In this document: piece after piece, positions 1-43,198 of the stretch
How positions within the stretch are numbered: the stretch's first letter is position 1
How the letters are laid out: each line of letters begins with the position of its first letter
Origin: Aquificaceae bacterium
GTDB lineage: Bacteria > Aquificota > Aquificia > Aquificales > Aquificaceae
DNA length: 43,198 nt
Assembly (NCBI GenBank): GCA_025056375.1
Contig: JANWWH010000007.1
Location: 1 to 43,198 of the forward strand
Direction of reading: 5' to 3'
Made by a program: the position numbers and the translations under genes
Notes under the pieces: generated by a model
What the model was told of the DNA's origin: nothing
Databases searched by the model: none
Seen by the model: only the letters and a program-made list of their open reading frames with translations

Positions 1-74
1 AACAGCTTAGGTTTGCCATTCGTGAGGGTGGTAGGACTGTGGGTGCTGGTGTGGTCACTAAAATCATAGAGTGA
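1..74 (+). CDS. tuf: Elongation factor Tu, 3' end only (second tuf copy)
   Basis: The last 24 codons and stop of an EF-Tu gene enter at the left edge. The encoded tail (...[22 protein letters not shown]) is that of EF-Tu domain III, which contacts aminoacyl-tRNA. The bases are identical to the end of the complete tuf gene at 16159-17376, so the genome carries at least two tuf copies. It heads the rpmG-trnW-secE-nusG series, a common bacterial arrangement. The start lies outside the window, so nothing can be said about the rest of the gene. Confidence 0.95.
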   Translation, partial: QLRFAIREGGRTVGAGVVTKIIE

Positions 75-77
75 GGT
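1..77 (+). repeat. Direct repeat, tuf 3' end copy 1
   Basis: These 77 bases are identical, base for base, to 17303-17379, including three bases past the stop codon. Identity ends there (ATA here, GGA in the other copy). The repeat probably continues leftward outside the window. Confidence 0.95.
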
Positions 78-84
78 ATAGAAG

Positions 85-243
85 ATGGCTACAGTGAGAG
101 AAGTAGTTGTTTTGGCTTGCACTGAGTGCAAAAGGAGAAACTACTCTATAACCAAGAACAAGCAGAAGCATCCTCAGAGAATGGAGCTCAAAAAATACTG
201 CAAGTGGTGCAAAAAGCACACAGTGCACAGAGAGATAAAATAG
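85..243 (+). CDS. rpmG: 50S ribosomal protein L33
   Basis: A 52-residue basic protein of the usual L33 length. Two CxxC pairs are visible (C12/C15 and C39/C42), making it the zinc-binding form of L33, a small protein of the large ribosomal subunit near the E site. It starts with ATG ten bases after the tuf stop, with only a weak GAGGT-type SD. The final G of its TAG stop is also the first base of the tRNA-Trp acceptor stem. The order tuf-rpmG-trnW-secE-nusG is widespread, which supports the call. Confidence 0.95.
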
Positions 244-315
244 GGGCGCTAGCTCAATTGGCAGAGCGCGGGACTCCAAATCCCGCGGTTGGGGGTTCGA
301 GTCCTCCGCGCCCCG
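243..315 (+). tRNA. trnW: tRNA-Trp (anticodon CCA)
   Basis: A complete 73-nt cloverleaf can be drawn by eye: acceptor GGGGCGC/GCGCCCC, D-stem GCTC/GAGC, anticodon stem CGGGA/TCCCG with loop CTCCAAA (anticodon CCA at 276-278), five-base variable loop, and T-stem GGGGG/CCTCC with loop TTCGAGT. The discriminator is G315. The 3' CCA is not encoded (next bases CAG), so it must be added after transcription. The gene is embedded between two protein genes and shares its first base with the rpmG stop codon. Confidence 0.96.
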
Positions 316-327
316 CAGGAAGGAAAA

Positions 328-519
328 ATGGAAAGGCTAAAGGAGTTTATAAAGAGCGTAAGGAAAGAGCTTGATAGGGTTTCTTGGCCGGGTAGAAACC
401 TCGTGGTAAAAGCCACGGTTAGTGTTATAATATTCTCTTTGGCTTTTGGCATAAGCCTGTGGGTATTTGACTTAGTGTTTACAAGGCTTATACATTTTCT
501 ACTCTCTTTGAGGGGTTAA
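328..519 (+). CDS. secE: Preprotein translocase subunit SecE
   Basis: A 63-residue protein with an amphipathic N-terminal helix ([19 protein letters not shown]) and one transmembrane segment at about residues 27-52. This is the minimal single-span SecE that clamps SecY in the inner membrane. The motif KEL.RVSWPGR is the SecE signature. Start is ATG at 328 after AGGAAGGA, 12 nt past the tRNA. The stop is 2 nt before nusG, the usual partner. Confidence 0.95.
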
Positions 520-521
520 GG

Positions 522-1247
522 ATGGACGATTTTAAGTGGTATGCTTTACAGGTTGAGGCGGGCAAGGAGGCTACCGCAAGGGAAAACCTCCTCAAAGTCC
601 TTGAGCTTGAGGGCATTTTGAGGCAGGTGGAGGATGTAGTTGTGCCCGCAGAGGAGAAGGTGGTTATAAAGACGATGGGTAAGGAAAAATACCGTCTCTC
701 TTTGCGTGGTAACAACAGAGATATAAGTGTGCTTGGCAAAAAAGGCGTAACCACTTTTAGGATAGAGAACGGAGAAGTGAAGGTGGTGGAAAGCGTAGAA
801 GGAGACCTCTGCGCAGAGGCACCGCCCATATCCAAGCCTGGGCAGAAGATATCTTGCAAGGAAAACAAAACTGAGGCGAAGATAATTCTTGAATCCAAGA
901 TGTTTCCTGGATATCTCCTCATAAGGGCAGTTATGAACGACTCTCTCATGCGTGCCATAGAGAAAACGCCCCACGTATACAAACCCGTTCTCGTAGGTGG
1001 AAAAGTTGCACCCCTCGACGAAAAGGAAGTGGAGAGGATAATAGCCTTTGTGAAAAAGGGTATAAAACCCGTCAGGGTGCTCTTCGAGAAGGGCGACCAG
1101 GTCAGGGTCATAGAAGGTCCTTTTATGAACTTTACTGGCACGGTGGAAGAGGTGCATCCCGAAAAAGAGAAAGTGGTAGTGTTGGTAAGCATCTTCGGTA
1201 GGCTCACACCCGTGGAATTAGATTATTCTCAGGTGGAGAAGCTATGA
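522..1247 (+). CDS. nusG: Transcription termination/antitermination factor NusG, Aquifex-type with inserted domain
   Basis: NusG binds RNA polymerase and couples it to ribosomes or Rho. At 241 residues it is longer than the usual ~180. The NGN domain starts at [13 protein letters not shown] (residues 4-16) and resumes at [11 protein letters not shown] (124-134). Between them lies an insert of about 70 residues (roughly 51-121) with two cysteines, C97 and C112. The KOW domain is at about 187-225 ([13 protein letters not shown]). An extra domain of this kind is known from Aquifex aeolicus NusG. The stop overlaps the next start by 4 nt. Confidence 0.95.
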
Positions 1248-1786
1248 GAGAGTGGATAGGTGGTATGGTAAAAAAGATTACCCTTGAGACCATATATAAG
1301 CTTATAGAAGAGCGAACTCAGTGGATAGTGGAAAAACAAGAAAAAGACAAGCAGGAGCTTCTTGAGCAAATCCATAGACTTGAAGAAAGGCAGGAAAAGG
1401 ATAAACAAGAGCTCCTTAAGGTCTTTCAGGAAAACAAGGAAGAACTTCTTGGACAAATCCACAGGCTTGAGGAAAAACAAGAAAAAGACAAACATGAACT
1501 CCTCGGACAAATCCGCAGGCTTGAAGAAAAACAGGAAAATGATAAGCAGGAGCTTCTTAGGGTAGTTAAGGAAAACAAGGAAGAACTTCTTGGACAAATC
1601 CATAGGCTTGAGGAAAAACAGGAAAAAGACAAGCAAGAGCTTCTTGGACAAATCCATAGGCTTGAGGAAAGACAGGAAAGGTTTCAGGACGAGGTGAGGG
1701 CTGAGTTCAGGCACATCAATCAAAGGATAGACATGATTATGGAGATGCTGTTGACCATCGCTTCTAATCTCAGGAAGGAGGAATAG
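1244..1786 (+). CDS. Repetitive coiled-coil protein of unknown function between nusG and rplK
   Basis: A 180-residue, highly charged protein (E/K/Q rich) that I do not recognise as a named family. The N-terminus ([19 protein letters not shown], residues 10-28) leads into a long helix built from 18-residue units of type [18 protein letters not shown] (residues 41-58, 70-87, 88-105, 117-134, 135-152) and 11-residue units ending ENKEELL (59-69, 106-116). A short hydrophobic tail follows ([16 protein letters not shown], 158-173). No signal peptide or membrane span is seen. ATG at 1244 overlaps the nusG stop (ATGA) and follows AGGTGGAG; an in-frame ATG at 1265 is an alternative start. It sits 1 nt before rplK, so it should be cotranscribed. 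A trimeric or dimeric rod is likely; a role in transcription or ribosome function is only suggested by position. Confidence 0.85.
1418..1699 (+). repeat. Tandem 141-bp repeat within the coiled-coil gene
   Basis: Positions 1418-1558 and 1559-1699 are two consecutive 47-codon units, each made of one 11-residue and two 18-residue modules. A further 18-residue module (1364-1417) lies directly upstream. Similarity is clear at DNA level too, with shared runs such as GAAGAACTTCTTGGACAAAT at both 1440 and 1581, so internal duplication rather than convergence is likely. Confidence 0.88.
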
Positions 1787-1787
1787 T

Positions 1788-2222
1788 ATGAAAAAGGTTA
1801 CCGCAAAGGTAGAGCTTATGCTTCCTGCCCAGCAGGCTACCCCTGCACCCCCTGTGGGACCTGCCTTGGGTCAGCATGGTGTTAACATAATGGAGTTCGT
1901 AAAGCAGTTTAACGCCGCCAGTAAAGACTTTGAGCCGGGAACGGTGGTGCCTGTGGTCATAACCATATATCAAGACAGGAGCTTCAGCTTTATCCTAAAA
2001 ACCCCTCCTGTGTCCTACCTTCTTAGGAAAATGGCAAAGCTTCAGAAAGGTTCTGCGGACCCAAAAAAGCAGAAAGTGGGTAAGGTGACCCTCCAGCAGG
2101 TGGAGGAAATAGCTAAGATAAAACTCAAGGATATGAACACGAAAGACCTAAGGTCTGCCATGAGTCAGGTGGTAGGCACAGCCAGAAGCATGGGCATAGA
2201 AGTGGAAGGATGGAAGGAGTAG
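1788..2222 (+). CDS. rplK: 50S ribosomal protein L11
   Basis: L11 is 144 residues here, the normal size, and forms the GTPase-associated centre with 23S rRNA and L10/L12. The N-terminal domain carries the proline-rich signature ([18 protein letters not shown], residues 14-31) and the C-terminal RNA-binding domain ends with MGIEVEG. A strong SD (AGGAAGGAGGA) sits just upstream, inside the end of the preceding coiled-coil gene. Order rplK-rplA-rplJ-rplL is standard. Confidence 0.97.
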
Positions 2223-2226
2223 AGCC

Positions 2227-2952
2227 ATGAAGAGAGGAAAGAGATACCAGAAGTGTCTTGGGCTTTTTGACAAGAGTACCCTCTACACCGTAGAGGGTGC
2301 AGTGGAAGTTCTCAAAAGGTTGCACGCCGAGTGTGGTCCAAAGTTTGACCAGACGGTGGAGCTTGCCATGAGGTTGGGTGTGGACCCTAAGTATGCGGAC
2401 CAGATGGTAAGGGGTTCTGTGGTTCTGCCCAACGGACTTGGAAGAGAGCTGAAGGTGTTGGTGCTTGCGGAGGGTGAGTATCAGAAGATAGCCAGAGAGG
2501 CAGGTGCGGACTATGTGGGCGGTGAAGACCTTATAAACAAGATTGCCAAAGAGGAGTGGGTGGACTACGATGTGGTTATAGCAACGCCCGAAACCATGCC
2601 CAAAGTGGCAAAACTGGGTAAGATTTTGGGTCCTAAGGGTTTGATGCCAAATCCTAAAACTGGCACCGTAACCACTAACCTTAGGCAGGCTATAGAAGAA
2701 GCCAAGAAGGGAAGGGTTGAGTTCAGAGTTGACAAGACGGGTAACCTGCACATGCCGGTGGGTAAGGTGTCCTTTGAGGAACAAAAGCTCTTGCAAAACA
2801 TTTACACCGCCATCGACGCAGTGGTGAAGGCAAAACCCTCAGGTGCAAAGGGTCAGTATGTGAAGGGTATAGCCCTCTCGCTAACTATGAGCCCCTCTGT
2901 GAAGGTGGATGTGTCCACCACACTTAGAAAACTGCAGGAAATGGTAGCCTAA
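2227..2952 (+). CDS. rplA: 50S ribosomal protein L1
   Basis: A 241-residue L1, forming the mobile L1 stalk at the E site; in many bacteria it also represses its own rplKA mRNA. Family motifs include [16 protein letters not shown] (residues 38-53), [14 protein letters not shown] (about 137-150) and MSPSVKVD near the C-terminus. ATG follows AAGGAG and lies 4 nt after the rplK stop. I did not see an obvious L1-binding mimic upstream of rplK, though this cannot be excluded by eye. Confidence 0.97.
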
Positions 2953-2965
2953 GAAGGAGGTAGGT

Positions 2966-3499
2966 ATGAGAAGAAGCTGGGAGAGAAAAGGAAAGGTTGT
3001 GGATGCCTACGGTGACAGAATAGAGAGGTCAAGTCTGGTTATCTTTTTTGACTTTACGGGCATTGACGCTCAAGCAATGACCAGACTTAGAGCTCAGGTG
3101 AAGGAAGGAGAAGGAGAAGTGCTGGTAGGCAAAAACACTCTCTTTTATAGAGCCTTTATGAAGACGGTCATGCGGGACCACAGGGAGGTGCTTACCGGCC
3201 CTACCGCTCTGACCTTCGCCTACGGTGACCCAGTTAAGGTGGCTAAGGTGATTTTTGACTTTATGAAAGAGGTGGACAAAGACAAGCCTCTGTCCAAGAT
3301 AAAAGGGGCATACATGCAGGGTAGGTTCTTAAAGCCTCAGGAGGTGCAGGCTCTTGCGGAGCTTCCACCAAAAGAGGTGCTGATATCAAGGCTTATGGGG
3401 GCTATACAGGGACCCATCTACGCCCTGGTGATGGCTCTCAAGTCCGCACCCCAAAAGTTGGTGCTCACACTCAAAGCTATTGAAGAGAAAAAATCTTAA
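2966..3499 (+). CDS. rplJ: 50S ribosomal protein L10
   Basis: L10 (177 residues) anchors the L7/L12 dimers to the ribosome. The N-terminal rRNA/L11-binding domain includes [15 protein letters not shown] and [12 protein letters not shown], and the C-terminal helix ([23 protein letters not shown]) is the L12-binding spine. It starts 13 nt after rplA with a strong AAGAAGGAGGT SD. This short gap leaves no room for the long L10-binding mRNA leader found upstream of rplJ in enterobacteria, so any autoregulation must act elsewhere. Confidence 0.96.
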
Positions 3500-3513
3500 A
3501 GGAGGTTATAGAG

Positions 3514-3903
3514 ATGGCCACACTTACCATTGACGAAATAGTGGAAGCCATAGGCAGTATGACCCTGCTCGAGGTTTCCGAGCTCGTAAAAAAGCTGGAG
3601 GAGAAGTTTGGAGTCTCTGCAGCCATGGTAGCAACTGCCCCAGCAGCGGTTGCAGGAGCACCCTCAGCAGGAGCACCGCCGGTAGAAGAGAAGACGGAGT
3701 TTGACGTAATTCTCAAGTCCGCCGGCGCCAACAAGATAAACGTCATAAAGGTGGTCAGAGAGCTGACAGGACTTGGTTTAAAGGAAGCCAAGGACCTGGT
3801 TGAAGGAGCTCCAAAACCTGTAAAGGAAGGCATACCGAAGGAGGAGGCGGAGAAGGTAGCGGCAAAGCTGAAGGAGGCAGGTGCGGAGGTTGAGATAAAG
3901 TAA
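3514..3903 (+). CDS. rplL: 50S ribosomal protein L7/L12
   Basis: A 129-residue acidic stalk protein that recruits translational GTPases. N-terminal dimerisation helices (about 1-34) are followed by an Ala/Pro-rich hinge (about 38-57) and the C-terminal domain with EKTEFDVIL and the conserved [16 protein letters not shown] segment. SD is AAAGGAGG. It is the last gene before a strong terminator, so rplL closes this transcription unit. Confidence 0.97.
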
Positions 3904-3935
3904 AGGGTTATGCATAAGACGGGTGTAAGGAGGGC

Positions 3936-3969
3936 TACCCCCTGCTTGAGCAGGGGGTATTTTGTTTTT
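3936..3969 (+). terminator. Rho-independent terminator after rplL
   Basis: A perfect 10-bp stem TACCCCCTGC/GCAGGGGGTA closes a TTGA tetraloop, followed by TTTTGTTTTT. This is a textbook intrinsic terminator 33 bp past the rplL stop. Confidence 0.95.
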
Positions 3970-3974
3970 GCAGG

Positions 3975-4003
3975 TTGACATACCACTATATGTAATGTAT
4001 AAT
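3975..4003 (+). promoter_or_regulatory. Perfect consensus sigma-70 type promoter for rpoBC
   Basis: TTGACA (3975-3980), 17 bp spacer, TATAAT (3998-4003): both hexamers and the spacing match the housekeeping consensus exactly. It lies directly after the rplL terminator and 34 bp before the rpoB ATG. The predicted start point is near 4010. Confidence 0.93.
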
Positions 4004-4036
4004 TATAGGTTTACGTCAGAAGAGAGGGTTAAAGGC

Positions 4037-7000
4037 ATGAGAAAAAACACCCCCTTACCAAGAAAGTTTTTTGGCAGGAGAAGGGAGCTTGTAAGCCCAC
4101 CCCATCTGCTTTTCCTTCCAAAGGAATCCTTTGAATCCTTCCTCCAGTTCTATACACCCCCACAGGCAAGAGAGCAAAAAGGTCTGGAGTATGTCTTTTC
4201 CACCTCTTACCCATTCAAAGACCCCGACGAGAAGATAACCCTTGAATATTTGGGCTACGAGGTGGGTGACTGGGAATGTAACAAGTGCGGTTATAAGGCT
4301 TACATGGACCAGAGTTTTCTTGCGGGTTACGGCGTCAACTGTCCTAAGTGTGAAACCCTGCTGGTTTATAAGGAAAAGTATACAGAGGAGGAATGTAAGG
4401 TAAAGGGCTTTACCTATTCTCTTCCCCTGAGGGTCATGGTCAGGCTCAAAACAAAGACGAAGAAGGGTGAGAAGGTCAGTGAGCCCAGAAAGGTCTACTT
4501 TGGCGAAGTGCCTATGATGACCGAGGTGGGCTCCTTTATAGTAAACGGTAGTGAAAGGATAGTGGTAAACCAGCTCATAAGGTCTCCCGGTGTCTTCTTT
4601 GAGGAAAAGGAGGAACGCCAGAAGGAAACGACCATAATAAGGATGATATACAGGGCAAGCATCATACCCGATAAGGGTCCAAGGGTGGAGTTTGAGCTTT
4701 CCAGCACCACAGACCTTTTGACCTCAAGGATAGACAGGAGGAAGGTAGGTAGCACCTTCATACTTAGAGCTCTTGGGCTTGAAACCGCCTACGACATACT
4801 CAAGCATTTCTACCCGGATACGAAGGCTTTTTTTGCTCAGGGGGGTAACATCTTTGAAAGAGCAACCGGAGAAGAATACAGGCTTGAGGACCTTGAGGGT
4901 TTCTACCTGTTTGCGGTGCTTCGTTACAAGGCAAAGATAGAGGAAAGAGGAGTGGAGGAGGAAATAATTGAAGAGAGGTTTATTGAGGAGCTTTCCCAGC
5001 TGGAGAGACTGCTAAAGGACGAGAGGATAAAGATAGACCTTATATCCGCAGTTCCAAAGGAAAGTGCGGTCAAAAGCCCCTACGGAAAAATCCTCATAGA
5101 AACCCTTGTGGCGGAGACCGCACCAAAGGACCAAGACAAAAGAAGTCCTCTAAAGATACCCGCCAGGTTTACCCTTAGGGACTACGCCCTCGTGGATATA
5201 TACAAAAAGTTGAGGGCTGTAGAACCTATGGTGATGGAGCTGGAGCATCTCATAAGCAGGGCGAGGTCTCACTTTGACCTCTACTTTAAAGACCTTACCC
5301 GCTACGACCTTTCAAAGGTAGGAAGGGTAAAGCTCAACGCCAAGGTATACAGAATACCCAAAGAGTTAAAACCTGCAGACGTTGAGAGGTTGCACGAACT
5401 ACCCCTCCTTGCCCTTGCGGAGGATGTGGAAGGCTACAAGGTAGGAACGCTCCTTACCGAAGAGATACTCTCCGAGCTCTTCAAGAAGAGGGAAAGTATA
5501 AGGGTAAGGGACTACACGGAGGGACAGGCAAGGTTTCTTAGTGCCCTTGACCTGGTGAACACGGTAAAGTATCTCGTAAACCTCAGATACGGAAGGGAAA
5601 AGAAGGACGATATAGCTTACCTCGGCAACAGAAGGATAAGGGCGGTGGGTGAGCTCTTGGAGAACCAAGCAAGGATAGGCATAGCGAGGATGGAAAAGTT
5701 CTTCAGGGACAGATGCACGGTGGCAAACCCCGAAGACCCCAACCTGAAGCCCCAGGACCTTTTAAATCCCAGGTATCTTACCGGCGCTCTCTACGAGTTC
5801 CTGAAGGGTGGCATGCTCTCTCAATATTTGGACAACACAAACCCCCTCTCCGCCCTAACACACAAAAGGAGGCTCTCCGCGCTGGGTCCCGGAGGTCTTA
5901 CCAGAGAGAGTGCAAAGTTTGAGATAAGAGACGTGCATCCCTCTCACTATGGAAGGATATGTCCTATAGAAACGCCTGAGGGTCAGAACATAGGGCTCGT
6001 TACCTCTCTGACGGTATACGCCCAGAACAACGAATACGGCTTTATAGTGACGCCCTACAGAAGAGTGGAAGGGGGTAAGGTCACAGACAAAGTGGAATAC
6101 CTTGCGGCCTATGAGGAGGAAAACTTCGTCATAGCTCAGTATACACCTACCGACGAAGAGGGTAAAATAAGCAGTGACAGGGTCTACGCCCGATACAAGA
6201 ACGATATTCAGATAGTCAGGCCGGAGCAGGTTCACTACATGGATGTTTCTCCCCGGCAGGTTATTTCTGTCTCCGCCTCCCTCATACCCTTCCTTGAGCA
6301 TGACGACGCCAACAGAGCTTTGATGGGTTCCAACATGCAAAGGCAGGCAGTCCCCCTCATGTTTACCTCCTCGCCCCTCGTAGGCACCGGTATGGAGAGA
6401 AAGGTAGCCTTCGACAGCGGTGCGGTGGTGCTGGCAAAGAGAGGGGGTTATGTGGAGGAGGTGGACTCAAGAAGGATAACGGTGAGAGTGAACCCAGAGG
6501 AGGTAAACCTTGCAGACCCCACGGACATAGGTGTAGATGTTTACGAGCTTAAGAAGTTTGAAAGGACGAACCAGAACACCTGCGTGAACCAAAGACCGGT
6601 GGTTAGGAAGGGTCAGAGGGTTCAAAAGGGTGACCTTTTGGCGGATGGGCAGTCTACCTTTATGGGCGAACTTGCCCTTGGAAAGGATGTATTGGTCGCC
6701 TTCATGCCCTGGAGGGGCTACAACTTTGAAGACGCCATCGTCATATCCGAAAGGCTGGTTAAGGAGGATGTTTATACCTCCATCCACATAGAGGAGTTGG
6801 AGGTAGAAGCCAGAGAAACCAAGATAGGTAACGAGGAGATAACCCGTCAGATACCAGGAGTGCCAGAGAGGGCTCTTGCACACTTAGACGAGTTTGGCAT
6901 CGTAAAGCCAGGCACTTACGTAAAACCCGGGGATATATTGGTGGGCAAGGTGACGCCCAAGGGAGAAGCCCAGCTTACGCCCGAGGAAAAGCTACTACAA

Positions 7001-8443
7001 GCTATCTTTGGTGAGAAGTCCAGAGATGTAAAGGACTCTTCTCTTAGGTGTCCTCCGGGCGTTGAGGGTGTAGTTGTGGATGTGAAGGTATTTGTAAGAA
7101 AGACAGGCGAAAAGAGAAACTATCTGGCGGAGCATGTGGAGAGGTCTGAGAAGGAGGAGTTGGAAAAGGAGCTGGAAAAGAGGAAAAAGCTCATAGTGGA
7201 AGGTAGGAACAATGTGGTCAAGAGTCTTGTGCTTGGAAGGGCTCTTGACAAAGAGATAACGGTGAAGAAAAAGACCTATAAGCAGGGTGCGGTTGTGGAC
7301 GAACAGGCTTTTGAAGCCCTTCTAAACTACATAGTTACCAAACCCGAGAACCTCTTTGAAGACCCGGAGCTATGCCAGAGGATAAAGGAAGTAAGAGAAA
7401 GGACGCGTTTTCAAGTAGATATGGTCACGAAGTTTTACGAGGATAAGATGGAGTCCATAGGTAAAAAGAGCGAGCTCCCTCCTGGCGTTCACACTTTGGT
7501 CAAGGTATACATAGCCCAGAAGAGGAAGATAAAGGTGGGGGACAAGATGGCAGGTCGTCACGGAAACAAGGGGGTTATCTCCGTCGTCCTTCCTGTGGAG
7601 GATATGCCCTTCCTTGAAGATGGCACTCCCGTGGATGTGGTGCTCAATCCTCTGGGTGTCCCCTCGCGTATGAATGTGGGACAGATACTTGAAACCCATC
7701 TGGGCTGGGCTTCTCGAGAGATTGGAAAAAGGCTTAGAGAGCTTATCGAGGATGGCGCGGATAGGCAGGAGTTAACAGACTTCCTCAAAGAGGTTTACCG
7801 CGTGGGCGATGTAAAGGGAGAAAACCAGAAGTATGTGGAGGACTTCCTCCAAAACCTTGAGGAGGAGAGCTTTAAAGAAGTTATAAGCCTTTACGCGGAA
7901 AAGGGTATACCCATGGCGACCCCTGCCTTTGAGGGTGCCAGTGAGGAGCACATAAGAGAGCTCCTTAGAATGGCAGGTCTACCCGAGGATGGCAAGACGG
8001 TGCTATACGACGGAAGAACGGGTGAACCCTTTGACATGAGAGTTACCGTGGGTTATATGCACATGCTAAAGCTCATACACATGGTGGACGACAAGATACA
8101 CGCAAGAAGCACGGGACCATACTCTCTTGTAACCCAGCAACCCCTTGGTGGAAGGGCTCAGTTCGGAGGTCAGAGACTGGGTGAGATGGAGGTCTGGGCT
8201 CTGGAAGCTCACGGTGCGGCTCATACCCTTCAGGAGATGCTCACTGTCAAATCTGACGACATAGAGGGCAGGACAAAGGTATACGAGTCTGTGGTCAAGG
8301 GCAGATACATGTATCAGCCGGGCGTGCCCGAGTCCTTTAGGGTGCTCGTGCGCGAGCTCAAAGCCCTCGGTCTTGATGTGAGGTGCGAAAACGGGGCGGG
8401 TATGCCCTGTGACCAGATAGAAGTTGAGGAGGAACAACCATGA
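4037..8443 (+). CDS. rpoB: DNA-directed RNA polymerase subunit beta, with inserted zinc ribbon
   Basis: The 1468-residue beta subunit of RNA polymerase. Start is ATG at 4037; earlier in-frame ATGs (3962, 3995) fall in the terminator and promoter and cannot be used. The rifampicin region is recognisable ([20 protein letters not shown]) and keeps Asp, His and Ser at the classic sensitive positions. The C-terminal part has [20 protein letters not shown]. Unusual is a CxxC-x17-CxxC segment (C81, C84, C102, C105) inserted between the conserved LEYLGYEVG strand and the [17 protein letters not shown] region, which looks like a small zinc ribbon. The stop overlaps rpoC by 4 nt. Confidence 0.98.
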
Positions 8444-11400
8444 GGAAAGGGCTTCTACCCTTTGAAAGAATAAAGCTGATGCTTGCCTCCCCAGAGGAGA
8501 TAAGGAGCTGGAGCTATGGGGAGGTAAAAAAGCCCGAGACCATAAACTACAGAACCCACAAGCCAGAGAAGGATGGTCTTTTCTGTGCCAAGATATTCGG
8601 ACCTGTGAAGGACTACGAGTGCCTGTGCGGTAAATACAGGGGTAAACGCTTTGAGGGGACCATATGCGACCGATGTGGCGTGGAGGTTACCAAATCTTAC
8701 GTAAGACGTAAGAGGTTCGGACACATAGACTTGGCTGCACCTGTTGCCCACATATGGTTTCTAAAAAGCACGCCCTCAAAGATAGCCACACTTATGGGAC
8801 TGTCGGTAAGAGACATTGAAAGGGTTATATACTTTGAGTCCTATCTGGTAATAGAGTATCCTATGAACGAGGAGGAGGAAAAGAGCTTTGCCCAGCAAGA
8901 GGACACTCTGCCTCTCAAAGAGGAAATGGGCAATGTAAGGTTTGTGAGGCTCCATGTGGTGGACGAAGACACTTACAATGCACAGTTTGCGGTCAGCCTT
9001 GAGCACAAATACGAAGGGGGCATGGGTGCGGAGATAGTAAAGAAGGTCCTTTCCTCTCTTGACCTTGAAACCTACGCCAGAAAGCTCAGAGACGAAATAA
9101 GACCTTACAGCTTCGGTTTTGAGGACCTCTCGGAGGAACTTTACCACAGATACAGGAAGCTTTATGAGCGGATGATAAAGGTGCTTGCAGAGGACTTCAG
9201 GCTCTACGGACTTGACCTGAAGGTTCCTGAAGGTTATAACCTTGAGCAGGTTTTGCACAGGATAGTGTTAGGCGAGCTCTATCTGAACCCAGAGGATGGT
9301 TCTGTATCCGAGTTTCAGGGAGAGAGTTTTATAACGGGCAGGGATGCCCTTCAGGTTTACTATGAGAGGGTGCGTCAGGGGAAAAGGGACTTGCCCGTAT
9401 TTGAAAAGATAAAGGGCGACATAAGGAACGCAGTTCTGAAAGAAGTCTCTGAATCAAAGGTTAAGAAAATACTCAGGGTTTTGAAGCTGGTGGAGGACTT
9501 CCTCAAAAGCGGAAACAGACCCGAGTGGATGATACTTGAGGTCTTGCCCGTCTTGCCACCCGAGCTCAGACCACTGGTTGCTCTGGACGGTGGGAGATTT
9601 GCCACCTCTGACCTTAACGACCTATACAGAAGAATAATAAACAGGAACAACAGGTTGAAGAGGCTCATAGAGCTGGACGCTCCAGAGATAATCATAAGGA
9701 ACGAAAAGAGGATGCTTCAAGAAGTGGTCTCCGCCCTCATTGATAACGGCAAGAGGGGAAGGGTTGTAACTCAAAACGGAAGGGCTCTAAAGTCTCTCTC
9801 TGACTACCTAAGGGGTAAGCAGGGGCGTTTCAGACAGAACCTTCTTGGTAAGAGGGTTGACTATTCTGGAAGGAGCGTCATCGTAGTGGGTCCTGAGCTA
9901 AAGATGCATCAGTGTGGTCTTCCGAGAATAATGGCTCTTGAGCTTTTCAAACCCTTCGTATACAGAAGGCTGGAGGAAAAGGGTTATGCCACCTCCATCA
10001 AGAACGCAAAGAAGCTCGTGGAACAGAAAACGCCCGAAGTGTGGGAGTGTTTGGAGGAGGTAGTAAAACAGCACCCAGTGCTTCTCAACCGTGCACCTAC
10101 ACTTCACAGAATGTCTATACAAGCCTTCGAGCCCATCCTCGTGGATGGAAAAGCTATACAGCTACACCCCCTCGTGTGCCCGCCTTTTAACGCGGACTTT
10201 GACGGTGACCAAATGGCAGTGCATGTGCCACTGGGTATAACCGCCCAGCTGGAAGCCTACATCTTAATGCTTTCTACCCAAAACATTCTCTCCCCCGCCC
10301 ACGGAAAGCCCATTACCATGCCCTCTCAGGATATGATACTGGGTATCTACTACATGACCCAGGAGGTGCCAGGCGTAAAGGGTGAGGGTAAGCTCTTCTT
10401 CAGCAGGGAGGAGGTGCTCTTAGCCCTCGAAAACAAAAGGGTAGATATGCATGCCCGCATAAGGCTAAGGCTTGAGGAGGGAAAGGTCATCGAAACCACG
10501 CCCGGAAGGGTGCTCTTCAATAGCGTTCTTCCTCAGGGTCATCCCTTCGTAAACGACCCTATGGACAAAAAGAAGGTTTCTAAGCTCATAGCCAGCCTAT
10601 ACAACCGTTACGGCATGGAAAAAACTGCGCAGGTCTTGGACCAGCTCAAAGAACTGGGCTTTAACGTAGCCACGAGGGCTGCAGTTTCCATAGGCGTAGA
10701 GGACCTGCAGATACCAAAGGTTAAAAGGGAAGTGCTCTCTCAGGCTTTTGAGCAGACGGACGAGATAGCGGAGCTTCATAGGAACGGTATAATCACCGCC
10801 AAGGAACGCTACAACAGGATAATTGACCTCTGGTCCGAGATTACTGACAAGGTTTCTCGAGCCATGTTTGAGGAAATAGAGAAGGGCACGAGAAAGGAGG
10901 GCGCAAAAGTATACACGGGCATCTTCAACCCCATATACATGATGGCTAACTCGGGTGCTAGGGGAAACAGAGACCAGATAAGACAGCTTGCTGCAATGAG
11001 GGGTCTGATGGCAAAACATACGGGTGAGTTCATAGAGACGCCCATCGTAGCCAACTTCAGAGAAGGTCTTTCTGTCCTTGAATACTTCATATCCACCTAC
11101 GGTGCAAGGAAGGGTCTTGCGGATACAGCCCTGAAGACCGCCTTCGCAGGTTATCTGACACGGAGGCTTGTAGATGTGGCTCAGGACATAACCATAGTGG
11201 AAAGTGACTGCGGCACCTACAAGGGCATAATGATGGAAGCCATAGTAGAGGGTGGTGAGGAGAAGGTATCTCTAAAGGACAGGATAGTGGGTAGGACGCT
11301 GGCGGAGGATGTGCTGGACCCCTACACAGGCGAGGTAATAGCCCAGAGGAATCAGATAGTGGACGAGGTGCTCGCGGACAGGATAGTGCACGCGGGTATA

Positions 11401-13137
11401 GAGAGGGTTATGGTTAGGTCGCCTCTTACCTGCGAGTCTGCCCACGGCATATGTGCCATGTGCTATGGATGGGACCTCTCTCAGAGAAAGCTGGTGGACG
11501 TAGGTGAGGCAGTTGGCATCATAGCCGCCCAGTCCATAGGAGAGCCCGGCACCCAACTCACCATGAGAACCTTCCACATAGGCGGTGCGGCCACCGCGGA
11601 GAGGGTAAAGGGTGAGCTACTGAACGAAAGGGCTGGTGTTGTAAAGTACTACAACATAAGGCTCATAACCAACAGAGAGGGTAAAAGCATAAACATCTCC
11701 AAGGACGGAGCTATAGGCATTTTGGACGGAGAGGGCAGGATGGTGGAACGCCATGCGGTCCCCTACGGTGCCTCCATACTGGTGGAGGAGGGCAAGGAAG
11801 TGGGTGAGAACACTCTGCTGGCGGAGTGGGACCCCTTCAACACTTTCATCATAGCGGAGGAAAGCGGAAGGGTTGACTTTAAGGACATAGCCCTTGACAT
11901 AACGGTAAAGGAAGAGAGAGACCCCCTCACTGGCAAGACCTCCACCATAGTTTCCTTCACCAGACCAAAGGACGCCATGCTCCACACGCCAAAGATAGTG
12001 GTTCACACCGAGGACGGCAGGGAGGTTTCCTACGACCTTCCGGTAAACTCCATCATAAACATACCTGCGGAGAGGCTCTACTTTGAATGGCTTGTCTGCC
12101 CTACCTGCAGTGAATCCGAAGGCACGGAGATACAGCACAAGTATTATCTCATAAAGGACTACCGCGTCCAACCCGGGGACATACTCGCGAGGATACCTAA
12201 GGAAATGGCAAAGGTGCGGGACATAGTGGGTGGTCTTCCAAGAGTTGAGGAGCTCTTTGAGGCAAGAAGACCCAAAAACCCTGCCATCCTTACGGAGATA
12301 GACGGCATAGTCCGGATTTTTGAGGACGCAGATGAGGTTATACTCTTCAACCCTAAAACCGGAGAGACAAGAAAGCACGACATAAAGAGAGACGAGTATA
12401 TTCTTGTAAGCCACGGTCAGTATGTGCAGAAGGGTGCAAGGATAACGGACAGCGTAGAGGCGGAGATAGAGGGTCAGGTGAGGATAAAGGGTAAGGGTTA
12501 CAGGGTGGTTGTCTACAACAAAGAGACGGGTCTACAGAAGGAATACTTCGTGCCCAAGGGTAAGCACCTCCTCGTTAAGAACGGTGACTCGGTAAAGGCG
12601 GGCGACCCTATCACTGATGGAACGCCCGTGCCAGAAGAGATACTCAGGATAAAGGGCGTGGATGAGCTTCAGAGGTTCCTCCTCAAGGAGGTTCAGATGG
12701 TTTACAGACTGCAGGGTGTGGACATAAACGACAAACATTTTGAGATAATCATCCGTCAGATGCTCAGGCGCAGGCGCATAGTGGACCCCGGAGACAGCAG
12801 GTTCCTTGTCAACGAGGAAGTGGAAGGCGAAGAGCTCCAGAGGGAGATAGAAAGGATAAGGGAAGAGGGCGGAAAGATACCCAAGGCGGAGCCTATACTG
12901 GTAAGCATATCAAAGGCGGCCCTCACCTCTCGTAGCTGGATATCTGCCGCTTCCTTCCAAGAGACCACGAAAGTGCTTACTGATGCCTCTTGCGAGGGCA
13001 AGGTGGATGACCTCAGGGGCATAAAGGAAAATGTCATTATTGGAAACCTCATACCCGCAGGGACAGGTCTCTGGGAGTATGCGGAGGTAGAAGTGCTGGA
13101 GGAGGAAAAGGTAAAAGTTTTGAAAGATATGCTATAA
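8440..13137 (+). CDS. rpoC: DNA-directed RNA polymerase subunit beta'
   Basis: The 1565-residue catalytic subunit. The active-site motif NADFDGD with three Mg-binding aspartates is at residues 584-590. The N-terminal zinc site is C61, C63, C76 and C79, and the second zinc site is C924, C998, C1005 and C1008 ([11 protein letters not shown]). Bridge-helix/trigger-loop sequences ([16 protein letters not shown]) are intact. It starts within the rpoB stop (ATGA), and two consecutive TAA stops end it. It is followed within 25 nt by rpsL, so transcription very likely continues into the str genes. Confidence 0.98.
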
Positions 13138-13161
13138 TAAATAGCTTAGGAGGTTTAAGGT

Positions 13162-13569
13162 ATGCCCACCATAAACCAGCTGGTGAAGCAAGGTAGAGAA
13201 CAGAGGAGGAAAAAGAGCAAGGCGCCCGCCCTTCAGGGCAACCCCCAGAAGAGGGGCGTGTGTGTGAGGGTCTATACGGTAACACCCAAAAAACCTAACT
13301 CCGCCCTCAGGAAGGTGACGAGGGTAAGACTTTCTAACGGTATAGAGGTAACCTCCTACATACCCGGAGAGGGTCACAACCTCCAGGAGCACTCTTTGGT
13401 GCTGGTGAGGGGTGGTAGGGTCAAAGACTTGCCCGGTGTGAGATACAAGGTAGTGAGGGGTGCTCTTGATACCGCAGGCGTTGCAAACAGAAAACAGTCC
13501 AGGTCCAAATACGGTGCCAAGAGACCAAAGCCCGGTCAACAGGCACAGGCAAAGGGAGGTAAGAAGTAA
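13162..13569 (+). CDS. rpsL: 30S ribosomal protein S12
   Basis: S12 (135 residues) sits at the decoding centre. The [12 protein letters not shown] motif (residues 41-52) and [12 protein letters not shown] (84-95) carry lysines K43/K44 and K88 corresponding to the streptomycin-sensitive state. SD is TAGGAGG. The TAA stop shares its last base with the rpsG ATG (TAATG), indicating coupled translation. Confidence 0.97.
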
Positions 13570-14051
13570 TGCCAAGAAAGGGCTCAGTTACACCGAGAGA
13601 GATAGCACCGGACCCAAAATACGGCGATGTGGTGGTCCACAAACTTATAAACAAGGTGATGGAGAGCGGTAAAAAGTCTGTGGCGGAGTGGATAGTTTAC
13701 ACCGCCCTTGAGTCTGCTGCAAAGGAGGTAAACCTCCATCCTGTGGAACTGCTACATAAAGTGGTGGACAAGCTAAAGCCTGAGTTTGAGGTGCGCCCCA
13801 GAAGGGTAGGCGGTGCAACCTATCAGGTGCCAGTGGAAGTGCCCCCAAGAAGGCAGATAAGTCTTGCGCTCAAGTGGCTGGTGCAGTCCGCCAGAGAGAG
13901 GTCAAGGCATAGAGGAAGCTACACGATGGTGGAGAGACTAAAGGCAGAGCTTTTAGATGTCTTGCAGGAGAAGGGTGGTGCTATAAAGAAGAGGGAAGAT
14001 ACCCACAAGATGGCAGAAGCCAATAAGGTTTTTGCCCACTTTAGATGGTAA
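13569..14051 (+). CDS. rpsG: 30S ribosomal protein S7
   Basis: S7 (160 residues) nucleates assembly of the 30S head. Motifs include [38 protein letters not shown] and the C-terminal [20 protein letters not shown], the usual bacterial S7 ending. The start is fused to the rpsL stop. The str order rpsL-rpsG-fusA-tuf is intact. Confidence 0.97.
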
Positions 14052-14061
14052 GGAGGCGGTC

Positions 14062-16146
14062 ATGCCAAGAATGGTCCCAATAGAAAGACTAAGAAACATA
14101 GGTATAGTAGCCCACATAGACGCAGGAAAGACCACCACAACTGAGAGGATACTCTACTACACGGGTAAAACATACAAGATAGGTGAAGTGCACGAGGGTG
14201 CAGCTACTATGGACTGGATGCCTCAGGAGAGAGAAAGGGGTATAACCATTACCGCTGCAACCACTGCCTGTTACTGGAAAGACCACCAGATAAACATCAT
14301 AGACACCCCTGGGCACGTGGACTTCTCCGTAGAAGTGGTCCGTTCCATGAAAGTTCTGGACGGCATCATATTCATCTTCTCCGCAGTGGAAGGGGTCCAG
14401 CCTCAGTCAGAAGCAAACTGGCGTTGGGCGGACCGCTTTGGCGTGCCCAGAATAGCCTTCATAAACAAACTGGACAGGCTTGGCGCGGACTTTTACAGAG
14501 TCTTTGGCGAGATAGAGAGAAAGCTCAGTATAAAGCCCGTGGCGGTTCAAATACCCGTAGGTGCGGAGGACCAGTTTAAGGGTGTGGTGGACCTTATGGA
14601 GATGAAGGCGGTCATATGGCTCGAGGAAACCCTTGGTGCAAAGTATGAAATAGTGGACATACCCTCTGAATATCTGCAGAAGGCTCAGGAGTGGCGAGCC
14701 AAGATGGTGGAAAGCATCGTAGAAAAGGACGATGAGCTCATGATGAAGTATTTAGAGGGTGAGGAGATAGCCACTGAGGACCTAAAGAGGGTGCTCAGAA
14801 AAGCTACCATGAATAAGGAGCTGGTGCCTGTGCTGTGTGGCTCCGCCTTTAAAAACAAAGGTGTCCAACCCCTTTTGGATGCGGTCCTTGATTACTTACC
14901 CTCACCCCTTGATGTGCCACCGATACGCGGTGTAAACCCGAAAACTGGTCAGGAGGAGGAAAGGAAGCCCTTCGATGAAGAGCCCTTCTGTGCCTATGCT
15001 TTTAAAGTGATGAGCGACCCTTACGCAGGTCAGCTTACCTACTTCAGGGTTTTCTCAGGTAAGGTAACTGCGGGTTCTTACGTATACAACGCCACGAAGG
15101 ACAAAAAGGAGAGAGTAGGAAGGCTTCTGCTTATGCATGCCAACTCCAGAGAGGATGTGCAGGAGGCTGCTGCGGGTGAGATAGTGGCGGCGGTGGGTAT
15201 GGATGCCACCACGGGTGATACGCTGTGCGATGAAAAGTCTCCTATACTTCTTGAAAAGCTTGAGTTTCCTGAGCCCGTCATCTCTATGGCTATAGAGCCA
15301 AAGACAAAAAAGGACCAGGAAAAGCTTTCTCAGGTCTTAAACAAGTTTATGAAGGAAGACCCCACCTTTAAGGCAAGCACGGACGCAGAGACGGGTCAGA
15401 CCCTCATCCACGGCATGGGTGAGCTTCACTTGGAGATAATCGTGGACAGAATGAAACGCGAATACGGAATTGAAGTCAATGTGGGCAAACCTCAGGTCGC
15501 ATACAAGGAAACCATAAAGGGCAAAGCCACTGCGGAGGGTAAGTTTATACGTCAGACGGGTGGTCGTGGTCAATACGGGCATGCGGTCATAGACATAGAA
15601 CCGCTGGAAAGAGGACAAGGCTTCGTGTTTGAAAATGCTATAGTGGGTGGCATCATACCAAAGGAGTTTATACCTGCGGTAGAAGAGGGTATAAGAGAAG
15701 CAATGCAAAACGGGGTGCTGGCGGGTTATCCCGTGGTGGATGTGAAGGTAAGGCTCTTCGACGGCTCTTATCACGAGGTAGACTCTTCGGAGATGGCTTT
15801 CAAGATTGCGGGCTCTCTTGCCTTTAAGGAAGCGGCAAAGAAGGCGGTCCTTACACTTCTTGAGCCTATCATGGAGGTAGAGGTGGAAACACCAGATGAA
15901 TACGTAGGCGATGTGATAGGTGACCTCAACTCTCGCCGTGGCAAGATAATGGGTATGGAAAACAAAGGTATAATAACCGCTATAAGAGCCTATGTGCCAC
16001 TGGCGGAGATGTTTGGTTATGCTACCACTCTTAGGAGCTTGACACAGGGAAGAGGAACCTTTATAATGAAATTTTCTCACTATGATGAGGTTCCCCAGAG
16101 CATCGCAGAGCAGATAGTTGGGGAACGCACCGCAGTAGCAAGATAA
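14062..16146 (+). CDS. fusA: Elongation factor G
   Basis: EF-G, 694 residues, a GTPase that drives ribosomal translocation. G-domain motifs: [13 protein letters not shown] (P loop, about 17-29), DTPGHVDF and [10 protein letters not shown]. The C-terminal domains follow without interruption. Start chosen at ATG 14062 because it follows AAGGAGG and gives the normal [15 protein letters not shown] beginning; an in-frame ATG at 14032 lies inside rpsG and has no SD. Confidence 0.98.
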
Positions 16147-16158
16147 GGAGGTAAAGGA

Positions 16159-17376
16159 ATGGCAAAGGAGAAGTTTGTAAGAGAGAAAGAGCATGTCAAC
16201 GTAGGCACCATAGGACACGTAGACCACGGCAAGTCTACGCTCACCTCCGCCATCACCTGCGTTCTCGGTGCAGGAGTGCTGTCTGGCGGTAAAGCCAAAT
16301 GCATGAAATACGAAGAAATTGACAAAGCACCAGAAGAAAAAGAAAGAGGCATAACCATAAACATCACCCACGTAGAATACGAAACACCAAAAAGACACTA
16401 CGCACACGTAGACTGCCCAGGACATGCGGACTACATCAAAAACATGATTACAGGTGCAGCACAGATGGACGGTGCTATACTGGTAGTGTCTGCAGCAGAC
16501 GGACCAATGCCCCAAACAAGAGAACACGTTTTGCTGGCAAGACAGGTTAACGTGCCCTACATAGTGGTATTCATGAACAAGTGTGACATGGTAGATGACC
16601 CCGAACTCCTTGACCTTGTGGAGCTGGAGGTAAGAGAGCTTCTTTCCAAATACGAGTTTCCTGGAGACGATGTGCCCGTCATAAGGGGTTCTGCCCTTGG
16701 TGCACTGCAGGAGCTGGATGGTGGCAAACCAGACCAGTGGTGTAACGCCATAGTGGAGCTGATGAAGGCACTTGACGAGTATATACCCACACCCCAGAGA
16801 GAGACAGACAAACCCTTTTTGATGCCCATAGAGGACGTGTTTACCATATCAGGTCGTGGAACGGTGGTTACAGGAAGGGTAGAGAGGGGCATGCTAAAGC
16901 CTGGCGAGGAAGTGGAGATAGTAGGTCTCAGAGAAGAGCCTTTAAAGACGGTGGCGACTTCCATAGAGATGTTCAGGAAGATACTGGATGAGGCACTGCC
17001 TGGAGACAACGTAGGCGTGCTTTTGAGGGGTGTGGGTAAGGACGACGTGGAGAGGGGTCAGGTGTTGGCAAAGCCTGGAACCGTTAAGCCCCACAGGAAG
17101 TTTAGGGCACAGGTATACATTTTGAGTAAGGAGGAGGGTGGTAGGCACACGCCCTTTTTTGTCAATTATAGGCCTCAGTTTTACTTTAGGACTGCGGATG
17201 TGACAGGAACTGTGGTGAAGTTGCCTGAGGGTCAGGAGATGGTTATGCCTGGAGACAATGTGGAGCTTGAGGTGGAGCTTGTCAAGCCTGTGGCTATGGA
17301 GGAACAGCTTAGGTTTGCCATTCGTGAGGGTGGTAGGACTGTGGGTGCTGGTGTGGTCACTAAAATCATAGAGTGA
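16159..17376 (+). CDS. tuf: Elongation factor Tu, complete copy
   Basis: EF-Tu, 405 residues, delivers aminoacyl-tRNA to the ribosome as a GTP complex. Motifs [17 protein letters not shown] and NKCDMVD are intact. SD is AAGGAGG. Codon use shifts inside the gene: from about 16304 to 16606 all nine glutamate codons are GAA and A-ending codons dominate, whereas downstream almost all glutamates are GAG. The 3' end is identical to the partial tuf at the left edge, so gene conversion between the copies is likely. Confidence 0.98.
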
Positions 17377-17379
17377 GGT
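17303..17379 (+). repeat. Direct repeat, tuf 3' end copy 2
   Basis: Identical to 1-77. The two copies are in the same orientation about 17.3 kb apart and bracket rpmG through fusA. Confidence 0.95.
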
Positions 17380-17386
17380 GGAAGTT

Positions 17387-17701
17387 ATGGAACAGGAGCT
17401 TATAAGGATAAAGCTCAGGTCTTACGACCACAGGCTTCTTGACCAGTATGTGAAGCAGATAATAGATACGGTTAAGAGGACAGGAGGTGTGGTCAAGGGT
17501 CCTATTCCACTTCCGGTCCGTAAGAAGAGATGGGTGGTGTTGAGGTCTCCCCACAAGTTTGACCAGTCTAGGGAGCACTTTGAAGTAAGGGAGCACAGGA
17601 GAATACTGGATATAACCAGAGCCACTTCTCAGACCATAGAATCTCTAAGAGACCTCACCCTACCCGCAGGGGTAGATGTGGAACTGATTATAGGGAGATA
17701 A
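17387..17701 (+). CDS. rpsJ: 30S ribosomal protein S10
   Basis: S10 (104 residues), a 30S head protein that also forms the NusB-S10 antitermination complex. Motifs [15 protein letters not shown] and [19 protein letters not shown] are typical. ATG at 17387 with GAGGTGGA upstream is preferred; a GTG at 17378 would add three residues with worse SD spacing. It directly follows tuf, joining the str and S10 clusters. Confidence 0.96.
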
Positions 17702-17703
17702 CC

Positions 17704-18420
17704 ATGGCTATAGGTCTTATAGGTAAAAAGGTAGGAATGACGAGGGTTTTTCTGAAGGACGGCACTTCCCTGCCGGTGACCCTTATCCAGATAAAACCCA
17801 ACTACATCACCGCAGTGAGGACTCCCGAGAAGGAGGGCTACAGTGCCCTTCAGGTGGGAGCCTTTGAAGACAAAGAAAAGCATCTGACAAAGCCGGAGCT
17901 TGGGCATCTGAAGAGGGTGGGTAAGGTTCTCAGAAGGTTCAGGGAGTTTAGGTTGGAGGGTGTGGAAGGTTATCAGGTGGGTCAGGTTCTCAGGGTTGAG
18001 GAGGTCTTCCAAGCAGGCGAGCTGGTGGATGTGGTGGGTAGGAGTAAGGGAAGAGGTTTTGCGGGCACTATGAAAAGGTGGGACTTTGGCGGTTTTCCTC
18101 AGTCTCACGGACATAGGTATCACAGGGCGGTGGGTTCTATAGGAAACAGGTCAGACCCAGGTAGGGTTTGGAAAAGCAAGAGGATGGCAGGTCACTGGGG
18201 TAATGAGCCCATAAGGGTTCAGTCTCTTCTTGTGCTTGATGTGCTTCCTGAATATGACCTGCTCTTGGTAAAGGGCTCTATACCAGGCCCCAAGGGTGGT
18301 GTGGTCTTTGTAGAAAAGAGCAGGATTGGAGGTAGGAGGTCTCAGAAGCTTAAGCTAAACAGGATAAAACCCCTCGTGGAAAACCTCCTCAAAGAGGTGA
18401 GTAAGGATGAAAGTGCTTGA
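17704..18420 (+). CDS. rplC: 50S ribosomal protein L3
   Basis: L3 (238 residues) reaches the peptidyl transferase centre. The N-terminus [13 protein letters not shown] and the central [15 protein letters not shown]...[14 protein letters not shown] loop are family hallmarks. It starts 2 nt after rpsJ, and its 3' end overlaps rplD by 14 nt, suggesting translational coupling. Confidence 0.97.
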
Positions 18421-19006
18421 AGTAGACTTAAAGCAAGAGGTTTTCGGTGTTGAAGTAAAGAGGCATGTGCTCTGGGAAGTGGTAAAGTGGCAGTTAGCCA
18501 GTAGAAGACAAGGAACCCACAGCACAAAGACAAGAGGCGAGGTCTCCTACAGCGGTAGAAAGCTCCTGCCTCAGAAGGGCACGGGTAACGCAAGGCACGG
18601 CGACAGGGGTGCCAATATCTTTGTTGGCGGTGGCGTTGCCCACGGACCAAAACCCAGAGACTACTCTTATAGCCTCCCTAAAAAGGTAAGGAAGCTCGCT
18701 CTCAAGATGGCCCTCAGTTTGAAAGCACAGGAGAAGAGCCTGCTTCTGGTGGAGGGTATCCCGTTAGGCGAGGTGCCAAAGACAAAAAAAGCCCTCGAGT
18801 TCTTGAGAGCTCTGCAAGTAGAGGAAAAGAAGGTGCTTGTGGTCCTGCCCCAGAAGGAGGAAGTTGTATATAAGTCTTTTAGAAATCTTCCAAATGTGAG
18901 GGTCCTGCCTGTGGAGGGTCTTAATGTATACGACATCCTATGGGCGGACAGGCTAATTCTTACTGCGGGAGCTCTGGAAAAAGTTTATGAGAGGTTGGCA
19001 TCATGA
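18407..19006 (+). CDS. rplD: 50S ribosomal protein L4
   Basis: L4 (199 residues) lines the peptide exit tunnel. The tunnel-loop region ([19 protein letters not shown], then [13 protein letters not shown]) is clear. In several bacteria L4 represses the S10 operon; no leader suitable for this can be seen because rpsJ follows tuf directly. ATG at 18407 follows GAGTAAGG inside rplC. Confidence 0.97.
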
Positions 19007-19299
19007 AAAGGCCAGAAGAGGTTATCATAAGACCTATAATAACCGAGAAGAGCAACAGGCTCATGGAGGACCAGAAAAAATACACCTTTGAGGTAGCAAT
19101 GGACGCTACGAAGCAGGAGATAAGGCACGCAGTAGAAAAGCTCTTTGGCGTGAAAGTGCTTAAGGTAAATACCCTCATAGTAAAACCCAGAAAGAAAAGG
19201 GTTATAGGGAAGTTTAGGAGGTATGGCTACACGAGAGCCTACAAGAAGGCGGTAGTGACCATACCGGCGGATAAGGAATTAGACCTTACAGGAGTGTAA
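19003..19299 (+). CDS. rplW: 50S ribosomal protein L23
   Basis: L23 (98 residues) sits at the tunnel exit and is a docking site for trigger factor and SRP. The [26 protein letters not shown] opening segment is diagnostic. It overlaps rplD by 4 nt (ATGA) and ends 2 nt before rplB. Confidence 0.96.
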
Positions 19300-19301
19300 G
19301 C

Positions 19302-20180
19302 ATGGGCGTAAGAAAGTTAAAGGCGGTTACTAACGGTCAGAGACACGCGGTGCTTTACGACTTTTCTGAGGTAACCAAAAAAGAGCCGGAGAAGTCTTTG
19401 TTAGTCCACCATCACAGAGCTAAGGGAAGGTCACCCCAGCAAGGTAAGATAACCTCAAGGGGCAGAGGTGGTGGAAACAAAAGGCGATACAGGCTCATAG
19501 ACTTTAAAAGGGACAAGAGCCTAGTGCCCGCAAAGGTAGCCTCCATAGAATATGACCCTAACAGGTCCGCCCGCATAGCCCTCCTTCACTACGCGGACGG
19601 TGAGAAGAGATACATACTCTGGCCAGAGGGTCTCAAAGTAGGGGATAAGGTCATGTCTATATCCTACGAAGACGCGGAGAAGGGAAAGGAACTGCCAGAA
19701 ATAAAGGTGGGAAACGCCATGCCCCTCAAATACATGCCCGTGGGCACGCTGGTTCACAATGTGGAGCTAACTCCCGGGAAGGGTGGTCAGATAGCTAGGT
19801 CCGCAGGCATGTCCGCCCAGATACTGGGTAAGGTAGGAGATTACGCACAGCTTAGGATGCCCTCTGGCGAGATAAGGATGGTGCACCAGAGGTGCATGGC
19901 TACTGTGGGCGTGGTTGGTCTTGCGGAGCACGAGCTGGTAAAATACGGAAAGGCAGGAAGATACAGATGGCTGGGGTGGAGGCCAAAAAGCAGAGGAACA
20001 GCCATGAACCCAGTAGACCATCCCCACGGTGGTGGTGAGGGTAAGACCAAGGGTAAGAACCCCGAATCTCCTTGGGGCTGGAAGACCAAGGGCTACAAAA
20101 CCAGAAGGGGGAAGAAGTATTCGGACAGGTTTATACTGGTTTCGCGCAAGGGTAAGCCCCTCAGAGGAGGTGTTAAGTAA
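19302..20180 (+). CDS. rplB: 50S ribosomal protein L2
   Basis: L2 (292 residues), required for subunit joining and peptidyl transfer; somewhat longer than the usual ~275. The [14 protein letters not shown] motif, containing the functionally important histidine, and C-terminal KPLRGGVK are present. Extra residues lie mainly near residues 95-145 (for example [15 protein letters not shown]). The stop overlaps the rpsS ATG by one base. Confidence 0.97.
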
Positions 20181-20635
20181 TGGGTTTTAAGGGTGCTTGG
20201 AACAAAAGGAACAGGCTCGTAGAAGACCTCGACGCCTTCCTGAAGCTCTACAAGAAAACTCAGAGGATTTACAAGAGGGTAAGAGCTGTCCAGCATACGC
20301 AAGAGCTCTACGAGAAAGCTCTTGAAAAGTATCAGGAAGTTTGGTCGGAATACAGAAAGCTCGTCAACAAAAAAGCCTGGGTGGACCCAAAGCTCTGGTC
20401 TAACATAAGGAAGATGAACCAGACAGGTGAAAGAAAAGTGGTTAAAACCTACAGCAGAGACACGACCATAATACCCGAGTTCGTAGGGCATACTATAGCG
20501 GTTCACAACGGCAAGACCTTTGTCCCCGTATACATAACCTCAGACATGGTGGGTCATAAACTGGGTGAGTTTGCCCCTACACGGACCTTTAAGGGCCACC
20601 CGGAGAAGTCCGCAAAGGCTACAAAGAAGAAGTGA
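20180..20635 (+). CDS. rpsS: 30S ribosomal protein S19 with a large N-terminal insertion
   Basis: S19 binds the 30S head with S13. The usual length is about 92 residues; here it is 151. The C-terminal core is canonical ([22 protein letters not shown], then [19 protein letters not shown]). The N-terminal part has an added, highly charged and probably helical stretch of about 55 residues (roughly 12-66, e.g. [17 protein letters not shown] and [20 protein letters not shown]). ATG at 20180 is fused to the rplB stop, so the extended form is the natural reading. It may be common in Aquificota; I cannot check here. Confidence 0.95.
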
Positions 20636-20645
20636 GGTGATGAAG

Positions 20646-20984
20646 ATGGAAGCGAGGGCAATTCTTAGGTATGCGAAGGTTTCCCCAACGAAAGCAAGGC
20701 AAGTTCTCAGGGTAATACAGGGTATGAAGGCAGGTGATGCCCTCTATCAGCTTAGGTTCGTTCCTAAGAAGTCCGCCCGCATAGTGGAGGGGGTGCTTAG
20801 AAGTGCTCTTGCGAATGCGGAGAAAAAGGGCATGGACTTGGACAAGCTATACATAAAGAAGGCGGTTGCGGACGAAGGACCCATGTATAAGAAGTGGCTT
20901 CCAAGGGCTCATGGAAGGGCTACTATGCTTAGAAAAAGGACTTCCCATATAACCCTGGTGCTTCAAGAAAAGGAGGAAGAGTAA
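20646..20984 (+). CDS. rplV: 50S ribosomal protein L22
   Basis: L22 (112 residues) lines the exit tunnel and contacts macrolides. Motifs: [17 protein letters not shown] and the C-terminal hairpin ending [24 protein letters not shown] at 20646 is chosen because GAGGTG lies about 6 nt upstream; ATG at 20640 overlaps that SD, and an in-frame ATG at 20565 lies within rpsS. The stop is fused to rpsC (TAATG). Confidence 0.95.
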
Positions 20985-21679
20985 TGGGTCAGAAGACACA
21001 CACTATCGGCTTCAGGCTTGGGGTCATAAAGGATTGGCATTCCAAGTGGTTTGCAGGCAAAAAAGACTACACCCAACTCCTGCACGAAGACCTTAGGATA
21101 AAGGAATACATAAAAAAAAGGTATGCCTCCGCCGGTATATCTCGAGTGGTAGTGGAAAGGATGGCAGATAAGGTGAAGGTGAGGGTGCTATCCTCAAGAC
21201 CTGGGATTATCATAGGGAGGAAGGGCGCGGAAGTAGAACAGCTCAAGAAAGACATAGAATACATAACCGGCGGTAAGGATGTGGTCATAACGGTGGATGA
21301 GGTGCGGGTGCCCGAGCTGGACGCTCAGCTGGTAGCGGAGGAGATAGCCCTTCAGATAGAGAGGAGGGTTTCTCATAGGAGAGCTATGAAGAGAGCTATA
21401 GATAATGCCTTCAAGGGTGGTGCAAAGGGTGTAAAGGTGCAGGTGAAAGGGCGGATAGGTGGTGCGGAGTTGGCGAGGGCGGAGTGGTTTTTAGTAGGTA
21501 GGATGCCCCTCCAGACCCTAAGAGCGGATATAGACTATGGTTATGCGGTTGCCCAGACCAAGTATGGTGTTCTGGGTATAAAGGTATGGATATACAGGGG
21601 CGATGTGCTTAAGGGGGGTAAGGAGGAGATAGTCAAGAAGATAGAGGAGGACCTTAAAAAGGCAGAGAAGGAGGTGTAA
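20984..21679 (+). CDS. rpsC: 30S ribosomal protein S3
   Basis: S3 (231 residues), part of the mRNA entry channel and helicase site. The KH domain carries [21 protein letters not shown], and the C-terminal domain has [31 protein letters not shown]. It follows rplV with a one-base overlap and precedes rplP by 3 nt. Confidence 0.97.
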
Positions 21680-21682
21680 GGT

Positions 21683-22108
21683 ATGTCTTTTCTTGCTCCT
21701 AAAAAGACCAAGTTTAGAAAGACTCAAAGAGGAACGCTGAAAGGTAAAGCCCAAAGGGGCAACAGGGTTTCCTTTGGCGAGTACGGCATACAAGCTCTTG
21801 AGTCCTGCTGGCTTACGCAGAGACAGATAGAGGCGGGAAGGGTAGCCCTCGTGCGTGCCCTGAGAAAGGGTGCAAAGGTTTGGATACAGGTCTTTCCAGA
21901 CAAGCCCTACACCAAAAAGCCCAATGAGGTGAGAATGGGTGGCGGAAAGGGTGACCCAGAAGGCTTCGTGGCGGTCGTAAGACCGGGAAGGATAATTTAC
22001 GAGTTTGCAGGCGTTCCTGAAGAAGTGGCAGAAGAAGCTCACAGGCTTGTGGATGCCAAGCTACCCATAAAGACAAGGCTTGTTAAGGCTGGAGGTGTTA
22101 AGGTATGA
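21683..22108 (+). CDS. rplP: 50S ribosomal protein L16
   Basis: L16 (141 residues), located near the A-site tRNA elbow. Characteristic motifs: [16 protein letters not shown] at the N-terminus, [23 protein letters not shown], and [23 protein letters not shown] is AAGGAGGTGTAAGG. It overlaps rpmC by 4 nt. Confidence 0.97.
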
Positions 22109-22305
22109 AGGCGAGGGAACTGAGAAAGCTCGGTCTTCAGGACCTGCTAAAGAAGGAAGAGGAGCTCAGAAGAGAGCTCTTCAGGCTCAGGATTAAGAAG
22201 AAGATAGAGGGACTGCCCAACCCTATGCAGGTCAGAAACACGAGAAGGGAGTTGGCGAGAGTCTTGACCCTCATAAAGGAGAAAAAATTTAGAGGTGAGG
22301 CATGA
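22105..22305 (+). CDS. rpmC: 50S ribosomal protein L29
   Basis: L29 (66 residues), a small two-helix protein at the tunnel exit beside L23. The sequence [20 protein letters not shown] and the [18 protein letters not shown] helix are typical. It overlaps both neighbours by 4 nt (ATGA). Confidence 0.95.
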
Positions 22306-22592
22306 TGATAAAGCCCTGGCACTTAAAGAGGAAGGAACTGGTAGGTGTGGTAGTAAGCGACAAGATGGAAAAGACGGTGGTGGTCAAAGTGGACAGAAGA
22401 GAAGCCCATCCTTTGTATAAAAAACACATAATAAAGAGTAAAAAATACCACGCCCACGACCCAAACAACGAGTGCAGAGTAGGAGACCTGGTGGTCATAA
22501 GAGAAACAAGACCCTTATCAAAGACGAAAAGGTGGGTGGTGGTTAAGATACTTCAGAGGGCTAAGTCTCCAGAGGAGGCTCTGAAAGCATAA
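22302..22592 (+). CDS. rpsQ: 30S ribosomal protein S17
   Basis: S17 (96 residues), an OB-fold 16S rRNA binder. Motifs: [37 protein letters not shown] and [24 protein letters not shown] 22302 or 22305 could be used; the first overlaps the rpmC stop. The ribosomal cluster ends here: the usual rplN-rplX-rplE series does not follow, a break also known from Aquifex. Confidence 0.96.
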
Positions 22593-22603
22593 GAGAAGGG
22601 GAA

Positions 22604-22612
22604 TGTTAAAAT
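22604..22612 (+). promoter_or_regulatory. Extended -10 promoter candidate for lptD
   Basis: TGT followed by TAAAAT ends 6 nt before the lptD ATG. No good -35 is seen and there is no SD in between, so the transcript would start at or next to the start codon. Confidence 0.5.
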
Positions 22613-22618
22613 ATCTTC

Positions 22619-24607
22619 ATGCTTCTTCTCCTTCAACTTTTTCTTTTCTTTTCTCTCTCCTTTTCCCTTGAGATATTCTCCAATAGTTTGGAAAGGCTCC
22701 CAGACGGAACCTACAGGGCGGAGGGTGATGTAGAGGTTTACCATCGGAGCTATTACATAAAGGCTAACTTCATGACCTACGACCCGAATAGGGAAACCCT
22801 TTATGCCTCTGGGGATGTTTACATAAGGTCTATAGATGGAAAGTTGGAAGTAAGGGGGAGCGAGGCTTTTCTGGACCTTGAGAGAGATGTGGGCTACTTT
22901 CTCGATGCGGAGGGTAGGTTTGAAAAGTTTAACTTTACCGCCAAAAGGGTGGACAGAGAAGGAGAAAGCTATTTAGTGGAAGAGGGCTCAATAACCACCT
23001 GCCCTCCCGATAGAAGAGAGATGAACCTCTGCTTCTTCAGGGCAAGCATATCCTCAAGGTATGTTTTTAGCCAGCATAACACCCTTAGGCTTTTTAACTT
23101 ACCCCTTTTCTACCTCCCTGTAACTTTTTTCCCCGTTGGTGAGCGAAGGTCCGGACTCCTTGCACCGATGATAGGTTCAAACACCTATAACAACCTCGTA
23201 TACCAACAACCCATATACTGGGCTATATCCACGGACAAGGATGCCACCCTTACCCTTGACTTTAGAGACAAACAGGCAAAGGGTTTCAATCTTGAATACC
23301 GCCAATCTATGAAAAAACCCCTTGACCTTGTAGCCACCCTATCCTTTTATAAAGAGGCTACATCACCGGGTAAGTGGTGGCTGGGTAGAGACCCAAACAC
23401 TTTTAGAGAAAACCGTTACAGGATAAAGGTGGACCTTGACCTTGGCAACCTAAAGGCAGGTCTTGACCTCTTATCAGACCCCTACTTTATGCAGGATGTT
23501 TACTTTACCACCAGAGAAAGAACCCTTCCTTACGCAAGCTCATACCTTAGTTATAAGAGGGAAGGAGAAGCCTTCCTCTTTACCCTTGACATGAGGAGGT
23601 TTTACGACACCACTTCACCGAACAACAGAAAAACCCTGCAGAGGCTGCCGGAGATAGGTTTTTACCTCAAGGAACATAGCCTCTTTAACTTTATGTATTT
23701 TAACTTAAGTGCCTCCTACACTAACTTTTACAGAGAAGAGGGATTAAGGGCTCATCGCCTGCTCTTCTTTCCCGAGCTCTCCGTTCCCAAAAGACTTCTT
23801 GGTCTAAACTTCCTATCCCGATTTAGGTTGGAAAACCTTCTCTACCTTGACCTTGAAAGTGGAAACTTTAAAGACAGGTCTCTGTTAGCCTCTTTTAGCT
23901 ACAGAGAGAGCTTACCTTACCCTTTCAATTTAGGGCGTGGTGGTCTCCATACGAAAAACATCCTTGAGCTATCCTACTCATACAGACCTAAGGGTTACAA
24001 CAATCCTCGCTTTGACAACCTTGACCAGATAAACAAGGAAAGCCTCCTGCGATATAGTTTGAGAAGTTACGGCTATTATAAGGAAAGGCTTCTCTATAGT
24101 CTCTTTATGGAAGGTGGTTACAACGGTCTTGGGAGGTTTTCCTATTTGGGGCAAGAGGTTAGAAGGAGTTTCCTGCCAATAAGAACGGTTTTTTGGTTAT
24201 ATCCCTTAGAGTGGTTAAGGCTCTACTCTGACAGCAATTACGACCCAGTTGGAGGAAGGTTTTTAAGGGCGGTCAGCGCTCTGAGCTTTGACCTTGGAAA
24301 CAACAGCTTGAGCCTGAGCAGGACTCTGGAAAGGAGATATTATGGAGGTAAATTAAACGACCAATACAGCCTCTCCGCCAACGCAAACTACAGGGCTATA
24401 AACCTCGCCCTAAACCTCGTAAGGGATAACCGGATAAGTAAGGACCTTCAAAGACAGCTGAGCTTGGACTACAGAGGTTCTTGCTGGAGCTTTGGGCTCT
24501 TACTCAGAGACCTTTACGACGGCACGAGACAAAGGTATATTAGGGAGGTCTTCCTCGCCTTCAACGTCTTTGACCTTCAGAGGTTCACAGTGCCTCTGAA
24601 GAGGTGA
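22619..24607 (+). CDS. lptD: LPS-assembly outer membrane protein LptD (OstA)
   Basis: A 662-residue outer membrane protein that inserts lipopolysaccharide into the outer leaflet. A signal peptide is clear (residues 1 to about 17). The LptA-like jellyroll follows (about 22-140: GDVEVYHRSYYIKAN...YASGDVYI), then the LptD barrel with its hallmark P-rich entry segment (LPLFYLPVTFFPVGERRSGLLAP, about 160-182). Cysteines C128 and C138 in the N-domain and C622 in YRGSCW near the C-terminus match the disulfide-forming pattern of LptD. The 3' end overlaps convergent rpe by 23 nt. The family is clear although it is shorter than the E. coli protein. Confidence 0.93.
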   Translation: MLLLLQLFLFFSLSFSLEIFSNSLERLPDGTYRAEGDVEVYHRSYYIKANFMTYDPNRETLYASGDVYIRSIDGKLEVRGSEAFLDLERDVGYFLDAEGRFEKFNFTAKRVDREGESYLVEEGSITTCPPDRREMNLCFFRASISSRYVFSQHNTLRLFNLPLFYLPVTFFPVGERRSGLLAPMIGSNTYNNLVYQQPIYWAISTDKDATLTLDFRDKQAKGFNLEYRQSMKKPLDLVATLSFYKEATSPGKWWLGRDPNTFRENRYRIKVDLDLGNLKAGLDLLSDPYFMQDVYFTTRERTLPYASSYLSYKREGEAFLFTLDMRRFYDTTSPNNRKTLQRLPEIGFYLKEHSLFNFMYFNLSASYTNFYREEGLRAHRLLFFPELSVPKRLLGLNFLSRFRLENLLYLDLESGNFKDRSLLASFSYRESLPYPFNLGRGGLHTKNILELSYSYRPKGYNNPRFDNLDQINKESLLRYSLRSYGYYKERLLYSLFMEGGYNGLGRFSYLGQEVRRSFLPIRTVFWLYPLEWLRLYSDSNYDPVGGRFLRAVSALSFDLGNNSLSLSRTLERRYYGGKLNDQYSLSANANYRAINLALNLVRDNRISKDLQRQLSLDYRGSCWSFGLLLRDLYDGTRQRYIREVFLAFNVFDLQRFTVPLKR

Positions 24608-25253
24608 CTAAAGCTTTAAGCTTTCTTGTTTGAGCCCTTATATCCTCCGCACCAAAGATGCCTGAACCCACCACGAGTATATCCGCGCCCGCCTTAGCCA
24701 CTTCCACTATGTTCTCCTCCTTTATACCCCCGTCTACCTCCAGCAGTATACCGGGGTTTAGGAGCTCTATCATAGACCTGAGCTTTCTGAGCCTCTGAAG
24801 GGACCTCTCTATAAACCTCTGCCCCCCAAAGCCCGGGTTCACAGACATAAGGAGGACAAAATCCACATGGTAAAGAGCTTCCTCGAGGGCGGAGAGAGGA
24901 GTGCCAGGGTTTATGACCACGCCCGCCTTAGCACCGAGACCCTTTATGAGCTCAAGGGTTCTGTGGAGGTGGGGCGTGTTTTCCACGTGAACGCTCACCA
25001 TGTCCGCACCCGCCTTTACGAAGTCGGGTATGTATCTCTCTGGGTTCTCTATCATAAGGTGGGCATCTAAGGGTAGTGGGCAGTGTTTTTTTATGCTTTC
25101 CAAAAGGTGGGGTCCGAAGGTTATGTTTGGCACGAAGTGCCCGTCCATCACATCAAAGTGTATAAGGTCCGCACCCCCTTCCACGCAGGCGCTTATCTGC
25201 TCACCAAGGGACCAGAAGTCCGCAGAGAGGATGGAGGGTGCCAATTTTTTCAT
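24585..25253 (-). CDS. rpe: Ribulose-phosphate 3-epimerase
   Basis: A 222-residue TIM barrel that interconverts ribulose-5-P and xylulose-5-P in the pentose phosphate pathway. Motifs: LAPSILSADF (4-13), HFDVMDGHFVPN with metal-binding His and Asp, DAHLMIENPERY, SVNPGFGGQRF and VDGGI near the C-terminus. It starts inside the hom stop (4-nt overlap) as the last gene of the minus-strand operon and ends convergently inside lptD. Confidence 0.96.
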   Translation of the reverse strand: MKKLAPSILSADFWSLGEQISACVEGGADLIHFDVMDGHFVPNITFGPHLLESIKKHCPLPLDAHLMIENPERYIPDFVKAGADMVSVHVENTPHLHRTLELIKGLGAKAGVVINPGTPLSALEEALYHVDFVLLMSVNPGFGGQRFIERSLQRLRKLRSMIELLNPGILLEVDGGIKEENIVEVAKAGADILVVGSGIFGAEDIRAQTRKLKALVTSSEAL

Positions 25254-26554
25254 TCCGCTTCCTCCTCAACTCGTATGAGAACGGGTTCTCCTGTAACCAC
25301 GGGCAAACCCTTTATCTTCTCAAGGGCACTGCGCATGCTCCTCTCGTAAGCCTTATGCGTAAGTATAACCAGGGGCACGATAGGTTCACCCTCTCTCCCT
25401 GCCAGCTTGCAGACCTTCTCCTTTTGCAAGACGCTGGCTATGCTTATGTGGTGGTCCGCAAGCACTCTGGATATGCTTGCAAGAACGCCGGGTCTATCTG
25501 GCACGTCAAACCTCAGGTAATACCTGCTGTAGAAGTTGTCGCTCAGGCGGTAGCTCTTGTCCTCCCAGTCTATCCTCCGCTTGCAGGGTAGGGGGTAGGC
25601 TATGCGTCCTGCTATGTCCACTATGTCTGAGACCACCGCGGAGGCGGTAGGATGCGCACCTGCACCCCTTCCGTAGAACATGGTTTTACCCACAAAGTCC
25701 CCCTCAACCAGTATGGCGTTGAACACGTCTGAGACTTTCGCGAGGGGGTCTTCCTCTGGTAGGAAGGTAGGATGCACCCTAACCTCCAGCTCCTCTTCTC
25801 TCCTCTTGGCTATGGCAAGGAGTTTAAGGGTGTAACCCAGCTCTTTACCCAGCTCCACATCAAGAAGGTCCACATGCCTTATACCTTCCACATAAACCCC
25901 GTGAAAAGGAAAGAAGCCTCCAAAGGCTAAGAAAGAGAGGATGGCTATCTTGTGGGCGCTGTCCCAGCCGTCTATGTCGAGGCTCGGGTCTGCCTCCGCA
26001 TAACCTCTTTCCTGAGCCTCCTCCAGAGCTCTTTCAAACTTCACGCCTTCCTTTAGCATACGCGTCAGTATATAGTTAGTTGTGCCGTTCAGAATGCCAT
26101 AAACAGTCTTTATGTGGTTACCCACCAAAGACTCTCTCACCGCCTTTATAATGGGTATACCGCCGCCCACAGAGGCTTCAAAACCGAGACAGAGACCTCT
26201 TTCCTGAGCCTTCAGGAAGATCTCTCTGCCTTCCTCCGCCAGAAGGTGTTTGTTTGCGGTAACCACATGCCTGTTTCTCTGAAGAGCCTCCTCTATAAGT
26301 TTTTTTGCAAACTCCTTTCCACCTATTAGCTCCACCACTATATGAGAGCTTTCTATAACCTCTCTGTAGTCGGTGGTTCTCAGATGATGGGGCACTTCGA
26401 AGGCTCTGGGTCTTTGCCAGTCTTTATCCGCTACCTTTGAAAGCGTGAGCTCTACACCCGTCCTTTTTCTTATGGTTTCTCCGTTTTTCAGGAGCAGTTC
26501 CACGAGACCTGTCCCCACTACGCCACATCCTACTATGCCCACGTTTATCTTCAA
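25250..26554 (-). CDS. hom: Homoserine dehydrogenase
   Basis: A 434-residue enzyme reducing aspartate semialdehyde to homoserine, the branch point to threonine and methionine. The N-terminal Rossmann motif is VGIVGCGVVGTGLVE (5-19); the catalytic region has TANKHLLAEEG, GGGIPIIKAV, GILNGTTNYIL and YAEADPSLDIDGWDSAHK. A C-terminal ACT domain (about 348-430, starting RYYLRFDVPDRPGVLASIS) points to threonine feedback control. It overlaps rpe and the upstream protease gene by 4 nt each, so the three are one operon. Confidence 0.97.
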   Translation of the reverse strand: MKINVGIVGCGVVGTGLVELLLKNGETIRKRTGVELTLSKVADKDWQRPRAFEVPHHLRTTDYREVIESSHIVVELIGGKEFAKKLIEEALQRNRHVVTANKHLLAEEGREIFLKAQERGLCLGFEASVGGGIPIIKAVRESLVGNHIKTVYGILNGTTNYILTRMLKEGVKFERALEEAQERGYAEADPSLDIDGWDSAHKIAILSFLAFGGFFPFHGVYVEGIRHVDLLDVELGKELGYTLKLLAIAKRREEELEVRVHPTFLPEEDPLAKVSDVFNAILVEGDFVGKTMFYGRGAGAHPTASAVVSDIVDIAGRIAYPLPCKRRIDWEDKSYRLSDNFYSRYYLRFDVPDRPGVLASISRVLADHHISIASVLQKEKVCKLAGREGEPIVPLVILTHKAYERSMRSALEKIKGLPVVTGEPVLIRVEEEAE

Positions 26555-27417
26555 CCTTTACCTCCTTGGTTCGTCTTGTAGGGCACGGGTATGTATTGCA
26601 CGGAGGGTAATTGAGAACCCATGGGCTGAGGAAAGAGTTCCATGAGCAGGTAAACCTCCTCGGGCACCTCTGTGTTTACTTTAAGCCCCAGGCTCTTTAG
26701 GTATTCCACCGTGAGAGGATAGTCGTGTGTGTATTTTCCAGTTGCGAGCTCCTCCGCTATGTATCTTGCCTTTTCCTCTTCCATCTGGTTTTGGGTCAGG
26801 AGCCACAGGAGGTAGGACTTCATCTGTTCTATAGCCTTTTGAGCTACATCCGCGAGGATTAGGGTCTGGTCTTCCACATCCTTTAATTCTTTCTTCTCCA
26901 GCACCTTAAGTATGGAAACTGCGGGCATCTGACCTATCTGGGGGTCAACTGGTCCAAGAACTGCGTTGGGGTCCATCACTATCTCGTCGGAGGCCAGAGC
27001 GAGGAGGCTTCCACCAGACATGGCATAGTGAGGCACTATAACCCTTACCGGCCCCTTGTGCCTTACGAGAGCGTTGGCAATCTGGGTTGCCGCAAGGGCA
27101 AGACCCCCTGGTGTATGCACGATAAGGTCTATGGGCATGTCTGGGGGCGTCATCCTTATAGCTCTTAACACCTGCTCCGAATCCTCTATGTTTATGTATC
27201 TGAAGATGGGGATGCCAAAAAAGCCTAAGCTCTCCTGCCTGTGTATGAGGGTTATTAGCCTGCTACCTCTCTTGTTTTCCAGCTGTCTTATTATAGACTC
27301 TCTGGCTTTTGCCAGCACATACCTTCTCCAGAGTGGGACCAAGATAAAGAAAAGAAGGATAAAGAGCCACAGAAAGTTTATAAGCCCAAGAAAGGGACCG
27401 TAGGCGGGCTGTTCCAT
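26551..27417 (-). CDS. Membrane-anchored ClpP/crotonase-fold serine protease (SDH/SppA-like)
   Basis: A 288-residue protein with one N-terminal membrane span (about 12-30) and a cytoplasmic ClpP-like domain. HTPGG (101-105) forms the oxyanion region and PHYAMSGGSLLALASDEIVMDP (129-150) holds the presumed nucleophile S134. This matches the serine dehydrogenase proteinase family, distant relatives of SppA; the substrate is unknown. ATG at 27417 is chosen because translation from it begins just before the membrane span and a -10 box lies upstream; an ATG at 27480 would place the promoter inside the gene. It is the first gene of the operon with hom and rpe. Confidence 0.82.
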   Translation of the reverse strand: MEQPAYGPFLGLINFLWLFILLFFILVPLWRRYVLAKARESIIRQLENKRGSRLITLIHRQESLGFFGIPIFRYINIEDSEQVLRAIRMTPPDMPIDLIVHTPGGLALAATQIANALVRHKGPVRVIVPHYAMSGGSLLALASDEIVMDPNAVLGPVDPQIGQMPAVSILKVLEKKELKDVEDQTLILADVAQKAIEQMKSYLLWLLTQNQMEEEKARYIAEELATGKYTHDYPLTVEYLKSLGLKVNTEVPEEVYLLMELFPQPMGSQLPSVQYIPVPYKTNQGGKG

Positions 27418-27426
27418 GGAGTTTAA

Positions 27427-27435
27427 ATTATAGCA
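27427..27435 (-). promoter_or_regulatory. Extended -10 promoter for the protease-hom-rpe operon
   Basis: On the minus strand TGC-TATAAT (hexamer at 27432-27427) ends 9 nt before the ATG at 27417. No clear -35 and no SD are present, so the leader would be only a few bases or absent. Confidence 0.6.
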
Positions 27436-27468
27436 CACAAGGACAGTGCTTACGAGGCTGGGGTGGTT

Positions 27469-27474
27469 TAGAAT
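27469..27474 (+). promoter_or_regulatory. -10 candidate for alr
   Basis: TAGAAT ends 8 nt before the alr ATG in the 65-bp divergent region. No SD lies between and the -35 is poor, so the evidence is mainly the position, which matches that of other first genes nearby. Confidence 0.35.
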
Positions 27475-27482
27475 AATCAACC

Positions 27483-28499
27483 ATGCCCAGGGCTATTCTT
27501 TACATAGATAGAGAAAAACTTATTGAGAACGCAAGAAAACTCTACCAGTTTACCGGAAAACCTCTCATAGCGGTAGTTAAGGCGGACGCTTACGGCGTAG
27601 GAGCACCTCAAGTAACTCCAATCCTTGAGGAGTTAGAAGAGGTCTCAGCCCTTGCGGTTGCCTGTGTGGAGGAGGGTATCGAGCTAAGGAAGGTAGGTAT
27701 AAAGAAAAAGATACTCGTGCTGGGTGGTGTTCTTAAGGGTGAAGAAAAGGCTTTTGTGGAGTATTCGCTCACCCCCGTGGTTTCTCATAGAGAGCACCTA
27801 AAGGCTCTGGAGGGTATAGATGTTCCTATACAGGTAAAGTATGATACGGGCATGGGAAGGCTGGGTTTTTTAGAAGAGTTCATACAGGACCAGCGGGTGG
27901 AGGGCGTTCTTAGCCATCTTTCAAGCCCGCTGGATGAGGATTTTTCTCTCCTTCAGATAAGGAGGTTTGAATATCTGGTGAAAAATCATGGAAGGCTTCC
28001 TTACATACACATAGAAAGCTCTGCAGGCATCCTCTACCGTGTGCCCTACACCACCCATATAAGGGTTGGTCTCGCCCTTTACGGTGAAAAACCCTTCCAG
28101 AACTATCCTATCCCCCTTAGGAAGGTTCTCCGCCTCAAGGCAAGGATAATATCCGTTAAAACCCTTCCTGCACACTTTCCCGTTTCTTACTCAAGAACCT
28201 ACATAACGGATAAGCCTACGAGGGTGGGTGTGGTTGCCTTCGGGTATGCGGATGGGCTAATGAAAAGCCTCTCTAACAAGGCAAGGCTTTACTATAGGGG
28301 GAAACCCCTCAGGGTTCTCGGCAACATAACCATGGACATGACCATGGTGGACCTGACGGGTGTGGAGGCTAACGTAGGGGACTGGGTTGAGGTGGTTGGA
28401 GAACATCAGAGTTTTACTGACCTTGCAAAGCTTGCAGGAACCATACCTTACGAGCTTATGACCAACTTGTCAAAGAGGGTTTACAGGCATGTGGTTTAA
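27483..28499 (+). CDS. alr: Alanine racemase
   Basis: A PLP enzyme that makes D-alanine for peptidoglycan. It has 338 residues, at the short end of the family. The PLP lysine is K33 in AVVKADAYGVG; the catalytic tyrosine of the second domain is Y236 in PVSYSRTYIT, followed by GVVAFGYADGL and NITMDMTMVDLT. It is divergent from the protease operon and overlaps the downstream M48 gene by 11 nt. The start at 27483 gives the normal N-terminus; no SD is visible. Confidence 0.94.
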   Translation: MPRAILYIDREKLIENARKLYQFTGKPLIAVVKADAYGVGAPQVTPILEELEEVSALAVACVEEGIELRKVGIKKKILVLGGVLKGEEKAFVEYSLTPVVSHREHLKALEGIDVPIQVKYDTGMGRLGFLEEFIQDQRVEGVLSHLSSPLDEDFSLLQIRRFEYLVKNHGRLPYIHIESSAGILYRVPYTTHIRVGLALYGEKPFQNYPIPLRKVLRLKARIISVKTLPAHFPVSYSRTYITDKPTRVGVVAFGYADGLMKSLSNKARLYYRGKPLRVLGNITMDMTMVDLTGVEANVGDWVEVVGEHQSFTDLAKLAGTIPYELMTNLSKRVYRHVV

Positions 28500-29793
28500 A
28501 GGTGAAGGTCAACTGAGTAGGAGAGGGTTTTTAAAGTCTGCCTGCCTTCTTGTGGTAACTCCCTTCCTCTCCTCTTGTGCGGAGGCAACTGCGAGGGGAA
28601 GCTTCTTAAACCTCCTGCCAGAACAAAAGGAGATAGAGATAGGAAGGGCTTACATACCCTATGCGGTGGAGGAGTGGGATGGGCTATACCCTGAGGAAGA
28701 GGTGCAGGCATACATCAGAACCGTAGGTCTGGCTCTTGTAAAGCAGGTGGACAGAAAACTGCCCTACCAGTTTTACGTGGTTAACTCTTCAAAGGTCAAC
28801 GCCTTTGCTCTTCCCGGTGGACCAGTGATGTTAACCAGAGGTCTTTTCCTGAGGCTGGGTTCGGAAAGTGAGCTGGCGAGCGTGCTTGCCCACGAACTTG
28901 GACACATAAACGCGAGGCATCACGCAAGGTTTCTTGAAAAACAGTTTGGCATAAATCTTCTGCTCAGCATAGGCTCTCTCCTTCTCGGTGACAAGCCCTA
29001 CGGGCAGGCTCTTCTACAGTTTAGCCAGATAGGTGCGGGGCTAATGACCCTCAAGTTCAGCAGGGACCAGGAGAAAGAAGCGGACAGGTATGGCATACTG
29101 TACACCTACAAAGCGGGTTATGACCCTGCGGGCATGATAAGGGTTTTTGAAATCTTCAGGTCTATGGAAAGGGAGGGAAGACCACCGGAGTGGCTTTCAA
29201 CCCACCCCCTACCAGAGACGAGGATAAGAGAGGTCAGCAGGGAAATAGAAAAACTTAAGCCGAGCGGAGCTTTTATAGTGGACACTCAGGACTTTCAGAG
29301 GGTAAAGTCAAAGCTGAAGGAAACGCAAGCCTCTTTTGAAGAGTTTGACAAGGGTAAAAGGGCTTTTGGGGAAAGAAACTACAGAACAGCTCTGGAACAC
29401 TTTAGAAGGGCGGCGGAAATCTATCCTGAGAACTACCCCGCAAGGGCTTACATGGCTTACCTCTTAGCAAAAGAGGGTAGGGTGGTAGAGGCGGAGAGGC
29501 AGTCTTTGTGGGCACTTCAGATAAGGCAGGAGGTTTTTCTGACAAATTATGTTCACGGCTATGTCAAGTTTGCACAGGGCGAATACCAAACATCTCTGAA
29601 ATATTTACAAAAGGCAAACCAGCTGATACCCGACCACCCCTCAACCCACTACTACCTTGGCAGAAACTACGAAGCTCTGGGGCATAGAAGCAAAGCGGTA
29701 GAACATTACAGGTTAGCCCTTGAACTGTCGGAAGGTAAAGCCCCCTGGGCTGAGGACGCAAGAGAGAGGCTGAGAAAGCTCGGTGGCATATGA
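28489..29793 (+). CDS. M48 family metalloprotease with TPR repeats, predicted Tat-exported lipoprotein (BepA-like)
   Basis: A 434-residue periplasmic zinc protease. The N-terminus has a twin-arginine motif (SRRGFLK, 10-16) and a lipobox ending at C30 (LSSC), so a Tat-exported lipoprotein is predicted. The zinc site is HELGH (H135, E136, H139), with E197 in EKEADRYG as third ligand. The C-terminal ~150 residues read as TPR repeats (e.g. ALEHFRRAAEIYPENYPARA and HYYLGRNYEALGHRSKAVEHY). This architecture matches BepA/YfgC, which helps LptD and Bam assembly in Proteobacteria; lptD lies 6 kb away. Translation probably couples to alr. Confidence 0.9.
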   Translation: MWFKGEGQLSRRGFLKSACLLVVTPFLSSCAEATARGSFLNLLPEQKEIEIGRAYIPYAVEEWDGLYPEEEVQAYIRTVGLALVKQVDRKLPYQFYVVNSSKVNAFALPGGPVMLTRGLFLRLGSESELASVLAHELGHINARHHARFLEKQFGINLLLSIGSLLLGDKPYGQALLQFSQIGAGLMTLKFSRDQEKEADRYGILYTYKAGYDPAGMIRVFEIFRSMEREGRPPEWLSTHPLPETRIREVSREIEKLKPSGAFIVDTQDFQRVKSKLKETQASFEEFDKGKRAFGERNYRTALEHFRRAAEIYPENYPARAYMAYLLAKEGRVVEAERQSLWALQIRQEVFLTNYVHGYVKFAQGEYQTSLKYLQKANQLIPDHPSTHYYLGRNYEALGHRSKAVEHYRLALELSEGKAPWAEDARERLRKLGGI

Positions 29794-29799
29794 TAGAAT
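29791..29799 (+). promoter_or_regulatory. Extended -10 promoter candidate for argJ
   Basis: TGA-TAGAAT overlaps the stop codon of the M48 gene and ends 6 nt before the argJ ATG. No SD is present in the gap, so a leaderless transcript is predicted. Confidence 0.5.
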
Positions 29800-29805
29800 G
29801 TTCCT

Positions 29806-30936
29806 ATGGATATACTGATGGGCGTTGGAAGAGCGGGGTTAAAACCCAGTGGAAGGCCAGACCTACTCCTTGTGCTTCTACCCCAGACTTGTAAGGCGTC
29901 TTTTCTTTTTACGAGAAACCACTTCAAGTCCGCAAGCGTCCTCTATTCTCAGGGGGTTTTTGGTGGAAGGGTGCGAGCTTTGGTTGTGAACAGTGGAAAT
30001 GCCAACTGCGGCGTGGGTAAGGAGGGGTTACTTCACGCAGAACTTATGGCAAAGAAGGTAGCGGAGAGGCTTGAGCTGGAGGAAGAAGAAGTGCTTGTTT
30101 TCTCCACAGGCGTGATAGGTAAGCCCCTACCCATAGGAGATGTCCTCTCAGCCATAGACTCCGCGTGCGACCTCCTTGAACCCCTTGACCTAAAGAGGGC
30201 GAGCGAGGTCATCTCCACCACCGATAGTTTTCCGAAGTATGACTTCCTGAAGAGGGGCAGGCTTGAGGTCTTTGGTTTTGCCAAGGGTGCGGGTATGATA
30301 CACCCCAACATGGGCACCATGCTTTCCTTTGTGTTCACAAACGCAGAGCTCGAAGAGGGGGTGATTGAGAGGCTTCACAGAGATGTGAACGAGAGAACCT
30401 TTAACTCTATAAGTGTGGACGGTTGTATGAGCACCAACGACAGCTTCGGTTTGATAAGTTTAGGGCTCATCAGGGAAGAGCTCCAAAAGGTTAGCGACGC
30501 GGTGGAGGAAGTCTCCCTAAGCCTCGCAAAGAAGATAGTTCAGGACGGGGAGGGTGCAACGAGGCTAATAAAGGTGGTGGTAAAAAACGCCTCTCTACAG
30601 CTCAAAGCCAAGATGATAGCCCAATCCGTAGCCCTCTCAAACCTCGTAAAGACTGCGGTGTTTGGCAAAGACCCCAACTGGGGTAGGATTGTGGCGGCTG
30701 CAGGCTCTACGCCCTTTCCTATAGACCAGTTCAAGATAAAGCTCTATGTGGGAAACCATCTCCTCTACGATGGTAAGACGCACTTAAAAGCTCTGGAGGG
30801 TGCAAGGAAGTATATGGAAAGGGCTCAGGAAGTGGAGATAATTCTGGACCTCATGGAAGGCAAGGAAAGCTGGACCTACTACTCTTCGGACCTAACCTAC
30901 GAGTATGTGAAGGTTAATGCGGAGTACAGCACTTGA
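29806..30936 (+). CDS. argJ: Arginine biosynthesis protein ArgJ (ornithine acetyltransferase, possibly bifunctional)
   Basis: ArgJ (376 residues) recycles the acetyl group from N-acetylornithine to glutamate; bifunctional forms also use acetyl-CoA. It self-cleaves before a conserved threonine, here T171 in KGAGMIHPNMGTML; the family consensus is PNMATML, so Ala is Gly here. Other motifs: VNSGNANCGVGKEG, VFSTGVIGKPLP, SISVDGCMSTNDS and KDPNWGRIVAAAG. Whether it is mono- or bifunctional cannot be read directly. No other arg gene is adjacent. Confidence 0.94.
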   Translation: MDILMGVGRAGLKPSGRPDLLLVLLPQTCKASFLFTRNHFKSASVLYSQGVFGGRVRALVVNSGNANCGVGKEGLLHAELMAKKVAERLELEEEEVLVFSTGVIGKPLPIGDVLSAIDSACDLLEPLDLKRASEVISTTDSFPKYDFLKRGRLEVFGFAKGAGMIHPNMGTMLSFVFTNAELEEGVIERLHRDVNERTFNSISVDGCMSTNDSFGLISLGLIREELQKVSDAVEEVSLSLAKKIVQDGEGATRLIKVVVKNASLQLKAKMIAQSVALSNLVKTAVFGKDPNWGRIVAAAGSTPFPIDQFKIKLYVGNHLLYDGKTHLKALEGARKYMERAQEVEIILDLMEGKESWTYYSSDLTYEYVKVNAEYST

Positions 30937-30960
30937 AAAGGCAAACAATCCCCGTAAATT
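30933..30960 (+). promoter_or_regulatory. Promoter candidate for the TlpA-like gene
   Basis: TTGAAA (30933-30938), 16 bp, TAAATT (30955-30960), ending 8 nt before the ATG. The -35 overlaps the argJ stop. No SD follows. Confidence 0.4.
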
Positions 30961-30968
30961 AGTAAACC

Positions 30969-31487
30969 ATGGTTAGGTATGTGCCCTACCTTCTTGCGGG
31001 AATACTTCTTGTGGTGATGCTGATGTCCGGTCTAAGGCAGAGGGAGGAGGAGCTTCTGCAGAAATCCTACAAACCTAAAGTGGAACAGACCCTCCCCGAC
31101 TTTACCTTTAAGACCCTTGATGGAAGAGAGCTCAAGCTCTCCCACCTAAGGGGTAAGGTGGTGCTGGTTAACTTCTGGGCTACTTGGTGCCCACCCTGTA
31201 AAGAGGAAATGCCCATCTTTGAGAGAGAATACAGAAGATGTAAAGATAAGGGCTTTGAGGTTCTGGCAGTAAACATGGATAGCTCACAGGCGGTTCTGGA
31301 GAGGTTTTTGAAAGAGAACACCTATTCCTTTAGGGTTGTGCGCACCTCTGAAGAGGTTGAGAGAGAACTAAAGCTCACGGGCTTCCCCACCTCTTACCTT
31401 TTGGACAGAGAGGGAAGGGTCTACCGTATAAGGCTTGGTCTTTACAAAGAGTTGGATAAAGACCTGAAAGAACTCCTGGGCTGTTGA
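30969..31487 (+). CDS. TlpA/ResA-like membrane-anchored thioredoxin
   Basis: A 172-residue protein with an uncleaved N-terminal anchor (about 4-21) and a periplasmic thioredoxin fold. The redox motif is WCPPC (C74, C77) in VLVNFWATWCPPCKEEMP, and the cis-proline region is LTGFPTSYLLDREG. The family includes TlpA, ResA and CcmG, which reduce apocytochrome or other extracytoplasmic thiols. No cytochrome-maturation gene is adjacent, so the exact partner is open. Confidence 0.88.
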   Translation: MVRYVPYLLAGILLVVMLMSGLRQREEELLQKSYKPKVEQTLPDFTFKTLDGRELKLSHLRGKVVLVNFWATWCPPCKEEMPIFEREYRRCKDKGFEVLAVNMDSSQAVLERFLKENTYSFRVVRTSEEVERELKLTGFPTSYLLDREGRVYRIRLGLYKELDKDLKELLGC

Positions 31488-31490
31488 ATG

Positions 31491-31499
31491 TGTTATAAT
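31491..31499 (+). promoter_or_regulatory. Extended -10 promoter for rpmI
   Basis: TGT-TATAAT: a perfect -10 hexamer with TGn extension lies right after the tlpA stop. The predicted start near 31506 leaves a leader of about 14 nt that still contains the SD (GGAGGT). Confidence 0.7.
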
Positions 31500-31519
31500 T
31501 CCTCCTCGGAGGTAAAAGT

Positions 31520-31723
31520 ATGGCAAAGGTGAAGATGAAGAGTAACAGGTCTGCAAAGAAAAGATTTAAAAGGACTGCAACCGGTAAGATAAAAAGGCAG
31601 AAAGCGGGCGGTGCACACTACAACACCCACAAGTCAAAGGATAGGAAGAGAAGGTTAAGAAAGGCTACCCTGGTTAACTCAAGCTGGGAAGACAAGATAA
31701 AAGGTATGCTCAAGGAGTTTTAA
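31520..31723 (+). CDS. rpmI: 50S ribosomal protein L35
   Basis: A 67-residue very basic protein matching L35: MAKVKMKSNRSAKKRFKRTATGKIKRQKAG, then HYNTHKSKDRKRRLRK. It has a strong SD (CGGAGGT). In most bacteria infC-rpmI-rplT are clustered, but here neither infC nor rplT is adjacent; the gene stands alone between tlpA and a convergent redox operon. Confidence 0.94.
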   Translation: MAKVKMKSNRSAKKRFKRTATGKIKRQKAGGAHYNTHKSKDRKRRLRKATLVNSSWEDKIKGMLKEF

Positions 31724-31749
31724 GCTACCCCCTCAAGCCCTAACTTATA

Positions 31750-31770
31750 GGAGGAGGCACTGCCTCCTCC
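31750..31770 (+). terminator. GC-rich hairpin between rpmI and the convergent redox operon
   Basis: GGAGGAGGC/GCCTCCTCC form a perfect 9-bp stem with an ACT loop, 26 bp after the rpmI stop and 9 bp past the end of the opposite gene. A short TTTT run follows only after 8 bases on the plus strand, so it is not a classical terminator. It may serve both strands. Confidence 0.45.
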
Positions 31771-31779
31771 GGAGAAGTT

Positions 31780-33036
31780 TTAACTGAAGAGGTCCCTCCA
31801 TAGCCCCCTCGCCCATTCTTCGTATCTCTTTGCGGTGCTTTCCTTCCTTTGATTGTCTTCTCTGTAGGTGGGTATAAACCTTTTGCTTACCGTGTCATAC
31901 CTAAAAGCTGTTTCCGCCATTATAGCCTCTTTATCGCTTACCATAGCGTAGCAAATCATCTGTAGGTATTCCTCTTTAACTTCCTTACCCTTTATCCTTG
32001 CGTTTATTATCTTTGCAACCAGTTTACCCTCTGAGTGTGCTGCGTATCCGCTCTTAGGTAGGTAGCTTTGAGAAGCATCACCTATCACAAAAACGTTTTT
32101 AACTGAAGTTTCAAAGGTTAGTGGGTTCACTTCTACCCACTTCTGACCTCTTTTCAGAAGCCCAGCTTCTTCTAATAGTTTGCTTGCCTTCATGGGCGGT
32201 ATTATGTTAGCAATTTCATACTTAAAGTCCCCGTGGGAGGTTCTTACAACCTTCTTCTGAACATCTATGTCTCTGACCTGGGCAGAAGTTATATAGGTAG
32301 CCACATCCCTATAAAGGTCATAGTATGCGGAGAGAAAGCCTTCAGAGTTTATTATCGGTCTCTCGTTGGCGTCTATAAAATACATATGAGCTTTCAGTTT
32401 GTTCCTCTTTATCATGCTGGCTATGAGTGCAGCACGCTCATAGGGTGCAGGTGGGCATCTGAAAGGTGGGGTCGGCACGCTTATAACAATATCCCCACCC
32501 TCAAAATCCTCAATCAGCCTTTTTAGGTATATGTGTTCGGAGCCAGGCTTGAAGGCTGGTGGGTTGTAAATTAGTGAATCTCTGTAAAAAGGTTTGTCTT
32601 CGATGTCGTAGTCTATGCCGGGTGATAGCACGAGGTAGTCGTAGGCTATGTAGCCGGAGGAGGTCCTTACAACTTTTTTGTCAAGCTCCACTCCGAGAAC
32701 CTTATCGTTTATCATCCTTACACCGTGTTTGACCTCTAACACATTGTAGGAAAAGCAGAGGGAGGAGAGCTCCATGAGACCAGCAAGGAAATGGTTGGAC
32801 ATGGGACAGGACATGAAGAAGGGTCTCTCTTCAATAAGCACCACGTCAAGGTTTGGGTTTTCTCTTTTAAGGTATTTGGCGGTAGTTACACCACCGTAGC
32901 CACCACCTACTACTACTACCTGAGCCTTCTGCCTTTTTTGAGGTGCTGAGTAGGCTAAAAGGGGCGCACTAAGGCCTACCGCTACGACACCAGATAAAAG
33001 CTCCCTCCTGTTAACACCTAACCACTGCTTGGACAT
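31780..33036 (-). CDS. FCSD flavoprotein-like FAD oxidoreductase, paralog 2 (Tat-exported)
   Basis: A 418-residue periplasmic flavoprotein of the flavocytochrome c sulfide dehydrogenase (FccB/SoxF) type. Tat motif NRRELLSG (9-16) precedes a hydrophobic stretch. FAD-binding motif VVVGGGYGGV (41-50), then LIEERPFFMSCPMSN, where C77 sits where FccB attaches FAD covalently. C194 (FRCPPAPYERA) and C362 (ICYAMV) correspond to the likely redox disulfide. ATG at 33036 is preferred because GGAGGTGG lies 8 nt upstream. It overlaps the Rieske gene by 26 nt. Sulfide is the expected substrate by family but is unproven. Confidence 0.85.
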   Translation of the reverse strand: MSKQWLGVNRRELLSGVVAVGLSAPLLAYSAPQKRQKAQVVVVGGGYGGVTTAKYLKRENPNLDVVLIEERPFFMSCPMSNHFLAGLMELSSLCFSYNVLEVKHGVRMINDKVLGVELDKKVVRTSSGYIAYDYLVLSPGIDYDIEDKPFYRDSLIYNPPAFKPGSEHIYLKRLIEDFEGGDIVISVPTPPFRCPPAPYERAALIASMIKRNKLKAHMYFIDANERPIINSEGFLSAYYDLYRDVATYITSAQVRDIDVQKKVVRTSHGDFKYEIANIIPPMKASKLLEEAGLLKRGQKWVEVNPLTFETSVKNVFVIGDASQSYLPKSGYAAHSEGKLVAKIINARIKGKEVKEEYLQMICYAMVSDKEAIMAETAFRYDTVSKRFIPTYREDNQRKESTAKRYEEWARGLWRDLFS

Positions 33037-33730
33037 ATTTATCCACCTCCATAACAATGCATTTATCTACAAGTTCTCTGGCTTTTGCGGTAGAGCCATA
33101 CTGTTGTCTTAGTTCAGTTCTGAAGTTGTCAAAGAACTGTTGAAACTGGTCTTTTCCGAGTACACCTGTTGCGAAAAATCTTCCTCCCTCTTCCTGTAAT
33201 ACTATGGAGGCAAGGGGAAAGTCTGCAGGACCGTCTATCACGCTACCACCCTGTTTTGGGTCGTAGAGGGCAAGGTGGGCACAGCACTGGATTATGCCGG
33301 CTTTTTTTGTGGTCTCGGATGGCTTGTCAGGTGGGTAGTAGTTTATAAAGGAATACTGGGGTGTGGGGTAGCTCCATTGGTGGGCGCATATGGCGGAGTA
33401 AGAAACTATGCTCTTCTTTGCACCCACGCCCCCCATCCATCGGTAACTTTTCCCGTCCTTGAGTTTTATCTCGGCGGGTGGAACGGTTTCTCCAAGGTTT
33501 ATCAGATAGCAGGGCGTGGCGTTATGAGGGTAGAAGAATATGTAGTTAACCTGAGGCTTTATGTCTTCTTCTTTTAGGGGGGTGCCGTCCGACTTCACGA
33601 GTAGAGCCTTTTTGTATGCTTGAAACATGCCATCCTGTTGCTGGGCAAGCACTTGAGAAAAGAGAGAAGGGTCTATAAAGGAAGCCACTGCCACCGTTCC
33701 GCACGTTTTTATAAAACCTCTCCTGTCCAT
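33011..33730 (-). CDS. Rieske [2Fe-2S] protein, Tat-exported
   Basis: A 239-residue protein. Tat signal DRRGFIKT (2-9) with a short hydrophobic region that may be cleaved or act as an anchor. Rieske cluster ligands are C115 and H117 (ICAHQWS) and C149 and H152 (CCAHLALYDPKQGG). The disulfide cysteines of bc1-type Rieske proteins are replaced by S120 and A151, as in the low-potential/arsenite-oxidase-like branch. It lies between the two FCSD-like genes and is translationally coupled to the downstream one, so it is probably their electron acceptor or a subunit. No cytochrome b or molybdoenzyme gene is nearby. SD is AGGTGAGGT. Confidence 0.87.
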   Translation of the reverse strand: MDRRGFIKTCGTVAVASFIDPSLFSQVLAQQQDGMFQAYKKALLVKSDGTPLKEEDIKPQVNYIFFYPHNATPCYLINLGETVPPAEIKLKDGKSYRWMGGVGAKKSIVSYSAICAHQWSYPTPQYSFINYYPPDKPSETTKKAGIIQCCAHLALYDPKQGGSVIDGPADFPLASIVLQEEGGRFFATGVLGKDQFQQFFDNFRTELRQQYGSTAKARELVDKCIVMEVDKYVQAVVRC

Positions 33731-33749
33731 GTCTTTACCTCACCTATTT

Positions 33750-33779
33750 ATTTTAAAACCTTTTAGCCTTTAAATGCAA
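33750..33779 (-). promoter_or_regulatory. Weak promoter candidate upstream of the Rieske gene
   Basis: On the minus strand TTGCAT (33779-33774), 18 bp, TAAAAT (33755-33750), with an SD just before the ATG at 33730. Together with the hairpin after the preceding gene this suggests some independent transcription. Confidence 0.35.
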
Positions 33780-33860
33780 ACTTTGTGCCACGAAGAGAGA
33801 CTTGTGAAAGTTTAAAGTGGTAGTCTGCAAACTGTTTTTTGATGCATCGTGTGTTGCAAA

Positions 33861-33878
33861 GGGGAGGGATACCTCCCC
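33861..33878 (-). terminator. Hairpin after FCSD-like paralog 1
   Basis: GGGGAGG/CCTCCCC, 7 bp with a 4-base loop, starts 8 bp beyond the gene's stop. Only TTTGC follows on the minus strand, so it may attenuate transcription or stabilise the mRNA end rather than terminate fully. On the plus strand it is followed by a T-rich run but no plus-strand gene is upstream. Confidence 0.45.
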
Positions 33879-33886
33879 TTCTTTTC

Positions 33887-35221
33887 TTATGCAAACATGT
33901 CCCTGTACATAGCCCTTGCCCATTCGTAGGTGGACTTTGCCAGAGCCTCTGACCTGTCGTTGATGGTTCTCGCTCTTGGCGTTATCTTGTTTTCCTTCTC
34001 GTTGTATTCGTAGTTAACGCTTATGACTATGGCTTCCTGAGGTGTGCCGTTTACCATGGAGTAGCAGACGTTCTCTGGCATAAGGCTTCCTGGCTTTATC
34101 TCTCTGCCCGCTATTCTTGAGGCTATGACCTTTGCTACTACCTTGCCCTGAGAGTTTGCCTGATGACCGCTCTTTGGATAAGCTACGCCGAGAGCAGGAG
34201 AAATGACATCACCGAGGAGGAACACATTAGCATCCGCCTTTGCTTGGAAGGTGAGTGGGTCCTGGTCTGCCCAACCGGTGGGTTTTCCTTCCTTGTCTTT
34301 GGCTATAAGGTCTGCCATCCAAACCAGCTCACCCGCCTGCTGGGGTGGTATGATGTTGGCGTCCGCGAACTTAAAGTCCCCTGCCGTGGTCTTTATAACT
34401 TTCTTCATGGGGTCTATCTCTCTTATAGAAGCCTTGGTGACCACCTCTACTATGCCCAAGTAGACCTGGTCGTAAGCCATCCTAAAGCCCGGACCCTTGG
34501 GTGCTATATCATCTTTGGGGTCAAGGATTACGACCCTTCCCTTTACCTTGTTCCTCTTGAAGACCTCTGCTACCATGCAAGCCCTTTCGTAAGGTGCGGG
34601 TGGACACCTGTAAGCACCCGGTGGCACGGTTATAACAAAGTCGCCCTCTTCAAACTCCCATATCTTTCTCTTAAGCGCCAAGTGCTCGGACCCGGGTATG
34701 TAGGCAGGTGGATAGTTTAACTTCGTGTACCTTATGAGCTCCTGATTGTCCCCGAACCAAGGTGCGTAGTTATACCTTATGCCGGGCGCAAGCACGAGGT
34801 AGTTGTATTCCACATATCCTCTGGTTGTATAAACCCTCCTCTTATCTCTTTCTATAGCTATAACCTTATCGTTTACAAACCTGTAGCCATACTTGGCTGC
34901 AGGCTGGTTGTAGTCGTGAGATATGAAATCAAGGTTCACCAAGTTTGCAAGCCACGGGTTAGATATGGGGCAGGAGAAAAAGTTTGGTCTCTGTTCTATC
35001 AGGACCACCTCTATGTTGGGGTTTTCCCTCCTGAGATACTTTGCTACTGTAAGTCCTGCCCATCCACCACCGCACACTACTACACGGTTTCCCTTTGGTG
35101 GTGGCATAAAAGCCTCCATTTTGACTATCCTCTCTGCGGCTGCAAATACAGGCTGAGACGAAAGCCCCAGGGCTACTGCCCCTACTCCTGCGGACTTCAG
35201 AAGGTCACGCCTTGTAACCAT
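33887..35221 (-). CDS. FCSD flavoprotein-like FAD oxidoreductase, paralog 1 (Tat-exported)
   Basis: A 444-residue paralog of the flavoprotein at 31780-33036. Tat motif TRRDLLKS (3-10) and a cleavable signal to about residue 28. The FAD motif is VVVCGGGWAGLTVAKYL (47-63); C84 (FFSCPISN) matches the FccB covalent FAD cysteine; C206 (YRCPPAPYERA) and C386 (NVCYSMV) match the redox pair. The C-terminus (TYEWARAMYRDMF) is shared with paralog 2. SD is AAGGGAGGT. It is the first gene of the cluster and is divergent from ilvB. FCSD oxidises sulfide and passes electrons to a cytochrome c subunit, but no such gene is present here. Confidence 0.88.
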   Translation of the reverse strand: MVTRRDLLKSAGVGAVALGLSSQPVFAAAERIVKMEAFMPPPKGNRVVVCGGGWAGLTVAKYLRRENPNIEVVLIEQRPNFFSCPISNPWLANLVNLDFISHDYNQPAAKYGYRFVNDKVIAIERDKRRVYTTRGYVEYNYLVLAPGIRYNYAPWFGDNQELIRYTKLNYPPAYIPGSEHLALKRKIWEFEEGDFVITVPPGAYRCPPAPYERACMVAEVFKRNKVKGRVVILDPKDDIAPKGPGFRMAYDQVYLGIVEVVTKASIREIDPMKKVIKTTAGDFKFADANIIPPQQAGELVWMADLIAKDKEGKPTGWADQDPLTFQAKADANVFLLGDVISPALGVAYPKSGHQANSQGKVVAKVIASRIAGREIKPGSLMPENVCYSMVNGTPQEAIVISVNYEYNEKENKITPRARTINDRSEALAKSTYEWARAMYRDMFA

Positions 35222-35256
35222 CTTTTACCTCCCTTGTAAAAAAAGATTTTCAAAAA

Positions 35257-35286
35257 ACTATAAATCCATGCAGGACTTGCAGTCAA
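35257..35286 (-). promoter_or_regulatory. Promoter of the flavoprotein/Rieske cluster
   Basis: On the minus strand TTGACT (35286-35281), 18 bp, TATAGT (35262-35257): five of six matches in each hexamer. The predicted start near 35250 gives a leader of about 29 nt with a strong SD. Confidence 0.7.
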
Positions 35287-35287
35287 T

Positions 35288-35320
35288 AAGAATTCTTTCG
35301 TTTCATTATTAAGTATTCTT
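35288..35320. promoter_or_regulatory. Pair of near-palindromic sites, candidate operator
   Basis: AAGAATTCTT (35288-35297) is a perfect palindrome and AAGTATTCTT (35311-35320) is the same with one change. Their centres are 23 bp apart, about two helical turns. They sit just upstream of the -35 box of the minus-strand cluster and upstream of ilvB on the other side, an arrangement that fits a dimeric regulator. Confidence 0.4.
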
Positions 35321-35355
35321 ATTTAAGCATATATTAATAGCGTCGTAAACAAAAC

Positions 35356-35385
35356 TTAACAAAATTTTAAACATTGGCGTATATT
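35356..35385 (+). promoter_or_regulatory. Promoter candidate for ilvBN
   Basis: TTAACA (35356-35361), 18 bp, TATATT (35380-35385), 32 bp before the ilvB ATG, which has its own SD (CGGAGGT). The surrounding 196-bp divergent region is strongly AT-rich. No leader-peptide attenuator was seen. Confidence 0.45.
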
Positions 35386-35417
35386 TTATACCTTCATGAT
35401 TTACACGGAGGTTTGAG

Positions 35418-37172
35418 ATGTTGAGAAAGGGTGCGGATATAGTTATAGAGACCTTGAAAGAAGAAGGTGTGGAGTTTATATTCGGTCACCCCGGCGGTGC
35501 CATAATGGAGGTATACGACGCCCTTTACAGGGACGGTTCCATAAAACACATTTTGGCAAGGCACGAGCAGGGAGCGGGTCATATGGCGGAGGGTTACGCC
35601 AAGGCTACCGGGAAGGTGGGCGTAGCCATGTCAACTTCTGGTCCTGGTGCCACTAACTTGGTAACCGCAGTTGCGGATGCCTACATGGACTCAGTCCCTG
35701 TGGTTTTTATTACAGGTCAAGTTCCTACCCACTTGATAGGTAACGATGCCTTTCAGGAAGTGGACATAGTAGGTATAACGAGAGCCATCACAAAGCACAA
35801 CTTTTTAGTAAAAAGTATAGAGGAACTGCCCCTCATACTGCGTCAAGCTTTCTACATAGCAAGGACGGGAAGACCAGGTCCCGTGCTCGTGGACATACCC
35901 AAGGACATAACCCAGAAGCTGAGCGATGTGTCCGTCCCCAACTCTGAAGCGGTAAAGGAATCCCTGCCGGGTTACAAACCCCACTTGGAAGGAAACCTAC
36001 AGCAGATAAAGAGGGCGGTTAGGCTCATACTGGAGGCAAAAAGACCCGTTCTTTATGTGGGTGGTGGTGCGGTGCAGGCGGAGGCTCAGAGGGAGTTGGT
36101 GGAGTTGGCGGAGCTCATGAGAATACCTGTCACCACCACCAACATGGGTAAAGGTGCTTTCCCGGAGCTCCATCCCTTAGCTCTTCACATGCTTGGAATG
36201 CACGGCACCTACTATGCCAACATGGCGGTATACAACTGCGACCTCCTTATAGCGGTGGGTGCTCGCTTTGACGACAGGGTAACGGGTAAGGTCGAAGAGT
36301 TTGCTCCTCAGGCAAAGATAGTGCACATAGACATAGACCCAGCCTCCATTTCCAAAAACATAGTGGTAGACGTGCCCATTGTGGGTGATGTAAAGATAGT
36401 CCTGAGGAAGCTCCTCGAGGAAATAAAGAGAGAGGGTGCAAAGGTATTCCATCCGGAGGAGAGGAAAAGATGGATAGAGCAGATAGAGGGTTGGAAAAAG
36501 GGACACCCCCTAACCTACACGAGGTCAGACAGAGTTATAAAGCCTCAGTATGTGATAGAGCAAATATATGAGGCTACGAAGGGTGAGGCAATAGTTACCA
36601 CTGGCGTGGGTCAGCATCAGATGTGGTCTGCCATGTTCTACAAGTATTCTTTTCCCAGGCAGTTTATAAACTCTGGGGGTCTTGGCACTATGGGGTTTGG
36701 CTTTCCTGCAGGCATAGGGGCAAAGCTAGGAAGACCCCACAGGGAGGTTTTCGTGATAGACGGTGACGGCTCTTTTATCATGACCATGCAGGAGTTGGTG
36801 ACTGCGGTGCAATACAAAGTGCCCGTAAAGGTTGCCATAATAAACAACGGTTATCTTGGTATGGTGCGTCAGTGGCAGGAGCTCTTTTACGAGAGGAGAT
36901 ACTCGGAGGTGGACCTATCGGTCCAGCCAGACTTCGTGAAGCTGGCGGAGGCCTGTGGGGCGGTGGGTTTTAGAGCGGAGAAGCCTAAGGAAGTAAGAGA
37001 GGTCATAGAGGAAGCCCTCAAGGTTCAGGACAGACCCGTCATCATGGACTTTCACGTAGACAGAGAGGAAAACGTCTTGCCTATGGTGCCTGCGGGCAAA
37101 TCTTACAGAGACATGATACTGGAAGATGGCAAGAAGTCAGTGGAGGCGGAGACCATGTATCTGGTTGGATAG
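35418..37172 (+). CDS. ilvB: Acetolactate synthase large subunit
   Basis: The 584-residue catalytic subunit of acetohydroxyacid synthase, the first common step to valine, leucine and isoleucine. N-terminal ThDP domain: FGHPGGAIMEVYDAL and the catalytic glutamate in ARHEQGAGHMAEGYA. The C-terminal ThDP motif is IDGDGSFIMTMQELVTA...VAIINNGYLGMVRQWQ. It ends 15 nt before ilvN, its regulatory partner. No ilvC or ilvD is present in the window. Confidence 0.97.
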   Translation: MLRKGADIVIETLKEEGVEFIFGHPGGAIMEVYDALYRDGSIKHILARHEQGAGHMAEGYAKATGKVGVAMSTSGPGATNLVTAVADAYMDSVPVVFITGQVPTHLIGNDAFQEVDIVGITRAITKHNFLVKSIEELPLILRQAFYIARTGRPGPVLVDIPKDITQKLSDVSVPNSEAVKESLPGYKPHLEGNLQQIKRAVRLILEAKRPVLYVGGGAVQAEAQRELVELAELMRIPVTTTNMGKGAFPELHPLALHMLGMHGTYYANMAVYNCDLLIAVGARFDDRVTGKVEEFAPQAKIVHIDIDPASISKNIVVDVPIVGDVKIVLRKLLEEIKREGAKVFHPEERKRWIEQIEGWKKGHPLTYTRSDRVIKPQYVIEQIYEATKGEAIVTTGVGQHQMWSAMFYKYSFPRQFINSGGLGTMGFGFPAGIGAKLGRPHREVFVIDGDGSFIMTMQELVTAVQYKVPVKVAIINNGYLGMVRQWQELFYERRYSEVDLSVQPDFVKLAEACGAVGFRAEKPKEVREVIEEALKVQDRPVIMDFHVDREENVLPMVPAGKSYRDMILEDGKKSVEAETMYLVG

Positions 37173-37187
37173 AAAGGAGGTGCTCTG

Positions 37188-37763
37188 ATGGCGGACATCA
37201 CTGGAAGCGCAGGACTGGACACGATAAAGGCGCCCCTCTTCAGAGAGGTAAGAAAGGGGGAAGTGCGGAAGCACATAATTACCTTGACGGTGCGAAACGA
37301 ACTGGGTGTGCTGGCACGCATTGCAACCCTTATAGCGGGTAAAGGCTACAACATAGAGGGTCTTTCCGTAGGTGAGACCCACGAAAAGGGCATATCCCGG
37401 ATGACCTTAGAGGTTATAGGCGACGATGTGGTCATAGACCAAGTAGTAAAACAGCTCCGCAAGCTCATAGATAGCCTAAAAGTTAAGGACCTCACAGACA
37501 CCCCCCATGTGGAAAGGGAGCTCGCCCTCATAAAGGTTCACACCGCAGCACCCAGAGCAAGGGACGAAGTCCTTAGGCTTGTAGAGATATTCAGGGCAAG
37601 GGTGGTGGATGTTTCACCCGAGACCTACACGGTGGAGATAACGGGCACGGAGGAGAAGATAAATGCCTTTATAGACCTTGTCCGCCCCTTCGGTATAAGG
37701 GAAATGGCAAGGACGGGCAAGGTAGCTATGAAAAGGGAAGGCACACCTCAGGAGGAAGAGTAA
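37188..37763 (+). CDS. ilvN: Acetolactate synthase small (regulatory) subunit
   Basis: A 191-residue regulatory subunit. An extra ~28 residues precede the ACT domain, which starts at HIITLTVRNELGVLARIATLIAGKGYNIEGLSVG (about 29-62) and would bind valine. The C-terminal domain includes RELALIKVHTAAPRARDEVLRL. SD is AAGGAGG. The gene is cotranscribed with ilvB. Confidence 0.96.
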   Translation: MADITGSAGLDTIKAPLFREVRKGEVRKHIITLTVRNELGVLARIATLIAGKGYNIEGLSVGETHEKGISRMTLEVIGDDVVIDQVVKQLRKLIDSLKVKDLTDTPHVERELALIKVHTAAPRARDEVLRLVEIFRARVVDVSPETYTVEITGTEEKINAFIDLVRPFGIREMARTGKVAMKREGTPQEEE

Positions 37764-37781
37764 AGATTTTGGAGGTTTTAG

Positions 37782-39242
37782 ATGGAGGTTAAGGCTCTGA
37801 GCTTTAAAGTGGAAGAAGTAAAAGACCCTGTGGGTATCTTTGTCTTTGAGGATAGCACTGAGAACCTTCAGTTTCTTGAGGGTTTTAGAGAGCAGGTGGA
37901 AAGGCTCCTCTCCGTAGAGAACTTCAAGGGCAAAGAAGAGAGCCTATCAAAGGTTAGCCTGCTGGTAGATGGTGAAGTAAGGGTCTTCTATGTGGTAGGT
38001 CTCGGCAAGAAAGAAAGGGCGGGCGAGGACACTTACCGCACCGCCGCCGCTCTACTTACAAAAAGAGCCAACAAGGAAAAAGTGAAAAGGCTATACCTCT
38101 ACGCAGGGGAGTTAGACTTCAGGACTTCCAAGGCTATAGTGGAAGGGGCAATACTTGGGAGCTACCGTTTTGACAAATACAAGACCAAAAAGGAAGAGGC
38201 AACCGGCGAACTTGAGGAGCTCTACCTGCAAGGGGGGCACCAGGAAGGTATAGATAGGGGTAAAGTAATGGCAGAGGCTCAGAACTTCACGAGAGACTTG
38301 GTAAACGAGCCGGGTAATGTTATAAACCCAATAACCCTTGCGGAGATTGCCCAAAGGGTAGCCCAGGAGCATGGTCTCGAGTGCAAGGTCTACGACGAGA
38401 AGGACATTCAGGAGATGGGTATGCAAGCCCTCTGGAGCGTGGGCAAGGGCTCTGCCACACCACCCCGCTTTGTCCACATGGTTTACAAGCCACAGGGAGA
38501 GCCAAAGGCAAAGATCGCCGTAGTGGGTAAGGGTCTTACCTTTGACAGTGGTGGTCTCAACATAAAGACGGGCGACTACATGAGAACTATGAAGATGGAC
38601 AAGTCCGGAGCTTGTGCGGTCATAGGCATCATGAAGGCTTTAGCTCAGCTCAAGCCTATGGTGGAAGTCCACGGCATCTTTGGCGCTGCGGAGAACATGC
38701 CCGGAGGAACTGCCTACAGACCTGACGACATCATAAGGGCAATGAACGGCAAGACCATAGAGATAGACAACACGGATGCGGAGGGAAGGGTAACCCTTGC
38801 GGATGCCCTATCTTACGCCTCAAACCTGGGCGTCTCCAGAATCATAGACATGGCAACCCTTACCGGTGCTTGCATGGTTGCCCTTGGTGAATACACCGCA
38901 GGGCTTTTTACTAACGACGAAGAATTTGGCGAGGAGCTTCTCAAACTCTCAAGGCTCACAGGTGAAAGGCTCTGGAAACTACCTCTGGACGACAAAAGGC
39001 TCAGAGAAAAGATAAAGAAGGGAGAAGGAGACCTCTTGAACTCTGGCGGTCGCTATGGAGGTGCCATAACAGCCGCTATGTTCCTTGAGGAGTTTGTGGA
39101 GGAAGGCATAAAGTGGGTGCACTTAGATATAGCAGGACCCGCCCACCTACGAGAGGAGTTCTCTTACTACGCAAAGGGTGGCACGGGCTTTGGAGTAAGA
39201 ACCTGCGTAGAGTATGTTATGAAGCTCAGTGAGGGCACGTAG
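37782..39242 (+). CDS. pepA: Cytosol (leucyl) aminopeptidase, M17
   Basis: A 486-residue two-metal aminopeptidase. The N-terminal macro-like domain (about 1-160) is followed by the catalytic domain with VVGKGLTFDSGGLNIK, MKMDKSGACAV and NTDAEGRVTLADAL, which supply the metal-binding Lys, Asp and Glu residues and the catalytic Arg. SD is TTGGAGG, 18 nt after ilvN. It may simply be cotranscribed with ilvBN; a peptide-recycling role is the family function. Confidence 0.96.
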   Translation: MEVKALSFKVEEVKDPVGIFVFEDSTENLQFLEGFREQVERLLSVENFKGKEESLSKVSLLVDGEVRVFYVVGLGKKERAGEDTYRTAAALLTKRANKEKVKRLYLYAGELDFRTSKAIVEGAILGSYRFDKYKTKKEEATGELEELYLQGGHQEGIDRGKVMAEAQNFTRDLVNEPGNVINPITLAEIAQRVAQEHGLECKVYDEKDIQEMGMQALWSVGKGSATPPRFVHMVYKPQGEPKAKIAVVGKGLTFDSGGLNIKTGDYMRTMKMDKSGACAVIGIMKALAQLKPMVEVHGIFGAAENMPGGTAYRPDDIIRAMNGKTIEIDNTDAEGRVTLADALSYASNLGVSRIIDMATLTGACMVALGEYTAGLFTNDEEFGEELLKLSRLTGERLWKLPLDDKRLREKIKKGEGDLLNSGGRYGGAITAAMFLEEFVEEGIKWVHLDIAGPAHLREEFSYYAKGGTGFGVRTCVEYVMKLSEGT

Positions 39243-39282
39243 GTAGTTTTTAAGTGCCCCAGATTCTTGCATTTTAACTTTC

Positions 39283-39291
39283 TGGTATAAA
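39283..39291 (+). promoter_or_regulatory. Extended -10 promoter candidate for acyP
   Basis: TGG-TATAAA lies 10 nt before the ATG (an overlapping TAAAAT lies 8 nt before). There is no SD before the gene, so the leader is very short or absent. Confidence 0.5.
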
Positions 39292-39301
39292 ATTCTATAA
39301 G

Positions 39302-39574
39302 ATGATAGCCCTTAGAGTCTATGTAAGTGGTATAGTGCAGGGGGTAGGATACAGGGCTTTTACCAAGAGGCTTGGAAGGAGTTATGCACTTTCAGGATGG
39401 GTAAGGAACCTACCCGATGGTAGGGTGGAGGTGTTCGTTCAGGGGGATAGAGATGTGGTATGGAGCTTTTTAAAGGAGCTCATGGAAGGACCCCCTGCAG
39501 GAAGGGTTGACCGCATGGAAATCCTCAAGGAGGTGCCCAGAGATGAGGAAAGAGATTTTATTGTTAGGTATTAG
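39302..39574 (+). CDS. acyP: Acylphosphatase
   Basis: A 90-residue acylphosphatase that hydrolyses carboxyl-phosphate bonds such as 1,3-bisphosphoglycerate. The signature is GIVQGVGYRAFTKR with catalytic R18, and the second catalytic residue is N36 in SGWVRNLPDGRVE. The length is typical. No SD is present. Its last 32 bases overlap the start of the LysM gene in another frame. Confidence 0.93.
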   Translation: MIALRVYVSGIVQGVGYRAFTKRLGRSYALSGWVRNLPDGRVEVFVQGDRDVVWSFLKELMEGPPAGRVDRMEILKEVPRDEERDFIVRY

Positions 39575-41114
39575 CGTGGGGTTTGCCTTCGGGATAGAGT
39601 GCAAGGACTACAGGGTGAGGGAAGGAGACACGCTCGAAAGGATATCCAAAAGAGAAGGTGTGGACATTCAAAGCCTGAGGTCCGCTAACAAAGGTCTGCA
39701 GGAAGGTAAGCTAAAGGTGGGTCAGAAGCTGTGCATACCTGTAAAAACCAAAAGTGGGGGAGCCTACGCCACATATGAGGTAAAAAGAGGAGACACCCTC
39801 GAGAAGATAGCGGACAGTTTCGGAACAGACGCAAGGACGCTCAAAGAGTTTAACAACCTCAAAGATGACAGACTGGTGGAAGGGCAGAAGATAAAGATAC
39901 CTGCAAGGAACGCGGCAAAGCCTAAGGGGGAAGAAGCCAAGGCATCCTCAAAAAGGGAAGAAAGTTACGACCTGTATAGGGTAAAGCGAGGTGGAAAACT
40001 GAGCGATGTCTCTAAGGCTACGGGCGTGCCCCTTAAAGAGTTGGAAAGGCTCAACCCAGAGCTCAAGGGTAAGACCCTCAAGGAAGGCACGAGGGTAAAG
40101 GTGCCGGAGGGTAGCCTTTCAAGGAGGGGTGATGAAGATTACGATATCTACAAAGTCAAAAGGGGGGGAAAGCTTTCGCACGTGGCGAAGGCTACGGGAA
40201 TACCTATTAAGGAGCTTGAGAGGCTCAACCCAGAGCTAAGGGACAAGTGGCTGGAACCGGGCACGCAGGTAAGGGTGCCCAAGGGTGCACAAGAAGAGAG
40301 AGGTGATAGAGAAGAAAAGTATGAAACCTACAGGGTGAAGAGGGGTGCAAAGCTTGAACATGTGGCGAAGAACACGGGCATACCTCTGAGGGAATTGGAA
40401 AGGCTCAATCCAGAACTAAAGGGTAAGTGGTTGCCCGCAGGAACACAGGTGAAAATACCCCCTAAGGAAGACAGTAAAAGGGCAAAGGCAGAGGAGGCTT
40501 ATGGAGTTTACATCCTCGAAAAGAGGAGCAGGCTTAGAGATGTTTCGGAGGCTACGGGCGTGCCCCTTAAGGAGCTGGAAAGGCTCAACCCAGAGCTCAA
40601 GGGTAAAACTCTCAAAGCAGGCACGAGGGTAAAGGTTCCAAAGAGAGAGGAAAGGGCAAAAATCCCTCAGGAGACCACGCCCCAAAGGAAGGAGGAAAGG
40701 TCTCTCTTTGGTGAGCTCGAAAGGGGAAGTGCGGTCATCTCACCTTCCATACCAAAGAGCATAAACATCCAGCTACCGGTGGAGGGTAAAGTGGCAAAAG
40801 TGCCGAAGGGTTTAGAGATATCCGCACCCTGCTCCTCACCCATAAAAGTGGTGGAGGAGGGAAGGGTAATATACAGCGGTGGAGACCTTCAGGCTTACGG
40901 AAACATGATTATAGTGGAGCACGAGGGCTTTATATCTCTTTACGCATACAACGAGGCTAATCTGGTGAAAAGGGGAGACAGGGTAAGCAAGGGTCAGGTT
41001 ATAGCGAGGCTTGGTAAAAAGAGCAACTCTGAAGATTGCACCCTTAGGTTTGAACTGAGGAACAAAGAAGGCATACCCCTCGACCCTACGGAATACCTCA
41101 AGGATATTCAGTGA
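39543..41114 (+). CDS. Secreted LysM-repeat protein with degenerate M23 (LytM-like) domain
   Basis: A 523-residue envelope protein with a signal peptide (residues 1 to about 17). Six LysM modules at about 23-66, 78-120, 145-188, 203-246, 263-306 and 323-366 bind peptidoglycan; the last four are nearly identical (ELERLNPELKGKTL) and have lost the usual RGDTL motif. The C-terminal ~115 residues fit an M23 domain, but the zinc ligands are replaced (PKGLEI for HxGxDI, YAYN for YxHL, LRFEL for LHFEL). That resembles the amidase activators NlpD/EnvC rather than active endopeptidases. ATG at 39543 is chosen because the signal peptide begins there. The 3' end overlaps upp by 17 nt. Confidence 0.88.
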   Translation: MRKEILLLGISVGFAFGIECKDYRVREGDTLERISKREGVDIQSLRSANKGLQEGKLKVGQKLCIPVKTKSGGAYATYEVKRGDTLEKIADSFGTDARTLKEFNNLKDDRLVEGQKIKIPARNAAKPKGEEAKASSKREESYDLYRVKRGGKLSDVSKATGVPLKELERLNPELKGKTLKEGTRVKVPEGSLSRRGDEDYDIYKVKRGGKLSHVAKATGIPIKELERLNPELRDKWLEPGTQVRVPKGAQEERGDREEKYETYRVKRGAKLEHVAKNTGIPLRELERLNPELKGKWLPAGTQVKIPPKEDSKRAKAEEAYGVYILEKRSRLRDVSEATGVPLKELERLNPELKGKTLKAGTRVKVPKREERAKIPQETTPQRKEERSLFGELERGSAVISPSIPKSINIQLPVEGKVAKVPKGLEISAPCSSPIKVVEEGRVIYSGGDLQAYGNMIIVEHEGFISLYAYNEANLVKRGDRVSKGQVIARLGKKSNSEDCTLRFELRNKEGIPLDPTEYLKDIQ

Positions 41115-41724
41115 ACAACCTGTCCCCAATATCACCTACGCCGGGCACTATGTAGCCCCTGCTGTTAAGCCCTCTATCCACCTTTACGAGGAAGAAGTCC
41201 ACCTCTGGGTGTGAAGACAGGACCTTCTCCAAACCCTGAGGTGATGCCAGCAAGTTTAGACACAGTATCCTTTCTGGCTTCATGGGTTTTATTTCCTCAA
41301 TAGCCATGTGGAGGGTCCCGCCCGTTGCCAGCATAGGGTCTAATAACACCACCCATCTATCCTTAACTTCTGGAAGTCTGCTGTAGTAAAGGCGCGGTGT
41401 GAGGAGTTCCTCATCTCTCTTTATTGCCAAAAAGCCTACACTTGCTCTGGGTAGAGCTCTGAGGGCGCCGTTGAGCATGGGTAGCCCTGCCCTGAGTATG
41501 CAGAGGAAGACAACCCTCTCCTCTTCTATAAATTCAAAGACGCTGCCACCCATGGGCGTTTCTATGAGCCTTTCCCTTCTGGGGAAACACTCGGTCACAT
41601 AGGGCATTGCCATAAGGGTAAGCTCCTCCACCAGAGCTCTGAGAGCCTGCGGTTGGGCGTATTTATCCCTTATGAGGTTTAGCTTGTGGGTCAGGAGGGG
41701 ATAATCAAGCACCTTCAGAGCCAT
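41098..41724 (-). CDS. upp: Uracil phosphoribosyltransferase
   Basis: A 208-residue salvage enzyme making UMP from uracil and PRPP. The PRPP-binding loop is VVLLDPMLATGGTLHMA, and the C-terminal uracil-binding segment is GLNSRGYIVPGVGDIGDRLF. SD is GAGGAG, upstream within rusA. It overlaps rusA by 20 nt and the convergent LysM gene by 17 nt. It is the last gene of the dapA-DUF4149-rusA-upp operon. Confidence 0.96.
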   Translation of the reverse strand: MALKVLDYPLLTHKLNLIRDKYAQPQALRALVEELTLMAMPYVTECFPRRERLIETPMGGSVFEFIEEERVVFLCILRAGLPMLNGALRALPRASVGFLAIKRDEELLTPRLYYSRLPEVKDRWVVLLDPMLATGGTLHMAIEEIKPMKPERILCLNLLASPQGLEKVLSSHPEVDFFLVKVDRGLNSRGYIVPGVGDIGDRLFTEYP

Positions 41725-42079
41725 CCCTAAACTCCTCTATGCATACTAAGGTGCCCTGCTGACCCTTTATAACCTTCTTCACAGTCCTTATCTCATAAAT
41801 CTGACTGTCGTTCTTTATGACACCCCCCTTCTCCAGTATGTCCCAGAGGCTCTTGAGCATGTTGTCTATGTCTCTCCTTCTGTGGTTTGGTAGCAGGAGT
41901 TCCACATAAACGGAGAGCTTTCCTCCAAGAGGCTCTCCCAAATACTGTTCTCTTATTTCCCAGAGAGCTCTCACTTCCCAGTTTTTCACCCTCGGTGGTT
42001 TGAAAACCTTACCACCCCTCCTACGTATGTATCTGTTGCTCTTCGGCACCGGAAGCAGGGAGAGCCTTAACTCTATCAT
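41705..42079 (-). CDS. rusA: Holliday junction resolvase RusA family
   Basis: A 124-residue nuclease that cuts four-way DNA junctions. The catalytic aspartates are D70 and D72 (RRRDIDNMLKSLWDIL) and D91 (VIKNDSQI), the same numbering as in E. coli RusA, which supports the start at 42079. That ATG overlaps the stop of the upstream membrane-protein gene (ATGA), although the GGAG there is directly adjacent to it. RusA genes are often phage-borne, but this one sits inside a housekeeping operon with no phage genes; an active RusA is known from Aquifex aeolicus. Confidence 0.92.
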   Translation of the reverse strand: MIELRLSLLPVPKSNRYIRRRGGKVFKPPRVKNWEVRALWEIREQYLGEPLGGKLSVYVELLLPNHRRRDIDNMLKSLWDILEKGGVIKNDSQIYEIRTVKKVIKGQQGTLVCIEEFRDGSEGA

Positions 42080-42468
42080 CTCCTGAGTAAAAGCACACAG
42101 ATAAGCGCGGTTAACAGGAGGCTGATGAGGTTCACTCCCATGGATATACCATGCCATCTTACGAAGGCATCGTAGTCCACACCCTTGAACCCGTGGGTAG
42201 TGGGCAGGATGTAGAAGAGGTGGAAGGCGTGGAGCAGGAAGTTAATGAGGGCTAAAAGAGGTAGAAGTTTCCCCAGCCTGAACCCCAGCAAGAGGGTCAG
42301 AAGGGAAACTCCAAAACCGAGGCTAAAGTATACGGGAAAGACCCTTTCCACCACGCTCCCTGCCTGTTCCCTCTGCAAGACACGGAAGAGGAGGGGGGCA
42401 AGGAAGAAGCTGAAGAAAGAGCCAAGACCTAAATAGGCGGAGTTTAGAAAGAGCAAAAACCTGTCCAT
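42076..42468 (-). CDS. Small integral membrane protein, DUF4149-like
   Basis: A 130-residue protein with about four membrane spans. The C-terminal segment FVRWHGISMGVNLISLLLTAL resembles the conserved His-containing end of DUF4149/TMEM205-type proteins. The function is unknown. ATG at 42468 overlaps the dapA stop by one base (TAATG) and begins directly at the first helix; an upstream in-frame ATG lies within dapA and is rejected. It is cotranscribed with dapA, rusA and upp. Confidence 0.8.
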   Translation of the reverse strand: MDRFLLFLNSAYLGLGSFFSFFLAPLLFRVLQREQAGSVVERVFPVYFSLGFGVSLLTLLLGFRLGKLLPLLALINFLLHAFHLFYILPTTHGFKGVDYDAFVRWHGISMGVNLISLLLTALICVLLLRR

Positions 42469-43198
42469 TATTCTCTCACAACTGGAAGCTGATAGTCTTT
42501 CAAGGTTTGGAGGAGCTTCTTCTCGTTCTCTGGCTTCATGGAGCAAAGGGGTAACCTGAACTCCTTTTCGCACATACCGAGAGCCCAGCAGGCGGTCTTT
42601 ACCGGTATGGGGTTGGTTTCTATGAAGAGCACTTTGAAGAGGTCAAAAAGACGGTAGTGCATCTCTCTTGCTCTATGGAATTCACCCTTCAGAGCCTGGT
42701 CTACCATCGCCTTTACCTCCCTCGGCACGAGGTTGTTGGCAACAGATATGACACCCTTAGCACCCAAGGCCATCATGGGCAGGGTTAGAGAGTCGTCGCC
42801 AGAGAGTATAGTAAAGTTTTCGCCTAAAAGCCTCCTGAGCTCCGATATCCTATCCATGTTTGGGGTGGACTCCTTTGAGCCCACTATGTTGGGACAGTCC
42901 TTTACCAGCCTGTAAACCGTTTCTGGCGCAATCTCCACGCCGGTTCTGGAGGGTATGTTGTATAGGATGATAGGGATGTCTACCTCCTCCGCCACGGTTT
43001 TGAAATGCTGGTAGATTCCCTCCTGTGTAGGTTTGTTGTAGTAAGGCACTACGAGGAGACAGGCGTCCGCACCCACCCTTTTGGCGTGGAAGGTCAGCTC
43101 TACCGCTTCGTGGGTTGCGTTGGCACCAGTGCCAGCTATGACCTTTATCCTGTCCTTTGCATACCTTACCGCGTGCTCTATAACCCTCTCGTGCTCCT
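42468..43198 (-). CDS. dapA: 4-Hydroxy-tetrahydrodipicolinate synthase, partial (5' end beyond window)
   Basis: About 243 codons of DapA, which condenses pyruvate with aspartate semialdehyde for lysine and diaminopimelate. Visible motifs: AGTGANATHEAVELT, VPYYNKPTQEGIYQHF with the catalytic tyrosine, LYNIPSRTG, the Schiff-base lysine in IVGSKEST, and LSGDDSLTLPMMALGAKGVISV. The N-terminus, including the first ~50 residues, is cut by the window edge. It appears to head the minus-strand operon, but upstream genes cannot be seen. Confidence 0.97.
   Translation of the reverse strand, partial: EHERVIEHAVRYAKDRIKVIAGTGANATHEAVELTFHAKRVGADACLLVVPYYNKPTQEGIYQHFKTVAEEVDIPIILYNIPSRTGVEIAPETVYRLVKDCPNIVGSKESTPNMDRISELRRLLGENFTILSGDDSLTLPMMALGAKGVISVANNLVPREVKAMVDQALKGEFHRAREMHYRLFDLFKVLFIETNPIPVKTACWALGMCEKEFRLPLCSMKPENEKKLLQTLKDYQLPVVRE

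Follow-up and report, generated by a model that had tools for sequence, protein, structure and literature searches.

The window analyzed here is a stretch of 43,198 nucleotides from an Aquificaceae bacterium (contig JANWWH010000007.1 of assembly GCA_025056375.1). Its minus strand encodes, in the 5' to 3' order, a flavoprotein of the FCSD type (A; positions 33887–35221, 444 amino acids), a Rieske protein (R; 33011–33730, 239 amino acids) and a second FCSD-type flavoprotein (B; 31780–33036, 418 amino acids counted from the ATG at 33036, which was taken as the start; the list of ORFs extends this frame to a TTG at 33057). The R and B frames overlap by 26 nucleotides (33011–33036, minus strand), and the overlap is identical in 20 of the 33 loci where it was measured; up to five further loci, the window included, could be added, the script having chosen an earlier in-frame start there. 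All three proteins carry an RR motif (TRRDLLK in A, DRRGFIK in R and NRRELLS in B, those of R and B read by eye), and among the three, only A scores above the cut-off of the Tat model TIGR01409 (20.5 against 16.7 bits), with a score below the cut-off for the Pfam Tat model (19.1 against 22.7 bits). Upstream of A, there is a promoter-like sequence, TTGACT-18-TATAGT (35257–35286, minus strand; 10 of 12 positions matched, a consensus match only), and such sites number 5 in the region compared with 3.9 in shuffled sequences. No CXXCH-containing ORF of at least 60 amino acids was found on the strand of the trio within about 600 nucleotides of it.

A and B are paralogues that share 43% identity. Both score above the cut-off of 27 bits for the FCSD_central domain (96.4 and 85 bits, respectively), and the best structure-database matches of both are FCSD structures. 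In A, C84 occupies the flavin-attachment position whereas C206 and C386 occupy those of the redox disulfide; the same three cysteines are aligned in B and are present in 94 of the 95 flavoproteins compared, a frameshifted copy in genome G054 being the sole exception. In these features, A and B resemble the FccB subunit of FccAB (PDB 1fcd, 3vrd and 5n1t), from which the locus differs by having a Rieske gene instead of an adjacent FccA-like cytochrome gene, and by the C-terminal domain, the sequence of which has diverged (35.8 bits for A and 24.8 bits for B against the PF09242 cut-off of 26). Between B and the clade of cytochrome-linked flavoproteins, this domain shows 17% identity, against 33–42% elsewhere in the protein, compared with 53% between that clade and a Paracoccus FccB, so that, judged by sequence comparison, the C-terminal domain of A and B is unlike that of the cytochrome-linked FccB. 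Part of this signal comes from general variability of the domain, which is also the most divergent part in the comparisons of A with B (37% against 43–52% elsewhere) and of A with a Paracoccus A-like protein (30% against 45–48%). The Paracoccus pantotrophus protein used here, which we take to be SoxF (the record is unannotated), has an FccB-type C terminus, unlike A and B; it served as the outgroup, and therefore its position in the trees is no test. The flavoprotein trees were quick builds. In the one that gave warnings of long branches, the A-like protein of Paracoccus falls inside clade A; in the other, judging by row counts, it falls outside. PMC12010331 describes the FCSD C-terminal domain as the binder of the electron acceptor.

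R contains the two ligand boxes of a Rieske protein, C115-A-H117 (33380–33388, minus strand) and C149-C150-A-H152 (33275–33286, minus strand), and the corresponding pattern, C-x-H in the first box and C-x-x-H in the second, is found in all 59 family members examined. The window protein itself scores 12.3 bits with the Pfam Rieske model PF00355, under the gathering cut-off of 20.3, and all 22 family members scanned match this model at E ≤ 1 (the best at 1.9e-05); in turn, a profile of the R family recovers SoxF and AioB, two Rieske proteins of solved structure (E of 3.2e-13 and 1e-11, respectively). About 45 residues lie beyond the Rieske-matching part, with a conserved terminal cysteine, and the family is without a Pfam or NCBIfam model of its own. 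Together with two FCSD_central proteins and the lack of a CXXCH neighbor, the ligand boxes bear out the preliminary description of this DNA as regards both the layout (coordinates, strand, RR motifs and overlap) and the content, that is, two FCSD-type flavoproteins and a Rieske protein with a predicted export signal, and no neighboring gene for FccA. Residues that follow the second box vary among the 59 proteins (Ser/Phe in 39, Ala/Tyr in 13, Gly/Tyr in 5, and Thr/Phe and Ser/Tyr in one each). Swaps at these positions would fit a tuned redox potential; given that they amount to only one or two independent changes, we set such tuning aside as evidence.

The Rieske families nearest to R by profile, along with PDB 1jm1, are SoxL2 of Sulfolobales, the SoxF Rieske proteins and AioB of arsenite oxidase. 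R scores far under the family cut-offs for SoxL2 and AioB (86.5 bits against 582.1 for TIGR03171, and 39.5 bits against the NCBIfam value of 95.65, respectively) and differs in its C-terminal part that ends in cysteine; moreover, there is no ORF longer than 600 amino acids, a candidate for the large molybdenum subunit, within 7 kb. On the grounds of the score and the missing large-subunit gene, we rejected a role of R as an arsenite oxidase subunit. The Rieske subunit of the bc1 complex has an extra cysteine in each box, the two forming a disulfide, and its gene sits with those of cytochromes b and c1. The first box of R (CAHQWS) has no second cysteine, and a separate bc-type set consisting of a Rieske gene, a cytochrome b gene and a CXXCH gene, the latter two identified by eye, is located on another contig (C6) of the same genome, which is why we also rejected R as a bc1 subunit. 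Structure prediction from shallow alignments gave a mean pLDDT of 37.3 and pTM of 0.34 for R alone (7 rows), and 44.7 and 0.44 for an A–R read-through chain from locus L034 (12 rows), values too low for either model to inform on an interface.

Across the phylum, R (>100 bits) is present in 61 of the 136 genomes, and a strong match to an FCSD-type flavoprotein (best E < 1e-25) is found in the identical 61 genomes and absent from the remaining 75, a co-occurrence beyond chance. Before counting, G101 (18.8 bits) was dropped from the 62 R matches of one search, G030, G068 and G101 (all below 30 bits) from the 64 of a second search, and flavoprotein matches weaker than 1e-25 from 115. The FCSD_central domain is over the cut-off in 59 of the 136 genomes, all within the 61; the remaining two are G047, a 65% complete genome in which a fragment of the flavoprotein is present, and G026, which retains debris of both genes, A and R both being broken. 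The G054 copy of A has a frameshift and that of R a stop codon, possibly through assembly error in this 87% complete draft. Flavoprotein and R are jointly missing in G002, G006, G053, G055, G098 and G101, within genera that otherwise have both, and in all five g5 genomes. Because the genomes are related, the 61 joint occurrences are not 61 independent events.

A flavoprotein of at least 330 amino acids lies directly upstream of R in 57 of the 61 loci. The type of this flavoprotein changes at least nine times on the Rieske tree, with R still located next to one (here and below, counts of changes refer to the best tree and make use of its weak branches too). Outside the genus of the window, none of the seven other window neighbors tested is found near R, except for argJ in some genomes. 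The flavoprotein and the Rieske protein are the core of the locus. Exceptions are G020, where the 3.2 kb available upstream of R in the assembly encode no flavoprotein and only B lies downstream, and eight genomes in which clade A' (six genomes) or clade A (two) flavoproteins occur away from any R, the pair being present elsewhere in the same genomes. Outside the phylum, the search comprised a pattern scan of genome contigs with the single window sequence, which yielded six loci (five titled Aquificaceae and one Thermocrinis), and the plasmid collection; a plasmid search with R yielded eight records at 22–32% identity, six annotated as the arsenite-oxidase-type small subunit and two without annotation there.

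B is a less constant component. Of the 56 loci that could be assessed, 18 lack it, and the Rieske tree implies at least 11 gains or losses. The analysis used 59 of the 61 loci, R being unusable in G026 and G041; G054, which retains B remnants, was scored as lacking B, and G004 and G015, where B was found on another contig, were scored as having it. No match of the strength of a B orthologue is listed for the single-contig genomes G050 and G052. In the gap between A and R, there is a GC-rich hairpin with a 9-bp stem (33859–33880, minus strand), and hairpins with differing stem sequences occur in 19 of the 26 gaps examined, which left out gaps shorter than 40 nucleotides and four loci (L076, L080, L086 and L087) where the gap is distorted by a frameshift or the choice of the start; the shuffles used in this hairpin analysis preserve base composition only. 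The window hairpin also scored as terminator-like on the plus strand, where such sites are no more common than in shuffled sequences (5 against 5.1). The hairpin argues for unequal amounts of A and R. The preliminary description envisaged a conserved trio that perhaps formed a heterotrimer: the A–R linkage holds, that of B holds only in part, and an obligate complex is not supported. A fixed A–R–B heterotrimer with two flavins, for which the gene order, the widely shared overlap and the location of B (downstream of R for every one of the 33 copies near R that reach 330 amino acids) can be cited, appears very improbable given the absence of B from many loci and the hairpin.

The order flavoprotein–Rieske–flavoprotein is already published for one relative, the large sausage-shaped bacterium of the Aquificota, as dhsU1-Rieske-dhsU2, with a Tat-type signal and sulfide dehydrogenase activity reported for one flavoprotein (PMC3504083); the original characterization of the system as little described is fair, but the system is not undescribed. 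In that article, the word 'Rieske' occurs twice, both times in the description of the gene order, and no role is assigned to the protein. The published locus, unlike that of the window, has a cytochrome-like gene before dhsU1, and sox genes come afterwards. In four genomes, R and B follow an FccB-type flavoprotein of the cytochrome-linked clade, and three of these, the only ones among all loci, have an FccA-like gene directly upstream, the fourth ending at a contig edge. Hence the view that the Rieske protein replaces the cytochrome is too simple.

Alternatively, the flavoproteins might be monomeric sulfide dehydrogenases that reduce soluble cytochrome c directly, while R serves another donor and is in the operon purely for the sake of regulation. 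In favor of this, DhsU1 produced as a recombinant protein is monomeric and by itself reduces cytochrome c from horse heart (PMC3504083), and the A' and A copies away from R in eight genomes would fit. The cysteine spacing of DhsU1 (120, 291), however, is that of only 2 of the 92 flavoproteins measured, both in the cytochrome-linked clade, which this enzyme resembles; its behavior therefore says little about A, A' or B. Were R an unrelated protein, neither the complete co-occurrence nor the joint decay would be expected, and we consider this explanation quite unlikely.

SoxF is thought to act on sulfur carried by SoxYZ, and the flavoproteins of the present locus might do likewise, with R as the electron outlet of that Sox-linked step and not of the oxidation of free sulfide. 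Indeed, the two best plasmid matches of A, both outside the phylum and without a Rieske neighbor, adjoin soxY and soxZ (Paracoccus alcaliphilus), and soxC and a cytochrome c gene (Allomeiothermus). In family f2, all seven loci have SoxY no more than about 4 kb away from R, and in six, a soxX-like CXXCH gene follows within 600 nucleotides, in agreement with PMC3504083 (a further CXXCH ORF, in G007, appears spurious by eye). Among the 61 genomes with R, 58 have SoxY over the cut-off, but so do 27 of the 75 without it, so that Sox does not require the module. The window locus is not beside sox genes; the SoxY gene of its genome is on another contig, next to genes that by eye resemble soxZ, soxA, soxX and soxB. 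We regard this Sox-linked role as unlikely. The monomeric SoxF of the Paracoccus and Chlorobaculum Sox clusters, as cited in PMC3504083, is likewise FCSD-type without a cytochrome subunit of its own.

The balance thus tips, if only slightly, towards a periplasmic sulfide-oxidizing module of the Aquificota that would combine a distinct group of FCSD flavoproteins with a dedicated soluble Rieske protein. The flavoprotein would oxidize sulfide, or sulfane sulfur such as that carried by SoxYZ, via the disulfide and FAD, and pass single electrons in succession to the cluster of R, docked at the site that FccA occupies in classical FCSD; R would then deliver them to cytochrome c and on to a terminal oxidase. 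B would be an optional second flavoprotein using the same R and translated with it, and the module would operate alongside the quinone-feeding SQR in the same cell. In this scheme, of which we infer the docking, the substrate and the direction of transfer, R most likely accepts the electrons of a sulfide-oxidizing flavoprotein for delivery to the cytochrome c pool. More tentatively, and at somewhat less than even confidence, 'flavo-Rieske' enzymes may constitute an unrecognized class of sulfide dehydrogenases widely used in Aquificaceae, in which an FAD/disulfide subunit donates to a Rieske protein whose potential is intermediate, the acceptor-binding C-terminal domain owes its difference to docking this protein and not a cytochrome, and one Rieske protein serves several types of flavoproteins.

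Aquificota feature prominently in sulfidic hot springs; their uptake of electrons from sulfide by routes other than SQR is little studied. If the proposed scheme is correct, two long-known redox components would be combined in a new way, with a flavin-containing sulfide dehydrogenase donating directly to a Rieske protein; a Rieske family for which neither Pfam nor NCBIfam has a model would gain a function, and electrons would reach cytochrome c bypassing bc1. The 'monomeric' enzyme of the biochemical study in this group (PMC3504083) may have been produced in the absence of the cytochrome that belongs to it.

The Rieske protein gene R (33011-33730) lies on the minus strand of the window between two FCSD-type flavoprotein genes, A (33887-35221) and B (31780-33036), as the preliminary description placed them, and R and B indeed overlap, by 26 nt. 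The twin-arginine signals ascribed to all three proteins fared less evenly: an RR motif is present near each N terminus, but only A passes a Tat model. As paralogues, A and B share 43% identity; both exceed the cut-off for the FCSD central domain, and the best structural matches of each are solved FCSD flavoproteins. The source genome is 1.34 Mb in size (82 contigs, 94.5% complete).

The boxes of R, C-x-H and C-C-x-H, are spaced by 31 residues. The Pfam Rieske model matches the window protein weakly (12.3 bits, cut-off 20.3) and the nearest NCBIfam model, SoxL2, scores far below its cut-off, so R belongs to a Rieske family for which neither Pfam nor NCBIfam has a dedicated model. The family profile matches Sulfolobus SoxF (1jm1, E 3.2e-13) and the arsenite oxidase subunit AioB (E 1e-11). 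The Rieske ligands are kept in 59/59 family members, and the C-terminal residue is Cys in 57, the remaining two rows being truncated; three cysteines are invariant in 22 aligned sequences, namely C10 in the signal, C150 next to a ligand and C239 at the C-terminal end. After the second box (33275-33286 in the window), 58 of the 59 proteins retain just one of two hydrogen-bond donors to the cluster (Ser/Thr or Tyr). Swaps at these sites affect the potential, and this pattern would suit an intermediate one; as only one or two independent changes are involved, such tuning is no more than hinted at. The control genome of the archaeon Sulfolobus acidocaldarius contains FCSD_central matches above the cut-off, and relatives of this species also carry SoxL2, the known Rieske family nearest to R.

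Among the 136 genomes of the phylum set, taken to be Aquificota, R (>100 bits) is present in 61, whether one genome with a weak match (G101) is dropped from the 62 listed by sequence search or three such genomes from the 64 listed by profile. A strong FCSD flavoprotein match (E < 1e-25) occurs in exactly the same 61 genomes; the search listed 115, and those outside the 61 have weak matches only. The Pfam FCSD domain exceeds its cut-off in 59 genomes, all within the 61, the other two being G047 (incomplete, with a flavoprotein fragment) and G026 (debris of both genes). Both genes are jointly missing from all 5 genomes of genus g5 and from some members of g2, g8 and g20, genera that otherwise have both (the two g8 genomes concerned are 70% and 87% complete), and no exception to the co-occurrence was seen in the 136 genomes. 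These genomes are related, and the independent events are far fewer than 61. On genomic grounds, the pairing of R with a flavoprotein is well supported.

Reading frames were called in the window and in 60 further stretches, each no longer than 12.7 kb; in 57 of these 61 loci, the gene immediately upstream of R encodes an FCSD flavoprotein with 330 aa or more. The exceptions are G020 (no upstream flavoprotein, B downstream), G102 (upstream flavoprotein split by an ORF that resembles a transposase by eye), G026 (broken locus) and G047 (contig starting inside R). Seven other window neighbours were sought near R outside the window's genus and none was found, except argJ in some loci; the A-R adjacency is therefore more than shared local order. 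In locus L092 (3612-5906, reverse-complemented), a gene of A', a further flavoprotein clade found upstream of R in relatives, is split by an ORF that by eye resembles a transposase, with the Rieske and B genes intact downstream. In G020 (locus L091, 725-3082, reverse-complemented), PAS-sensor-like and response-regulator-like genes, similar to those beside the A' copies encoded away from R (see below), lie near R in place of the flavoprotein, which hints at the regulation of the module.

The A-R-B arrangement is real and conserved, and its gene order has been noted once: the window shares the flavoprotein-Rieske-flavoprotein order with dhsU1-Rieske-dhsU2 of an uncultured Sulfurihydrogenibium relative, where a cytochrome-like gene precedes and sox genes follow (PMC3504083). 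In that paper, ‘Rieske’ occurs twice, both times for gene order, and is assigned no role, and full-text literature searches turned up no account of Rieske and FCSD proteins paired as one functional unit. The system is little described, as had been proposed, but not undescribed. The literature found here contains no biochemical study of A, A' or B; in situ transcripts of sulfide-oxidation genes, with dhsU1 and dhsU2 among those tested, are reported in a follow-up study (PMC4912159).

The proposed heterotrimer with two flavin subunits is not supported as a fixed complex. Of the 56 loci with enough sequence past R (3 further loci were not assessable), 38 have B and 18 lack it; its presence changes at least 11 times on the tree, and the single-contig genomes G050 and G052 contain no match of B-orthologue strength. 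Broken copies in G051 and G007 and remnants in G054 fit repeated loss of B. The 26-nt R/B overlap recurs in 20 of 33 measured loci and in up to 5 more, including the window, where the script chose an earlier start, and a GC hairpin of differing sequence occupies 19 of the 26 A-R gaps examined (0.02 expected from shuffles preserving base composition). Given these absences and losses, the overlap and the hairpins, translation of R and B is probably coupled, A and R are probably made in unequal amounts, and it is unlikely that A, R and B form a fixed trimer.

The flavoproteins (91, with 4 outside references) fall on a quick tree, in which long branches leave the deep joins unsure, into clades A (39 rows, upstream of R, and one Paracoccus protein), A' (15 rows, upstream), B (33 rows, downstream) and F. 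Clade F (4 rows, from four genomes of family f2), also upstream of R, groups apart from these; an FccA-like cytochrome gene ends 23 nt upstream of F in 3 of the 4 genomes, the fourth locus being cut there by a contig end. These three loci are L099, L104 and L105, in each of which the FccA-like gene directly precedes the FccB-type flavoprotein. The three FCSD cysteines are kept in 94 of the 95 rows. The type of the upstream flavoprotein changes at least 9 times on the Rieske tree: R holds its position while one flavoprotein neighbour replaces another. Eight flavoproteins, six of A' and two of A, are encoded away from R, all in genomes with a pair elsewhere. In the six such A' loci (L139-L144), a PAS-sensor-like gene (by eye) always adjoins A', a full-length response regulator does so in 5, and a gene for a CxxCxxC iron-sulfur protein in 4.

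Recombinant DhsU1 was a monomer and, with horse heart cytochrome c as acceptor, oxidised sulfide; its cysteines lie at 53, 173 and 344, which corresponds to spacings of 120 and 291 (PMC3504083). These spacings are matched here by G097 and G100 only, both of clade F, so the assayed DhsU1 is most likely a member of the cytochrome-linked clade expressed without its cytochrome. As an FccA-like gene precedes this clade, the published ‘monomeric’ enzyme may have lacked its natural subunit in the assay.

In flavocytochrome c, the C-terminal domain binds the electron acceptor, according to PMC12010331. A, A' and B end in an EWA..MYRDMF-like stretch and do not have the longer FccB tail. In the C-terminal part, F is 53% identical to a Paracoccus FccB, and B is 17% identical to F, compared with 33–42% elsewhere. 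A and B, too, diverge most in this part (37% identity versus 43–52% elsewhere), and the signal is partly general variability.

In the likeliest mechanism, A, and B in loci that have it, would oxidise sulfide (or bound sulfane) at the FAD/disulfide site; R would accept the electrons one by one at the C-terminal dock of the flavoprotein and pass them to cytochrome c and on to oxygen. That a sulfide-oxidising flavoprotein has R as its electron acceptor is, on balance, slightly favoured; docking, direction and substrate are what we infer. Structure predictions of R alone and of an A-R chain gave no usable model, the alignments being shallow. Five Cytochrom_C matches in the window's genome indicate that acceptors for R exist.

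A SoxYZ-linked role of the flavoprotein-Rieske module, the main rival, is rather improbable; it would account for the A-like proteins on two plasmids that adjoin soxYZ or soxC and for SoxY close to R in 7/7 loci of family f2. On the Paracoccus alcaliphilus plasmid (L131, 7378-12158), genes for a c-type cytochrome, an FccB-type flavoprotein, YeeE/YedE, an A-like flavoprotein, SoxY and SoxZ are consecutive, the A-like gene having SoxYZ and no Rieske neighbours. Contig C12 of the window's genome contains SoxY and, by eye, soxZ-, soxA-, soxX- and soxB-like genes.

For sulfide oxidation with R as acceptor, and for the broader reading below, the odds are slightly lowered by the C-terminal variability and by the eight flavoproteins away from R. 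On contig C6 of the window's genome (L148, 4979-8791), an SQR-like gene is divergent from a set encoding a bc-type Rieske protein, cytochrome b and a CXXCH protein; this is an ordinary sulfide-to-quinone route beside the flavoprotein-Rieske module. The module itself may, somewhat short of an even chance, represent a separate ‘flavo-Rieske’ class of sulfide dehydrogenases, in which an FAD/disulfide subunit would deliver electrons to a Rieske protein.
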